Under the pieces are notes generated by a model. It searched no databases. It was not told the DNA's origin and saw only the letters and a program-made list of their open reading frames with translations. From Devosia sp. 1566 (lineage in GTDB: Bacteria; Pseudomonadota; Alphaproteobacteria; Rhizobiales; Devosiaceae): 64,000 nucleotides of DNA. Shown piece after piece: positions 1 to 64,000 of the stretch. The stretch is taken from the NCBI RefSeq assembly GCF_004005995.1, contig NZ_CP034767.1, forward strand, positions 1,674,001-1,738,000, given 5' to 3'. The position numbers and the translations under genes were made by a program. Each line of letters begins with the position of its first letter. The stretch's first letter is position 1.

Positions 1-237
1 CAGCAGCGCATAGCGATTGCCCGAGCCGCGGCCAACCACCCCAAGGTCATCCTTGCCGATGAGCCAACGGGCAATCTCGATCCGGACACCAGCGATCTGG
101 TGTTCGAAGCGTTGCGCTCCCTGATCCGCAACGAAGGCGCCGCGGCCTTGATCGCCACCCACAATCATGACCTTGCTCGCAGGGCCGACCGCATTGTCAC
201 CCTGCGTGGCGGTCTGGTCGTCGAACACGCGCTTTAG
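1..237 (+). CDS. lolD: Lipoprotein-releasing system ATP-binding protein LolD (C-terminal part)
   Basis: This is the last 78 codons of an ABC transporter ATPase; the start lies before the window. The visible part opens with QQRIAIARA, the tail of the ABC signature region, followed by Walker [13 protein letters not shown] and the switch histidine in IATHNHD. The EPTGNLD form is typical of the LolD/MacB/FtsE branch. LolD powers release of lipoproteins from the inner membrane with LolC/E. Position just before dnaE on the same strand is the usual place of lolCD in Hyphomicrobiales, which is the main reason for choosing LolD over a generic MacB-type ATPase. I infer the partner lolC lies upstream. 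Confidence 0.8.
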
Positions 238-460
238 CCTCGGCCGCTGACGCTTGATGCTCCTTCTCCTCGGCCAGGCCGGGGAGGGGGCGTTTGCTTT
301 CCGTACCTTAGCAACTTGGCCGCCCGCCTGAATGGCCAAGCGCCGCTTGCGTAGCTTCTTGTCTCCGGCTTTACCCCCGGCGGGGACCTCGCTCGCCCGT
401 TCATCCCTTAACGATCAGCTAACCAAACAGCGGCAATCCACGCTGTTCACGGAGTTCAAT

Positions 461-490
461 CTCGACAAGAACAAAACGAGAACATACAAG
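461..490 (+). promoter_or_regulatory. Candidate SOS-controlled promoter for the 32-aa ORF
   Basis: CTCGAC at 461-466 resembles the alphaproteobacterial -35 CTTGAC, and TACAAG at 485-490 is a fair -10 at 18-nt spacing. The LexA-type box at 469-483 sits in the spacer, where bound LexA would block RNA polymerase. A start site near 497 would leave a very short leader ahead of the ribosome site GGAG at 504-507. The promoter call is by eye; the box is the stronger part. Confidence 0.4.
469..483. promoter_or_regulatory. LexA (SOS) box
   Basis: GAACAAAACGAGAAC is an exact GAAC-N7-GAAC site, the reverse complement of the alphaproteobacterial LexA motif GTTC-N7-GTTC. Its A-rich centre resembles the box next to lexA in this same window (28441-28455). 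It ends 32 nt before the ATG at 516. About one or two such 8-base matches are expected by chance in 64 kb, so the location and the centre sequence carry the weight. Confidence 0.6.
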
Positions 491-515
491 GAGAGCATTC
501 AACGGAGACACCGAC

Positions 516-614
516 ATGATCACCTTCATCAAGGATTTGGCCGCGTTCGTCACCCTCGGCGCCTTCACCATTGGCTCGCTCACCTGGATGGATATCGTCA
601 GCCGACTCGTGTGA
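516..614 (+). CDS. Small hydrophobic protein, 32 aa, candidate SOS-induced SidA-like division inhibitor
   Basis: A short ORF with a good ribosome site (GGAG at 504-507, eight bases before the ATG). The peptide begins MITFIKDLAAFVTLG and ends SLTWMDIVSRLV: a short N-terminus with one lysine, one hydrophobic helix at about residues 8-24, and a polar C-terminal tail. This is the build of a single-pass inner-membrane micropeptide. A LexA-type box lies just upstream and dnaE starts 79 nt downstream. In Caulobacter a LexA-controlled 29-aa inner-membrane peptide, SidA, blocks division by acting on the late divisome (FtsW/FtsN). Size, topology and SOS control match, so a SidA-like role is a reasonable inference, but I cannot confirm homology. 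It could also be an unrelated micropeptide. Confidence 0.55.
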   Translation: MITFIKDLAAFVTLGAFTIGSLTWMDIVSRLV

Positions 615-693
615 GGCTTGTTGTGGGCAACGGCACCGCAATGTGTTCCGCCGCTGCCCGCAGGCTGTCACAAAGACGGCCTAGGAGACGAGC

Positions 694-4149
<3,456 letters not shown>

Positions 4150-4193
4150 GCCCGAGCCATGGCGCCGCATGGGGACCACGGCACAGACTGGTG

Positions 4194-4222
4194 CTTGCCT
4201 TTGCGGCTATCCTCCCCTATAT
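4194..4222 (+). promoter_or_regulatory. rpsB promoter
   Basis: CTTGCC at 4194-4199, a 17-nt spacer, and CTATAT at 4217-4222. This is a close match to the housekeeping promoter of Rhizobiales (CTTGAC, 17 nt, CTATAT). It predicts a start near 4229 and a leader of about 130 nt before rpsB. Confidence 0.65.
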
Positions 4223-4228
4223 CCGCGC

Positions 4229-4357
4229 ATGTGTCTGGCTGCGGCCAGCGCGATTTCACACACGAGGCCGGCTTTCCTCTGGAAGGCCATCCGGTGGCGG
4301 GGCAACCCGCCGCAAGATCTCGTGGCGGCATCAACCGGTAAACAAGGAGCAGCCATC
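4229..4357 (+). promoter_or_regulatory. Structured leader of rpsB-tsf, possible S2 autoregulatory site
   Basis: Two stable hairpins lie in the predicted leader. One pairs 4270-4277 with 4281-4288 (8 bp with one wobble). The other pairs 4296-4301 with 4306-4311 around a GCAA tetraloop. AAGGAG at 4344-4349 is the rpsB ribosome site. Many rpsB leaders bind S2 to shut off their own translation. That this one does so is inference from its place and folding. Confidence 0.35.
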
Positions 4358-5128
4358 ATGGCTTTGCCCGATTTCTCCATGCGCCAATTGCTCGAAGCAG
4401 GCGTCCACTTCGGCCACCAGAAGCACCGCTGGAACCCCAAGATGGAGCGCTTCATCTTTGGTGTTCGCAACGACATCCACATTCTCGACCTGAGCCAGAC
4501 TGTTCCGGCTCTCAGCCGCGCCCTGCAGCTGATCAGCGACACCGTTGCTGACGGCGGCCGTGTTCTGTTCGTGGGCACCAAGCGTCAGGCCGCCCCGCTG
4601 GTCGCCGATGCGGCCAAGCAGTCGGCGCAGTACTACGTCAACTCGCGTTGGCTCGGTGGTACCCTGACCAACTGGCAGACCATTTCGAACTCGATCTCGC
4701 GTCTGCGCGAACTTGAGGCGATGAGCGAAGACGAGCTTGCGCTGCGCACCAAGAAAGAGCGCCTGATGATGAGCCGCGAAAAGGAGCGCCTGGAGCGTGA
4801 CCTTGGCGGCATCAAGGACATGGGCAATGTTCCCAGCCTGTTGTTCGTCATCGACACCAACAAAGAAGCGAACGCCATCAAGGAAGCTCGCCGCCTGGGC
4901 ATCCCGGTGATCGCTATTGTCGACACCAACAGTGATCCCGACACCGTCGATTTCCCGATTCCTGGCAATGACGACGCCAGCCGTGCGCTGGAGCTTTATG
5001 TGTCGCTCGTGTCCAAGGCTGCAATCGACGGCATCGGCCGCTCTTCAAGCGCTCTGGGTGCGGATCTTGGCGCAGCCGACCAGGCTCCGGCCGAAGATCT
5101 CCCTGAAGAGACCGCCGCCGCCAACTGA
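4358..5128 (+). CDS. rpsB: 30S ribosomal protein S2
   Basis: 256 aa. The N-terminus [20 protein letters not shown] and the block [12 protein letters not shown] are diagnostic of S2, as are GTLTNWQTI and [20 protein letters not shown]2 joins the 30S subunit late, between head and body, and is needed for S1 binding. The ATG has a strong AAGGAG eight bases upstream. An in-frame upstream start at 4169 would run through the promoter and leader and is rejected. It is followed by tsf after 71 nt, the near-universal rpsB-tsf pairing. The last residues are Ala/Glu-rich and variable in the family. Confidence 0.98.
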
Positions 5129-5163
5129 TCCAGCGCGCTGGATTTCATCTTGAACCAAAGAAC

Positions 5164-5184
5164 GCGGCCTCCCAGTGAGGCCGC
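5164..5184 (+). promoter_or_regulatory. Perfect 8-bp hairpin between rpsB and tsf
   Basis: GCGGCCTC (5164-5171) pairs fully with GAGGCCGC (5177-5184) around CCAGT. It ends one base before the AAAGGG ribosome site of tsf. There is no T-run, so it is not a standard terminator. It may act as an attenuator, an RNA-stability element or a brake on tsf translation. Confidence 0.5.
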
Positions 5185-5199
5185 CAAAGGGTGAACCCT

Positions 5200-6144
5200 A
5201 TGGAAATCACTGCAGGCATGGTCAAGCAGCTCCGCGAGGCGACTGGCGTGGGCATGATGGACTGTAAAAAGGCATTGGCCGAGACCAATGGCGACATGGA
5301 AGCTGCGATCGATTGGCTGCGCACGCGCGGCCTCGCCAAGGCTGCCAAGAAGGCTGATCGCGTCGCCGCTGAAGGTCTCGTCGGCGTCGCCACCAGCGGC
5401 AACAAGGCCGCTGTGGTCGAGGTCAATTCCGAGACCGATTTTGTGGCTCGCAACGAGCAGTTCCAGAACATCGTTGGCAATATCGCCAAGCTCGCACTCG
5501 ATGCGGACGGCGACGTGGTCAAGCTCGGCGAAATGCCGTTCCCCGGCTCGGGTCATTCGGTTTCGGCTGAACTGACCGAAGCGATCTCCAAGATCGGCGA
5601 GAACATGAATCTGCGCCGCACGGAAACCCTGGCGGTCTCCGATGGCGTGGTGGAAAGCTATGTGCACTCCGCCGTCAAGCCTGGCATGGGCAAGATCGGC
5701 ATTCTGGTTGGCCTTGAGTCCACCGGTGACAAGGCTGCCCTGGCCACTCTGGGCAAGCAGCTCGCCATGCATATTGCCGCCACCAACCCGCTCTCGATCT
5801 CGCCCGACGACCTAGATCAGGATGTCGTGGCGCGCGAGCGCACGATTTTTGCCGAGCAGGCCCGCGAAAGCGGCAAGCCAGCCGAGATCATCGAGAAGAT
5901 GGTCGAAGGCCGCGTACGCAAGTATTACGAGGAAGTCACGCTGCTGGCGCAGACCTTCGTGATCGACGGCGAAACCAAGGTTGGCGATGCGATCAAGAAC
6001 GCGGAAAAGGCTGTCGGCGCGCCGATCAAGCTGACCAAGTTCATCCGCTACGCTTTGGGTGAAGGTATCGAGAAGGTCGAGTCCGACTTCGCTGCCGAAG
6101 TTGCCGCTACCGCTGGCATCAAGAACGAGCAGCCTGCTCAGTAA
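5200..6144 (+). CDS. tsf: Elongation factor Ts
   Basis: 314 aa. The N-terminus [20 protein letters not shown] followed by DCKKAL is the UBA-like EF-Ts signature, and [10 protein letters not shown] marks the core domain. EF-Ts exchanges GDP for GTP on EF-Tu in the cytosol. I chose ATG 5200 over in-frame GTG 5191 because family members start at this point and AAAGGG lies at the right distance. It ends in the double stop TAATAA. A bulged hairpin follows, which may end the rpsB-tsf transcript. Confidence 0.97.
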
Positions 6145-6156
6145 TAACCGGGCGAA

Positions 6157-6188
6157 GGCGGGTCCCCGTAGGGGCCTGCCTCCGTTCT
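6157..6188 (+). terminator. Candidate weak terminator after tsf
   Basis: GGCGGGTCCCC (6157-6167) pairs with GGGGCCTGCC (6171-6180) with one bulged T and a 3-nt loop. A short pyrimidine tract with TTCTTT follows. The stem is good but the U-tract is poor, so partial read-through into pyrH is likely. Confidence 0.4.
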
Positions 6189-6304
6189 TTCGCGTATGCC
6201 GACACGCTCAAATCCGCATCACGCCCGCTTCCCCGCCGCTCACAGCTGTGCAATAGGGTAGCAGGCTGCTTCGGCTCCCTTGTTTTTTGCAGAAGGAATT
6301 GCCG

Positions 6305-7021
6305 ATGACCGGCTACAAACGCATTTTGCTCAAGGTCTCGGGCGAAGTGTTAGCTGGCGATCAGTCCTTCGGCATCGAGCCTGAATTTCTCCATTCCGTG
6401 GCCAGCCAGATTGCCGATGCCGCCAAGGGCGGGACGGAGATCGCCATTGTCATTGGCGCCGGTAACATCTTCCGTGGCATGGCCGTGGCTGCCGATGGGA
6501 CGGATCGCGTCACCGCTGACCTGATGGGCATGCTCGGCACGGTGATCAATTCCCTCGCGCTCTCCAATGCCATTTCCCGCCAGGGCGTGAAGTCAAAGGT
6601 GTTTTCGGCCCTCACCATGCCATCGGTCGCCGATAACTTCACCGCACGCGCCGCCAAGGCTGCTTTGGATGAGGGTTATGTGGTGGTCTGCGCCGGTGGC
6701 ACCGGCAATCCGTTCTTTACCACGGACACCGCTGCTGCGCTCAAGGCGATCGAGCTTGATTGCGACGTGCTGCTCAAGGGTACCAAGGTTGATGGGGTTT
6801 ATTCCGAGGACCCCAAGAAGAATCCCCTGGCCACGCGCTATGAAAGCGTGAGCTATGACGAAGTGATCAGCCGCAACCTCAAAGTCATGGACACCGCCGC
6901 CTTCGCGCTTGCGCGTGACAATGCATTGCCAATAATCGTTTATGCGCTGGACGACCAGGAAGGTCTGTCCGGCGTTCTAGCTGGCACGGCTCGCAGTACA
7001 CGAGTCGGTAAAGCTAAATAG
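6305..7021 (+). CDS. pyrH: UMP kinase
   Basis: 238 aa amino-acid-kinase fold enzyme that phosphorylates UMP to UDP, the entry to UTP, CTP and nucleotide-sugar supply. Signs are YKRILLKVSGEVLAG at the N-terminus, IVIGAGNIFRG, GTGNPFFTTDTAA, and LLKGTKVDGVYSEDPKKNP. ATG 6305 with AAGGA at 6293-6297 is preferred to an in-frame TTG at 6287. It lies 160 nt after tsf and 18 nt before frr, the usual rpsB-tsf-pyrH-frr order. Confidence 0.97.
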   Translation: MTGYKRILLKVSGEVLAGDQSFGIEPEFLHSVASQIADAAKGGTEIAIVIGAGNIFRGMAVAADGTDRVTADLMGMLGTVINSLALSNAISRQGVKSKVFSALTMPSVADNFTARAAKAALDEGYVVVCAGGTGNPFFTTDTAAALKAIELDCDVLLKGTKVDGVYSEDPKKNPLATRYESVSYDEVISRNLKVMDTAAFALARDNALPIIVYALDDQEGLSGVLAGTARSTRVGKAK

Positions 7022-7039
7022 CCTATAAGGACGCACATC

Positions 7040-7597
7040 ATGGCCACTTACTCCCTCAGTGATCTCAAGAACCGGATGCAGAAGTCCATCACGTCCCTGC
7101 GTGAGGAACTTGCCGGATTGCGCACGGGTCGCGCTAGCGCCAGTTTGTTGGAGCCGGTGTCGGTGGAAGCCTATGGCTCGCGGATGCCGCTGAACCAGGT
7201 TGCCACCGTGACCGTGCCCGAGCCCCGCATGCTGAGCGTCCAGGTCTGGGATCGCTCGATGGCTAACGCCGTCGAGAAGGCTATCCGGGACAGCGGCCTG
7301 GGCCTGAACCCCATCGGGGAAGGCCAGGTGATCCGCGTTCCGCTACCAGAGCTCAATGAAGAGCGTCGGCGCGAGCTGACCAAGGTTGCCCACAATTATG
7401 CCGAACAGGCCCGCGTGGCCGTGCGTCACATCCGTCGTGATGGCATGGACATTCTCAAGAAGGCCGAAAAGGACGGTGACATGAGCCAGGACGATGCTCG
7501 CACGCAATCCGACCTGGTGCAGAAGGCTACCGATGCCGCCGTGGCGGAGATCGATGCCGTCGTCGCGACCAAAGAACAGGAAATCATGCAGGTCTGA
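7040..7597 (+). CDS. frr: Ribosome recycling factor
   Basis: 185 aa, the normal length. RRF splits post-termination ribosomes together with EF-G. The N-terminal helix has [21 protein letters not shown], the middle has the domain II stretch ending MLSVQVWD, and [16 protein letters not shown] with [17 protein letters not shown] is the conserved long-helix block. AAGGA precedes the ATG. The spacing (18 nt after pyrH, 29 nt before uppS) suggests one transcript. Confidence 0.97.
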
Positions 7598-7626
7598 CGG
7601 TCTTGCACTGCGCCGGGAGGGCGTAG

Positions 7627-8388
7627 ATGTCCAGCGAACCCGCTATCACCGCCGAACTCGCGCCTCGAACGCGCCTGCGCATTCCTGTGCATCTCGGCGT
7701 CATCATGGATGGCAATGGCCGTTGGGCCAAGGCGCGTGGCAAGCTGCGCACCGAGGGGCACATCGAAGGCGTCAAGTCGCTACGCAACCTGGTTGAGCTG
7801 TGCATCAACTATGGCGTGCCGCACCTGACGGTGTTCAGCTTTTCGTCCGAGAATTGGACCCGCCCCAAGGAAGAAGTCGCCTTCATCTTCAACCTGCTCC
7901 GGCGCTTCGTTGCCTCTGACTTGCAGCGCCTGATCCGCAACAATGTGCAGGTACGCATCATTGGCGACCGGGCAGGGCTGGAGCCATCGCTGGTTCGGCT
8001 GATTGACGATGCCGAAGCCAAGACGCGCGACAACACTGGCCTCGTCCTGATTGTGGCGTTCAACTATGGCGGCAAGGCAGAGATCGCCAATGCGACGCGC
8101 CGGATCGCCAGGGAAGTCGCCGCGGGACGCTTGTCGCCGGACGACATTACCGAGGAAACCATTGCCGGTGCACTTTACACCGCCGGCATTCCGGACCCTG
8201 ACTTGATCATCCGCACCAGCGGCGAGCAGCGCATTTCCAACTTCCTGTTGTGGCAGGCCGCCTACTCGGAGTTCGTCTTTGTGGACGAATACTGGCCCGA
8301 CTTCGGGGAAGAGAGTTTCCTGAAAGTTCTGCAAACTTTCTCGCTGCGCGATCGGCGTTTCGGTGGGATCGGATCAGCTGGGCCATGA
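7627..8388 (+). CDS. uppS: Isoprenyl transferase (undecaprenyl diphosphate synthase)
   Basis: 253 aa cis-prenyltransferase that makes the C55 lipid carrier for peptidoglycan and polysaccharide synthesis. MDGNGRW at residues 27-33 carries the catalytic Asp28. FSFSSENW and the C-terminal blocks DLIIRTSGEQRISNFLLWQ and YSEFVFVDEYWPDF are family signatures. Its stop overlaps the cdsA start in an ATGA, so the two are translationally coupled. Confidence 0.96.
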   Translation: MSSEPAITAELAPRTRLRIPVHLGVIMDGNGRWAKARGKLRTEGHIEGVKSLRNLVELCINYGVPHLTVFSFSSENWTRPKEEVAFIFNLLRRFVASDLQRLIRNNVQVRIIGDRAGLEPSLVRLIDDAEAKTRDNTGLVLIVAFNYGGKAEIANATRRIAREVAAGRLSPDDITEETIAGALYTAGIPDPDLIIRTSGEQRISNFLLWQAAYSEFVFVDEYWPDFGEESFLKVLQTFSLRDRRFGGIGSAGP

Positions 8389-9245
8389 CTATGCCGGACG
8401 CCCCTTTGGGACAGCCTTCGCCGCCGCGCCGTCGGGTCTGGGCTGATCTGGGGCCCCGCATTGGGTCTGCCGTGGTGTTGATCGCCTTGACGGCATCTGC
8501 CCTTTACATCGGGGGCGCCTTCTTTGCCCTTGTTGTTAGCCTGGTGTTTGCCGGAGCTTATCGCGAATGGGAAACCATGGTTTCCCGGGCGCCGCTGACG
8601 CCTTTCGGCTGGATGCTTATTGCGGCTGTGGCATTGTCGGGTCTGGTTTATCCCTTCGCTGGAATTTCGGCCTCGATTGCTATCATTGCCCTTGCCTGCG
8701 TGCTTGCTTTGCTGGCCCGAGGTGAGGGCATGTGGTGGCGAGTTGCAGGGCTGGTGCTGTTTGGCGCCGTCATCATTGCCGCCCAGGCACTCAGGGGGAC
8801 GAGTTTCTCTGGTGTCTGGGCTGGCCTTTACCTCGGCACCGTTGTGTGGATGACCGATTCCGCCGCCTTTTTCACCGGTCGCCAGATCGGTGGCGAGAAG
8901 CTTGCGCCCGATATTTCGCCGTCCAAGACCTGGTCCGGCGCTCTGGGCGGCCTGGCACTCGGCACAACAGCCGGGCTCGTGGTCTGGATTTTGGTCTCGG
9001 ACTCACCATGGTGGATTGGCCTGCTGCTATCAGCCGCAATCAGCGTTCTTGGGCAATTGGGCGATCTGTGCGAAAGCGCCGTCAAGCGGCACTTCCGGGT
9101 AAAGGACAGCGGCGACATTATTCCCGGGCACGGGGGCTTGATGGATCGCCTGGACAGCCTGACATTGAGTGTGCTGCTGGTTGTTGCGATTGGCGCAATG
9201 CATGCGGGTTGGGGCGCGGTAGCCGAAGGGCTCCTCTACTGGTAG
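8385..9245 (+). CDS. cdsA: Phosphatidate cytidylyltransferase (CDP-diglyceride synthase)
   Basis: 286 aa multi-pass membrane enzyme that turns phosphatidic acid and CTP into CDP-diacylglycerol for all phospholipids. The C-terminal signature SAVKRHFRVKDSGDIIPGHG followed by GLMDRLDS is nearly perfect, including the metal-binding aspartates. About seven or eight hydrophobic segments are visible. The ATG at 8385 sits in the ATGA overlap with uppS; longer in-frame starts would run inside uppS. In several other bacteria dxr stands between cdsA and rseP, but it is absent here. Confidence 0.95.
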   Translation: MTMPDAPLGQPSPPRRRVWADLGPRIGSAVVLIALTASALYIGGAFFALVVSLVFAGAYREWETMVSRAPLTPFGWMLIAAVALSGLVYPFAGISASIAIIALACVLALLARGEGMWWRVAGLVLFGAVIIAAQALRGTSFSGVWAGLYLGTVVWMTDSAAFFTGRQIGGEKLAPDISPSKTWSGALGGLALGTTAGLVVWILVSDSPWWIGLLLSAAISVLGQLGDLCESAVKRHFRVKDSGDIIPGHGGLMDRLDSLTLSVLLVVAIGAMHAGWGAVAEGLLYW

Positions 9246-9281
9246 GTTGAACCAGACGCCGCCGCCGGAACAAGGTATTCA

Positions 9282-10418
9282 ATGCTCGATTTTGTCGCCT
9301 GGCCTTTGTCCTATGTGATTCCATTTTTGGTCGTTCTGACCGTGATCGTGTTCGTTCATGAGATGGGCCACTACCTGGTCGCGCGCTGGAATGGTGTGGC
9401 AGTGGATGCGTTTTCCATCGGCTTTGGCCCGGAGCTGATCGGCTGGAACGACCGGGCGGGGACACGCTGGCGGATCTCGGCCATTCCGTTGGGCGGCTAT
9501 GTGAAGTTCACCGGCGACATGAATGTTGCGAGCGTTCCCGATCCGGAGGCCCTCGCACAGGTTGACCCGGCGCTGGCGCCTCATTTGTTTCAGAACAAGA
9601 ATGTTTGGCAACGCATTGCCGTGGTCGCTGCGGGGCCGGTCGCCAATATATTGCTGACCTTCCTGATCCTTTATGCCCTGCTGCTGGGCTATGGACGCTA
9701 TACCATTCCGCCGGTGATCACCGAGGTGATTGCCGGGTCGGTCGCCGAGTCGGCAGGACTGCAGGCTGGCGATGTGATCACCGGTGTTGATGGCTATGCC
9801 GTGCGCGGTTTCGAGGATTTCCAACGCTTCGTCGCCACCAGCCCCGAACGTCAGGTGACCCTTGAGATCGAACGCAACGGCGCGCCGCAAAGCCTTGTCC
9901 TCGTTCCCGAGGCAGTGGATGTGCAGGACCGCTTCGGCAACAACCAGCGCATCGGCCGCATCGGCGTCAGCCGTGATGTCGAGCAAACCGAGGTGACGCT
10001 TTACCGGCCCGGTCCGGTGGAAGCCATCGGGATGACCTTTGAGGAAATCCGCTTCATCATCCAGCGCACGGGCGCGTTTCTGGGGGACTTCTTTGTCGGG
10101 CGGGGCGATGTCGAGCAACTCGGCGGACCCGTAAAGGTCGCCAAGGTTTCGGGGGAGGTGGCCACACTCGGCATCATCCCTTTGATCAACCTTATGGCGC
10201 TACTGTCGCTAAACATCGGCGTCTTCAACCTGCTGCCGATTCCCATGCTCGATGGTGGACACCTGTTATATTACCTCGTTGAGGCAGTGCGGGGACGACC
10301 ACTAAGCATTAAAGTTCAGGAAATAGGCTTCCGATTCGGCTTCGCACTGGTGGTGGCGTTAATGGTCTTCACGCTGTTTAACGATACGCTCTTCGCCTAT
10401 TTGCGGACGCTGGGTTAA
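9282..10418 (+). CDS. rseP: Site-2 intramembrane metalloprotease RseP/MmpA
   Basis: 378 aa. The zinc motif HEMGH lies at residues 26-30 in the first membrane helix, and the third ligand motif PIPMLDGGH is near residue 320. A single PDZ domain spans about residues 130-220 (VAESAGLQAGDVITGVDG). Such proteases cut anti-sigma factors and leftover signal peptides in the membrane. The one-PDZ form is usual in Alphaproteobacteria, where it handles envelope stress or polarity factors. The start has AAGG upstream. It lies 36 nt after cdsA and 181 nt before bamA. Confidence 0.95.
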   Translation: MLDFVAWPLSYVIPFLVVLTVIVFVHEMGHYLVARWNGVAVDAFSIGFGPELIGWNDRAGTRWRISAIPLGGYVKFTGDMNVASVPDPEALAQVDPALAPHLFQNKNVWQRIAVVAAGPVANILLTFLILYALLLGYGRYTIPPVITEVIAGSVAESAGLQAGDVITGVDGYAVRGFEDFQRFVATSPERQVTLEIERNGAPQSLVLVPEAVDVQDRFGNNQRIGRIGVSRDVEQTEVTLYRPGPVEAIGMTFEEIRFIIQRTGAFLGDFFVGRGDVEQLGGPVKVAKVSGEVATLGIIPLINLMALLSLNIGVFNLLPIPMLDGGHLLYYLVEAVRGRPLSIKVQEIGFRFGFALVVALMVFTLFNDTLFAYLRTLG

Positions 10419-10497
10419 TGCTTCTTAACCTTGGTTCTCAAGGTGTTGCACGAATACAAGGCATCCAAGCATTTGCTAACCGCGTCGCGGCTTTAGC

Positions 10498-10530
10498 CTT
10501 GTCCTTGGTTAAATAACCGGTAAAACGGTT
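10498..10530 (+). promoter_or_regulatory. Candidate promoter and inverted repeats upstream of bamA
   Basis: CTTGTC at 10498-10503 and TAAAAC at 10521-10526 are 17 nt apart. Two small inverted repeats overlap the spacer and -10: GGTTA (10507-10511) with TAACC (10514-10518), and AACCG (10515-10519) with CGGTT (10526-10530). They could be an operator. Weak evidence, by eye. Confidence 0.3.
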
Positions 10531-10599
10531 CAATGGAGTGGGCTGGGGGGATTGCTGTGCATGGCGAGTCCCCGAGCCGGTCGCAGAAGGCAAATTAAT

Positions 10600-12708
10600 A
10601 TGACTCAATCGAAGCTTATGCGCGGCGTGGCGCTCGCAATCCTGAGTGCTGCAGCTCCTGTTATCGGGTCTGGTGTTCCGCTTATCGGCGCAGTCGCGGC
10701 GCAGGCTCAGGAGCAACTGGTCGGCTCGGTGTTGTTCGAAGGCAATCGCCGCTTCTCGGACGCTCAGTTGCTGGCCATGGTGGATGTGTCCGCCTCCGGT
10801 GTTTTCACCCAGCAGCGTCTTGCTTCCGACATTGAAAGCATCCGTCAGGCTTATGACGCCGACGGCTTCATGTCGGTCGGTGTGACAGCGCGGACTGAAA
10901 CCATCGCTGATGGCCGGGTGCGGGTTACCTTCGTGATCAATGAAGGGGAGCGTGCTGGCATCGCCGCCATCAACTTCACTGGGAATAACGCATTCAGCAC
11001 GGGCAACCTCAAGGGCGCCATCACGACCAAGGAAACGGGCTTCCTGAGCTGGTTGCTCAAGGATGACTCCTACGATGATCGCCGGATCGCCGTCGACCGT
11101 GAGTTGATCCGCCTGTACTACGCCAATCGCGGTTATCCCGATGCGCAGGTTACCTCGGTCGGCGAGTATGATGCTGCCCGCAATGCCTACTTCATCAACT
11201 TTACCGTCAATGAAGGTCAGCGCTACGAGTTCGCCAATGTTGGCATCGAGACCAGCATCGAGGGGCTCAATACGCAGGCTTTGACCAGCACTGTGCGTAC
11301 GAACGAAGGTGGCCGCTACTCCATTACGGACCTGCAGCGCACCATCGAAGACATGGCTTATGAAGCCACGGCGCAGGGCTATTCCTTTGCTGACGTCCGC
11401 GCCCGTATGGATCGTGACGTCACCAATGGCCGGTTCAACGTTACCTACCTGGTGGATGAGGGTGCTCGCGTTTATGTCGAGCGCGTCAACATCACCGGCA
11501 ACGAGAAGACGCGTGACTTCGTGATCCGTCGTGAGTTGGAGTTCGCTGAAGGCGACCCCTTCAACCGTGCACTGCTGGTTCGTGGTCGCAAGGAAATCCA
11601 GGATCTGGGTTACTTCTCGGCTGTTGAAGTGACGACCCAGCCCGGCTCTTCCGCCGACAAGGTCATTGTCAATATCGCTGTGACCGAGAGCTCCACCGGT
11701 GAGTACGGCGCTACGGCCGGTTACTCCACCACCGAAGGTATCCTGGGCGAGGTCTCGCTGACCGAGCGTAACTTCCTTGGTCGTGGCCAGTATCTGCGTG
11801 CCGCCGTTGGTGCCTCGGAATCGGGCAAGACCTTCGACTTCTCCTTCACCGAGCCCCGTTTCATGGGTCTGCAGGTGTCGGCGGGCGTTGATGCCTATCA
11901 CCGCATCGTCGATGAAACCGATCGGAACTTCTACGGCTTTACGTCTACCGGCGGCCAGGTGCGTTTCGGCGCCCCGATCCTTGGCAACCTCTCGGGTACG
12001 GTGTTTACCGGTATCGAGCAGAAGGTCGTTGTGGACGAAGATCCCGACAACTCGGCGCTTTTCGATGATGGTGAGGAATTCTATAAGGCCTTTATCGGCT
12101 ACACCCTCACCTGGAACGGTGTTGATAGCGTCAAGAAGCCGACCGAGGGCCTTTATGCGACCTTCACCCAGCAATATATCGGCTGGGACTACAACCTGGT
12201 GAAGACCGAGGCTCGTGGGCGCTACTTCGTGCCGCTGCTCGATGACAGCGGGATCGTGGCCAGCGTCAAGGGCCAGGCGGGTATCGTCCACGCTCTGGGC
12301 GATGGCGAAGTCAGCCCGCTTGAGGCGTTCATGCCCGGTTCGCAGCTGATCCGTGGGTTCGAAGGTCGTGGCCTTGGGCCGCGCCTGGAAAGCGGCGAAT
12401 ATCTCGGTGCGACCATGTATGCTGGTCTTTCTGCCGAAGTTCAGTTCCCGATCCCGGTTCTGCCGGAGAGCTATGGTGTGAGCGGCGCCGTCTGGGCTGA
12501 CGCTGCATGGGTGGATGGTATCCCCGATGCGCAGGGCAACCCTGTGGACCCCGGCAGCGAGAACGAGCCGCTACGGACCTCTATCGGTGCGTCGCTCATC
12601 TGGGACTCGCCATTTGGTCCGCTGCGTGGCGATTTCTCCCACGTGCTCAGCAAGTCCGAGGCCGATCGCACCCAGGTGTTCCAGCTGACCCTGTCGACCT
12701 TGCTCTAG
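10600..12708 (+). CDS. bamA: Outer membrane protein assembly factor BamA
   Basis: 702 aa Omp85 protein. A signal peptide (MTQSKLMRGVALAIL, cleavage near AAQAQ) precedes about five POTRA repeats, for example VLFEGNRRFSDAQLL and VNITGNEKTRDFVIRRELEF. A C-terminal 16-strand barrel follows, with LTERNFLGRGQYLR and the loop-6 block IRGFEGRGLGPR (VRGF/Y-type). BamA inserts beta-barrel proteins into the outer membrane. I chose ATG 10600 because AGAAGG lies nine bases upstream and it gives a clean signal peptide; an earlier in-frame start at 10552 adds an unlikely charged extension. A strong hairpin terminator follows. Confidence 0.96.
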   Translation: MTQSKLMRGVALAILSAAAPVIGSGVPLIGAVAAQAQEQLVGSVLFEGNRRFSDAQLLAMVDVSASGVFTQQRLASDIESIRQAYDADGFMSVGVTARTETIADGRVRVTFVINEGERAGIAAINFTGNNAFSTGNLKGAITTKETGFLSWLLKDDSYDDRRIAVDRELIRLYYANRGYPDAQVTSVGEYDAARNAYFINFTVNEGQRYEFANVGIETSIEGLNTQALTSTVRTNEGGRYSITDLQRTIEDMAYEATAQGYSFADVRARMDRDVTNGRFNVTYLVDEGARVYVERVNITGNEKTRDFVIRRELEFAEGDPFNRALLVRGRKEIQDLGYFSAVEVTTQPGSSADKVIVNIAVTESSTGEYGATAGYSTTEGILGEVSLTERNFLGRGQYLRAAVGASESGKTFDFSFTEPRFMGLQVSAGVDAYHRIVDETDRNFYGFTSTGGQVRFGAPILGNLSGTVFTGIEQKVVVDEDPDNSALFDDGEEFYKAFIGYTLTWNGVDSVKKPTEGLYATFTQQYIGWDYNLVKTEARGRYFVPLLDDSGIVASVKGQAGIVHALGDGEVSPLEAFMPGSQLIRGFEGRGLGPRLESGEYLGATMYAGLSAEVQFPIPVLPESYGVSGAVWADAAWVDGIPDAQGNPVDPGSENEPLRTSIGASLIWDSPFGPLRGDFSHVLSKSEADRTQVFQLTLSTLL

Positions 12709-12732
12709 TCGCCCGGGCGTGAAACAGTTCTA

Positions 12733-12771
12733 AGAGCCGCGGGGCGGTAGCGCCGCGGCTCTTTGCTTTTT
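12733..12771 (+). terminator. Rho-independent terminator between bamA and lpxD
   Basis: AGAGCCGCGG (12733-12742) pairs perfectly with CCGCGGCTCT (12753-12762) around a 10-nt loop, followed by TTTGCTTTTT. It sits 24 nt after bamA and ends only 10 nt before the lpxD start codon. Confidence 0.75.
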
Positions 12772-12781
12772 AAGTGACACA

Positions 12782-13819
12782 ATGGTCGACACCCGCTTTC
12801 ACCGTTTTTCCGGTCCCGCCTCCATCGGCACCATTCTGTCCAGCCTTGGCCGGACCGACCTGCTTGCCGGTCTATCCGAAGAAGCCGCCGGTCATATCGT
12901 AACCGGTGCAAGCGAGCTGGAGCTCGCCGGCCCTGGGGATGTTGCACTGGCGGCGCACAGCTCATATTTGGAGCAGCTACGCGGCACTAGCGCCGGGGCG
13001 GTCATTGTTTCGGCCGAACTGCGCGACGCCGTACCGGAGGGCGTCATAGCGATAACGGCCCCCAAGCCGCACCATCTCTTTGCCGATTTCCTGGATTACC
13101 TCTATCCCGCAAGCACGCGGGGCGTGATGGCCGCGGAACGGGCCGATCTGGGGGCGCCGGTGTTCGAGCTCGAGGTGTCGATTGGCTCCAATGTCGTGAT
13201 CGGCTACGGGGTCGAGATAGGGCGGGGCACGACGATTGGCGCCAACACCGTAATTGGGGCCGGGGTGACGATCGGGCGCAATTGTGCCATCGCGGCCAAC
13301 TGCACTATTGATTGCGCCCATATCGGCAATGACGTGGTGCTGCATTCGGGCGTACGCATCGGCACCGAAGGTTTCGGCTGGCTTGACTTCGGCCAAACGA
13401 ACCGCAAATTGCCGCAACTCGGGCGCGTGCTGATCCAGGATCGCGTCGAGATCGGCGCCAATTCCACCGTTGATCGCGGGGCGCTTGGCGACACCTGCCT
13501 GGGCGAGGGCACCAAGATCGATAACCTCGTGCAGATCGGGCATAATTGCCGGATCGGCCGCAATTGCCTCATCGCCGCTATGTCAGGCCTGTCCGGCTCG
13601 ACCATTGTCGAGGATGGCGTGCTGATGGGGGGCGGCGTTGGCACATCAGGGCACCTGACCATCGGCACTGGATCGGTGGTTCATGGGCGCGCTGCCGTCA
13701 CCAAGACTTGGCCGGCCGGCTCAAAGCTTGCCGGGGCGCCGGCGCAGGACATTCGAGACTTTTGGCGCGAGATCGCCACCATGCGTAAATTGACCAAGGG
13801 GGACAGACGGCATGACTGA
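12782..13819 (+). CDS. lpxD: UDP-3-O-acylglucosamine N-acyltransferase
   Basis: 345 aa. LpxD adds the N-linked hydroxyacyl chain in lipid A synthesis, from acyl-ACP. An N-terminal uridine-binding domain is followed from about residue 115 by hexapeptide repeats of a left-handed beta helix (IGSNVVIGYGVEIGRG and onward). The catalytic histidine is in IGHNCRIG. RLPQLGRV and VDRGALGDT are family blocks. The ribosome site is poor (AAGTGA), and the gene begins 10 nt after a terminator T-run. It shares 8 nt with fabZ. Confidence 0.95.
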   Translation: MVDTRFHRFSGPASIGTILSSLGRTDLLAGLSEEAAGHIVTGASELELAGPGDVALAAHSSYLEQLRGTSAGAVIVSAELRDAVPEGVIAITAPKPHHLFADFLDYLYPASTRGVMAAERADLGAPVFELEVSIGSNVVIGYGVEIGRGTTIGANTVIGAGVTIGRNCAIAANCTIDCAHIGNDVVLHSGVRIGTEGFGWLDFGQTNRKLPQLGRVLIQDRVEIGANSTVDRGALGDTCLGEGTKIDNLVQIGHNCRIGRNCLIAAMSGLSGSTIVEDGVLMGGGVGTSGHLTIGTGSVVHGRAAVTKTWPAGSKLAGAPAQDIRDFWREIATMRKLTKGDRRHD

Positions 13820-14288
13820 GGACGTGACTACTGCAACCGAGCTCGGGGCCATGAGCTTGGCGGAAATCCTCAAGAGCCTGCCGCATCGCTACCCCATGCT
13901 GATGATCGACCGGATCATCGACATCGACGGCGACGAAACGGCCGTGGGCATCAAGAACGTCACTTTTAACGAGCCCATCTTCCAGGGTCATTTTCCTGAG
14001 AACCCGATTTTCCCGGGAGTGCTCATCATCGAAGGCATGGCGCAAACTGCCGGCGCCATCGTGATCAAGCATGACTCTGGCACGGGCCGGAAGAACATCG
14101 TGCTGATGCTGGGCGTGGACAAGGCCAAGTTCCGCAAACCAGCGATTCCAGGCGACAAGATCGAGTTTCACATCGCCAAGATCCAGCGCCGCCGCAATGT
14201 CGGCCGCTATGAGGCGCGAGCGATTGTCGATGGCGCGGTCATCGCCGAAGCCGAGATTACTGCCATGATTGTCGAGGCGACTTCGTGA
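13812..14288 (+). CDS. fabZ: 3-hydroxyacyl-[ACP] dehydratase
   Basis: 158 aa hot-dog enzyme of type II fatty acid synthesis, dehydrating 3-hydroxyacyl-ACP. The catalytic pair is His25 in LPHRYPMLMID and Glu74 in FPGVLIIEGMAQ, with GHFPENPIFPG between. It competes with LpxA/LpxD for hydroxyacyl-ACP, which fits its place in the lpx operon. It overlaps lpxD by 8 nt and shares a GTGA with lpxA. Confidence 0.97.
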   Translation: MTEDVTTATELGAMSLAEILKSLPHRYPMLMIDRIIDIDGDETAVGIKNVTFNEPIFQGHFPENPIFPGVLIIEGMAQTAGAIVIKHDSGTGRKNIVLMLGVDKAKFRKPAIPGDKIEFHIAKIQRRRNVGRYEARAIVDGAVIAEAEITAMIVEATS

Positions 14289-15094
14289 CCCAAGCCTTTG
14301 TGCATCCCACCGCGATCGTCGCACCCGGAGCGAAACTGGGGCAGGGGGTCAAGATTGGCCCCTACTGCATCGTGGGCGAACATGCGGTGCTGCACGACGG
14401 TGTCGAGCTGATTTCCCATGTGTCCGTAGACGGCCATACCGAGATCGGTGCGGCCACGCGCATTTTCCCCTTCGCTTCCGTGGGGCACGTGCCCCAGGAT
14501 CTGAAATATCACGGCGAGGCATCGCGCCTCGTCATCGGCGAGCGCTGCACCATCCGCGAGGCCGTGACGCTCAATCCCGGTACCGAGAATGGCGGCATGC
14601 TGACCCAGATCGGCAATGACTGCCTGATCATGGCCAATGCCCATGTCGCGCATGACTGCATCATCGGCAACAATGTCATCATGGCCAACTATGTCGGTAT
14701 CGCCGGGCACTGCCATGTCGGAGACAATGTCATCTTTGGTGGCATCTGCGTGGTGCATCAGTTCACCCGAATCGGCAACCATGCCTTTATCGGCGCCCAG
14801 TCGATGATCGATGGTGATGTGATCCCCTATGGCATGGCGGTCGGCAACCGCGCTTCGCTGGCGGGGCTCAACCTCGTGGGCCTGAAGCGCCGCAAGTTCG
14901 ATCGGGAGGCGATCCACCGCTTGCGCGCGGCTTACCGCATGATCTTTTCCAACGAGGGTACGTTGCGCGAGCGCGTCGAGGACGCCGCCGAGTTGTTCAA
15001 GGACGACAAGCTGGTGCAGGACGTCGTGACCTTTATCGGCGCAGCCTCGGATCGGCCGATCCTGATGCCGCGGAACGGCCACTCGGCCGAGTGA
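14285..15094 (+). CDS. lpxA: UDP-N-acetylglucosamine acyltransferase
   Basis: 269 aa hexapeptide-repeat enzyme catalysing the first step of lipid A synthesis. The repeats begin at VHPTAIVAPGAKLG; the catalytic histidine is in NAHVAHDCIIGNN (His120/His123 region). The C-terminal helical part has VGLKRRKFDREAIHRLRAAY. The start is GTG, inside the GTGA overlap with fabZ, so translation is coupled. Confidence 0.96.
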   Translation: MTQAFVHPTAIVAPGAKLGQGVKIGPYCIVGEHAVLHDGVELISHVSVDGHTEIGAATRIFPFASVGHVPQDLKYHGEASRLVIGERCTIREAVTLNPGTENGGMLTQIGNDCLIMANAHVAHDCIIGNNVIMANYVGIAGHCHVGDNVIFGGICVVHQFTRIGNHAFIGAQSMIDGDVIPYGMAVGNRASLAGLNLVGLKRRKFDREAIHRLRAAYRMIFSNEGTLRERVEDAAELFKDDKLVQDVVTFIGAASDRPILMPRNGHSAE

Positions 15095-15945
15095 TGTGGC
15101 GTTCGGCTCGGCGATTGTCGATCTTTGCGGGTTCCGGAGATCTGGTGCCCCATGTCGTGCAGGCCGCACTTGAAGTCGGATACAAGGTGCAGCTGCTGGC
15201 GCTGACGCCGCGGCCGTATCTGGCCAAGATCAAGATGGTCGAGGCCAAGCTCGACAATCCCCTCGGGATCATCTGGTCGCTCAAGGTATTTCGTACGACC
15301 CATATCGCCTTTGCCGGCGGGATTCACTTGCCCGACAAGGCACGGCAAGGCCTGATCCGCTTTGCCAATGGCAACGGCGCCCCCGTGGGCGCGGGCGGCA
15401 GCGGACCGGTGGGAGATGCAGAGCTTGCGGCCATCGGATCGGTGCTCAAGAAGATGACGGGTGCCGATTTGATCGGTGTGCATGAATTATCGCCCGACCT
15501 GCTGGCTGCTGAAGGCACTATCGCTGGGCCAGCTCTGGCCGACGAGGCGCTCGTCGCCGCCAGCTACACACTGAGTGTGGCGCGCGCGATTGGAGGACTC
15601 GATATCGGCCAGGCCGCAGTTGCCTCAGGTCGGCGGGTGCTGGCGGTGGAGGATATCGGCGGCACTGATGCGCTCATCGCCCGGGTTGGCGAACTGCGCC
15701 GCACTGGCTTGGCGGGTGACGGCGCCACGCCCATGGTGCTGGCCAAGGCGATGAAGCCGCAGCAGCCCGCCTTCGCCGATCTGCCGGCGATCGGGCCGGA
15801 TACGGTGACCCATTGTGCAGCGGCGGGCATCTCGGTGATTGCCGTGGAAGCGGGCCGCAGTCTTGTCCTGCAGCGGGCGGCGCTTGTCGAGGCGGCGGCG
15901 CGCCACGGGGTCAGCGTTATCGGCATCAAGCTGGCCGATGCGTAA
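15094..15945 (+). CDS. lpxI: UDP-2,3-diacylglucosamine pyrophosphatase LpxI
   Basis: 283 aa, DUF1009/LpxI family. LpxI makes lipid X by attacking the alpha phosphate of UDP-diacylglucosamine, and in Alphaproteobacteria replaces LpxH. Family marks are IFAGSGDLVPHVV, the central linker (DLIGVHELSPDLLA), and a C-terminal domain with VAVEDIGGTDALI and VIAVEAGRSLVL. ATG 15094 overlaps the lpxA stop by one base; GTG 15091 immediately before it would add one residue. It overlaps lpxB by 8 nt. Confidence 0.92.
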   Translation: MWRSARRLSIFAGSGDLVPHVVQAALEVGYKVQLLALTPRPYLAKIKMVEAKLDNPLGIIWSLKVFRTTHIAFAGGIHLPDKARQGLIRFANGNGAPVGAGGSGPVGDAELAAIGSVLKKMTGADLIGVHELSPDLLAAEGTIAGPALADEALVAASYTLSVARAIGGLDIGQAAVASGRRVLAVEDIGGTDALIARVGELRRTGLAGDGATPMVLAKAMKPQQPAFADLPAIGPDTVTHCAAAGISVIAVEAGRSLVLQRAALVEAAARHGVSVIGIKLADA

Positions 15946-17068
15946 GCCGCTCAAGCTCTTCATGCTGGCCGGCGAGCCTTCAGGAGACCGCATTGCCGCC
16001 GATCTGGTGCGGCGGCTGCAGGCTCGCGGGCCGCTCGACCTCAGTGGCGTCGGGGGCGACGAACTGACGGCGCTTGGGTTGCGCTCGCTGTTCCCGATGA
16101 GCGATCTGGCGGTGATGGGCATTACCGATGTGCTCAAGCGGCTGCCGCTGCTGCTGTGGCGGGTGGAGCAGACAGCGCGGGCCATTCGGGCTGCGGCGCC
16201 TGATGTGACTGTTCTGGTGGACGCGCAGGACTTTTCGGCTCTTGTGGCGCGGCGGCTGCGCGCAATGGGGTATGGCAAACCGCTGATCCTTTATGTTGCC
16301 CCCTCGGTCTGGGCCCGCGCGCCGCATCGCGCCGCCAAGCTCAAGCCCTTGTTCGATGAAGTGCTGGCGGTTCTGCCCTTCGAGCCCGAAGTGATGGCGC
16401 GGCTCGGTGGCCCACCTACCGCTTATGTGGGGCACCCCGCACTGGCCGAAGGTCGGCCGGTTAGCGCTCCTGCGGAGCGCGGCGAACTTATCCTGCTGCC
16501 CGGTAGCCGCGAGGGTGAACTGCGCCGGCACTTGCCCTTGTTCAAAACGGCAGTGGAGCAATTATCGCAGCATCCGGCGGTAACGGGGATAACAATTCCT
16601 ACGCTGGCTACGCTCAAGCCGCGCCTCGTTAATGAAGTCGCCGACTGGCCGGTGCCGGTAACGGTGACGAGCGACCGGGCGGAGCGGGTGGAGCTTTATG
16701 GCCGCTCGGTGCTGGCGCTGTCGGTGGCGGGTACGGCGACGCTGGAGCTGGCGCTCTCGAACGTGCCCATGGTCGTTACCTATGTGATGGACAAGCATCA
16801 GTCGCGGGTGTTCGGCAAGCTGGGCCGACCAATGATCTCGCTGCCCAATATCATCCTTGGGCGTGCGGTGCTCGACGAGCTGGTGATGACCGAACCATCA
16901 CCCCAAATGCTGGTAAATCCCGCCACAGCGCTGCTCGACAGCAAAGAAGCCCGCCAGGCCCAGCAAGTGGCTTTCGGCGAGCTTCGCAAGCTGATGACTG
17001 AGGGCGTCCCCGGCATAGCGCGCCAGGATCCAGCTGACCGGATCCTGGCTCATCTCAGCGCCGGTTAG
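15938..17068 (+). CDS. lpxB: Lipid-A-disaccharide synthase
   Basis: 376 aa GT-B glycosyltransferase that joins lipid X and UDP-diacylglucosamine. [15 protein letters not shown] at the N-terminus, the block from [14 protein letters not shown] to [26 protein letters not shown] and [12 protein letters not shown] are all LpxB signatures. The start ATG lies within the last codons of lpxI. The stop codon overlaps the stop of the convergent gltA (TTAG at 17065-17068), leaving no room for an intergenic terminator. Confidence 0.96.
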
Positions 17069-18354
17069 CGGCCTTCGATCGAGACATAGTCCCGCATAGG
17101 GGCGCCATCATAGAGCTGGCGTGGACGGCCGATCTTTTTCTGCGGATCGCCGATCATTTCCTTCCACTGCGCAATCCAGCCGACGGTGCGAGCCACGGCA
17201 AAGAGCACGGTGAACATGGAGGTGGGGAACCCGATCGCGTCGAGGATCACGCCCGAATAGAAGTCCACATTGGGGTAGAGCTTGCGATCGACGAAATAGG
17301 GGTCCTCGAGCGCAATGCGCTCCAGCTCCTGGGCGACCTGCAGCGTTGGGTTGTTCTCGACGCCGAGAATGGCGAGCACGCGCTTGGCCGTTTCCTGCAT
17401 CACGGTCGCGCGCGGATCGAAGTTCTTGTAGACGCGATGGCCAAAGCCCATCAGGCGGAACGGATCGCTCTTGTCCTTGGCGCGCGCGATATATTCCGGA
17501 ATGCGGTCCACAGTGCCGATTTCGCGCAGCATGTTGAGCGCCGCTTCATTGGCGCCGCCGTGAGCGGGGCCCCAAAGGCAAGCAACGCCGGCAGCGATAC
17601 AGGCGAATGGATTGGCGTCGGACGAACCCGACAGGCGCACGGTCGAGGTCGAGGCGTTCTGCTCGTGGTCGGCATGGAGCGTGAAGATCAGGTCCATGGC
17701 GCGGGCGATCTCGGGATCGACCTTGTATTCCTCGGCCGGCACGGAGAAGCACATATGCAGGAAGTTGGACGCGTAATCGAGATCGTTGCGCGGATAAACG
17801 AAGGGCTGGCCGACCGAATACTTGTAGGCCATGGCCGCAATGGTCGGCATCTTGGCGATCATGCGGATCGAGGCGATCTCGCGCTGCTGCGGATCGTTGA
17901 TGTCGGTCGAGTCGTGGTAGAACGCGGCCATGGCGCCAACGACGCCGGTCATGATCGCCATCGGGTGGGCATCGCGGCGGAAGCCGCGATAGAAATAGTG
18001 CATCTGCTCATGCACCATGGTGTGGCGGGTCACCAGCGTTTCGAAGTCCTTGAGTTCGGTCTTGCTCGGCAGTTCGCCGTAGAGCAGGAGGTAGCAGACC
18101 TCGAGATAGTTGCTGCCTTCGGCAAGCTGGTCGATCGGGTAGCCGCGATAGAGCAACTGGCCCTTGTCGCCATCGATATAGGTGATGGCGCTGTCACAGG
18201 CGGCCGTGGAGGTGAAGCCGGGATCGTAGGTGAACATGCCCGTCTTGGAATACAGCGACCGGATATCGATCACATCGGGGCCGACGGTTCCTGACAGTAC
18301 CGGGAACTCGAAAGTCTGGTCCCCGATAGTGAGCTTGGCGACTGGATCGGTCAT
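17065..18354 (-). CDS. gltA: Citrate synthase (type II)
   Basis: 429 aa, the length of hexameric NADH-sensitive type II enzymes. It condenses acetyl-CoA and oxaloacetate at the entry to the TCA cycle. Catalytic His motifs are [12 protein letters not shown] and [12 protein letters not shown], and [19 protein letters not shown] is the C-terminal block. Its GAGGAG ribosome site precedes the ATG. It is convergent with the lpx operon, a conserved neighbourhood in Rhizobiales. The 144-nt gap to gltX should hold its promoter, but I cannot name boxes with confidence. Confidence 0.97.
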
Positions 18355-18469
18355 TTAACTCTCCTCGATGGCCCGCCGCCTGGAGTGCAGAAAACACCGC
18401 AGAGGGGGCCGGCTATTGCCTGTTCAGTTGTAGTGTGGGGTAGCAGTTCGCCCCGGTCGCCGCAACTAA

Positions 18470-18488
18470 GGGTAAGCAGTACTTACCC
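18470..18488 (-). terminator. Hairpin after gltX
   Basis: GGGTAAG and CTTACCC (18470-18476 and 18482-18488) form a perfect 7-bp stem with a 5-nt loop, 10 nt past the gltX stop on the minus strand. Only a weak TTAGTT follows, so it may be a poor terminator or a 3'-end stabiliser. Confidence 0.4.
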
Positions 18489-18498
18489 GATTGGTTTG

Positions 18499-19917
18499 TT
18501 ATCTTTGAGCAGCCTGGTCGCCCAGCCGCGCCATGGTTTCTTCGCGCCCGATCAGCACCATCACCTCGAAGATTCCCGGGGAAACTGTGCGGCCGGTGAG
18601 CGCTGCGCGCAAGGGCTGCGCGAGCTTGCCGAGCTTGAGCCCCTTTGTTTCAGCCAGAGCACGCATGGCGGCGTCGATCGCGGGCACCGACCAGTCATCA
18701 AGACCTTCGAGCGTGCTTGCCATATCGGCCAGCACCGCACGTGAGTCGGGGGTCAGCAGGGCCGTGGCGGCAGCATCGATGGTGAGCGGCCGGGTGGCAT
18801 AGATGAACTGCGCCAGGTCGATCAGTTCGAGCACCGTCTTGGCGCGCGGCTGCAGTTCGGGCAGTGCGGCGAGCACCGTGTCCTTGTTAGCGGTGAGGCC
18901 CTCAAGGTCGACGGTGCGACCAACTTCCTTGGCGGTGGCGATCATGACATCATAAAGATAGTCGGGCGCGGCCTCGCGAATATAGTGGCCGTTGATGTTT
19001 TCGAGTTTGACGAAGTCAAAGCGCGCGGCGCCCTTGTTGAGCCCTTCAAGGCTGAACCACTCGATCATCTGCTCGGTCGAGAAGATCTCGTCGTCCTCAT
19101 GGCTCCAGCCGAGGCGAGCGAGATAGTTGCGCAAAGCTTCGGGTAGGTAGCCCAGCTGCCGATAGGCGTCGACGCCGAGGGCGCCATGGCGCTTGCTGAG
19201 CTTGGCCCCATCCGGGCCGTGGATCAGCGGGATGTGGGCCATCTCCGGCACGGTCCAGCCCATCGCATTGTAGATGATGATCTGGCGGGCGGCATTGGTG
19301 AGGTGATCGTCGCCACGGATGATGTGGGTGACGCCCATGTCGTGATCGTCCACCACCACGGCATGCATATAGGTCGGGGTACCATCCGAGCGCAGGATGA
19401 TGAAATCATCGAGGTTCTCGGTCTTGAACACGACCTTGCCCTGCACATGGTCATTGACCACGATGTCGCCCGAGAGCGGCGCCTTGATGCGCACCACGGG
19501 GGCAATGCCTTCAGGGGCTTCGCTCGGGTCCCGGTCGCGCCAATAGCCGTTATAGCGCGGCGGCTTGCCGGCAGCGCGGGCTTCCTCGCGCATCTGGTCA
19601 AGTTCGGCGGGGGAGCAATAGCACTTATAGGCATGACCCTTGGCGATCAGCTCATGAGCGATCTCGGCGTGGCGGCCAGCGCGCTCGAACTGGGAAATGG
19701 CTTCGCCATCCCAGTGCAGCCCAAGCCAGGACAGCCCATCCTTGATCGCCTCGACGGCGGCCTGGGTGGAGCGTTCGCGGTCGGTGTCCTCGATGCGCAG
19801 CAGCATGGTGCCGCCGTGCTTGCGGGCAAAGGCCCAGTTGAACAGCGCCGTGCGCGCACCGCCGATATGGAGGAAGCCCGTGGGGGAAGGCGCGAAGCGG
19901 GTAACGACTTTAGACAT
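18499..19917 (-). CDS. gltX: Glutamate-tRNA ligase
   Basis: 472 aa class I aminoacyl-tRNA synthetase charging tRNA-Glu, and perhaps also tRNA-Gln if the organism uses the GatCAB route. [20 protein letters not shown] carries the HIGH-type motif (His17) and [12 protein letters not shown] the KMSKS-type motif. [11 protein letters not shown] and IEDTDRERS follow in order. The ATG at 19917 is chosen because [14 protein letters not shown] is the family N-terminus; longer in-frame starts would add about 90 residues of odd composition. It is divergent from comEC. Confidence 0.95.
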
Positions 19918-19996
19918 GAATACCGGAACGGTTGGACGAGGTTTGGTAGCGTGTGTAGCATAGGGTAGCACGAGCGCAAGTAGAGGGGACGCCGCG

Positions 19997-22144
19997 GTGC
20001 AGGGCACGGGGGCGCTGGAGCAGACGCGGGAGCTTGCGCCAGTGCCGGTGCAGGCTGGCCCGATCCTTCCCTCGCCCAAGCTATTGCCCGCCGTCGTAGC
20101 AACCAAACGTCTATTATTTGTCCGCGCCCTGGAGGCGGCCCTGGCGGGTCGACGGGTGTTTGTGCTCCTGCCTTTTGCTGCCATTGCCGGGCTGGTCAGC
20201 TATGCGGGCCTGCCGTTTGAACCGGCGGGCTCGGCACTCGGGGCGGTCGGCGCGGCCGCTTGCCTAGGGGCGTGCCTCGCGCTGCGCAATCTGGCGGCCT
20301 TGCGGCTGGCGGTGTTGTTTGCGGCCTTCTGGGGCGGTTTTTGCCTTCTCCCGGTTCATGGCGCGCTGTGGGGAACGGGCATGCTGCCGTTCCCGCTTTA
20401 CGGGCAATACGAGGCAGTCATCGACGAGATTCTTTCGGCGACGCAAGAGGATCGCCGCGTCGTGGTTTCAGCCTTGCGGCCGTTGGGAGAAGCGCCATCG
20501 GCGCCGATCAACAAGGCGCGATTGCTGATCCCGGCCGAGCCGCCGCTGCAACCGGGTGACACCGTTCGGGGGCAGTTGCGGTTGGCGCCAGTGCCGGGGC
20601 CAGTGCTGCCCGGCGCATTTGACGGGCAGTTTCACGCCTATTTTGCGGGGATCGGCGCCTATGGCAATGCAACTGGTGCGATGACGCGTGTCGCTGAGGC
20701 GACGGACTTCAATCTGGGCCGTTCGGTCGAGGATCTGCGACGTGCGGTCGGCGCCCGGCTGGACGAACAGATGGAAGGCGCCTCGGCCGCCATTGCCCGC
20801 GCTATGGTGGTGGGGGATCAGAGCGCCATTACCGACGAAACGCGTGACGTGATGGCAGCTTCGGGCCTTGCGCATATCTATTCGATTTCCGGGCTGCACC
20901 TGTCGATCGTCGCGGGCGGCGTGTTCTGGTTGGTGCGGCTGTTGCTGGCGAGCCTTCCCGGTTTGGCCGTGCGCTGGCCGGTCAAGAAGCTCGCGGCGGT
21001 GGCCGGAATTGCTGCGGCTTTCAGCTATTTGCTGCTGGCGGGCGGGCTGGCCAATGTGCCGGCACTCCGCTCGACTATCATGCTGGCCCTGATCTTTGGC
21101 GCGGTGCTGGCGGGGCGGCGGGCGTTGACCATGCGCAATGTTGCCATTGCGGCGCTGGTGGTGATCCTGCTCGATCCCGCCAGTGTGTTTCGGGCCAGTT
21201 TCCAGCTGTCCTTTGCAGCCGTGGTGGCGCTGATCGGCATTTATGAGTTGCCCCGAAGAACCCCCTCGGTGCACCGGGCGGGTATTGCCCGTCTCATCGT
21301 CTCGGTGGGGACCGCCGCCCTGACCAGCTTCATCGCCGGCACCGCCACCTTGCTGTTCTCTGCCTATCATTTCCAGCAGACCGCACCCCTGGGGGTGATC
21401 GGCAATGTGCTGGTGTTGCCAGTGGTCAGCCTCGTCATCATGCCCTTTGGCGTCCTCTCGGTATTGCTGATGCCGCTCGGGCTGGAAGCACCGTTTGTTG
21501 CGGTGATGGGCTGGGGCATCGATCGGATGGTGCACGGCGCGGTCCTCGTGGCGGGTTGGAGCGAGGGGCTCACCGGCAATCCGCTGCTGACCTCAACCGC
21601 CTTGCTGCTGGGGCTAGCGGCGCTCGCCTGGTTTGCGTTCTTTCCCAGCCGGTGGCGCTTCCTTGCTCCGGTGGCGGCGATCCCATTAATCTTGCTGTTT
21701 GGTCTCGATCAGCGCCCCGATGTGCTGGTTGCCGATACGACCCAAGCCGTCGCGGTGCGCAGCGAGACCGGGCTGGGGCTGCTTACCGGCCGGGCAGGCA
21801 GCTTTGCCGTTGACGTCTGGGGTCAACATTACCAGGAAGAAATTGCGCCCGTCATCGACGCGGCTCGCTGCGACAGCCTCGGTTGCGTGGTCGCGACGGA
21901 GCAATTTGGGGTGGCGGTGGTGCGTGATGTCGGCGCCTTCGCCGAAGATTGCGCCCGCCACGATCTGGTGGTGACGCGGTTGCGGGCGCCGATTGCCTGC
22001 CGGGCGCAGGCCCAGGTGATTGACCGCGACGATCTCGCAAGGGGCGGCGTGCACTGGTTAAAATGGGAGGATGGAGAGCAGCGCTTTGTCGTGCGGACTG
22101 CCGTGCCAAACCTCACGCGCCCCTGGCGCGTGAGGTCACAATAA
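19997..22144 (+). CDS. comEC: ComEC/Rec2-type DNA uptake channel protein
   Basis: 715 aa multi-pass membrane protein. After an N-terminal hydrophobic pair and a DUF4131-like soluble part comes the competence domain, starting near residue 250, with the signature [20 protein letters not shown] and [17 protein letters not shown]. The C-terminal ~150 residues look like a metallo-beta-lactamase-type remnant that shows no HxHxDH motif. ComEC moves single-stranded DNA across the inner membrane in competent cells, and the gene is widespread even where competence is unproven. GTG start with AGAGGGG upstream. Its last codons hold a perfect 10-bp hairpin. Confidence 0.88.
22111..22135. terminator. Bidirectional hairpin inside the 3' end of comEC
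   Basis: CCTCACGCGC (22111-22120) pairs fully with GCGCGTGAGG (22126-22135). Read on the minus strand it follows the lactonase stop (22153) by 17 nt and is trailed by TTTGG, so it may end that transcript. On the plus strand it lies within the last codons of comEC. Confidence 0.5.
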
Positions 22145-22152
22145 GGGGCAGG

Positions 22153-23028
22153 CTAGAGGACGATGCGCGCCTCCGGGATGCCGGGCACATCCACCTGGAT
22201 CGAGAAGACCCCGCCGGCCACCTTTTCGGCAGCCAGCTGTTCAGCGCTTAGATTCTTGGCGGCGGTGGTGATGAAGAGGGTCTTGAGATCGGGGCCGCCG
22301 AAGGCAGGACAGGTGACCTGCGAGACCGGCACTTCGATGATCCGGTCGATCGAGCCATCCGGCGCATGCCGCACGACGCAGCCGCCGCCCCATTTCGCAT
22401 TCCACAGATAGCCTTCGCTATCAACCACCGCGCCGTCGGGGAAGCCGCGGCCGTCCGAGACATCGGCGAAGAGCGACCATTCCCCGACCGGCATGCCGGT
22501 GGCCGGATCGGTCTGTACCCTGAGAATCTTTTTGGTGGGGGTATCGGTCCAGTAAGCGGTGCGCCCATCGGCCGTGAAGCAGGTGGCGTTGGGGATCGAG
22601 GCGTTGGAACGCAGCACGCTCAGTTGACCCGCGCGGTAATGATAGAGCTTGCCGCCCGGCGCTTCTTCCTCCTTGCGCATGGTGCCGATCCAGAAGGCGC
22701 CCGAAGGATGCACCCGGCTATCATTGCCGCGGTTGAGCGGATCGTCGGCTTCCAGCGGGATGATGAGGCTTTGCTCATCGGTCTGCAGGTTGAAGCGCTT
22801 GAGCCCGGTTTCGGTAACGAGAGCGAGGTTGTCCGCATCGATGATGGCGGCAGCGGCGACATTCTCGTCAAAGCTCCAGCTCACCTCGACATTGCCGCGG
22901 GCGGAGGTGGCAAACAGCTTTTGGTTGTTGATGTCAAAAAAGAACAGCTGCTGGCGGTCGGCGTGCCAGAACGGGCCTTCGCCCAAGGCACATTTGCTGT
23001 CGATCAGCAGGCTCGCGGTTTGCGTCAC
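22153..23028 (-). CDS. SMP-30/gluconolactonase family sugar lactonase
   Basis: 291 aa six-bladed beta-propeller lactonase. ALGEGPFWH carries the first metal-binding Glu (Glu17); SIPNATCFTADGRTAYWTDT and GFPDGAVVDSEGYLWNA carry the Asn and Asp ligands of the calcium or zinc site. Such enzymes open aldono-lactones to aldonic acids. GTG start in a GTGA overlap with the aldolase gene, so it belongs to the same operon. Given the KDPGal aldolase and kinase beside it, galactonolactone or a related lactone is the likely substrate (inference). Confidence 0.85.
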   Translation of the reverse strand: MTQTASLLIDSKCALGEGPFWHADRQQLFFFDINNQKLFATSARGNVEVSWSFDENVAAAAIIDADNLALVTETGLKRFNLQTDEQSLIIPLEADDPLNRGNDSRVHPSGAFWIGTMRKEEEAPGGKLYHYRAGQLSVLRSNASIPNATCFTADGRTAYWTDTPTKKILRVQTDPATGMPVGEWSLFADVSDGRGFPDGAVVDSEGYLWNAKWGGGCVVRHAPDGSIDRIIEVPVSQVTCPAFGGPDLKTLFITTAAKNLSAEQLAAEKVAGGVFSIQVDVPGIPEARIVL

Positions 23029-23636
23029 GCTGTGGTCCTCCCATCATAGGCCGCTACGGCCTGGGCGGCCCGCTGGCCGACTTCGGCGGGGGTGCTGCCG
23101 GGCTTGTATAAAAAGGTGCCCAGGCCAAAACCGCTGCAACCCGCAGCGAAATATTCACCGAAGTTATCCGGCTTGGCGCCGCCCACCGCGTAAAGCGGCA
23201 GCTCGGGCGGCAAGACCGCCTTCATCGCCTTGATGCCGCGCGGGCCCAGAACTTCAGCGGGGAAAAACTTGAGCCCGGTGGCGCCCGCCTTGATCGCCTT
23301 GAACGCATCACTGGGAGTGAACACGCCGGGATAGGAGCCCAGCTGAATGCGCACCGTTTCTTCTATAACCGACCGGTTGGTATCCGGGGATACAATAAAG
23401 GTTCCGCCGGCGTCGGCGACGGCCCAAACCTGCTTTTTGTTCAGAACGGTGCCCGCGCCCACCATCACGTCATCCCCGAGCGCCTCGGCCGCCAGCGCAA
23501 TGCTGGTCAGGGCGTCGGGGGAATTGAGGGGCACTTCGATCATGGTGATGCCGGCCGCAACAAGGGCGTGGCACACATCCAGCGTTTCGGGCGGGGTGAT
23601 GCCGCGCAGAATCGCGATCAGGTGGCGGTGGGGCAT
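23025..23636 (-). CDS. dgoA: 2-dehydro-3-deoxy-6-phosphogalactonate aldolase
   Basis: 203 aa class I aldolase of the KDPG/KDPGal group, cutting 2-keto-3-deoxy-6-phosphogalactonate to pyruvate and glyceraldehyde 3-phosphate. LIAILRGITP, catalytic Glu34 in IEVPLNSP, VGAGTVL, and Schiff-base Lys123 in GLKFFPAE are present. The EVPLNSP form and the dgoK neighbour favour DgoA over Eda. The ribosome site is GGAG. It lies 11 nt downstream of dgoK and overlaps the lactonase gene by 4 nt. Confidence 0.9.
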   Translation of the reverse strand: MPHRHLIAILRGITPPETLDVCHALVAAGITMIEVPLNSPDALTSIALAAEALGDDVMVGAGTVLNKKQVWAVADAGGTFIVSPDTNRSVIEETVRIQLGSYPGVFTPSDAFKAIKAGATGLKFFPAEVLGPRGIKAMKAVLPPELPLYAVGGAKPDNFGEYFAAGCSGFGLGTFLYKPGSTPAEVGQRAAQAVAAYDGRTTA

Positions 23637-23647
23637 GGGGTCTCCAA

Positions 23648-24568
23648 TCAGACGATAAAGGCACGTGCAGCTTTAAGGCCGGCGAGCACCACTTCGGTTC
23701 CATCCACGGCTTCGCCTTGTGCCCCGATCATGCCGAGCACCTCGGCATAAAGGGCGCAGAGCGCGGGGGCGCCGATCAAAGGAACGGTTTGTTCGCCGAT
23801 CAGCGCACGGCGGCTGCCAATTTCGGTGCCGATCAGGAGGCCCGAAAGATAGCCGGTGCACCAACCGGGCTGACGGCCGGACAGGAGCGAACTGGCGCGG
23901 ACCGCAAAGAGCTCGCTGGTGAGCTGTTCGGGCCGCTCGAGGCCGACCTCTGCACCCGCGGCAAAGCCTTCGGCGCGCTCGGGCCCATTGCTGTCTTCAG
24001 TCAGCGAATAGCGCAGCACCGAATGATGGCGCAGCAGATCGAAGAGCTCGCCCGTCATTGCGGTGGAGAAATGCTCAATGCGGGTGCCATTCATGCTGAC
24101 CCATTTGGAATGGGTGCCGGGCATGCATACCACGCCATGGGCATTGGGGCGCAGGGTCGCGAGGCCCAGTAGCTGGGTTTCCTCGCCGCGCATCACATTG
24201 TCGCCGCCGGCCTTCTGGCACACACCGGGCAGAATTGCCGGGGCCAGGTGATTGTTGGGCATGGGCGGGCGCACTGCGCCGTCAAGCAGGCCGCGCAAAT
24301 CGGTTGGTGCTTCCAAATAAGGCGCTTCGAACCAGCCCTGGCGCGCGCCGGCCATGCCGCAGATCAATACGTCGAGCGCACCGCCGTTGTTGCCGACTAG
24401 ACCATCGAGCAAGGTTTCGAGCACGCCTGGATACTGGTCGCGCGTCAGCTTGCCCATGCCTTGATCGGATTTGCGCGCAACGATCACCGTGCCGTCGGAA
24501 CTCAGGCCCCAAGCCCGCAGGTTGGAGGTGCCCCAATCGACCCCGACCCAATCCACAAATTCACTCAT
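23648..24568 (-). CDS. dgoK: 2-dehydro-3-deoxygalactonokinase
   Basis: 306 aa. DgoK phosphorylates 2-keto-3-deoxygalactonate at C6. VGVDWGTSNLRAWGLS is the N-terminal phosphate-binding loop, MAGARQGWFEAPYL and GVVCMPGTHSKWV are family blocks, and TGELFDLL lies centrally. ATG 24568 has GAGGGG upstream; an in-frame start 13 codons earlier has a poorer context. It is the first gene of a three-gene minus-strand operon and is divergent from the sugar-acid dehydratase. Confidence 0.92.
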   Translation of the reverse strand: MSEFVDWVGVDWGTSNLRAWGLSSDGTVIVARKSDQGMGKLTRDQYPGVLETLLDGLVGNNGGALDVLICGMAGARQGWFEAPYLEAPTDLRGLLDGAVRPPMPNNHLAPAILPGVCQKAGGDNVMRGEETQLLGLATLRPNAHGVVCMPGTHSKWVSMNGTRIEHFSTAMTGELFDLLRHHSVLRYSLTEDSNGPERAEGFAAGAEVGLERPEQLTSELFAVRASSLLSGRQPGWCTGYLSGLLIGTEIGSRRALIGEQTVPLIGAPALCALYAEVLGMIGAQGEAVDGTEVVLAGLKAARAFIV

Positions 24569-24694
24569 GCTTGCCCCTCTTGCAGTCCGCCCCGCACTTT
24601 CGGGCAAACCTAGTCGCTGCGCTGGCCTGCGCCTAGCCGATTCGACGCCGCCCGGTTGCCCTGCGAGCGCAAGGGGCGACGAAATCCAACAGGA

Positions 24695-24735
24695 TTGGCG
24701 TTCACTCCTGCAACTAACATGCTAGAACTGTAGCA
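24695..24735 (+). promoter_or_regulatory. Candidate promoter and operator of the sugar-acid cassette
   Basis: TTGGCG (24695-24700) and CATGCT (24718-24723) are 17 nt apart and point toward the dehydratase gene. The inverted repeat TGCTA (24720-24724), 6 nt, TAGCA (24731-24735) overlaps this -10, a place suited to a repressor. The rest of the 214-nt divergent gap must also serve dgoK. No regulator gene lies in the window. Confidence 0.3.
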
Positions 24736-24782
24736 AACAGCAGCCTGTATTCGCCTCGGCGGAACTATTGAGGAATAAGGTA

Positions 24783-26612
24783 ATGACGGCAGACAACAGC
24801 TTCTCTTCCCCCAATGGGCAGGGCAGCGCGCCCAAGAAGCTGCGCTCGCGCGCCTGGTTCGACAATCCCGAGAACCCGGACATGACCGCGCTTTATCTTG
24901 AGCGCTACATGAATTTCGGCGTGTCGCGGGAGGAATTGCAGGGCAACAAGCCCATCATCGGCATCGCCCAGACCGGTTCTGACCTTTCCCCCTGCAACCG
25001 CCACCATATCGTGCTGGCCGAGCGCGTGCGCGAAGGCATCCGGGAAGCGGGTGGCATCGCCATCGAATTTCCCGTGCATCCGATCCAGGAAACCGGCAAG
25101 CGCCCCACTGCGGGCCTGGACCGGAACCTGGCCTATCTCGGGCTGGTGGAAGTGCTTTATGGCTACCCGCTCGATGGCGTGGTGCTGACCATTGGCTGCG
25201 ACAAGACCACCCCGGCCATGCTGATGGGCGCAGCCACCGTCAACATCCCCGCAATTGCGCTCTCGGTCGGACCGATGCTCAATGGCTGGCACAAGGGCGA
25301 GCGCACTGGCTCGGGCACCATTGTGTGGAAGGCGCGCCAGATGATGGCGGCTGGCGAGATCGACTACGCGCAGTTCATCGAGCTGGTGGCGTCCTCGGCG
25401 CCGTCCACCGGCTTCTGCAACACGATGGGTACGGCAACCACGATGAACTCGCTGGCCGAGTCGCTGGGCATGCAGCTGCCCGGCTCGGCCGCGATTCCCG
25501 CGCCTTATCGCGATCGCCAGGAAATGGCCTATCGCACGGGCAAGCGCATCGACGACATGGTGCATGAGGACCTCAAGCCCTCCGACATCATGACCAAGGA
25601 CAATTTCATCAATACCATCGTGGTCAATTCCGCGATTGGCGGGTCGACCAACGCCCCGATCCACATCCAGGCGATCGCCAAGCATATCGGTGTCGAGCTC
25701 GATCTGCAGGATTTCCAGACCTATGGGCATAAGGTGCCGCTGCTCGTGAACCTGCAGCCGGCCGGCGAATATCTGGGCGAGGATTACTACCATGCGGGCG
25801 GCGTGCCGGCGGTGGTCAACGAGCTGATGAAGCAGGGGCTGATCCGCGAGAACGCACCCACCGTCAACGGCAAGACCATCGGCGAGAACTGCCGCAACAC
25901 GCCCATCCAGGACGAGAAGGTGATCCGCCCGTTCGAGCAGCCGCTCAAGGAAGAAGCCGGGTTCCTGGTGCTGCGCGGCAATCTCTTCGACAACGCGATC
26001 ATGAAGACCAGCGTGATCTCGCCCGAGTTCCGCGAGCGCTACCTTGCCAATCCCGAGCATCCCGGCATGTTCGAGGGCAAGGCGGTGGTGTTCGATGGTC
26101 CCGAGGACTATCACCACCGGATCGATGATCCCTCGCTTGATATCGACGAGCACACGCTGCTGTTCATGCGCGGCGCGGGCCCGATCGGCTATCCGGGGGC
26201 GGCTGAAGTGGTCAATATGCGGCCCCCTGCCTACCTCATCAAGAAGGGCGTCCACGCGCTGGCCTGTATCGGCGACGGGCGCCAATCCGGCACGTCGGGC
26301 TCGCCCTCGATCCTCAATGCCTCGCCTGAAGCGGCAGCGGGCGGCAACCTGGCCATCCTACGCACGGGTGACCGGGTGCGTATCGACCTCAACAATGGCA
26401 CCGCCGATATCCTGATCTCGGACGCCGAGATTGCGACGCGCCGGCAAGAACTGGCGGAAGCGGGCGGCTACAAGTACCCCGCGCACCAGACGCCCTGGCA
26501 GGAGATCCAGCGCGGGCTGGTCGACCAGCTTGGCAATGGCGCCGTACTCAAGCCAGCAGTGGCTTACCAGCGCATTGCCCAGACCTATGGCGTGCCGCGC
26601 GACAACCACTAG
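24783..26612 (+). CDS. IlvD/Edd-family sugar-acid dehydratase (xylonate/arabonate/galactonate type)
   Basis: 609 aa. It resembles Caulobacter D-xylonate dehydratase and L-arabonate dehydratases rather than amino-acid Ilv[40 protein letters not shown] and an NH C-terminus. Cys71 (SPCNR), Cys139 (GCDKTTPA) and Cys212 ([20 protein letters not shown]) fit the iron-sulfur cluster ligands. It removes water from an aldonic acid to give a 2-keto-3-deoxy acid. Next to dgoK and dgoA the likely substrate is D-galactonate, where the textbook DgoD is an unrelated enolase-superfamily enzyme; xylonate or arabonate remain possible. ATG 24783 has AGGAATAAGG upstream. Confidence 0.88.
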
Positions 26613-26633
26613 GCTCAGCCGACAACGACTTCG

Positions 26634-26663
26634 AGATCCCCGCTTCGGCGGGGATTTTTGTTT
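26634..26663 (+). terminator. Strong terminator after the dehydratase gene
   Basis: ATCCCCGC (26636-26643) pairs with GCGGGGAT (26648-26655) around a TTCG tetraloop, followed by TTTTGTTT. A textbook intrinsic terminator 24 nt after the stop. Confidence 0.92.
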
Positions 26664-27295
26664 CCAAGGCACGGCGAAACTCCGGTCGGCGCGAGGCCTC
26701 CGGTTGGGAGCGGCGTTGGCGAGGCATTGCCTCAAAAAACGTTGCGCAAAACGGAAGCTCCGCCCCGCCAACAGCGACTGGGTGCCGATGCCCGCTCCCT
26801 CCTGCGGCGCATGCCAGATTCCGCGGATGTCGAACTAAACCCTGGCGGGCACCGCTGCCTGCGCCACATCAGGGTTCCGATGGCCAGTGCAGCTGCCATC
26901 GCGATTCTTCACCCAAGACCACCGGACGATAGAGGTCCACGGCTCTTGCGGACACCGGCCGGATCGCGGCGACCCACGATCCCCCAGCCTCCGCGCACCA
27001 ACCACTCGTCATGATCTCGCTTGGGTGCGCGGATGAGGAGACTATGCGGGTGATCGGCGGGGGCGGGGATAAGTTATTGTCGGGGGGTATGGGGCTTGAG
27101 CGGATTGCGCATTGGAGGTGGCCAGCCGGGTCTAACGTCACTCGCGGAGGAGGGACTAAACCCCCACCCCGGTCCTCCCCTCAAGGGGGAGGGTGAAGGA
27201 GGGGGCATACAGGCGCTGGTCTGGTGCGGCTGATGAGGACCCTAGGGCGGCAATCGAGTTCCGTCGAAGAGATTATTTCTTGGCCGATTCCGGCT
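26664..27295. other. Gene-poor stretch of about 630 nt
   Basis: Apart from one palindromic repeat at 27161-27206 I find nothing that reads as a gene. Several short ORFs exist on both strands, but none has a clear ribosome site, a recognisable domain or normal codon style. A minus-strand frame around 26870-27015 is tryptophan-rich and could be a decayed coding remnant; I cannot name it. The stretch separates the dehydratase terminator from the convergent Nudix gene. Confidence 0.5.
27161..27206. repeat. Palindromic intergenic repeat, copy A
   Basis: CCCCCACCCCGGTCCTCCCC, then TCAA, then GGGGGAGGG and a GAAGGAGGGGG tail. The core CTCCCCTCAAGGGGGAGGG is shared with copies at 44158-44204 and 44346-44390. 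It folds into a short GC hairpin. It resembles the REP-like elements scattered between genes of many Rhizobiales. Confidence 0.75.
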
Positions 27296-27706
27296 TTAGG
27301 CGTGGCGAGCGATGTGGGCGAGGGCCCGCTGGAACATGGGGTGCCATTCGGGGCCCGGTTGGCGCTCGAGTGGCCACCAGAAGAACTCGAACCTATGACC
27401 ACCATCATCCTGGGTAAAGTGACGCCAGTGTTCGGGGACGGGAGCGGCGGCACTCACCACAACGAAGTGCCAAAGCTGTTGCTCTGCAATGGCACTGCTG
27501 GATGGCAGCGTGCGCAAAGCCTCTGCCTGCAGGCCAGACTCCTCCGCGAGTTCGCGCAGGGCACCGACTTCAATCGGCTCGGAGCCTTCCCGTGTTCCTT
27601 TCACCAGCTGCAAGCCAGCCAAAGGATGCCTGAACGCCAAGCAGTGGCGCTCTTGCCCCACCCCGCGCAGCAGGACAGGACAGAGTTTTTCGACCCTGGG
27701 CGTCAA
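27296..27706 (-). CDS. Nudix hydrolase coupled to lexA
   Basis: 136 aa. A complete Nudix box runs from G37 to L59: G37-x5-E43-x7-R51-E52-L-A-E55-E56-S-G58-L. These residues bind the metal and hydrolyse a nucleoside diphosphate linked to some other group; the substrate cannot be told from sequence. The start is TTG inside a TTGA overlap with the lexA stop, so it should be translated with lexA and follow SOS control. A role in cleaning damaged nucleotides (MutT-like) would fit but is inference. Confidence 0.8.
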
Positions 27707-28416
27707 TATTTACGCAGCAGGCCCACCAGGCGGCCCTGAACCTTGACGCGGTCGGGCGGGAAGATGCGGGTTTCGTAGGCGGGATTGGCCGCTTCAAGCG
27801 CGATGGTGTTGCCCTTACGGCGCAGCCGCTTGAGGGTGGCTTCCTCGTCATCCACCAGCGCGACGATGATCTCGCCGGTCCCGGCAACGTCCTGGCGGCG
27901 GATCAGCACCGTGTCGCCATCGAAAATGCCGGCATCGATCATCGAATCGCCGCGCACTTCGAGCGCGTAGTGCTCGCCAGGGCCAAGCATTTCGGGTGGC
28001 ACCGAGATGGTGTGGGAATGGCTCTGGATGGCCTCGATGGGGGTACCGGCGGCGATCCGGCCCATGACCGGGACCGCGACGGGGCGCACATAATCATCGC
28101 TCCAGCCCGAGCGTGGCGGCGGAGCGGCAACACGGCCCAGATTGCCTTCGATGACGCTGGGCTCGAAGCGGGCCTTGCGGCCGCCGAGCGCGGGGTTCAT
28201 CGAATCGGGGAGTTTGAGCACTTCCAGTGCCCGCGCGCGATTGGGCAGGCGGCGGATGAAGCCGCGCTCCTCAAGCGCCGTGATCAGGCGGTGAATGCCC
28301 GACTTGGAGGCCAGATCCAACGCGTCCTTCATCTCGTCAAACGAAGGGGGAATGCCGCTTTCCTTCATCCGCTCATGGATGAACATCAGCAGTTCATGTT
28401 GCTTGCGCGTCAGCAT
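27703..28416 (-). CDS. lexA: SOS response repressor and autoprotease LexA
   Basis: 237 aa, the alphaproteobacterial length. The winged-helix N-terminus [17 protein letters not shown] binds DNA. The cleavage site is Ala123-Gly124 ([12 protein letters not shown]), with catalytic Ser158 ([10 protein letters not shown]) and Lys196 (ATLKRLRRK). RecA filaments trigger self-cleavage. GAAGGG precedes the ATG. Two GTTC-N7-GTTC boxes lie 24-64 nt upstream, so it is autoregulated. The downstream Nudix gene overlaps its stop codon. Confidence 0.97.
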
Positions 28417-28440
28417 CGGAGCCCTTCAATCGCAGAATCG

Positions 28441-28455
28441 GAACAAAGACTGAAC
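28441..28455 (-). promoter_or_regulatory. LexA box 1 upstream of lexA
   Basis: On the minus strand this reads GTTCAGTCTTTGTTC, an exact GTTC-N7-GTTC site. It ends 24 nt before the lexA ATG, a place suited to autorepression. Confidence 0.85.
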
Positions 28456-28465
28456 GAGCATAGGT

Positions 28466-28480
28466 GTTCCAGTTATGTTC
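28466..28480 (+). promoter_or_regulatory. LexA box 2 upstream of lexA, opposite orientation
   Basis: GTTCCAGTTATGTTC on the plus strand is a second exact GTTC-N7-GTTC site, 25 nt centre to centre from box 1 and inverted to it. The upstream neighbour moeA ends at 28525 on the same strand as lexA, so both boxes probably serve lexA. Confidence 0.75.
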
Positions 28481-28524
28481 TGCAATAACGCTCAAGGGCG
28501 CAGGAGAAAATTCTTTGGCTCTGC

Positions 28525-29727
28525 TTAGAACCCGTCCAGCGGAATGGCCGCAGCTAGGGTGCCGGCGGGTTGTCCGGGATCGTACTCCGGCTGCACCAGC
28601 AGCATATCGGCACGGGCCAGCGAGGAGGTATGACCGCTATCGGTTTCGCTGATCGGGAGCAAGCCCGCACCTTGGCTTGAATGCACCATTTGGGCACGCA
28701 TGAAGTGGCGCCGGGCGGTATTGGGCGGCGTGGGCGCAAGAAGCGGCAGGTGCCAGCGGGCGGGTTCGGCGACGCCGAGCCAGCGGCGGAGCGCCGGCTT
28801 GATGAAGACGGCGGCGGTCACCATGGCCGAAACCGGATTGCCAGGCAGGCCAAACACCAGGGTTTTGCCCAGAGTGCCGAACATCAGTGGCTTGCCCGGG
28901 CGCATATTGATGCGCCAGAAATCAAGCTGCACGCCGAGACTCAGCAGGATTTCCTGCACGATATCATGGTCGCCAACACTGGCGCCGCCCGTGGTGATGA
29001 CGAAGTCGGGCGCTTCGGCAAAGATGCCGGCAAGGCGCTCGGCAAGCGCCGCCCGGTTGTCGGGAGCGATCCCGTAGTCGCGGATCTCGGCGGCGTAAGG
29101 CGCAAGGAGCGGCCGCAAGCCGAAGCTGTTGGAGGCAACGATCTGGCCCGGTCCGAGAGCGGTGCCGGGCAGCACCAGTTCGTCCCCGGTGGCAAGGAGC
29201 GCTATGCGCGGCTGCATGGCGACGGGCAGCGTCGCGCAATTAGCGGCGGCCGCGACGGCCAGTTGCATGGGCGTCAGGCGCGAGCCTTTCGGAATCAGCT
29301 CTTGTCCCTGCCGGAAGTCGTGGCCAAGCGGGCGAATGCTGCGCCCGATGGGAGGTTGGGCCGCAAAGCTGACGCGGTCGCCGGTGCGGGTCGCTTCCTC
29401 CTGCATGATCACGGCATCAGCGCCCGGGGGCACGGGCGCGCCGGTGAAGATGCGCACGCAGGTGCCCGGGGCGATATCCGCGCCAAAGCCGGCGCCGGCC
29501 TGGGCGGTGCCGACGACATCTAGGATCGCGCCCGGCACGATATCGGCCGCACGCACGGCATAGCCGTCCATGGCGCTGGCGGGGAAAGGCGGCTGGTCAT
29601 GGCGGGCGAGCAGGGGCTCGGTCAGTACCCGGCCGGCGGCGGCCTCAAGCGGCACCGACTCGGTGCGGGCGGGCGGCACGCGGGCGAAAATGGCCGCGAG
29701 GGCGTCTTCAACCGGGAGCAGGCTCAT
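28525..29727 (-). CDS. moeA: Molybdopterin molybdenumtransferase
   Basis: 400 aa. MoeA inserts molybdate into adenylylated molybdopterin. FPASAMDGYAVRAADI, RIFTGAPVPPGADAVIMQEE, LLATGDELV, the block VITTGGASVGDHD, and FGLPGNPVSAMVTA are in the expected order. The ATG overlaps the moaC stop (ATGA). It is the last gene of the trp-moa block. Downstream, lexA has its own promoter region. Confidence 0.95.
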   Translation of the reverse strand: MSLLPVEDALAAIFARVPPARTESVPLEAAAGRVLTEPLLARHDQPPFPASAMDGYAVRAADIVPGAILDVVGTAQAGAGFGADIAPGTCVRIFTGAPVPPGADAVIMQEEATRTGDRVSFAAQPPIGRSIRPLGHDFRQGQELIPKGSRLTPMQLAVAAAANCATLPVAMQPRIALLATGDELVLPGTALGPGQIVASNSFGLRPLLAPYAAEIRDYGIAPDNRAALAERLAGIFAEAPDFVITTGGASVGDHDIVQEILLSLGVQLDFWRINMRPGKPLMFGTLGKTLVFGLPGNPVSAMVTAAVFIKPALRRWLGVAEPARWHLPLLAPTPPNTARRHFMRAQMVHSSQGAGLLPISETDSGHTSSLARADMLLVQPEYDPGQPAGTLAAAIPLDGF

Positions 29728-30206
29728 GGCGCCCGCTGGAAATCGCCGGACTTGCCGCCCGATTTTTCGAGTAGGCAGATCGCGGAAATAACCATCTCGC
29801 GGTCGATGCCCTTGGCCATGTCGTAAAGCGTAAGCGCCGCGGTGGAAGCCGCCATGAGGGCTTCCATTTCCACCCCGGTCTGGCCGGTGGTTTCGGCAGT
29901 CGCAAGAATGGTGATGGCGCCGGGCTCGCGCGCCTCCATCTCGACGCTGACCTTGGTGAGCGGGATGGGGTGGCAAAGAGGGATGAGCTCGGCGGTCTTT
30001 TTGGCTGCCATGATGCCCGCGACGCGCGCGACGGCCAGGGCGTCGCCCTTCTTGAGGGCGCCACCCATGATGGCGGCAATGGTTTCGGGCCGACCGCTGA
30101 TCACCGCCTGGGCGAGGGCGCGGCGGCGGGTGACTGCCTTGTCGCCGATATCAACGATCCGGGCCTCCCCGCGCTCGTTGAGATGGGTCAGCTGCGGCTC
30201 GCTCAT
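29724..30206 (-). CDS. moaC: Cyclic pyranopterin monophosphate synthase
   Basis: 160 aa. MoaC converts the MoaA product (3',8-cyclo-GTP) to cPMP in molybdenum cofactor synthesis. [16 protein letters not shown] opens the protein; [13 protein letters not shown] and [17 protein letters not shown] form the active site, with the C-terminal [10 protein letters not shown]. It overlaps trpC and moeA by 4 nt each. The trpC-moaC-moeA order is common in Alphaproteobacteria. Confidence 0.97.
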
Positions 30207-31018
30207 GGATGGGCGGCCTGGGGCACACCCTGCAGGAGGGCGCGGGTGGCGGCGACCACATCGGCCTGGCGCATCAGCGATTCGCCGACAAGGAAGGTGC
30301 CGATGCCGGCTGTGCGGTCGAGATGCTGCAGGTGTTCGTGGCCGTTGATGCCGCTTTCGCTGACCAGCACCTTGCCCGCGGGCACGCCGCCAGCAAGGTT
30401 GACCGAGGTATCGAGCCGGGTTTCGAAGGTGCGCAGATTGCGGTTGTTGATGCCGATGAACTCGGCGTCGAGCGCCAGCGCCCGGTCGAGCTCAAGCTGG
30501 TCGTGCACTTCCACCAGCGCATCCATGCCCCACTCACGGGCGCTATCGAGCAGGTAGCGGGCAACATCGTCGCCAATAGCGGCAAGGATGATGAGGATGC
30601 AGTCGGCCCCCCAGGCGCGCGCTTCGGCGACCTGGTAGGTTTCGAACAGGAAATCCTTGCGCAGGACCGGCAAGGCGGTGGCGTCGCGCGCCTCGCGCAA
30701 AAACGCCGGCGAGCCCTGAAACGAGGGCTGGTCGGTGAGGACCGAAAGGCACGTCGCACCGGCCTCTTCATAGGCGCGCGCGATCTCTGCCGGGTTGAAG
30801 TCGGGCCGGATCAGGCCCTTGGAGGGACTGGCTTTCTTGACCTCGGCGATCAAGGCGTATTCGCCGCGGGCGCGCTTGGCCTTGATGGCGGCGAGAAAGC
30901 CGCGTGGCGGGGGCTGCTCATGGGCGGCGGCAACCACTTCGTCCCAAGGGCGCAGGGCCTTGGCCGCGGCGATTTCCTCGCGCTTATAGGCTTCGATCTG
31001 CTTGAGAATATCGCTCAT
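30203..31018 (-). CDS. trpC: Indole-3-glycerol-phosphate synthase
   Basis: 271 aa TIM barrel closing the indole ring in tryptophan synthesis. [68 protein letters not shown] and LVSESGI contain the catalytic Lys and Glu residues. It is not fused to TrpF. It overlaps trpD and moaC by 4 nt. Confidence 0.97.
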
Positions 31019-32034
31019 GGGGGTGTTCCATTGGAGATGGCGACAAGGCGCTCGAGGGTTTCCCGGGCCTTGCCGCTGTCGATCATTTCGGCAGCCATGG
31101 CGGCGCCGCTGCGCAGATCGCTCACCACATCGGCCACGATCAGCGAGGCCGCGGCGTTGAGGAGGACGATGTCGCGATAGGCGCCGGGAGCCCCATCAAA
31201 GAGCGCGTGGATGGCGAGGGCATTATATTCGGGCTCGCCGCCCAGCAGGTCATTGGGATCATGGCGTGACAGGCCGGCGTCTTCAGGGGTGACTTCGAAG
31301 CTGTGAAGGTTGCCGTCAGCGATCTCGGCCACATAGGAGGGGCCAGTGACCGTAAGCTCGTCCAGCCCATCGCGACCATGCACGACCCAGGCCTTGATCG
31401 CCCGGTTGGCGAGAAGCGCGGCGGCGACCGGCTCCACCCATTCCGGGGAATAAACGCCGAGCATATAGCGCCGTACGCCAGCTGGGTTGGACTGCGGTCC
31501 GAGCAGGTTGAACATGGTGCGCACGCCCATTTCAGCGCGCGAGGGGCCGACATGACGCATGGCCGGATGATGGGACGGCGCGAACATGAAGCCGATCCCG
31601 GCCTCGTTGATGCAGCGCGAGATTTCGGCGGGGGTGAGGTCGAGCTTGACGCCGAGGGCTTCAAGGGCCTGGGAGGAGCCCGATTTGGACGACAAGGCGC
31701 GGTTGCCGTGCTTGGCGACGGGAACGCCGGCGGCGGCAACAACGATGGCGCTGGCTGTCGAAATGTTGAGCGTGCCAACACCATCACCGCCGGTGCCGAC
31801 AATGTCGATGGCGTGTTCGGGAGCGTCGACCGTCACCATCTGCTCGCGCAGGATCGACACGGCGGCAGCGATCTCACCCACCGACTCGCCCTTGAGGCGC
31901 ATGCCCATGAGGAAAGCGCCGAGCTGGGAGGGGGTCGCTTCACCGGCCATGATGGTGCGCATCACCGAGCGCATTTCCTCGCCAGTGAGATTGCGGCGGT
32001 CAGCAATCTTGGCCAGTGCCTGCTTGATGTCCAT
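31015..32034 (-). CDS. trpD: Anthranilate phosphoribosyltransferase
   Basis: 339 aa. It transfers phosphoribose from PRPP to anthranilate. The PRPP loop [17 protein letters not shown], the block [20 protein letters not shown] and [20 protein letters not shown] are diagnostic. It is separate from TrpG, unlike the enterobacterial fusion. Its start shares one base with the trpG stop. Confidence 0.97.
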
Positions 32035-32630
32035 CAGGCGGTCTTTCCGTTGAAGTCGCGAGCGAGGTTGAGGAAGTTCTGCAACAGCGCGTGCCCGTTC
32101 TCGGAGGCGATGCTTTCCGGGTGAAACTGCACGCCATGTACCGGCAGGCTTTCGTGCTGCATGCCCATGATCAGACCATCATCGGTGGTGGCGGTGACCT
32201 TGAGGGTAGCGGGCAGGGTGGTCGGTTCAACCACCAGCGAGTGGTAGCGCGTGGCTTCAAAGCGCGAGTTGAGACCGCGGAACAGCCCTTCGCCCGTGTG
32301 ATTGATGGCGCTGGTCTTGCCATGCACCAGTTCGGGCGCCCGCACGACGTCGCCGCCCATGGCCTGCCCGATGGCCTGATGACCAAGGCATACGCCCAGA
32401 ATGGGGATCTGCGCCTTGAAGCGGTCGATCACCGCCAGGCACACGCCGGCTTCGTTGGGGGTGCAGGGCCCGGGAGACAGGACGATGGCCTGGGGGGCCA
32501 TGGTTTCGATCTCGTCGGGGGTGATCTTGTCGTTGCGCACCACGGTGAGTTCGGCGCCAAGTTCGCCCAGATAGTGGACGAGGTTGTAGGTGAAGCTGTC
32601 GTAATTATCGATAACGAGCGTGCGGGTCAT
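32034..32630 (-). CDS. trpG: Anthranilate synthase glutamine amidotransferase component
   Basis: 198 aa class I glutaminase feeding ammonia to TrpE. The nucleophile elbow ILGVCLGHQAIGQAMGG and the His-Glu pair in VQFHPESIASENG form the catalytic triad. It may also serve as PabA with a PabB partner. The ribosome site is GGAG ten bases upstream. It is 110 nt downstream of trpE, the only real gap in this operon, and that gap holds a possible mini-ORF. Confidence 0.95.
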   Translation of the reverse strand: MTRTLVIDNYDSFTYNLVHYLGELGAELTVVRNDKITPDEIETMAPQAIVLSPGPCTPNEAGVCLAVIDRFKAQIPILGVCLGHQAIGQAMGGDVVRAPELVHGKTSAINHTGEGLFRGLNSRFEATRYHSLVVEPTTLPATLKVTATTDDGLIMGMQHESLPVHGVQFHPESIASENGHALLQNFLNLARDFNGKTA

Positions 32631-32672
32631 GGGTCTGCTCCAGCGCAGCTATGGGGAATGGGGGTTCAGAGA

Positions 32673-32744
32673 TCAGAACCAGCCCCGCCATCGATAATTG
32701 TTCGACCTCATCGTGAGGTCCACGCTGGTCTTGTCGCCGCTCAT
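32673..32744 (-). CDS. Possible 23-codon ORF between trpE and trpG
   Basis: An ATG overlaps the trpE stop in an ATGA, the same coupling seen elsewhere in this operon. The peptide begins MSGDKTSVDL and ends NNYRWRGWF, with two Trp codons just before its stop. A perfect 7-bp hairpin (32704-32710 with 32714-32720) lies in the ORF, and a second imperfect hairpin starts at the Trp codons. It may be a coupling peptide, an in-operon attenuation device or chance. I know no family for it. Confidence 0.35.
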   Translation of the reverse strand: MSGDKTSVDLTMRSNNYRWRGWF

Positions 32745-34249
32745 TGCCCGATCCTCGCCTCGCCGGCATAGCGTAGCGCTTCCTCGGCAGCGCTGAAAAG
32801 GGCGCGCGCCTTGTTTTCGCATTCCAGTTGTTCGAGGGCCGGCTGGCTATCGGCAACAATGCCGGCGCCGGACTGCACATAAAGTTTGCCGTCCTTGAGC
32901 AGCGCGGTGCGCAAGACGATACAGGTGTCCATGGTGCCATCGGCGCCGAAATAGCCCACACAGCCGCCATAGATGCCGCGACGCGACTTTTCCAGCTCGT
33001 CGATGATCTCCATGGCGCGCACCTTGGGGGCACCCGAGACCGTGCCGGCCGGAAAGCCGGCGGCGAGCGCATCGACAAAGTCGTATTGCGGATCGAGCAC
33101 GCCAACCACATTGGAGACGATGTGCATGACGTGGCTGTAGTATTCCAGAAAGAACTTGTCGGTGACCCGCACAGTGCCGGTCTTAGCGACGCGGCCCACA
33201 TCGTTGCGCCCGAGATCGAGCAGCATCAGGTGCTCGGAACGTTCCTTGGGGTCGGCCAGTAGTTCGGCCGCCAGTTCCTGGTCGCGGGTCGGCGTCGAGC
33301 CGCGCTTGCGGGTGCCGGCGATGGGCCGGATGGTGACCTCGCCTTCGCGAACACGCACGAGGATCTCGGGGCTGGAGCCCGCCACGGCGAAATCCCCGAA
33401 ATCAAGGAAATACATATAGGGGCTGGGATTGGTGCGGCGCAGCGCCCGATACAAGGCGGTCGGCGGCAGGGTGAACTCGGCCTCGAAACGCTGGCTGAGC
33501 ACGACCTGGAAGATATCGCCGGCGGCGATGTAGTCCTGCGCCCGGGCGACCATGGCGAAATACTCGTCGCGCGTGGTGTTGCTCTGGACGGCGATGTGCT
33601 GCAGGTCGGGTACGGCCGGGGTCGTTGGCAGCGCCCGCCCAAGGCGGGCGATAGCGTCATCGATCCGAGCCGTCGCGGCTTCATGGGCCTGGCGGGCGGT
33701 CACCCCCTGGCGGACGTAAACGGGCGCGGTGAGATAGAGCTCGTCCTTGACCGTGTCGAACACCGCCAGCAGCGAAGGGCGCATCAGCATGGCTTCGGGC
33801 AGCTGCAGATCGTCCGGATTGCTGTCGGGCAGCACTTCCATATAGCGGACCATCTCATAGCCCAAAAAGCCATAAATGCCGGCCGATTGAGGCGGCAGGC
33901 CTTCGGGCACCGAAATCTGGGAGTCGGCCACCAGGTGCCGCAGGGCATCAAGCGGCTGGTCGGGCAGGGGCTCGAAGGCTGTCGCGTCAAGCTGGGCCTG
34001 CCGGTTGATCCAGGCGGTGCCTTGTTCAACCTTGAGGATCACATCAGGCAGCAGGCCGATAATGGAGTAACGCCCGCGGGTCGAACCATCCTGCACCGAT
34101 TCCAGCAGGAACGTGTTGCGGCGATCCTGAGCCAGCTTGAGATAGGTGCCGATCGGCGTTTCGAGATCGGCCACGATGCGGCGCCAGACGATCTGGGACT
34201 CACCCCCGTCATAGCGATCTGCAAACTGCTGGGTGAAGTCGCTGGCCAC
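32741..34249 (-). CDS. trpE: Anthranilate synthase component I
   Basis: 502 aa. With TrpG it makes anthranilate from chorismate. The N-terminal feedback-binding element LLESVQDGSTRGRYSIIG is present, as are FQVVLSQRFE, IRPIAGTRKRG, LLDLGRNDVGRV, FPAGTVSGAPKVRAMEIIDE and the C-terminal SGAGIVADS. It is separate from TrpG, unlike the TrpE(G) fusion of many rhizobia. It begins 21 nt after ppiD, so it may be read from the ppiD promoter. I see no leader-peptide attenuator in that short gap. Confidence 0.97.
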   Translation of the reverse strand: MASDFTQQFADRYDGGESQIVWRRIVADLETPIGTYLKLAQDRRNTFLLESVQDGSTRGRYSIIGLLPDVILKVEQGTAWINRQAQLDATAFEPLPDQPLDALRHLVADSQISVPEGLPPQSAGIYGFLGYEMVRYMEVLPDSNPDDLQLPEAMLMRPSLLAVFDTVKDELYLTAPVYVRQGVTARQAHEAATARIDDAIARLGRALPTTPAVPDLQHIAVQSNTTRDEYFAMVARAQDYIAAGDIFQVVLSQRFEAEFTLPPTALYRALRRTNPSPYMYFLDFGDFAVAGSSPEILVRVREGEVTIRPIAGTRKRGSTPTRDQELAAELLADPKERSEHLMLLDLGRNDVGRVAKTGTVRVTDKFFLEYYSHVMHIVSNVVGVLDPQYDFVDALAAGFPAGTVSGAPKVRAMEIIDELEKSRRGIYGGCVGYFGADGTMDTCIVLRTALLKDGKLYVQSGAGIVADSQPALEQLECENKARALFSAAEEALRYAGEARIGQ

Positions 34250-34270
34250 TATCGTGTTTCCCGAAAGAGC

Positions 34271-36145
34271 TTACTGCGCCGTGGAGAGGGTCAGCGCCTG
34301 CTGGAGCGCCTGCTCGTTGACCCGCAGCCCCGCTTCATCTCGCACGGCGGAGACGAAATCACCGAACAAGCCGACGCGCACTTCGTTCTCGAGGCTGGCG
34401 CTGGTTTGCGGATTGAGTGGGCCTTCGGCAGGAACTGCTTCAACCACCTGGAACACCACGGTCTCACCAGCCTGATTGATGGCCATGCCATGATGATCGG
34501 GGCCGCCGTCAAAGGCGGCCGCCGCAACGAGGCCATCCACGGACGTGCCCTCGGCGCCACCGCGGTTAAAGGGCGGGCTCAACTGCGGGAACACGGAGAG
34601 CGAAGCGGCAACATCGGCCAGGGGCTCGCCGGCATTGAGGCGATCAACCGCAGCCTGGGCTTCGGTGGCGATCGCCGCGTTGATCCGCTCGGCGGTGATC
34701 GCGGCGACGACCGCATCGCGCACTTCATCAAGGGTCTGGTCGCGCGCTGGCTCGATGGCTTCCAGGTCGAACCATATATTGTTGTTGGCGCCCAGCGAGA
34801 TGGCCGGCGTGAGATTGCCTTCCTGGGCGGCAAAGATCGACTGGACCACGCGCGGACGCTCGCTTTCGGGCAAGCTCGCGATAACGGCGAGTTCTGCCCC
34901 GCTTTGGGTAACGCCTACCTCATAGAGCTCAAGACCAAAGCGCTCGGCGATTTCGCTGAGCGGCCGGAAGGCGGCGCGTAGTTCCTCGACCTGGTCGAGC
35001 ACTTCGGCGATTTCCTTGCGTGCTTCGGCCAGAGCCAGATTCTCGCGAATCTGTTCACGTGCTTCTTCCAGGCTGGTCTGACCGCCCGCTTCGATGGTCT
35101 GCACATGCACGACACGTGGGCCCGCCACGCCACTGATCACTCGGTAACCGCCGGCCGGCAGGCTAAAGGCGGCTTCGGCCAGCGTGGCGTCAGTGATTTC
35201 GGCCTGCCCTCGAGTGCCAAGATCGGTGACGGTGAGGCCGGCTTCCGCCACCACATCGGCAAAGGGGCGGCCCGAGGCGGCACCCGCTTCAAACAGCGCG
35301 GCTTGTTCGGGCGAAGCCAGAACGGCCTGCTGAATGTTGCGGCGCTCGATCGTGGTCAGGCTATCCTTGGTGCGCTCATATTCAGCGGCAACCGCCTCGT
35401 CTGAAATCGTCTTGGTTGCGGCGAGCGAGGCAGGCGACAGCGCAAGGAGCTGCACCTGGCGCGTTTCAACGGTGCGGTACTCGGCCTGGTGTTCGGCGAG
35501 ATAGGCGGCCAATTCTTCCTCGGTTGGCACCGGGGGCGTTGGAACATTGGTGTCGCTGATCACGAAGAAATCGACGGTGCGCTGATCGGCAATGTAGCGG
35601 TTGAGCATCTGGGCGGCGGTCGGGGGCAGGCTGGTGTCGCCGAATAGCGACAGCGCCAGCTGCTGGCGGCGCGCAGAATCGGCCTGGTCCTCGAAATACT
35701 CGGACTCCGACATGCCATTTTGCTGCAGCACCTGCTGGAAGACCGCGGGATCGAAGGTGCCCAGCGTGCCGCTGAAATTGGGGTCTTCCCGCAAGAATTC
35801 GCTCAGCTTCTGCTCGGAAACACCAAGCCCCATGCGGTGGGCAAGACCATCAAGGGCCGCCTCTTGCGCAAGGGACTGCAGCACCAGGCTCGGAACGCCG
35901 AAGCTCTCGGCTTGTTCGAGTGTGGGCATGGAGCCGATCTGCTGGGCGATCTGGTTAAGCTGGCCGCGATAAGCGCGCAGGAAGTCGCGCGAGCTGATCT
36001 CTTCATCGCCAACGCGAGCAACGGTGCTGCCGCCCAGGTCGGTGATGACATTGTTGATGCCAAAGCCGGCAAGCCCCACCAGGAGGAAGGCCCCCAGGAT
36101 CTTGCCCATCCAGGATTTTGCAAACAAACGCAAACTATCGAGCAT
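34271..36145 (-). CDS. ppiD: Periplasmic folding chaperone / peptidyl-prolyl isomerase (PpiD-like)
   Basis: 624 aa. A short cytosolic start (MLDSLRLFAKSWMGK) is followed by one membrane anchor near residues 14-34 and a SurA_N-type chaperone region (VARVGDEEISSRDFLRAYRG). A weak parvulin-like segment lies in the middle and a second C-terminal part follows. PpiD sits at the Sec exit and helps fold outer-membrane and secreted proteins. ATG 36145 is preferred over a 15-codon longer form because the anchor then begins as usual. It is divergent from tpiA. Confidence 0.85.
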   Translation of the reverse strand: MLDSLRLFAKSWMGKILGAFLLVGLAGFGINNVITDLGGSTVARVGDEEISSRDFLRAYRGQLNQIAQQIGSMPTLEQAESFGVPSLVLQSLAQEAALDGLAHRMGLGVSEQKLSEFLREDPNFSGTLGTFDPAVFQQVLQQNGMSESEYFEDQADSARRQQLALSLFGDTSLPPTAAQMLNRYIADQRTVDFFVISDTNVPTPPVPTEEELAAYLAEHQAEYRTVETRQVQLLALSPASLAATKTISDEAVAAEYERTKDSLTTIERRNIQQAVLASPEQAALFEAGAASGRPFADVVAEAGLTVTDLGTRGQAEITDATLAEAAFSLPAGGYRVISGVAGPRVVHVQTIEAGGQTSLEEAREQIRENLALAEARKEIAEVLDQVEELRAAFRPLSEIAERFGLELYEVGVTQSGAELAVIASLPESERPRVVQSIFAAQEGNLTPAISLGANNNIWFDLEAIEPARDQTLDEVRDAVVAAITAERINAAIATEAQAAVDRLNAGEPLADVAASLSVFPQLSPPFNRGGAEGTSVDGLVAAAAFDGGPDHHGMAINQAGETVVFQVVEAVPAEGPLNPQTSASLENEVRVGLFGDFVSAVRDEAGLRVNEQALQQALTLSTAQ

Positions 36146-36269
36146 GTGGGGCGTTCCGCTACACGAGATACAGGGCTTTACCGCTGGCAAGGCGGGGTAC
36201 TACTAGAGTTAGTGACTGCCGGGGTTAGGGCAAAGCCCGCTCCGGTGCAAGAGGCAGGAGTATACAAGA

Positions 36270-37025
36270 GTGACCCGCACCATCACCCCCCTGATCGCCG
36301 GCAACTGGAAAATGAACGGGCTTCGCGCCGCGATCGACCAGTTGGGAGAGCTAGCCAGTCTGATGACCTCGGGCGATGCCCCCCGTGCCATGGTGGTGAT
36401 TTGCCCGCCTGCGACCATTCTTCACGCCGTTGCCAATCGGGGCGCGACCAGCGGCATCATGGCCGGCGGGCAGGATTGCCACCAGGCCGCTTCGGGCGCG
36501 CATACGGGCGATCTGTCGGCACCGATGCTCGCCGATGCCGGCGCGCAATATGTGATTGTCGGGCATTCCGAGCGGCGGGCCGATCACGGGGAAAGCGACG
36601 ACCTGGTTCGCGCCAAGGCGGAAGCCGCTATTGCGGCGGGGCTCAAGCCGATCGTCTGCGTCGGGGAAACCGAAGCGCAGCGTGACAGCGGCGAAGCCGA
36701 GAGCGTCGTTGCAGCGCAGCTGGCCGCCTCGGTCCCCGATGCTGGCGCCGAGCACGGCATCGTCATCGCCTATGAGCCGGTCTGGGCCATCGGAACGGGC
36801 CGCACACCGCGCAATGAAGAGATCGCTGCCATGCACAACCGCATCCGCCAGTTGCTGGTTGAGCGGTTCGGTGAAGACGGCCAGACCGTCCGGATTCTCT
36901 ATGGTGGATCGATGAAGCCGCAGAATGCGCGCGAGATTTTGGCCATCGAGAATGTGAATGGCGGGCTGGTCGGTGGCGCGAGCCTCTTGGCAAAGGACTT
37001 CTACACCATTATCTCGGCGGTATGA
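36270..37025 (+). CDS. tpiA: Triose-phosphate isomerase
   Basis: 251 aa TIM barrel interconverting DHAP and glyceraldehyde 3-phosphate. IAGNWKMNG holds the active-site Lys, VIVGHSERR the catalytic His, [14 protein letters not shown] the catalytic Glu and flexible loop, and YGGSMKPQN the phosphate site. GTG start with CAGGAG nine bases upstream. The 124-nt gap to ppiD must hold both divergent promoters. Confidence 0.97.
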
Positions 37026-37079
37026 GCCGATCCGGATGCTGCGCTGAAAAGCGGCGCAAGCGTCTGGCATTTGCGCGAG

Positions 37080-37110
37080 GGGGCGTGTAGAACGCCCCAT
37101 CTTTTGCTTG
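37080..37110 (+). terminator. Terminator after tpiA
   Basis: GGGGCGT (37080-37086) pairs with ACGCCCC (37092-37098) around GTAGA, followed by ATCTTTTGCTT. It ends only 16 nt before secG, so read-through or attenuation into secG is possible. Confidence 0.6.
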
Positions 37111-37126
37111 ACCGAAACTGAGATCG

Positions 37127-37642
37127 ATGGCGAACGTCCTCATTGTTGCTTACCTCCTGATCGTGCTGGCGCTTATTGCGGTGATCCTGCTGCAGCGCTC
37201 CGAGGGGGGCGCGCTCGGAATCGGCGGGGGCAGTGGCGGCGGCTTCATGACGGCCCGCGGCTCGGCCAATCTGCTGACCCGCACCACGGCGATTCTCGCT
37301 GCACTGTTTTTCGCCACCGCCATCGGCCTGACCATTCTCAACGAAGTGGATCGCGGCAGCTCGGGCATTCTTGAGCGCGCAGTCCAGACCCCCGATGGCA
37401 CCGCGCCCACCAGCGTGCTTGATGCGCTCAATTCGCTGCAAAGCTCGACCCCGTCCGATCTGCCCGTGCCCGCAGCCCCTGCCAATGACCCCGTTGCGCC
37501 CGCTGGTTCCGACCCGGTCACCGAGCCTACTGCGCCCGCTCCGGCTGCGGCCCAGAACAATGCGGCCCCAGCGGCTCCCGCTACGGACCTGCCAGTGCCC
37601 GAGGCACCGGCAACGGCCCCGGCGGCCCCGCCCGCCAACTAA
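37127..37642 (+). CDS. secG: Preprotein translocase subunit SecG
   Basis: 171 aa. The two membrane helices (about residues 5-22 and 52-72) flank the conserved loop LLQRSEGGALGIGGGSGGGF. SecG raises the efficiency of SecYEG export. The C-terminal ~85 residues are a Pro/Ala-rich, low-complexity tail, longer than the E. coli protein but usual in Alphaproteobacteria. Two hairpins follow the stop. Confidence 0.93.
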   Translation: MANVLIVAYLLIVLALIAVILLQRSEGGALGIGGGSGGGFMTARGSANLLTRTTAILAALFFATAIGLTILNEVDRGSSGILERAVQTPDGTAPTSVLDALNSLQSSTPSDLPVPAAPANDPVAPAGSDPVTEPTAPAPAAAQNNAAPAAPATDLPVPEAPATAPAAPPAN

Positions 37643-37664
37643 GCCGCAAGGCAGAACCGAACAG

Positions 37665-37692
37665 GGGGATGGCAACATCCCCTTCTTCTTTT
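37665..37692 (+). terminator. Terminator after secG
   Basis: GGGGATG (37665-37671) pairs with CATCCCC (37676-37682) around a GCAA tetraloop, followed by TTCTTCTTTT. A good intrinsic terminator 22 nt after the stop. Confidence 0.85.
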
Positions 37693-37696
37693 GTGG

Positions 37697-37717
37697 AGAG
37701 CGCAAAGGCGCTCTTTG
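37697..37717 (+). promoter_or_regulatory. Second hairpin upstream of pyrG
   Basis: AGAGCGC (37697-37703) pairs with GCGCTCT (37708-37714) around AAAG, followed by TTG and the 10-bp palindrome GATTCGAATC (37717-37726). It may be a back-up terminator or part of pyrG control. Confidence 0.4.
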
Positions 37718-37744
37718 ATTCGAATCGCTGTTTGAGTAAGGTGA

Positions 37745-39379
<1,635 letters not shown>

Positions 39380-39390
39380 GAGCCTAGCGG

Positions 39391-39567
39391 ATGGCCGAGA
39401 TCGTCAATCTTCGTACCGCCCGCAAACGCAAGGCGCGCGAGGATGAGGCCGTCAAGGCTGAGCAGAACCGAATTCTTTTCGGCCGCACCAAGGCCGAAAA
39501 GAACCAGAGCAAGGCCGAAGCGGAACTCGCCGCCCGGCGCCTCGAAGGTCACAAGCTTGAGGACTAG
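39391..39567 (+). CDS. DUF4169 family small basic protein
   Basis: 58 aa. MAEIVNLRTARKRKA, then NRILFGRTKAEK and a final RRLEGHKLED match the DUF4169 pattern, a small charged helical protein found across Alphaproteobacteria, of unknown role. It is probably cytosolic and mostly alpha-helical. It lies 11 nt after pyrG, so co-transcription is likely. Its stop overlaps the stop of the convergent serine hydrolase gene within CTAG (39564-39567). Confidence 0.85.
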   Translation: MAEIVNLRTARKRKAREDEAVKAEQNRILFGRTKAEKNQSKAEAELAARRLEGHKLED

Positions 39568-40568
39568 GGCGTGCCTGGCGAAGCCGGGCGTACGGCGGCG
39601 ATAATCTCCGCTAGCAGCGCTTTGAGATCATCGCGGTGCCCGGTGCTCGCGGCAGGCAGGCTCGCATCCGAGGTCATGACCACGGTGAGGTCCAGCTCGG
39701 GCACCAGATAAAGCATTTGCCCGCCATAGCCCCAGGCATAGCGCACCTCCTCGCCACCGATGCTGGTGAGGAACCAGCCATAGCCATAGCCATCCGCATT
39801 GAACCGAGACGTGGTGCGCCGAGTCCAGGACTGGTCGATCCAGCTCTGTGGTAGCACGCGCTCGCCATTGCCGGCCAGGCCGCCAGCGCGGAACATTTCG
39901 CCAAAGGCCAGCAACGAGCGCGGGCTCATCGCCATCTCGTTGCCGCCGAGATAGATGCCTTGCGGGTCACGTTCCCAAGCGGTGATCTCGAAACCTTCAA
40001 TCGCACCCAGCCAGTCGCGCGCGAGGGCAAGGGTGGTTTTTCCCGTTGCCTTGGTCAGCGCCGCTGATAGAAGATGGCTCGAGCCGGTGGAGTAGAGCAT
40101 GCGGCCCCCGGGCTCGTCGGCAAAAGGTTGATCAAGCGCTGCGCGCACCCAGTTGCGGCTCGCGATCCAGCGACCGTAGTTCGGCCCCGATGTGGGTTGC
40201 AGCCCCGCCTGCATGGACAGCAGATTGCCGATCGTGACCCGCTCGAGGCGAGGATCTGGATCGTCGGGCAGCTCTTCATCGAGAATGGTGGCGATGGGCT
40301 GATCGACGCCCTCCAGCACGCCGCGCTCGATGGCAATGCCGACCAGCGTCGCGAGGATCGTCTTTGACGCCGACTTGATGTTGGTCGGATCCGTGACGCT
40401 GTGGCCACGATAGCCCCGCTCGGCAAGAACCTTGCCATGCTGGGCTACGATTACAGTCTCGAGCGGCTCCAGCTGCTCGGCCGTGGTGAGTATCTGGGCA
40501 AGATCTTCCTGCGCCGCGGCGGGAAAACTGAAGGCGGCAAAGGCCGCAAAAAGCATGGTTCGGATCAT
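39564..40568 (-). CDS. Beta-lactamase-fold serine hydrolase, exported
   Basis: 334 aa. A signal peptide (MIRTMLFAAFAAFSFPAAAQ) is followed by a class C beta-lactamase/PBP4-like fold. The nucleophile motif is S66-A-S-K69 in NIKSASKTI, a YST stands near residue 163, and WGYGGQMLYLVP resembles the third motif. Such proteins are usually esterases or peptidases rather than true beta-lactamases; the substrate is unknown. ATG 40568 has AAGG upstream at 8 nt and gives a clean signal peptide. An ATG five codons earlier is the alternative. Confidence 0.85.
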   Translation of the reverse strand: MIRTMLFAAFAAFSFPAAAQEDLAQILTTAEQLEPLETVIVAQHGKVLAERGYRGHSVTDPTNIKSASKTILATLVGIAIERGVLEGVDQPIATILDEELPDDPDPRLERVTIGNLLSMQAGLQPTSGPNYGRWIASRNWVRAALDQPFADEPGGRMLYSTGSSHLLSAALTKATGKTTLALARDWLGAIEGFEITAWERDPQGIYLGGNEMAMSPRSLLAFGEMFRAGGLAGNGERVLPQSWIDQSWTRRTTSRFNADGYGYGWFLTSIGGEEVRYAWGYGGQMLYLVPELDLTVVMTSDASLPAASTGHRDDLKALLAEIIAAVRPASPGTP

Positions 40569-40705
40569 GGGTGGAGCCTTCATCCAAAGCGCGGCAAATC
40601 AAGGGCGGTGAGCCCGGTACAAAAACGTAAAAAGCCGCAGAGAAGGTCATTCCACCCAGTTGACCGGCGCGGGCCGTTGTCGTCCTTTGAGCTTGCGTTT
40701 GATCG

Positions 40706-40731
40706 CAACCCTTCGGGGCGCCGAAGGGTTG
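40706..40731 (+). promoter_or_regulatory. Perfect 11-bp hairpin upstream of the Gfo/Idh gene
   Basis: CAACCCTTCGG (40706-40716) pairs fully with CCGAAGGGTTG (40721-40731) around GGCG. No T-run follows. It lies 38 nt before the oxidoreductase start in the divergent gap with the serine hydrolase gene, and may be a leader hairpin or an operator. Confidence 0.45.
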
Positions 40732-40769
40732 GGGCAAGGCAACAATCTGCGCACAACAAAGGTGTTTCC

Positions 40770-41831
40770 ATGCGTCTATTGCTTCTCGGAACCGGCGGCA
40801 TGGCCAGGCTCCACGTCAAAGGGTTCCGCGAGGTCGAAGGTGTGGACCTGGTCGGGGCGGTCGATACCGACCCGAACCGGCTGCAGGCCTTCAGGGAAAC
40901 GCACGATATTCCGCGCGGCTTTGCTTCGCTTGACGCGGCGCTTGAATGGGGCGAGTTCGACGCTATCTCCAATATCACACCCGACAGCGTACACTACCCG
41001 ACGACCATGGCGGCGCTGACCGCGGGCAAGCATGTGTTCTGCGAAAAGCCGCTGTCCACCAACTATGCCAAGGCCCATGAGATGACGGAAACAGCCGAGC
41101 GGCTGGGCCTCGTCAACATGGTCAACCTCACCTATCGCAATGTGCCCCAGATCCAGGCGGCGCAGCGCATGGTTGCGGAGGGCGCAATCGGGCAGGTCAA
41201 GCACTTTGAAGCGAGCTATCTACAGAGTTGGCTGGTGTCCAAAGCTTGGGGCGACTGGCGGACTTCGCCGACCTGGTTGTGGCGCCTGTCGAGCAAGCAT
41301 GGCTCAAACGGTGTTCTGGGCGATATCGGCATCCACATCCTTGATTTTGCGAGCTTTGTCGTCGGCAGCGATTTCGCTGACGTGTTTTTCCGCCTGCAAA
41401 CCTTTGGCAAGGCCAAGGACAACCAGATCGGCGAATATGTGCTCGACGCCAACGACACCTTTGTCATGACGGCTGAAATGCAGGACGGCGCCATGGGCGT
41501 GATCCACGCCACGCGCTGGGCTACCGGCCACCTCAATGACCTGCGGCTGCGCATCTATGGCGACAAGGGCGGGCTCGATATCTCCGACCTTAATCACCAT
41601 CCCAAGCTGATGGCCTGCCTCGGCGATGACGCGGAAACCGCCACCTGGCGCGAGATCGAGGTTGACCCGGTACCCACCAACTATAGGCGGTTCGCCGAAG
41701 CGGTGCGCGATGGCGCCAACCAGGAGCCATCCTTCCGCCACGCCGCTAACCTGCAGAAGGTGTTGGATATGGCCGCGACCACCGAGCGCGACCGCACCGA
41801 ACATGTTGCGGGGCCGGCTAAGTCGGTCTAG
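40770..41831 (+). CDS. Gfo/Idh/MocA family NAD(P)-dependent oxidoreductase
   Basis: 353 aa. MRLLLLGTGGMARLHVKGFR is the nucleotide-binding fold, and HVFCEKPLSTNYAKA (E92-K93-P94) the family signature. LGDIGIHILDFASFV carries the usual Gx3H active-site block. Members oxidise or epimerise sugars, inositols and related cyclitols; the substrate cannot be set here. ATG 40770 has AAAGG upstream; a longer in-frame form would run through the hairpin region. No transport or sugar gene adjoins it. Confidence 0.85.
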   Translation: MRLLLLGTGGMARLHVKGFREVEGVDLVGAVDTDPNRLQAFRETHDIPRGFASLDAALEWGEFDAISNITPDSVHYPTTMAALTAGKHVFCEKPLSTNYAKAHEMTETAERLGLVNMVNLTYRNVPQIQAAQRMVAEGAIGQVKHFEASYLQSWLVSKAWGDWRTSPTWLWRLSSKHGSNGVLGDIGIHILDFASFVVGSDFADVFFRLQTFGKAKDNQIGEYVLDANDTFVMTAEMQDGAMGVIHATRWATGHLNDLRLRIYGDKGGLDISDLNHHPKLMACLGDDAETATWREIEVDPVPTNYRRFAEAVRDGANQEPSFRHAANLQKVLDMAATTERDRTEHVAGPAKSV

Positions 41832-41856
41832 CGCCAACGCCTAGCGGCTTTTTTTG
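41828..41856 (+). terminator. Candidate terminator after the oxidoreductase gene
   Basis: A weak bulged stem (TAGCG with CGCCTA) at 41829-41843 is followed by GCGGC and a run of seven T (41849-41855). The T-run is good, the stem poor. Confidence 0.4.
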
Positions 41857-41892
41857 CGCTGAGCCCTTTTCCTTGTCACACCCGACGTCTAG

Positions 41893-43212
<1,320 letters not shown>

Positions 43213-43224
43213 TCGCCACAATGA

Positions 43225-43246
43225 TGAACGGATCCTGAACGGGTCC
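43225..43246. repeat. Tandem 11-nt repeat with LexA-like spacing
   Basis: TGAACGGATCC is followed directly by TGAACGGGTCC. The first part gives GAACGGATCCTGAAC (43226-43240), an exact GAAC-N7-GAAC site, 81 nt before the SDR gene. The centre is GC-rich, unlike the other boxes here, so it may be a chance match. Confidence 0.35.
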
Positions 43247-43321
43247 TGACGCAACGTTAAGAATGCGGAACAGCCGAGTTCGGCCATCGTTGATCTGGAT
43301 GCAAAAAGTCCGGAGTTTGAC

Positions 43322-44113
43322 ATGGCCGAATTCGACAAACTCGCCGTTGTGACCGGTGCCTCTTCAGGCATCGGTTTTGAACTGGCCAAGCACTGCGCCG
43401 AGCAGGGCTATAATCTCGTGATCGCCGCCGACGGATCCGACATCGACGACGCCGCCGAAACGCTGCGCCAGTTCGGTGGCAGCGTCGAGGCGGTGCAGGC
43501 CGATCTTTCCACCTATGAAGGCGTCGATGAGCTCTATGCCGCTGTGGCTGCGCTCGGGCGACCTGTTGATGTGCTGATGGCCAATGCCGGCCGGGGGCTC
43601 GGCAAGGCATTCCTTGACCAGGACTTCGCCGACATCCAGCAGGTGATCGACGTCAATGTCATCGGCACGACCTATCTGCTGCACAAGTTCGTGCGCGACA
43701 TGCGCGACCGCAATGCGGGGAAAGTGCTGATCACCGGCTCGATCGGGGGTTTGCTGCCCGGCAGCTTCCAGGCGGTGTACAACGCGACCAAGGCCTATGT
43801 GGATTCATTCGCCTATGCGCTGCGCAACGAGCTCAAGGACACCGATGTCACGATCACCCTCCTGATGCCGGGGCCCACCGACACCAACTTCTTTGAAGTG
43901 GCCGACATGCTGGACACCAAGGTCGCCACCGACAAGAAGGACGATCCGGCAATGGTGGCCAAGGCTGGCTATGACGCGATGATGCGCGGCGACGGGCATG
44001 AAGTGTCGGGCTTTGCCAACAAGATGCAGGCGCTGATGAGCAATGTGCTGCCCCAGGGTGCGCTGGCTGAACGGCACCGGCAGATGGCCGAGCCGGGCAC
44101 GGGCAAGCAGTAG
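43322..44113 (+). CDS. Short-chain dehydrogenase/reductase
   Basis: 263 aa Rossmann-fold oxidoreductase. VVTGASSGIGFELAKH binds the cofactor, NAGRG and the catalytic Ser plus YNATK (GSIGGLLPGSFQAVYNATKA) form the active site. D at the end of the second strand (AADGSD) hints at NAD rather than NADP, weakly. Substrate unknown. It stands alone: eno is 109 nt upstream and a repeat cluster follows. Confidence 0.9.
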   Translation: MAEFDKLAVVTGASSGIGFELAKHCAEQGYNLVIAADGSDIDDAAETLRQFGGSVEAVQADLSTYEGVDELYAAVAALGRPVDVLMANAGRGLGKAFLDQDFADIQQVIDVNVIGTTYLLHKFVRDMRDRNAGKVLITGSIGGLLPGSFQAVYNATKAYVDSFAYALRNELKDTDVTITLLMPGPTDTNFFEVADMLDTKVATDKKDDPAMVAKAGYDAMMRGDGHEVSGFANKMQALMSNVLPQGALAERHRQMAEPGTGKQ

Positions 44114-44157
44114 GGTTTCGGGCGTCTTCCGCGCTATGCTATTGCGGAACCGCCTGC

Positions 44158-44204
44158 ACCCCCACCCTCGATCCCTCCCCTCAAGGGGGAGGGAGGCGAT
44201 GGGG
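44158..44204. repeat. Palindromic intergenic repeat, copy B
   Basis: ACCCCCACCCTCGATCC, then the shared CTCCCCTCAAGGGGGAGGG, then AGGCGATGGGG. Same family as copies at 27161-27206 and 44346-44390. Confidence 0.8.
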
Positions 44205-44245
44205 CGAGTTGTGGTGGTTCAATGTGAATCTCGTCCTACCACAGG

Positions 44246-44309
44246 TGTCACCCCGGTGTTGAGCCGGGGGTCATCCTGAGGTGGGCCCCGGCTCAGGGCC
44301 GGGGTGACA
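44246..44309. repeat. Long palindromic element with 24-nt arms
   Basis: The arm at 44246-44269 (TGTCACCCCGG, TGT, TGAGCCGGGG) pairs with 44286-44309 except for one 3-nt internal mismatch. The 16-nt loop is GTCATCCTGAGGTGGG. Degenerate half copies appear at 47832-47868. It looks like a mobile-type extragenic palindrome rather than a simple terminator. Confidence 0.8.
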
Positions 44310-44345
44310 ATCGGGCTTTTGGGGGGGCAGGTGGGTTCCACGGGG

Positions 44346-44390
44346 ACCCCCTCCCTCGGTCCCTCCCCTCAAGGGGGAGGGAGGCGCAAG
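44346..44390. repeat. Palindromic intergenic repeat, copy C
   Basis: ACCCCCTCCCTCGGTCC, then the shared CTCCCCTCAAGGGGGAGGG, then AGGCGCAAG. Direct orientation relative to copy B. Confidence 0.8.
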
Positions 44391-44418
44391 CCGCATCTGG
44401 TGTGGCGCAATAGTCCTT

Positions 44419-45894
44419 CTACTGAAACGCCGTTTCCACAAAGCTGCGCAGTTTGCGGGAGTGGAGGCGTTCGGCGGGTTGGTCGCGCAGGATTTCCATA
44501 GCGCGCAGGCCGATCAGCAGGTGGCGGTTGACCTGGGTGCGGTAGAAGTCCGAAGCCATGCCAGGCAGTTTCAGCTCGCCATGGAGTGGCTTGTCGGACA
44601 CGCAAAGCAGGGTGCCATAAGGAACGCGGAAGCGGAAGCCGTTCGCGGCGATGGTGGCCGATTCCATATCGAGGGCGACAGCGCGGGACTGGCTGAGGCG
44701 CTGGGTGATCTCGGCCTGGTCGCGCAACTCCCAGTTGCGATTGTCAAAGGTTGCGACAGTTCCGGTGCGCATGATGCGCTTGGTTTCGAGCCCCTCGAGC
44801 TGGGTGATTTCCTCCACGGCCCGTTCCAGGGCGACCTGCACTTCGGCAAGGGCCGGAATGGGCACGGAGAGGGGCAGGTCGGCATCGAGCACATGGTCTT
44901 CGCGCACATAGGCATGGGCGAGAACGTAGTCGCCAAGTTCCTGCGAGTTGCGCAGGCCCGCACAGTGGCCGAGCATAATCCAGGCATGGGGGCGCAAGAC
45001 GGCGATGTGGTCGGTGATGGTTTTGGCGTTGGATGGGCCAACCCCGATATTGACCATGGTGATGCCGCGGCTGCTGCCCGTGGTCAGATGGTAGGCGGGC
45101 ATCTGCGGGGCGCGAGCGACGGGGGTGCCGGAGACTTCGCCGCCAAGCCGGACATTGTTGGTGATGAAATTGCCCGGCTCGATGAAGCTATCATATTGGG
45201 CATGCCCGGAGGACATATACTCCTTGGCGACCCGGCAAAACTCATCGATGTAGAACTGGTAATTGGTGAAAATCACGAAGTTCTGGAAATGCTGTGCATC
45301 GGTGCCGGTGTAGTGGCTGAGGCGGAACAGCGAATAATCCACCCGGGGTGCGGTAAACGCGGCGAGCGGGTAGGGTCCGCCCTTGGGCGGGATGAAGGTG
45401 CCATTGGCGATTTCGTCATCGGCATTGGCCAGATCGGGCGCATCGAACACATCACGTAGCGGAATATCGAGCGCGTTGAGCGCTTCACCATCCACTCGTG
45501 AATTGGGCGGCATGGCGAAATGCAGCGGGATCGGGGTATCGGATTCCCCGATATCGATCGTGCCGCCGTGATTGTTGAGGATGACGGAGAACTGTTCCTG
45601 GAAATAGGTGCGGAACAGGTCCGGCGCGGTCACGGTGGTGCGGTAAAGGCCGGGCGTATGCAGATAGCCATAGGGCAGGGTGGAGCGCCCGCGCCCGAAG
45701 CTGGTTGAGCGCACCTCGACCTGCGGATAGCAGGCCCGCACCCTTCCGCCCGGGATCACCCCATGCGCCAGCCCATCCAGATGTTCGCGGATGAAGCTGG
45801 TGTTGCGGTGGTAGATCTCGGCCAGAAACTCCCAGGCTTCCTGTGGATCGGTGAAGGACCTGGTGGCGATGTGAGGCGGGCTGATCGTCGTCAT
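44419..45894 (-). CDS. amn: AMP nucleosidase
   Basis: 491 aa. It splits AMP to adenine and ribose 5-phosphate, helping set adenylate levels. An N-terminal AMN domain (FGRGRSTLPYGYLHTPGLYRT region) precedes a nucleoside-phosphorylase fold with TMVNIGVGPSNAKTITDH, WIMLGHCAGLRNSQ and DMESATIAANGFRFRVPYGT; Glu in DMESA binds the ribose. The length matches the proteobacterial enzyme. The ribosome site is weak (GAGA). It is divergent from the folD side and convergent with the SDR gene. Confidence 0.95.
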   Translation of the reverse strand: MTTISPPHIATRSFTDPQEAWEFLAEIYHRNTSFIREHLDGLAHGVIPGGRVRACYPQVEVRSTSFGRGRSTLPYGYLHTPGLYRTTVTAPDLFRTYFQEQFSVILNNHGGTIDIGESDTPIPLHFAMPPNSRVDGEALNALDIPLRDVFDAPDLANADDEIANGTFIPPKGGPYPLAAFTAPRVDYSLFRLSHYTGTDAQHFQNFVIFTNYQFYIDEFCRVAKEYMSSGHAQYDSFIEPGNFITNNVRLGGEVSGTPVARAPQMPAYHLTTGSSRGITMVNIGVGPSNAKTITDHIAVLRPHAWIMLGHCAGLRNSQELGDYVLAHAYVREDHVLDADLPLSVPIPALAEVQVALERAVEEITQLEGLETKRIMRTGTVATFDNRNWELRDQAEITQRLSQSRAVALDMESATIAANGFRFRVPYGTLLCVSDKPLHGELKLPGMASDFYRTQVNRHLLIGLRAMEILRDQPAERLHSRKLRSFVETAFQ

Positions 45895-46049
45895 TGTTTT
45901 TCTCGTTGACCGGCGCGGTGGGGAGCGGGCTCAGGAACAGCTACCATCAAGTCGTGGCAGCCTTGCGACGCCAACCAAACACCGGTGACGCGGCTTGGTT
46001 TCACAACGCCGTGTGCTGCTGATTTTGCGCCGCAATTGCCCTTCATCTT
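45895..46049. promoter_or_regulatory. Divergent control region of amn and the folD leader
   Basis: This part of the 379-nt gap between amn and folD holds no ORF I can support. It must carry the amn promoter (minus) and the promoter of the structured RNA (plus). CTTGGT at 45994-45999 is a possible plus-strand -35 but I see no good -10. Confidence 0.4.
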
Positions 46050-46197
46050 GGTCCCTGTTCACTGGCAAGGCAAGCGACCCATGCAGCTGGTGAATCGGGA
46101 CCATGTTCCGCTGCTTGTCCCCAAGCCCTCAACAGTGCGGTGGGGCTGGTCCCCCGAGGGCTGCAATGGCTGACGCTGTTGCAGCCCTCGCCTTTTT
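46050..46197 (+). ncRNA. Candidate structured leader RNA or small RNA upstream of folD
   Basis: Three hairpins follow each other. The first pairs 46050-46055 with 46097-46102 and 46058-46066 with 46086-46094, separated by a 2x2 internal loop. The second pairs AGCCC (46124-46128) with GGGCT (46143-46147), extended by two pairs past a bulge. The third is the terminator at 46155-46197. No ORF here is convincing. The 76-nt distance from terminator to folD fits a leader with premature termination; a free-standing small RNA also fits. I do not recognise a known RNA family. Confidence 0.4.
46155..46197 (+). terminator. Strong intrinsic terminator upstream of folD
   Basis: CGAGGGCTGCAA (46155-46166) pairs perfectly with TTGCAGCCCTCG (46179-46190), with further inner pairing to a TGAC loop, followed by CCTTTTT. 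No plus-strand protein gene ends nearby, so it ends an RNA that begins in the amn-folD gap. Confidence 0.85.
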
Positions 46198-46273
46198 AGG
46201 CGTGCCGCAGTGGACGGCGGCGCTATCCTTGGCTTAAGGGAACCCCATCGGCTTTGGTCAAGGAGAGTGCCCA

Positions 46274-47176
46274 ATGACTGCCAGGATAATCGACGGAAAA
46301 GGCTTTGCCGAAGGTCTGCGCCGGCGCATTGCCGCTCATGTCGCGCGCCTCAAGGCCGAGCACGGCATCACGCCCGGATTGGCCGTGATCATCGTCGGCA
46401 GTGATCCGGGCAGCCAGGTCTATGTCGCCCAAAAGGCGCGGCAGACGGTTGAAGTGGGCATGCACTCCGAAAAATACGAACTGCCGGAAACCACTGATGA
46501 AGCCGAGGTGCTGGCGCTGGTCGAGCGGCTCAACGCCGATCCGGCCATCCACGGCATCCTGGTGCAACTGCCACTGCCTGGCCAGATCGACTCCAAGAAG
46601 GTGATCGAAACCATTTCACCCGACAAGGACGTGGACTGCTTCACGCCCGAAAGCGTCGGCAAGCTCGTGATCGGCCTGCCGGGACCGGTTTCCTGCACGC
46701 CGCTGGGTTGCCTCATGCTGCTTCGCGACACGCTGGGGGACCTTTCGGGCCTGCATGCCGTGGTGGTTGGCCGCTCCAATCTGGTGGGCAAGCCGATGGC
46801 GCAACTGCTGCTGCGGGAAAACTGCACGGTCACCATGGCCCATTCGCGCACCCGCGACCTGCCGCGTGTTGTTGGCCAAGCCGATATCGTGATTGCCGCC
46901 GTGGGACGTCCCGAGATGATCAAGGGCGATTGGATCAAGCCCGGCGCGACCGTGATCGATGTCGGTATCAACCGGGTTGATGCACCCGAGCGCGGCCCCG
47001 GCAAATCACGGCTGCTGGGCGATGTGGACTTCGCTTCGGCAGCGGAGGTTGCAGGCGCCCTCACGCCAGTGCCGGGAGGGGTCGGGCCAATGACCATTGC
47101 GTGCCTGCTGGCCAATACGGTGACAACAGCTTCGCTGATCAATGGGCTGGTGCCCCCAAGCGATCTGACCGCATGA
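46274..47176 (+). CDS. folD: Methylenetetrahydrofolate dehydrogenase / methenyl-THF cyclohydrolase
   Basis: 300 aa bifunctional one-carbon enzyme linking 5,10-methylene-THF and 10-formyl-[23 protein letters not shown] includes the catalytic Tyr and Lys (YxxxK). [26 protein letters not shown], the NADP loop [15 protein letters not shown] and [16 protein letters not shown] follow. AAGGAG precedes the ATG. It overlaps the DUF1643 gene by 4 nt. With metH nearby the area is rich in folate and methyl metabolism. Confidence 0.96.
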
Positions 47177-47715
47177 TTGGAGACGACCATGATCCGGGCG
47201 GTCGGGTACGCCTGGCCTTGCCGCCGGGCGTGCGCGGGGATGCGCAGTTCAGCGACCATGAACATCGCCAACTGATGCGGCGCTGGCTGGGCGACAGCTT
47301 CCCCGAACAGTACATCATGTTCATCGGCATGAACCCTTCGACGGCCGATGCCACTGTCAACGATCCCACCTGCGCGCGCGAATGGACTTTCGCCCGCCGC
47401 GAGGGCTACACGGCCATGGCCAAGGGCAATGTGGGCGATTATCGCGCCACCGACCCCAAGGCGCTGCTGGTGCCGGGCGTTGTGGTGTCCTCGCCGGCCA
47501 ATTTGCCCTCGCTGCGCGCTGCAGCGGCCGGGGCTGACCGAGTGGTGCTTTGCCACGGCAAGCTCAACAAGGCGCTGGCACCGGCCGGGCGGGAACTGGT
47601 GGAGGCGCTGCGCGCCGACGGCGTGGAGCTGTGGTGCTTTGGGGTCAACGCCGATGGCTCGCCCAAGCATCCGCTGTATTTGCGACTCGATACGCCCCTG
47701 ATGCGGTTCTTTTAG
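47173..47715 (+). CDS. DUF1643 family protein
   Basis: 180 aa. [20 protein letters not shown] is the DUF1643 signature, followed by [13 protein letters not shown] and the ending [15 protein letters not shown]. The fold resembles uracil-DNA-glycosylase-like domains in general shape, but no function is established to my knowledge. ATG in an ATGA overlap with the folD stop, so coupled to it. An in-frame longer start inside folD is rejected. Confidence 0.85.
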
Positions 47716-47768
47716 CGTTTTTGCGGCTGCCGGAAGTCGCTGCGGCTGCCGATAGCATGGATGTGCCC

Positions 47769-47868
47769 TCCCGGGCTTAAGCCGGGATATCGGGCGCTAG
47801 GAGGCGATCTCGCTTGGGGGGTAAATCTCGGGATGAGGCCCGGGGTAAGGCCAGGGTGACATCGGGGG
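47769..47868. repeat. Degenerate palindrome fragments after the DUF1643 gene
   Basis: TCCCGGGCTTAAGCCGGGA (47769-47787) is a near-palindrome. The segment at 47832-47868, with GAGGCCCGGGGTAAGGCC and AGGGTGACATCGGGG, resembles the right half of the element at 44279-44315. They lie in the 197-nt gap between the convergent DUF1643 and CobW-like genes; no ORF is seen there. Confidence 0.5.
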
Positions 47869-47912
47869 TGGGCCGGGGCGGTGCAGGGACGACGAATTCA
47901 GTCGTCTCTGCG

Positions 47913-48260
47913 TCAGGCCTCGCTGGCGAGGTAGAAGGCGCGGGCGACGGCGTGGTCGCGCAGGGCCTGGGCCGGGAGCTTGCCCTGGAGCGCGGCCACT
48001 AGCCGGGCCTGGTCCTGGACGGCACTGGCATCCACGACGACCTTGGAAAAGGGCGCGCGCAGGCCCTGGCGGGCTTCTTCCAGCAAATTGAAGAGCTGGG
48101 CACGAATGTCGAGCTGGGCGGCGCAGGCGGGGCACTGCTCACCATCAGCGTGACCGTGCCCGGTATTGGCGGGGAGACGGAGCAGGGCGGTTTCCGGGTC
48201 CAGGGCCGCAAGAAAACGAGGGGCGCTCACCAGTGTCACCGGAATGCGGTTATGGGGCAT
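47913..48260 (-). CDS. Small CobW/COG0523-like protein without a P-loop
   Basis: 115 aa. IPVTLVSAPRFLAALDPETA stands where CobW GTPases have VTVLTGFLGSGKTTLLN, but no GxxxxGKT remains. A metal-type motif follows, HGHADGEQCPAC (HxH and CxxC), then LDIRAQLFNLLEEARQG and FSKVVVDASAVQDQARLVAAL. This matches the CobW stretch after its CxCC motif, around IVIETSGLADP. It may bind zinc or another metal without GTPase action. It follows metH by 89 nt on the same strand. Homology is judged by eye; decay of a larger gene is an alternative. Confidence 0.55.
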   Translation of the reverse strand: MPHNRIPVTLVSAPRFLAALDPETALLRLPANTGHGHADGEQCPACAAQLDIRAQLFNLLEEARQGLRAPFSKVVVDASAVQDQARLVAALQGKLPAQALRDHAVARAFYLASEA

Positions 48261-48317
48261 CGCTGACCTCGCCGCTGGCCCCGGCCGGGTGGCCGAAGGT
48301 GGGACGGAATATAGGAG

Positions 48318-48339
48318 GCGTGCCCCAGTTGGGGCACGC
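48318..48339 (-). promoter_or_regulatory. Perfect 9-bp hairpin after metH
   Basis: GCGTGCCCC and GGGGCACGC (48318-48326, 48331-48339) with a 4-nt loop, 10 nt past the metH stop on the minus strand. No T-run follows. CTATAT on the minus strand at 48309-48314 could be a -10 for the small downstream gene, though the -35 is poor. Confidence 0.45.
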
Positions 48340-48349
48340 GGGTTCAGCA

Positions 48350-52120
<3,771 letters not shown>

Positions 52121-52163
52121 AGCCGTCCTATCTTAAACTTCGGTTCGTCGGATCGCGCGAGAC

Positions 52164-52179
52164 ATAAAGATATCTTTAT
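52164..52179. promoter_or_regulatory. Perfect 16-bp palindrome upstream of metH
   Basis: ATAAAGATATCTTTAT is fully self-complementary and lies 44-59 nt before the metH ATG, in an otherwise GC-rich gap shared with rlpA. AT-rich palindromes of this kind suit an ArsR-type repressor such as SahR, which controls methionine-cycle genes in Proteobacteria. That assignment is inference. Confidence 0.6.
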
Positions 52180-52354
52180 ATGACCTGCGCCGCAAGGGTG
52201 GGCTGCGTCGCGCCTATTGCCGCTAATTGCGGATAAAGGCGAGCTTTGTCGCTCACATTTCGTTCGCCTTAACTTCACTTCAACCAGATTCCCGTTCCAT
52301 AGGCGCCAAGCAGGCCAGCACCGGGCTTCAGTCTGTGCTCAGCAGCGTGGTTAC

Positions 52355-53392
52355 ATGAGTTTGTATAAAGTGAAGACCTCCAGGCAGTCCGCCGTTCGCG
52401 CCCTTGCCCTCGCGGCCCTCATTGCACCTGTGATCGCCGCATGCGGCGGTGGCGGGCTAGGCGCCACCGTCAAGCGCGATGCATTTACCTCCGAAGAATT
52501 CGGCGTCAGCGCTTCGCCGCGCGTCACCAATCATCCCAACCCACCCAAGGGTGGCGGGCGCTATCAGCTTGGCAAGCCCTATAAGGTTCGGGGCAAGGTC
52601 TACGTACCCCAGCACGACCCGAACTACCGGGCTGCCGGTGAGGCGTCCTGGTATGGTTCTGACTTCCACGGCCGCCGCACCGCCAATGGTGAAATCTTTT
52701 CAGCCAATGCCATCACCGGCGCCCATCCAACCCTGCCGCTGCCCTCCTATGTGCGCGTGACCAACCAGGCCAATGGTCGCTCGGTTGTGGTGCGGGTCAA
52801 TGATCGCGGCCCTTATATGCCCGGCCGGGTGATGGATCTGTCCCATCGTGCCGCCGAGCTGCTGGGCTATGTGAATAATGGCCATGCGCAGGTGAGCGTC
52901 GAATATGTCGCGCCGGCCCCGCTGGAAGGCGACGATACCCGCATGCTGCTCGCCAGCTATTCGGGCCCGCCGATCAACAGCGGCAATACGCGCTTTGCCG
53001 ATAGTGGCAATAACAGCTTGTTCGACATGGTCGGCGGCCTGTTTGCCTATGCCGATACCACGCCCGAGGCGCAGGACCTCAATATCGATACCGCCCATGC
53101 TGCCGCCACGGCGATGGCAACCCGCGCGCCCCAGCTCAAGGATTGGGTGGAGGCGGTGGATGCCGACGCCCGAGACATCAAGCTGGCACTGGGCGTGTTC
53201 AGCGACAGCGATAATGCCATTGCGCTGGCGCAGCGCTTCGCCGTCCTCGGCGCAGTGGACGAGAAGCCGGTGAGCGTCAATGGCCGCGCGGCAACCCAGC
53301 TGGTGCTCACCAAACTCAAGCCCGGTGTATCACGCACTGATGTACTCGAACTTGCGCGAGAACTTGGCCTCAACGACATAGTCCTCTATTAA
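52355..53392 (+). CDS. rlpA: RlpA-family septal ring lytic transglycosylase, lipoprotein
   Basis: 345 aa. A lipoprotein signal ends at Cys30 (LIAPVIAAC). The double-psi beta-barrel spans about residues 95-170, with GEASWYGSDFHGRRTANGEI and VVRVNDRGPYMPGRVMDLS, including the Asp of VNDRGPY. The C-terminal ~75 residues (LALGVFSDSDNAIALAQRFA onward) look like a SPOR domain, which binds denuded septal glycan. ATG 52355 is chosen as it gives a normal lipoprotein signal; the ribosome site is weak. It is divergent from metH and followed by a D,D-carboxypeptidase. Confidence 0.9.
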   Translation: MSLYKVKTSRQSAVRALALAALIAPVIAACGGGGLGATVKRDAFTSEEFGVSASPRVTNHPNPPKGGGRYQLGKPYKVRGKVYVPQHDPNYRAAGEASWYGSDFHGRRTANGEIFSANAITGAHPTLPLPSYVRVTNQANGRSVVVRVNDRGPYMPGRVMDLSHRAAELLGYVNNGHAQVSVEYVAPAPLEGDDTRMLLASYSGPPINSGNTRFADSGNNSLFDMVGGLFAYADTTPEAQDLNIDTAHAAATAMATRAPQLKDWVEAVDADARDIKLALGVFSDSDNAIALAQRFAVLGAVDEKPVSVNGRAATQLVLTKLKPGVSRTDVLELARELGLNDIVLY

Positions 53393-53439
53393 TCGGCGAA
53401 GGGCACTTTGTGCCCGGCTCCCCTCCGGAGACTCAAGCC

Positions 53440-54600
53440 ATGGGATTGTCGATCGTGAACCGCTTTCTTGTCTGTCTGGCAGCGCTGCTGGCGCTGTCAG
53501 TTCCTGCCTTTGCGCAAGCCAATTTCGACACTAAAGCCAAGTTCGCCGTCCTGATGGATGAGGAATCGGGAACCGTCATCTTCCAAAAGGATGGCGATGT
53601 ACCCATGGAGCCGGCCAGCATGGCCAAGCTCATGACGGTCGCCGTGGTGTTCAATGAAGTGCGGGCCGGACGGGTCAACCTTACCGACGAGTTCTTTGTA
53701 TCCGAGCATGCCTGGCGCACCGGCGGCGCGTCCTCGGGTGGCTCGACGATGTTTGCCGACCTCAACAGCAAGATCAAGGTCGAGGATCTCGTCCGCTCGG
53801 TGATCATCCAGTCGGGTAACGACGCGGCAATTGTGCTGGCCGAGGGTATTGCCGGTTCGGAAGGCAGCTTTGCCGCGATGATGAACGAGCTGGCCGAGGA
53901 TATCGGGCTGCGCGGTTCGCACTTCACCAATTCCACGGGACTGCCTGATCCCGAGATGCATGTGACGGCGCGCGACCTCGCGAATCTGGCCCGCTATTTG
54001 ATCCGCGAATATCCTGAATACTACCACTACTTCTCGGAACCCGAGATGGAGTGGAACGGCATCCGCCAGCCCAACCGCAACTCGCTGGTGGAAATGGGCA
54101 TCGGCGTGGACGGCCTCAAGACGGGCCACACGGAAGCGTCCGGTTATGGCTCGGTGATCTCTACGGACGACGGCGGCCGCCGCCTGATCGGGGTCGTGCA
54201 TGGATTGACATCGATGGCGCAGCGCACCGAAGAGGGGCGCAAGCTCATCACCTGGGGCACGCGGGCGTTCGAGCGCATTGCCGCTTATCCCGCGGGCAAG
54301 GTTGTCGCCTATGCCAATGTTTATGGCGGCAGCAGCGGCAGCGTTGGCCTTGTGGGCGACGGCGAGGTTTCGCTTTACCTGCCGCGCGGCTCGCGCAAGT
54401 GCCTCAAGGGCGAAGTTGTCTATACCAGCCCACTGATGCCGCCGGTGCAGGCGGGCGACCAGATCGCCGAGTTGCGCGTATTCTGTGACAACCAGCTGGT
54501 GCAGGCTGCGCCCCTTTATGCCGCCGAAACGGTGGAAGAAGGCGATTTGGTGCGCAAGGCAACCGATGCTTTGAAGCAGCTCGCCCTCGGCTGGATGTAG
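53440..54600 (+). CDS. dacA: D-alanyl-D-alanine carboxypeptidase (PBP5/6 type)
   Basis: 386 aa. After a signal peptide (cleavage near AFAQA) come the three penicillin-binding motifs: S60-M-A-K63, S125-G-N127 and K227-T-G229. A C-terminal PBP5-like beta domain follows (SLYLPRGSRKCLKGEVVYTS), ending in the helix ATDALKQLALGWM that may anchor it to the membrane. It trims pentapeptide stems in the periplasm. GGAGA precedes the ATG. It pairs with rlpA as peptidoglycan enzymes and leads, 21 nt later, into tmk. Confidence 0.92.
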   Translation: MGLSIVNRFLVCLAALLALSVPAFAQANFDTKAKFAVLMDEESGTVIFQKDGDVPMEPASMAKLMTVAVVFNEVRAGRVNLTDEFFVSEHAWRTGGASSGGSTMFADLNSKIKVEDLVRSVIIQSGNDAAIVLAEGIAGSEGSFAAMMNELAEDIGLRGSHFTNSTGLPDPEMHVTARDLANLARYLIREYPEYYHYFSEPEMEWNGIRQPNRNSLVEMGIGVDGLKTGHTEASGYGSVISTDDGGRRLIGVVHGLTSMAQRTEEGRKLITWGTRAFERIAAYPAGKVVAYANVYGGSSGSVGLVGDGEVSLYLPRGSRKCLKGEVVYTSPLMPPVQAGDQIAELRVFCDNQLVQAAPLYAAETVEEGDLVRKATDALKQLALGWM

Positions 54601-54621
54601 GCAGAACATAGGCCCCATCTC

Positions 54622-55308
54622 ATGCTTCAGGCTCCCATTCCTCGCCCCGCCCGCTTCCTGACCTTCGAAGGGGGCGAGGGGGTCGGCAAGTCGACCCAGG
54701 TCAAGCGTCTGCTCGCCAATCTTAACAATTTCTCAATCCAGGCCGTGCGCACCCGCGAGCCGGGTGGTACGCCTCGAGCCGAGGCCATCCGCTCCTTTAT
54801 CCTGCAGGGACGTTCGGAAAGCTGGGGGCCGGGAGCCGAAGCCATCCTGTTTGCGGCGGCCCGCCACGATCACGTGACGCAATTGATCGCGCCAAATCTG
54901 AGCCAGGGGACCTGGGTGATCTCGGACCGTTTCCATGACAGCACTCGCGCTTATCAGGGGCTGACTGGAGGCGTTGACGACAAGCTGATCGAGGCGCTCG
55001 AAGTTCTGGCGCTGGACGGCCACACGCCGGACCTCACCATCGTGCTCGACATGGATCCCGAACTGGCGTTTCGGCGCGTCGCGCAACGCGACCTCGAGGA
55101 TGGGCTGGCGCAAACGGGCGATCGGTTCGAAAAGGAAGAGCTCGACTGGCACCGGCGGCTGCGCGAGGGATTTCTCGCCATTGCCGCGGCCAATCCCGAC
55201 CGTTGCGTCGTGCTGTCCGCCGACCAGGACGAGAACGCGCTGGAAGCCCAAATCTGGGACGCGGTGCAGGCGCGCTTTCCCGAACTGCTCGAAGGCACCC
55301 AGGCGTGA
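54622..55308 (+). CDS. tmk: Thymidylate kinase
   Basis: 228 aa. It phosphorylates dTMP to dTDP. FEGGEGVGKST (residues 15-25) is the P-loop, VRTREPGGTPRAEAIR the DR(E)PG block that binds dTMP, and WVISDRFHDSTRAYQG the lid-side motif. The stop overlaps the holB GTG start in a GTGA, the common tmk-holB coupling. Confidence 0.96.
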   Translation: MLQAPIPRPARFLTFEGGEGVGKSTQVKRLLANLNNFSIQAVRTREPGGTPRAEAIRSFILQGRSESWGPGAEAILFAAARHDHVTQLIAPNLSQGTWVISDRFHDSTRAYQGLTGGVDDKLIEALEVLALDGHTPDLTIVLDMDPELAFRRVAQRDLEDGLAQTGDRFEKEELDWHRRLREGFLAIAAANPDRCVVLSADQDENALEAQIWDAVQARFPELLEGTQA

Positions 55309-56333
55309 GCGATCCTGACGCGCTTGCCGATCTGCCCGCGCCCGAGCGGCGCCAGCGCGCCCGGGGGCACGATAATGCCCGCGCCACCATCTTGGAGCGG
55401 CTGGCGGCGGGGCGGCTGCCCGGTGGCATTCTGCTGCACGGCCCGCAGGGCATCGGCAAGGCTACGCTGGCCTTTGAACTGGCGAGTGCCATCCTGGGGG
55501 CGACGGGCGACGAGGATGCCCATCGTGTTGCCGAGCAGGTTGCGGCCATGTCGCATCCCAATCTCTTCGTGTTGCGGCGGCGCCCCAAGGACGCCAAGGG
55601 CTTTTACACCGTGATCCGGGTCGAAGATGTGCGTGACCTGCGCGACAGCATGCACCGCACGCGCGGGCGATCGGGGCATCGCGTTGCCATTATCGACCCG
55701 ATCGATGATGCCAACCCTTCCGCCGCCAATGCCTTGCTCAAGACGCTCGAAGAGCCACCACCAGATACGACGTTCCTGCTGATCTCGCATCGGCCGGGGC
55801 GGTTGTTGCCCACCATCAAGTCGCGCTGCCATGTGCTGGGGCTGCGGCCGCTCGCCGACGCCGAGCTGCGGGCTGTGGTGGAGGGGGAAAAACCCGATCT
55901 ATCCGTCGCCGAGCTCGATCGGGCCGTAGCGCTTGCCGGCGGGCGGCCACGCCGGGCCTTTGAAACCCTGGCGCTCGGGGAAGACTCGGCGCTTGGTGCC
56001 CTCAGCGCCTGGCTGCAGGCGCCAACGCGCCAGCCCGCCAGCGTGCACCTGACCCTTGCCGATGCACTGGGCGCCGACCCGCACGGGGCGGAGATGTCCT
56101 TTGCCAAGGAAATGCTCGACAACTGGATGGCCGATGAAGCGCGGCGGGCGGCGATTGAGCCATCCAACCGCTTGCGGCTTGCCTCGGCAAACGAGCTATG
56201 GGACAAGGCGCACGCATTGCTCGAGGAAGCCGAGAGCATCAATCTGGATACCAAGCAGACCCTGGTCGTTATCTTCGATGCCATTCGGCGGCACCTCGAC
56301 CGGACCGCTGCCGCCCCGACCGAGTACTCATGA
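55305..56333 (+). CDS. holB: DNA polymerase III subunit delta prime
   Basis: 342 aa clamp-loader subunit. [20 protein letters not shown] carries a P-loop-like sequence, [20 protein letters not shown] and [20 protein letters not shown] (SRC-type clamp-loader block), [15 protein letters not shown] follow. The zinc-binding cysteines of some DnaX-type proteins are not visible, usual for delta prime in this group. GTG start in the GTGA overlap with tmk; it overlaps metG by 4 nt. Confidence 0.93.
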
Positions 56334-57877
56334 GCAACAGCTTTTACATCACCACCGCCATCTCCTATCCCAACGGCGCGCCCCATATCGGCCACGCCTA
56401 TGAGATGATCGCGACCGACGCCATCGCCCGCTGGAAGCGGCTCGAGGGGCGCGAGGTATATTTCCTCACCGGCACCGACGAGCACGGCATCAAGATGGTG
56501 CAGACCGCCCAGGCGCAGGGCATCCCGGTGCGCGAGCTGGCGGACCGCAATTCGGGCGAATTCCGGCGGCTGGCCGAAGCGCTCGAGCTTTCCAACGACG
56601 ATTTCATCCGCACCACCGAGCCGCGCCACCATGAAGCGAGCCAGGCCATCTGGAAGCGCATGGCCGACAGCAGCAATGGCGACATTTTCCAGTCCACCTA
56701 TAAGGGCTGGTATTCGGTGCGCGATGAGGCCTATTTCGATGAGGACGAACTCACCGAAAAGGACGGCAAGCGCTTTGCGCCCACGGGCGCCGAGGTGAAC
56801 TGGGTGGAAGAGCCCACTTACTTCTTCCGCCTTTCGGCCTACCAGCAAAAGCTGCTCGACCTCTACGAGGCCAATCCCGATTTCATCGCGCCCAAGGAGC
56901 GACGCAATGAAATCATCTCCTTCGTCAAAGGCGGGCTGCAGGATCTGTCGATCTCGCGCACGACCTTCGATTGGGGCATTCCGGTCCCCGATGCGCCGGG
57001 ACATGTGATGTATGTCTGGGTCGACGCGCTGACCAACTACATCACGGGCCTCGGTTTTCCCGATGAGCAGAACGAGCTGTTCAAGAAGTTCTGGCCGGCT
57101 GATTTGCATGTGATCGGCAAGGACATCATCCGCTTCCATACGGTGTACTGGCCCGCCTTCCTGATGAGCGCCGGCCTGCCGGTGCAGCATCGCGTCTTTG
57201 CGCACGGCTTCCTGACCGTCGACGGGCAGAAGATGAGCAAGTCGCTCGGCAATGTCATCGACCCGTTCCATCTGGTCGAGACCTTCGGCGCTGACGCCCT
57301 GCGCTATTTCTTCCTGCGCGAAGTCTCGTTCGGCAATGACGGCGACTACAGCAATGAAAAGCTGGTCAACCGGGTCAATGCCGATCTCGCGAACAATCTG
57401 GGCAATCTGGCGCAGCGCTCGTTGTCGATGATCAACAAGAACTGCGACGGCAAGGTGCCCGCTGTTGGCCACGCCACGGCGGCCGACGAGGCGCTGGAGC
57501 GCGAAGTCGGCGAGGCCATCCAAACCGCGCAGAAGGCGATGGACGAGCAGTTGGTGCACGAAGCCACCGGGGCGATCATGGCCGCGCTGAGCTCGGCGAA
57601 CAATTACTTCGCGGCCCAGGAGCCTTGGGCCCTCAAGAAAACCGATCCCGAGCGCATGGGCACCGTGCTGTATCGCACTGCCGACACCGTGCGGCGCCTG
57701 GCCATCCCGATGCTGGCCTTTGTGCCGGGCTCGGCCGCCAAGCTGCTCGACCAGCTGGCGGTGCCCGAAACCGACCGGCTGCTGCCGTTGGCGCTAGTGC
57801 GAGACCGCCTCGCTCCTGGCACGGAACTGCCCGTGCCGCAGGGCGTTTTCGCGCGTCTGGACAAGCCGGCAGAGTAA
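56330..57877 (+). CDS. metG: Methionine-tRNA ligase
   Basis: 515 aa class I synthetase. [20 protein letters not shown] holds the HIGH motif, [12 protein letters not shown] the CP entry, and [12 protein letters not shown] the KMSKS motif. It lacks the C-terminal tRNA-binding (EMAP-like) extension, as in the short MetG type common in Alphaproteobacteria. ATG in an ATGA overlap with holB. It should be co-transcribed with tmk, holB and tatD. Confidence 0.96.
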
Positions 57878-57878
57878 G

Positions 57879-58658
57879 ATGCTGATCGATAGCCACTGCC
57901 ATCTCGATTTCGAGGCGCTGTCCGCCGATCTGGACGGCGTGATGAGCCGGGCCAAGGCCGCCGGGGTTGCCGGAATGGTGACGATTTCCACACGTGTGGA
58001 AAACTTTTCGACCTATACGGACCTGGCGGAACGATACGAGAACGTCTGGTGCTCGGTCGGTACCCATCCGCATAACGCCCATGAGGAACTGCATATCACG
58101 GCAGATGAACTCGTGCGGCTAAGTGCCCATCCGCGCTGCGTAGCCATTGGTGAGGCGGGACTGGATTACTTCTACGACAATGCGCCCCGCGATGCGCAGG
58201 CCACAGGCTTGCGCCGCCACATCGTGGCTGCCCGGATCACCGGTCTTCCACTGGTTATCCACAGCCGCCAAGCGGACGAGGACATGGCTGCCATCCTTGA
58301 AGAAGAGGCCGGGCAGGGGGCCTTCCCCTTTGTTCTGCACTGCTTCACGGCGGGTCCCGAACTGGCGCGGCGCGCCTTGGCGCTGGGTGGCTATATCTCG
58401 TTTTCGGGGATCATCACCTTCAAGAATGCCGAGGAGATCCGGGAAGTCGCGAGCTTTGTGCCGGCCGACCGTTATCTCGTGGAAACCGACGCGCCCTATC
58501 TCGCGCCCATTCCGCATCGCGGCCAATCCAATGAGCCGGCCTTTGTGCGCCACACCGCCGAAAAGCTCGCCGAGGTGCGCGGCATCGATCTGGAAACCCT
58601 TGGCGCGCAGACCACCGCGAATTTTGCGCGGCTGTTCAGCAAGACCGGGCTGGTTTGA
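57879..58658 (+). CDS. tatD: TatD-family metal-dependent hydrolase
   Basis: 259 aa TIM-barrel amidohydrolase-like nuclease. IDSHCHLDFEA holds the first metal-binding His pair, SVGTHPHNA, AIGEAGLDYFYD, VIHSRQADEDM, VLHCFTAG and VETDAPYLAPIPHRG follow in order. TatD proteins act as 3'-5' DNA or RNA exonucleases in repair; the YcfH/TatD subgroup commonly follows metG. It starts one base after the metG stop. Confidence 0.93.
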   Translation: MLIDSHCHLDFEALSADLDGVMSRAKAAGVAGMVTISTRVENFSTYTDLAERYENVWCSVGTHPHNAHEELHITADELVRLSAHPRCVAIGEAGLDYFYDNAPRDAQATGLRRHIVAARITGLPLVIHSRQADEDMAAILEEEAGQGAFPFVLHCFTAGPELARRALALGGYISFSGIITFKNAEEIREVASFVPADRYLVETDAPYLAPIPHRGQSNEPAFVRHTAEKLAEVRGIDLETLGAQTTANFARLFSKTGLV

Positions 58659-58661
58659 GCG

Positions 58662-59498
58662 ATGGCAGCCGCGACCAAGCTCGTTGCGACGATCCTGGGC
58701 TGCGGCTCCTCGGGCGGCGTGCCGCGCGTGGGCAATAATTGGGGCGATTGCGACCCCAGCGAGCCGCGCAACCGGCGTCGTCGCTGCTCGCTGCTGATCG
58801 AAGGCTGGAGCGAGGGCAGCACGGAGCCGACGCGCATTCTCATCGACACCGGCGCCGATCTGCGCGAACAACTGCTCGATGCGCAAGTTGGGCGGCTCGA
58901 CGCCGTGTTCTATACCCACGAGCATGCCGACCACACACACGGCATCGATGATCTGCGCGTGCTGGCGCTGCAGAACCGCCGGCGGGTAGATGTGTTCTTC
59001 ACGCCTGAATGCGGGCAGCGGTTGCGCGAAGCCTTCGGCTATTGCTTTGCCACGCCCAAGGGTGGGGATTATCCGCCAATCCTCAACGCCAATGAGATCG
59101 AGCCCGGGGAAGGGCTGACCATTGACGGTCCGGGTGGGAGCATCGACATTACCGGCTTCGAGCAGGACCACGGCAATATCCGCTCGCTGGGCTTCCGCGT
59201 CGCTGACTTCGCTTATTCCTGCGATCTTTCGGGCATTCCAGGCCAGTCCTTTGCGGCGGTGTCAGGGCTGACGTCCTGGGTGATCGACGCGCTGCGTCCG
59301 GCGCCGCATCCCAGCCATCTGAGCCTGCCCGAAACGCTCGAACTGATCGAGCGCTTCGCGCCAAGCCAGGCGGTACTGACCAATCTGCATATCGACCTGG
59401 ACTACCGCGCCACCGAAGCGGGCACACCCGACAATGTCACGCCAGCTTTCGATGGCATGCAGATCGACATGCTGAGCGGCGAAGTGCTCAATCGCTGA
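58662..59498 (+). CDS. MBL-fold metallohydrolase (PhnP-like)
   Basis: 278 aa. LGCGSSGGVPRVG is the phosphodiesterase-type N-terminus and H86-E-H-A-D90-H91 (FYTHEHADHTHG) the metal site; ILIDTGADLREQLL and YSCDLSG are further ligands. The closest named type is PhnP, which opens phosphoribosyl cyclic phosphate, or tRNase Z-like enzymes. The metG-tatD-MBL order is conserved in Alphaproteobacteria, so a housekeeping role unrelated to phosphonates is likely. It starts 3 nt after tatD and its end overlaps the convergent SIP gene by 11 nt. Confidence 0.88.
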   Translation: MAAATKLVATILGCGSSGGVPRVGNNWGDCDPSEPRNRRRRCSLLIEGWSEGSTEPTRILIDTGADLREQLLDAQVGRLDAVFYTHEHADHTHGIDDLRVLALQNRRRVDVFFTPECGQRLREAFGYCFATPKGGDYPPILNANEIEPGEGLTIDGPGGSIDITGFEQDHGNIRSLGFRVADFAYSCDLSGIPGQSFAAVSGLTSWVIDALRPAPHPSHLSLPETLELIERFAPSQAVLTNLHIDLDYRATEAGTPDNVTPAFDGMQIDMLSGEVLNR

Positions 59499-60570
59499 CT
59501 GAGCCTGCGGGCGCCTCGCGTTCCCAATACCACGCGACATACATGGCCTTGCGATCATGGCCGCGGCTCTTGAGGAATGAGCGCACGGCGCGGACATCCT
59601 GCTTCTCGCAGGCCACCCACACATAGGTCTGGCTATCAACCGCGCCGAGGGCTTGCTTGATTTCGCCAGCGAAGGTGCCCTGGCTTGCATCGGGATAGGT
59701 CTTGCGGTGCAGCCAGCGGATATCGAGCGCGGCGGCGGAACGGAGTTCTTGCTCTTCGCTCTCGTCCCAAACCTCAATCAGGGCTTGCAGGCGCGTTCCC
59801 GCCGGCGCTTCCTCCGCGATGCGTGCAATGGCTGGCAGAGCCGCTTCGTCCCCGGCAAGGAAGATCGAAGCGCCCTCCGGCAACTTGCCGCTGGATGGGC
59901 CCAAGAGAGCCACTTGCATTCCGGGTACTGCATCGCGCGCAAAGTCCGCGCCCGGCGTTTCGACGCCTGGTACGGGGTGCTGCAGGAAATCGATCCAGAG
60001 TTCGCCGCGCTCGGTGTCGACCGCCCTGATCGTATAGGCGCGAACAAGCAGCGCATCATCACCCTCAGGCCAGTTCACCCGGCCATCGCGGCGATAGCTG
60101 GGCCAAACCGGCGGGCGGTTCTGCGGCGGCACCAGGAGTTGCACATGCATTTCTCCGCCAACGAATGGGGTAACATCGGCGCAGCTGAATTTCACGCGCC
60201 GCATGCGGGGGGTGATGTCCTCGGCGCCCGCCACCGTGACATGGTGCAGGTTCGGTAGGGTCAGGGGCTGGGCTGGCTCGGACCATTCCAGCGCGAATGG
60301 CTCCTTGCCGGCGAAATGGAACAGATGCTCCGCCAGATCTGTGCGGCTCATTTCCAGCGCCAGGGGCGTGGGCGCGGTCAGTTCGATCAACAGTTTGCCG
60401 GCATCGGCCCGGATGCTGGCCAGGCCGGCTTCATTGCGCAACAGCGCGAAATTATCCAGCCGCTGCACTTCGGCGTGCTCGACGAAATGCTCGCAGATTT
60501 CCTCCAGCATCCAGATCGGATCGCTCGGAAGCGCCACGCCGGAAAGCTTGTATTCCTGCAAAGCGATCAT
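59488..60570 (-). CDS. Siderophore-interacting protein with N-terminal DUF2218 domain
   Basis: 360 aa. Residues 1-95 look like DUF2218 (EICEHFVEHAEVQ, ALEMSRTDLAEHLFHFAGKE). The rest is a ferredoxin-reductase-like FAD/NAD(P)H flavoprotein: HHVTVAGAEDITPRMRRVKF, VRAYTIRAVDTERGELWIDF for FAD, and TYVWVACEKQDVRAVRSFL in the C-terminal SIP domain. It reduces ferric siderophores in the cytosol to free iron. GGAG precedes the ATG, which overlaps the ATPase gene stop by 4 nt. Last gene of the operon. Confidence 0.9.
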   Translation of the reverse strand: MIALQEYKLSGVALPSDPIWMLEEICEHFVEHAEVQRLDNFALLRNEAGLASIRADAGKLLIELTAPTPLALEMSRTDLAEHLFHFAGKEPFALEWSEPAQPLTLPNLHHVTVAGAEDITPRMRRVKFSCADVTPFVGGEMHVQLLVPPQNRPPVWPSYRRDGRVNWPEGDDALLVRAYTIRAVDTERGELWIDFLQHPVPGVETPGADFARDAVPGMQVALLGPSSGKLPEGASIFLAGDEAALPAIARIAEEAPAGTRLQALIEVWDESEEQELRSAAALDIRWLHRKTYPDASQGTFAGEIKQALGAVDSQTYVWVACEKQDVRAVRSFLKSRGHDRKAMYVAWYWEREAPAGSVSD

Positions 60571-61415
60571 GGGGAGGTCTCCTTGAAGCGGTGGTGGGGG
60601 TTGGAATGGGTTGGGGGCGCCAGCGTGCCGTGCCGACTGATGGGCAGCATGATGGGGCGCCCCGAAACTGGGTCGGTGATGACCTGGCTCGCGATGCCGA
60701 ACACCTGCTGGATGGTGGCTGGTGTCACCACCTGATCGGGATGGCCGATCACCTGCACTTGCCCGCCGGCCATCGCCACAAGGCAGTCAGCATAGCGAGC
60801 GGCCAGGTTGATGTCATGCAGCACCATGACAATGGTGGTGCCGCGCGAGCGGTTGAGGTCGGTCAGGAGGTCAAGCACTTCGATCTGGTGACTGATGTCG
60901 AGAAAGGTGGTTGGCTCATCGAGGAGCAAAATGTCGGTTTGCTGCGCCAGCGCCATGGCAATCCAGACGCGCTGGCGCTGTCCGCCCGACAGCTCTTCGA
61001 TCGGGCGCTCCGCCAGTTCAGTGGTCCGGGTGGCAAGGAGGGCGTTCTCGACCGCTTCGTCGTCCTGCCGGGTCCAGCGCGCGAACAGCCCCTGGTGTGG
61101 ATGCCGGCCCCGGCTCACCAGATCGGCCACGGCTATGCCTTCAGGCGCAATGGGCGACTGCGGCAGCAAGCCCAGTGTCCGGGCCAGCTGGCGCGGTGGG
61201 GTCTGGTGGATCGCCTTGCCGTCCAGCACCACTTGCCCGCTATAGGGGATGAGGAGGCGCGACATGGCGCGCAGCAGGGTGGACTTGCCACAGGCATTGG
61301 CGCCCACGATCACCGTGATCCGCCCCATCGGCACCTGCAGATCGAGGCCATGGAGGATCTCCGTCTCGCCATAGCGAGCGCGAAGCTTGTCGACCGTGAG
61401 GGAATGGCGCGTCAC
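60567..61415 (-). CDS. Iron-siderophore ABC transporter ATP-binding protein
   Basis: 282 aa, FecE/FepC family. Walker A is GANACGKST (38-46), the signature LSGGQRQRVWIAMALAQ, Walker B DILLLDEPTTFLD and the switch His VLHDINLAARYAD. The LDISHQ form is typical of siderophore importers. GTG start within a GTGA overlap with the permease stop. It powers the two permeases upstream. Confidence 0.94.
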   Translation of the reverse strand: MTRHSLTVDKLRARYGETEILHGLDLQVPMGRITVIVGANACGKSTLLRAMSRLLIPYSGQVVLDGKAIHQTPPRQLARTLGLLPQSPIAPEGIAVADLVSRGRHPHQGLFARWTRQDDEAVENALLATRTTELAERPIEELSGGQRQRVWIAMALAQQTDILLLDEPTTFLDISHQIEVLDLLTDLNRSRGTTIVMVLHDINLAARYADCLVAMAGGQVQVIGHPDQVVTPATIQQVFGIASQVITDPVSGRPIMLPISRHGTLAPPTHSNPHHRFKETSP

Positions 61416-62446
61416 AACGTGCCTCCGGTGCGGTTGGTCCGCACGATGAGGTAAATCAGGTAAGGCGCGCCCAAGGCGCCGGTGACCACACCCACAGGAT
61501 AGCGGGCGGGCAGCAGGAACTGCCCGACGTAATCGGCCCCCAGGACCAGCAATGCCCCCACCAGCGCCGCCGGAAGGAGCAGCGATTGGCGCGGGCCCAC
61601 GATCCGGGCCGCAATAGGTCCGGACAGGAAGGCCACGAAGGCGATTGGGCCTGTAACCGCCGTGGCCGTAGCGATCAGGCCTACGGCCGAAACGATCACC
61701 AACACCCGCGTTTGCGAAACGCGTACGCCAAGGGCCGAGGCCGTGTCGTCGCCCAATCGAAGTAGATCAAGCTCGCGGGTGAGGAGGAGCAGAACGCCAC
61801 CAAACAAGGCGAGGGCTCCTAGCACCGGAACGGCCTGAACCAGCTGGACGCCGTTGAGGCTGCCGGACAGCCAACGCAGGGCCTCCTGCAAATTCCAGTC
61901 CGGGGCCTGGGTGAGGAGATAGGCAACCATGCTTTCCAGCATGGCGGAAACGCCGATGCCCACGAGGATCAGCCGGGTGCCCGCGACCCCGTTGCGAAAG
62001 GACAGCCCGTAAACGAGGAGCGCGACCGAAAGGCCCGCGCCAACGGCAAAAAGGGATACGACGGTTCCCTTGAGCGAGAGCACGACAATGGCGAACACGG
62101 CGGCAGCACTCGCGCCCGAACTGATGCCGATGATGTCGGGGCTGGCCAGGGGATTGCGCAGCATGATCTGAAAGGCCGCGCCCGCCATGCCAAAGCTCAG
62201 GCCGGACAAGATTGCCAGTACACCCCGGGGCAGGCGCAACTGTCCGACGGCAAAGCTGGCGCCGGCCACATCCTCGCCGAGCAGCACCCGCAGCACATCG
62301 GCCGGTGGCGTGAAGGATTGGCCCAATGTGAGGGTCAGCGCGAAAAGAGCCCCGAGGAGCGCAAGCAACCCGGCCGTGACAGTCGCCTGGCGGGCCATGC
62401 GGTTGCGCCGGCCGGCGGCGAAGCTGAACGGAGCGGCGGCGAGCAC
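61412..62446 (-). CDS. Iron-siderophore ABC transporter permease, second (FecD type)
   Basis: 344 aa. About nine or ten membrane helices. LRLPRGVLAILSGLSFGMAG with GAAFQIMLRNPLASPDIIGI is the FecCD signature, and GPIAFVAFLSGPIAARIVGP the ATPase-coupling block. GTG 62446 is chosen: GGGAG lies 9 nt upstream and the gap to the previous stop is 2 nt. ATG 62398 would also give a normal N-terminus. It forms the heterodimeric channel with the permease upstream. Confidence 0.92.
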   Translation of the reverse strand: MLAAAPFSFAAGRRNRMARQATVTAGLLALLGALFALTLTLGQSFTPPADVLRVLLGEDVAGASFAVGQLRLPRGVLAILSGLSFGMAGAAFQIMLRNPLASPDIIGISSGASAAAVFAIVVLSLKGTVVSLFAVGAGLSVALLVYGLSFRNGVAGTRLILVGIGVSAMLESMVAYLLTQAPDWNLQEALRWLSGSLNGVQLVQAVPVLGALALFGGVLLLLTRELDLLRLGDDTASALGVRVSQTRVLVIVSAVGLIATATAVTGPIAFVAFLSGPIAARIVGPRQSLLLPAALVGALLVLGADYVGQFLLPARYPVGVVTGALGAPYLIYLIVRTNRTGGTL

Positions 62447-62448
62447 GG

Positions 62449-63492
62449 TTACAGCTCCCGGATACGTTGGCGGCGAACCACCCAGATGAAAAAGGGTGCG
62501 CCGACCAGGGCCGTGATGATGCCGACATCGAGCTCGGCCGGACGGGCGACAATGCGTCCGACAATATCGGCCAGCACCAGCAGGCCTGCGCCACCGATGG
62601 CCGAAAGCGGCAGCAGCCAGCGATAATCGGAGCCAAACAGCAGGCGGCACAAATGCGGCACCACAAGGCCGACAAAGCCGATCGGGCCGCAGGCCGCCGT
62701 GGTCGCGCCGCAGAGCAGGATGGCCCCGAACGCCCCCACCGCCCGGATCAAGGCAACGTGCTCTCCCAGGCCTGCAGCCAGGTCATCGCCCAGAGCCAGC
62801 GCGTTGAGCTTTTTGGCACAAAGCAGGCTGACAATGAGCCCGACAGCGAGGAAGGGGAGCACAACGAGGATGCGCTCGAAGTCAGCGCCGCCGACCCCGC
62901 CGATCTGCCAGGAGCGGATGCCGCCGGCGATGTCGTTGCGCGGCAGCACCACGGCCGTCACCAGCGAGGAAAAGGCAATCGAGGTTGCGGCACCAGCCAG
63001 CACCAGCTTGAGCGGGGTCGCACCACCGCGGCCCAGCGAGCCGATGGTGTAGACCAAGAGGGCGGTGCCTCCCGCGCCACCGATTGCTGCCCAAACAAAG
63101 GCTTGGGTCGAGCTGATGTTAAACCAGGCAATGCCAAGAACCACCGCCAGCGCAGCCCCGGTATTGACCCCCAGAATACCTGGATCGGCCAGGGGATTGC
63201 GGGTGATGCCTTGCATTACGGTGCCAGCGAGGCCAAGGGCGGCGCCGCTCAGCAAGCCGAGCACGGTCCGGGGGATGCGCAGCGAAACCGAGGCCTGTCC
63301 GATCGTGTCTTCATGCCCGAGCAGGGCTGCGGTGATGTCCGCCCAGGAAACTTCGCGCGAGCCCACGGTGATCGAAAGTACGCAAAGCAGCGCCACGAGT
63401 GCAACACCGGCGGCCAGCCACAGGCTGCGTTGGCCACCCGATGGGCCAAACAGCTTGGGGGGAGCGGTCCTTGACGCGCCGGACACTGTCAT
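62449..63492 (-). CDS. Iron-siderophore ABC transporter permease, first (FecC type)
   Basis: 347 aa, FecCD family. LRIPRTVLGLLSGAALGLAG and GTVMQGITRNPLADPGILGV are the core signature. GPIGFVGLVVPHLCRLLFG is the coupling loop that contacts the ATPase. About ten membrane helices. Its ATG overlaps the binding-protein stop by 4 nt. No Fur box can be judged because the operon start lies outside the window. Confidence 0.94.
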   Translation of the reverse strand: MTVSGASRTAPPKLFGPSGGQRSLWLAAGVALVALLCVLSITVGSREVSWADITAALLGHEDTIGQASVSLRIPRTVLGLLSGAALGLAGTVMQGITRNPLADPGILGVNTGAALAVVLGIAWFNISSTQAFVWAAIGGAGGTALLVYTIGSLGRGGATPLKLVLAGAATSIAFSSLVTAVVLPRNDIAGGIRSWQIGGVGGADFERILVVLPFLAVGLIVSLLCAKKLNALALGDDLAAGLGEHVALIRAVGAFGAILLCGATTAACGPIGFVGLVVPHLCRLLFGSDYRWLLPLSAIGGAGLLVLADIVGRIVARPAELDVGIITALVGAPFFIWVVRRQRIREL

Positions 63493-64000
63493 TGCAGCTT
63501 TTCCGCCGCATCCGACAGCAGCGCCAGGTAGTCGTCGAGAATAAAGGAGATCGAAAGCGGGGTCGGATTGGCCGCGGTTCCCGCGGGATCGGAGCCCAGA
63601 ACGACCAGTGCACCCCGCGCAGCCGCCGGCATCTTGGAGATCAAGGAATTGGCTTTAACGGCATCCACCAGCTGCTGATCGCCATAGGTGACGAGGATAT
63701 CGACGTCGTTGAACATGTCGATCTGCTCGGCACTCACCGAGCCCGAGTACTTCCCGGGAAGGGAGGCACTGGTGACGCTTTGGGGGGATTGCAGCCCCAA
63801 ATCCGCGAAGAATTTCACCCGCGTGTCGTTGGCCGTGTAGAAATTGATGGTGCTGAGGTCAAAGGCATTGAGATGGGTCACGAACATGGCCCGCTTGCCG
63901 AGCAGGTCCGGGTGAGCGGCGGCTGCCTCGGCGATCTCGGCCTCGATGCCGGTGACCAGCGCTTCGCCTTCGGCGCCCAGGCCGAGCGCCTGGCTGTTAA
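63489..64000 (-). CDS. Iron-siderophore periplasmic binding protein (C-terminal part)
   Basis: The last 169 codons of a FecB/FepB-type binding protein; the N-terminus with the export signal lies past the window edge. Visible are the inter-lobe helix (LVTGIEAEIAEAAAAHPDLL), KRAMFVTHLNAFDLSTINFY, the block DIDMFNDVDILVTYGDQQLV-like second lobe (EQIDMFNDVDILVTY), and the C-terminal helix LLSDAAEKLQ. It delivers a ferric siderophore to the permeases. First visible gene of the uptake operon. Confidence 0.88.
   Translation of the reverse strand, partial: NSQALGLGAEGEALVTGIEAEIAEAAAAHPDLLGKRAMFVTHLNAFDLSTINFYTANDTRVKFFADLGLQSPQSVTSASLPGKYSGSVSAEQIDMFNDVDILVTYGDQQLVDAVKANSLISKMPAAARGALVVLGSDPAGTAANPTPLSISFILDDYLALLSDAAEKLQ

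Follow-up and report, generated by a model that had tools for sequence, protein, structure and literature searches.

A putative LexA-controlled, SidA-like membrane peptide encoded upstream of dnaE in Devosia sp. 1566

The region between an ABC-transporter gene and dnaE

The window analysed here is the whole stretch of 64,000 nucleotides from Devosia sp. 1566. It begins within a gene for an ABC-transporter ATPase, which we take to be LolD-like and of which only the C-terminal end is contained. This fragment is followed by a short open reading frame with its own promoter elements and by dnaE, which encodes the alpha subunit of DNA polymerase III (Table 1). The reading frame starts with the ATG at position 516, ends with the stop at position 614 and comprises 32 codons, and a gap of 79 nt separates it from the ATG of dnaE (694). 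In 24 of the 30 Devosia loci L001-L030, the sequence TGTGGAT, which resembles part of a DnaA box, is found 54 nt downstream of the peptide stop and ahead of dnaE; at this place, the window has only TTGTGGGCAA. A second, weaker dnaE homologue (G000:C1:3691447-3694503, TIGR00594, 482 bits) is encoded in the same genome and is presumably dnaE2.

Table 1. Coordinates of the features at the start of the window and around lexA.
Feature	Position	Strand	Evidence
C-terminal end of ABC-transporter ATPase, upstream neighbour	1..237	+	PF00005, E 5.7e-5, 24.2 bits (cut-off 25)
-35 element TCGACA	462..467	+	sequence; TNGAC next to the box in 30/30 genus loci
LexA box GAACAAAACGAGAAC	469..483	+	inside the spacer, between -35 and -10
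-10 element TACAAG	485..490	+	sequence; 17-nt spacer after -35
Ribosome binding site GGAG	504..507	+	sequence; 8 nt before the ATG
SidA-like 32-aa single-helix membrane peptide (predicted) MITFIKDLAAFVTLGAFTIGSLTWMDIVSRLV	516..614	+	ORF, conservation, profile searches, structure model
dnaE, DNA polymerase III alpha subunit	694..4149	+	TIGR00594, 1172.7 bits; Pfam
lexA, expected repressor	27703..28416	-	PF01726 and PF00717
Pair of LexA boxes ahead of lexA	28441-28455 and 28466-28480		GAACN7GAAC search of the window

The original prediction was that the 32 codons encode a single helix. The reading frame can be read directly from the DNA, and a single-sequence AlphaFold2 model of the peptide consists of one helix spanning residues 2 to 31 (pLDDT 96.8). 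The peptide most likely inserts into the inner membrane as one helix. The conservation in close relatives that the prediction called for was found throughout the genus: the peptide is encoded in all 36 other genomes of the genus (E<=1.5e-9), and in the 30 of 37 genus loci that were fetched and read, its length is exactly 32 amino acids without exception, with dnaE being recognised just downstream in 28 of them. Among these loci, the first, second and third codon positions are variable in 14, 4 and 29 of 32 columns, respectively, and the mean dN of 0.099 and the mean dS of 0.742 (425 of the 435 pairs of the 30 loci) correspond to a ratio of around 0.13. Both the codon-position pattern and this ratio indicate that the amino acid sequence is under purifying selection. 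Pfam and NCBIfam gave no passing match for the window peptide. A database search retrieved 834 proteins at E<=0.01, with Devosia crocina and D. lucknowensis among the close matches; the best 120 of these 834 carry, where a name is given (some of them partial), only the designation hypothetical or uncharacterized protein.

The promoter was predicted to harbour an exact GAAC-N7-GAAC box between the -35 and -10 elements, with a GGAG ribosome binding site further downstream, and all of these features are present in the window and retained in the genus. An exact box is located within 60 nt upstream of the reading frame in 24 of the 30 genus loci; its position ranges from -47 to -50 in 23 of them and is -29 in L023. 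The remaining six loci preserve seven of the eight bases. In all 30 loci, the -35 motif TNGAC is accompanied by a spacer of 16 to 18 nt and by a -10 element of the form TA(T/C/A)AAG (TATAAG in 21, TACAAG in 5 and TAAAAG in 4 loci), and GGAG lies within 20 nt of the ATG. A further GAAC about 6 nt after the box, overlying the -10 element, was detected with a loose pattern in 26 of the 30 Devosia loci L001-L030; it is absent in the window.

GAACN7GAAC occurs six times in the window, compared to a mean of 1.47 in shuffled sequences. Two of the six boxes are situated immediately ahead of the lexA gene in the window, which identifies GAACN7GAAC as the type of box used by the LexA of this organism. 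The box ahead of the peptide is of the same type as those at lexA, as expected for a member of the SOS regulon, and we assume that it represents the direct-repeat type known for alphaproteobacterial LexA. Judged by these sequence features, LexA would bind to the promoter, which would be induced by DNA damage. Since shuffling leads one to expect about 1.5 such boxes per window, it could be argued that a chance reading frame happens to lie behind a chance box; this is contradicted by the joint conservation of the reading frame, its length, its start, the box and the spacing, and the probability of such a coincidence is practically negligible. Another exact GAACN7GAAC is found at 43226-43240, between a reading frame ending at 43212 and one starting at 43322, which we take to be enolase-like and short-chain-dehydrogenase-like, respectively. 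From the position of this box, SOS control of the short-chain-dehydrogenase-like reading frame is possible.

Distribution of the peptide and its position relative to dnaE

The peptide was suspected to lie hidden in related genomes as well, and this was borne out beyond the genus. An alignment of 13 genus peptides was used to search other genera. Relatives were found in other genera of the family, and weak matches were obtained in two more families; these copies, too, sit between the end of an ABC-transporter-like gene and dnaE, behind a perfect box. The start of dnaE could be located in 147 of 150 genomes of the order Hyphomicrobiales and in 137 of 144 genomes of the class. From the order, 80 of the 147 regions upstream of dnaE were read, mostly one per genus and picked by hand; from the class, 60 of the 137 regions were read, picked for larger genomes. 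In the order, 42 of the 80 regions contain an exact box on the same strand within 700 nt before dnaE. Within 450 nt, a same-strand box is present in 38/80 regions, compared to a mean of 0.7 in 50 shuffles (maximum 3), and a box in the opposite orientation in 5/80. A mechanical filter that combined the box, a ribosome binding site and a small hydrophobic reading frame was passed by 39 of the 80 loci; some of the loci that passed, e.g., L062, do not resemble the family.

Profile A2 was built from 38 rows of the order only; the rows of A2 and of the later profiles A4 and A5 were picked by eye from motif-bearing loci. Among the 38 rows, conserved positions are F17 (38/38), an acidic residue at position 7 (D or E in 38/38, D in 34), A10 (35) and W24 (32). 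With a threshold of E<=0.05 per genome, A2 detected relatives in 159 of 297 order genomes, representing 68 of 122 genera. Chance alone would account for about 15 matches at this threshold, and as many as 38 of the searched genomes had themselves supplied rows. All 13 sampled genomes of the window's family were matched.

In the class, the boxes alone give a weak signal, with 9/60 regions having a same-strand box compared to 6/60 in the opposite orientation and 0.46 in shuffles. Likewise, 44 of 241 genomes matched at E<=0.3 in the class search, which is no more than expected by chance; its best matches lie before dnaE and have boxes. Only matches that adjoin dnaE and have a box were used from this search. 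Examples are L285, L288, L290 and L305, which belong to other orders and carry the peptide beside dnaE together with boxes; L287 and L304 have boxes as well, and the sequence pieces read for them contain no dnaE. Matches away from dnaE (L300, L309 and L311) were dropped as chance.

In 71 order genomes, the place of dnaE had been located and the place of the A2 match was among the matches listed. There, 63 of the 71 copies precede dnaE on the same strand at a distance of no more than 1000 nt, and two others precede it by 1.6 and 2.5 kb. This arrangement and the short same-strand distance to dnaE in the window would also suit a leader of dnaE, i.e., a reading frame that acts in cis behind a LexA promoter making dnaE damage-inducible, while the peptide itself is little used. 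Selection at the amino acid level, however, speaks against such a leader, and so does the role of the counterpart in Caulobacter, which inhibits cell division (excerpts of PMC4211646). Furthermore, copies INDEPENDENCE from dnaE exist in three genomes of one genus: L318 is located 0.71 Mb off in a one-contig genome, and L319 and L320 are found on other contigs of draft genomes. All three keep the peptide behind two overlapping perfect boxes and a third near-match, 11 nt apart. Including L318-L320, 20 copies were read which are second copies, away from dnaE or unplaced, with dnaE not being located in some of the genomes, and 14 of these 20 show an exact box no more than 100 nt ahead of the reading frame. 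The LexA box thus tends to accompany the peptide even without dnaE, and we consider it very unlikely that the reading frame is a mere leader. Co-induction of dnaE by read-through could exist alongside the production of the peptide.

Some of the 20 copies differ in their upstream regions. In L323, boxes were found only at -235 and -256, and none was found upstream of L325. L314-L317, which are second copies from one genus (g73), have no exact box within 300 nt upstream; these box-less second copies may have left SOS control.

Relationship to SidA of Caulobacter

The closest known counterpart is SidA of Caulobacter, which is described in excerpts of PMC4211646 as a 29-aa inner-membrane protein that is produced during the SOS response and interacts with FtsW; its proposed effect is to hold the FtsW/FtsI/FtsN complex in an inactive state. 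FtsW and FtsN had both been named as targets of SidA in the original prediction. According to the same excerpts, this is correct for FtsW, whereas FtsN is the target of a separate inhibitor of Caulobacter, DidA, a protein of 71 amino acids which is SOS-independent, controlled by DriD and binds FtsN. In excerpts of the respective papers, sidA is listed as CCNA_02004 (PMC10769358), CCNA_02005 as a nucleoside hydrolase gene (PMC3667746) and Caulobacter dnaE as CC1926 (PMC1839093).

For the comparison of the sidA locus, which was part of the original prediction, 15 of 80 named loci of the Caulobacteraceae were used, 14 of which gave dnaE. A peptide of 29 or 30 amino acids is encoded just before dnaE in 12 of the 14 loci, and an exact LexA box is present in 10 of the 14. 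For L283 and L284, the filter for start and ribosome binding site yielded no 29-30-aa peptide, yet profile A4 matches there. The 29-aa peptide directly before dnaE in Caulobacter is SidA itself, as it scores 72.4 bits with NCBIfam NF033228 (cut-off 35). The locus tags are consistent with this: opposite dnaE, the peptide of L274 is flanked by a gene of the nucleoside hydrolase type (PF01156, 1.4e-78), although in L275 (Caulobacter), the upstream neighbour differs again.

A gapless alignment from Met1 places R6 E7 x L9 A10 L11 x S13 V14 xx F17 of SidA opposite K6 D7 x A9 A10 F11 x T13 L14 xx F17 of the window peptide; thus, both share (K/R)(D/E)xxA(F/L)x(S/T)(V/L)xxF at residues 6-17. When the order profile A2 was aligned with SidA using hhalign, a P-value of 8.9e-5 and a probability of 60% were obtained. 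These values improved to 8.5e-7 and 92% with A4, to which intermediates from the class had been added, and amounted to 3.2e-6 and 88% with A5, which lacks the most SidA-like intermediate L160; the P-values apply to a single pair and are not corrected for a database. None of the class intermediates in A4 and A5 comes from the named Caulobacteraceae. In genome-wide searches with either profile, sidA ranked first in 12 of the 14 Caulobacteraceae genomes, which are close kin, so that the 12 top ranks are not independent, and its E-values were modest (0.0017-0.053 with A4, 0.0068-0.152 with A5). Neither profile found sidA in G480. In G481, A4 gave sidA a rank below the first (E 0.66), and A5 did not list it.

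Direct comparisons gave weaker results. A2 detected sidA in only two of the 14 Caulobacteraceae genomes and without significance, as the sole match in G474 (E 0.67) and ranking second among four matches in G475 (E 0.88). In the reverse direction, the narrow SidA profile A3 did not list the window peptide at E<=3 in a search of 101 order genomes, so that the link between sidA and the window depends on intermediate sequences. With a threshold of E<=1, NF033228 did not match the window peptide, which thus stays below the curated cut-off; among 39 sampled family rows, only L160 (E 3.5e-4) and L103 (E 0.067) match this family, both under the cut-off. In a test with 3000 shuffles per peptide against the order profile, shuffles scored as well as the original sequence 0, 14, 0, 3 and 1 times for five variants of SidA and 31, 34 and 9 times for L146, L160 and L182, respectively. 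As shuffles do not copy the make-up of a helix, we relied on the genome-wide ranks instead. L174 was equalled by 826 of 3000 shuffles and was dropped as a family member.

Taken together, the likeness to SidA in size, topology and control that had been predicted is upheld by the same place, the LexA box, the gapless alignment and the top rank of sidA in 12 of 14 genomes, and common descent could be traced, through intermediates only. As the NF033228 cut-off is not reached and the narrow SidA profile misses the window peptide, the sequence comparisons identify it as a remote homologue and positional counterpart of SidA rather than a member of the curated family.

Both peptides are encoded directly before dnaE behind a LexA box, with control being deduced from sequence for the window, and both are around 30 amino acids in length with one helix from near the N-terminus (predicted in the window). 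They differ in their exact lengths (29 compared to 32 amino acids), in the gene upstream (a nucleoside hydrolase gene at sidA, an ABC transporter gene at the window) and in the second half of the helix and the C-terminal tail, where the window peptide has W24, D26 and R30. The aromatic stretch FVWMMC of SidA is absent from the window peptide, so that a contact other than that of SidA is possible.

A candidate checkpoint of cell division

We propose, with a probability of roughly 0.8, that the reading frame corresponds, at this locus, to sidA of Caulobacter and encodes a damage-induced peptide that stalls the late divisome at FtsW. In the absence of damage, LexA would occupy the box within the promoter and block transcription. 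Self-cleavage of LexA upon DNA damage would allow the promoter to fire, and the resulting 32-aa peptide would insert into the inner membrane with its single helix. As proposed for SidA, the peptide might hold the late divisome (FtsW/FtsI/FtsN) inactive by a helix-helix contact with FtsW; septal wall synthesis would then stall at FtsW, and the cells would filament until repair is completed. The contact with FtsW and the division arrest are suggested by analogy, and the window peptide probably works like SidA.

Small SOS-controlled membrane peptides can also have other functions. TisB and DinQ are SOS membrane peptides of E. coli. Like the window peptide by prediction, they are SOS-controlled single-helix peptides, and their size is similar; in contrast to the role proposed here, they act on the membrane and are controlled by antisense RNA, a comparison made by description. 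The window peptide might accordingly be a TisB- or DinQ-like depolariser or an envelope-stress factor that does not inhibit the divisome, since its size and single helix also fit the DinQ type of the SOS peptide class, as outlined in excerpts of PMC3567139. The homology and the common place with SidA, however, make such a function unlikely and favour a division inhibitor.

Other known inhibitors share parts of the proposed mode of action. DidA, like the window peptide by inference, is a small, single-helix, damage-induced division inhibitor, which differs in its length, its control and its FtsN binding. YneA, SosA and ChiZ from other phyla are small membrane proteins under SOS control with FtsW as the proposed target, as stated in excerpts of a 2026 paper (PMC13396833). 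Unlike the window peptide, YneA and ChiZ are described there with a LysM domain and SosA with an extended helix, a comparison that is made by description. The same excerpts argue that FtsW is a possible common target of SOS inhibitors and place SidA on helix 7 of FtsW in a model of low confidence.

The papers retrieved give no account of how division is stopped in most alphaproteobacteria as part of the SOS response. It appears likely that SidA is not peculiar to Caulobacter but represents the most familiar branch of an ancient family of SOS peptides in the Alphaproteobacteria, which was ancestrally encoded before dnaE and would serve as a general, largely unannotated damage checkpoint of septal wall synthesis in the class; later, some members would have moved to places other than that before dnaE, and second copies without a box would have arisen that are perhaps outside SOS control. 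A literature search, with the original SidA paper outside its scope, found no link of SidA to other orders, and as far as the literature and database searches show, the breadth of SidA-like peptides beyond Caulobacter is what is new. With peptides of around 30 amino acids in about half of the sampled order genomes, a directly testable checkpoint candidate is at hand, and the alignment, with D/E7, A10 and F17 as its shared positions, points to residues of SidA that may matter.
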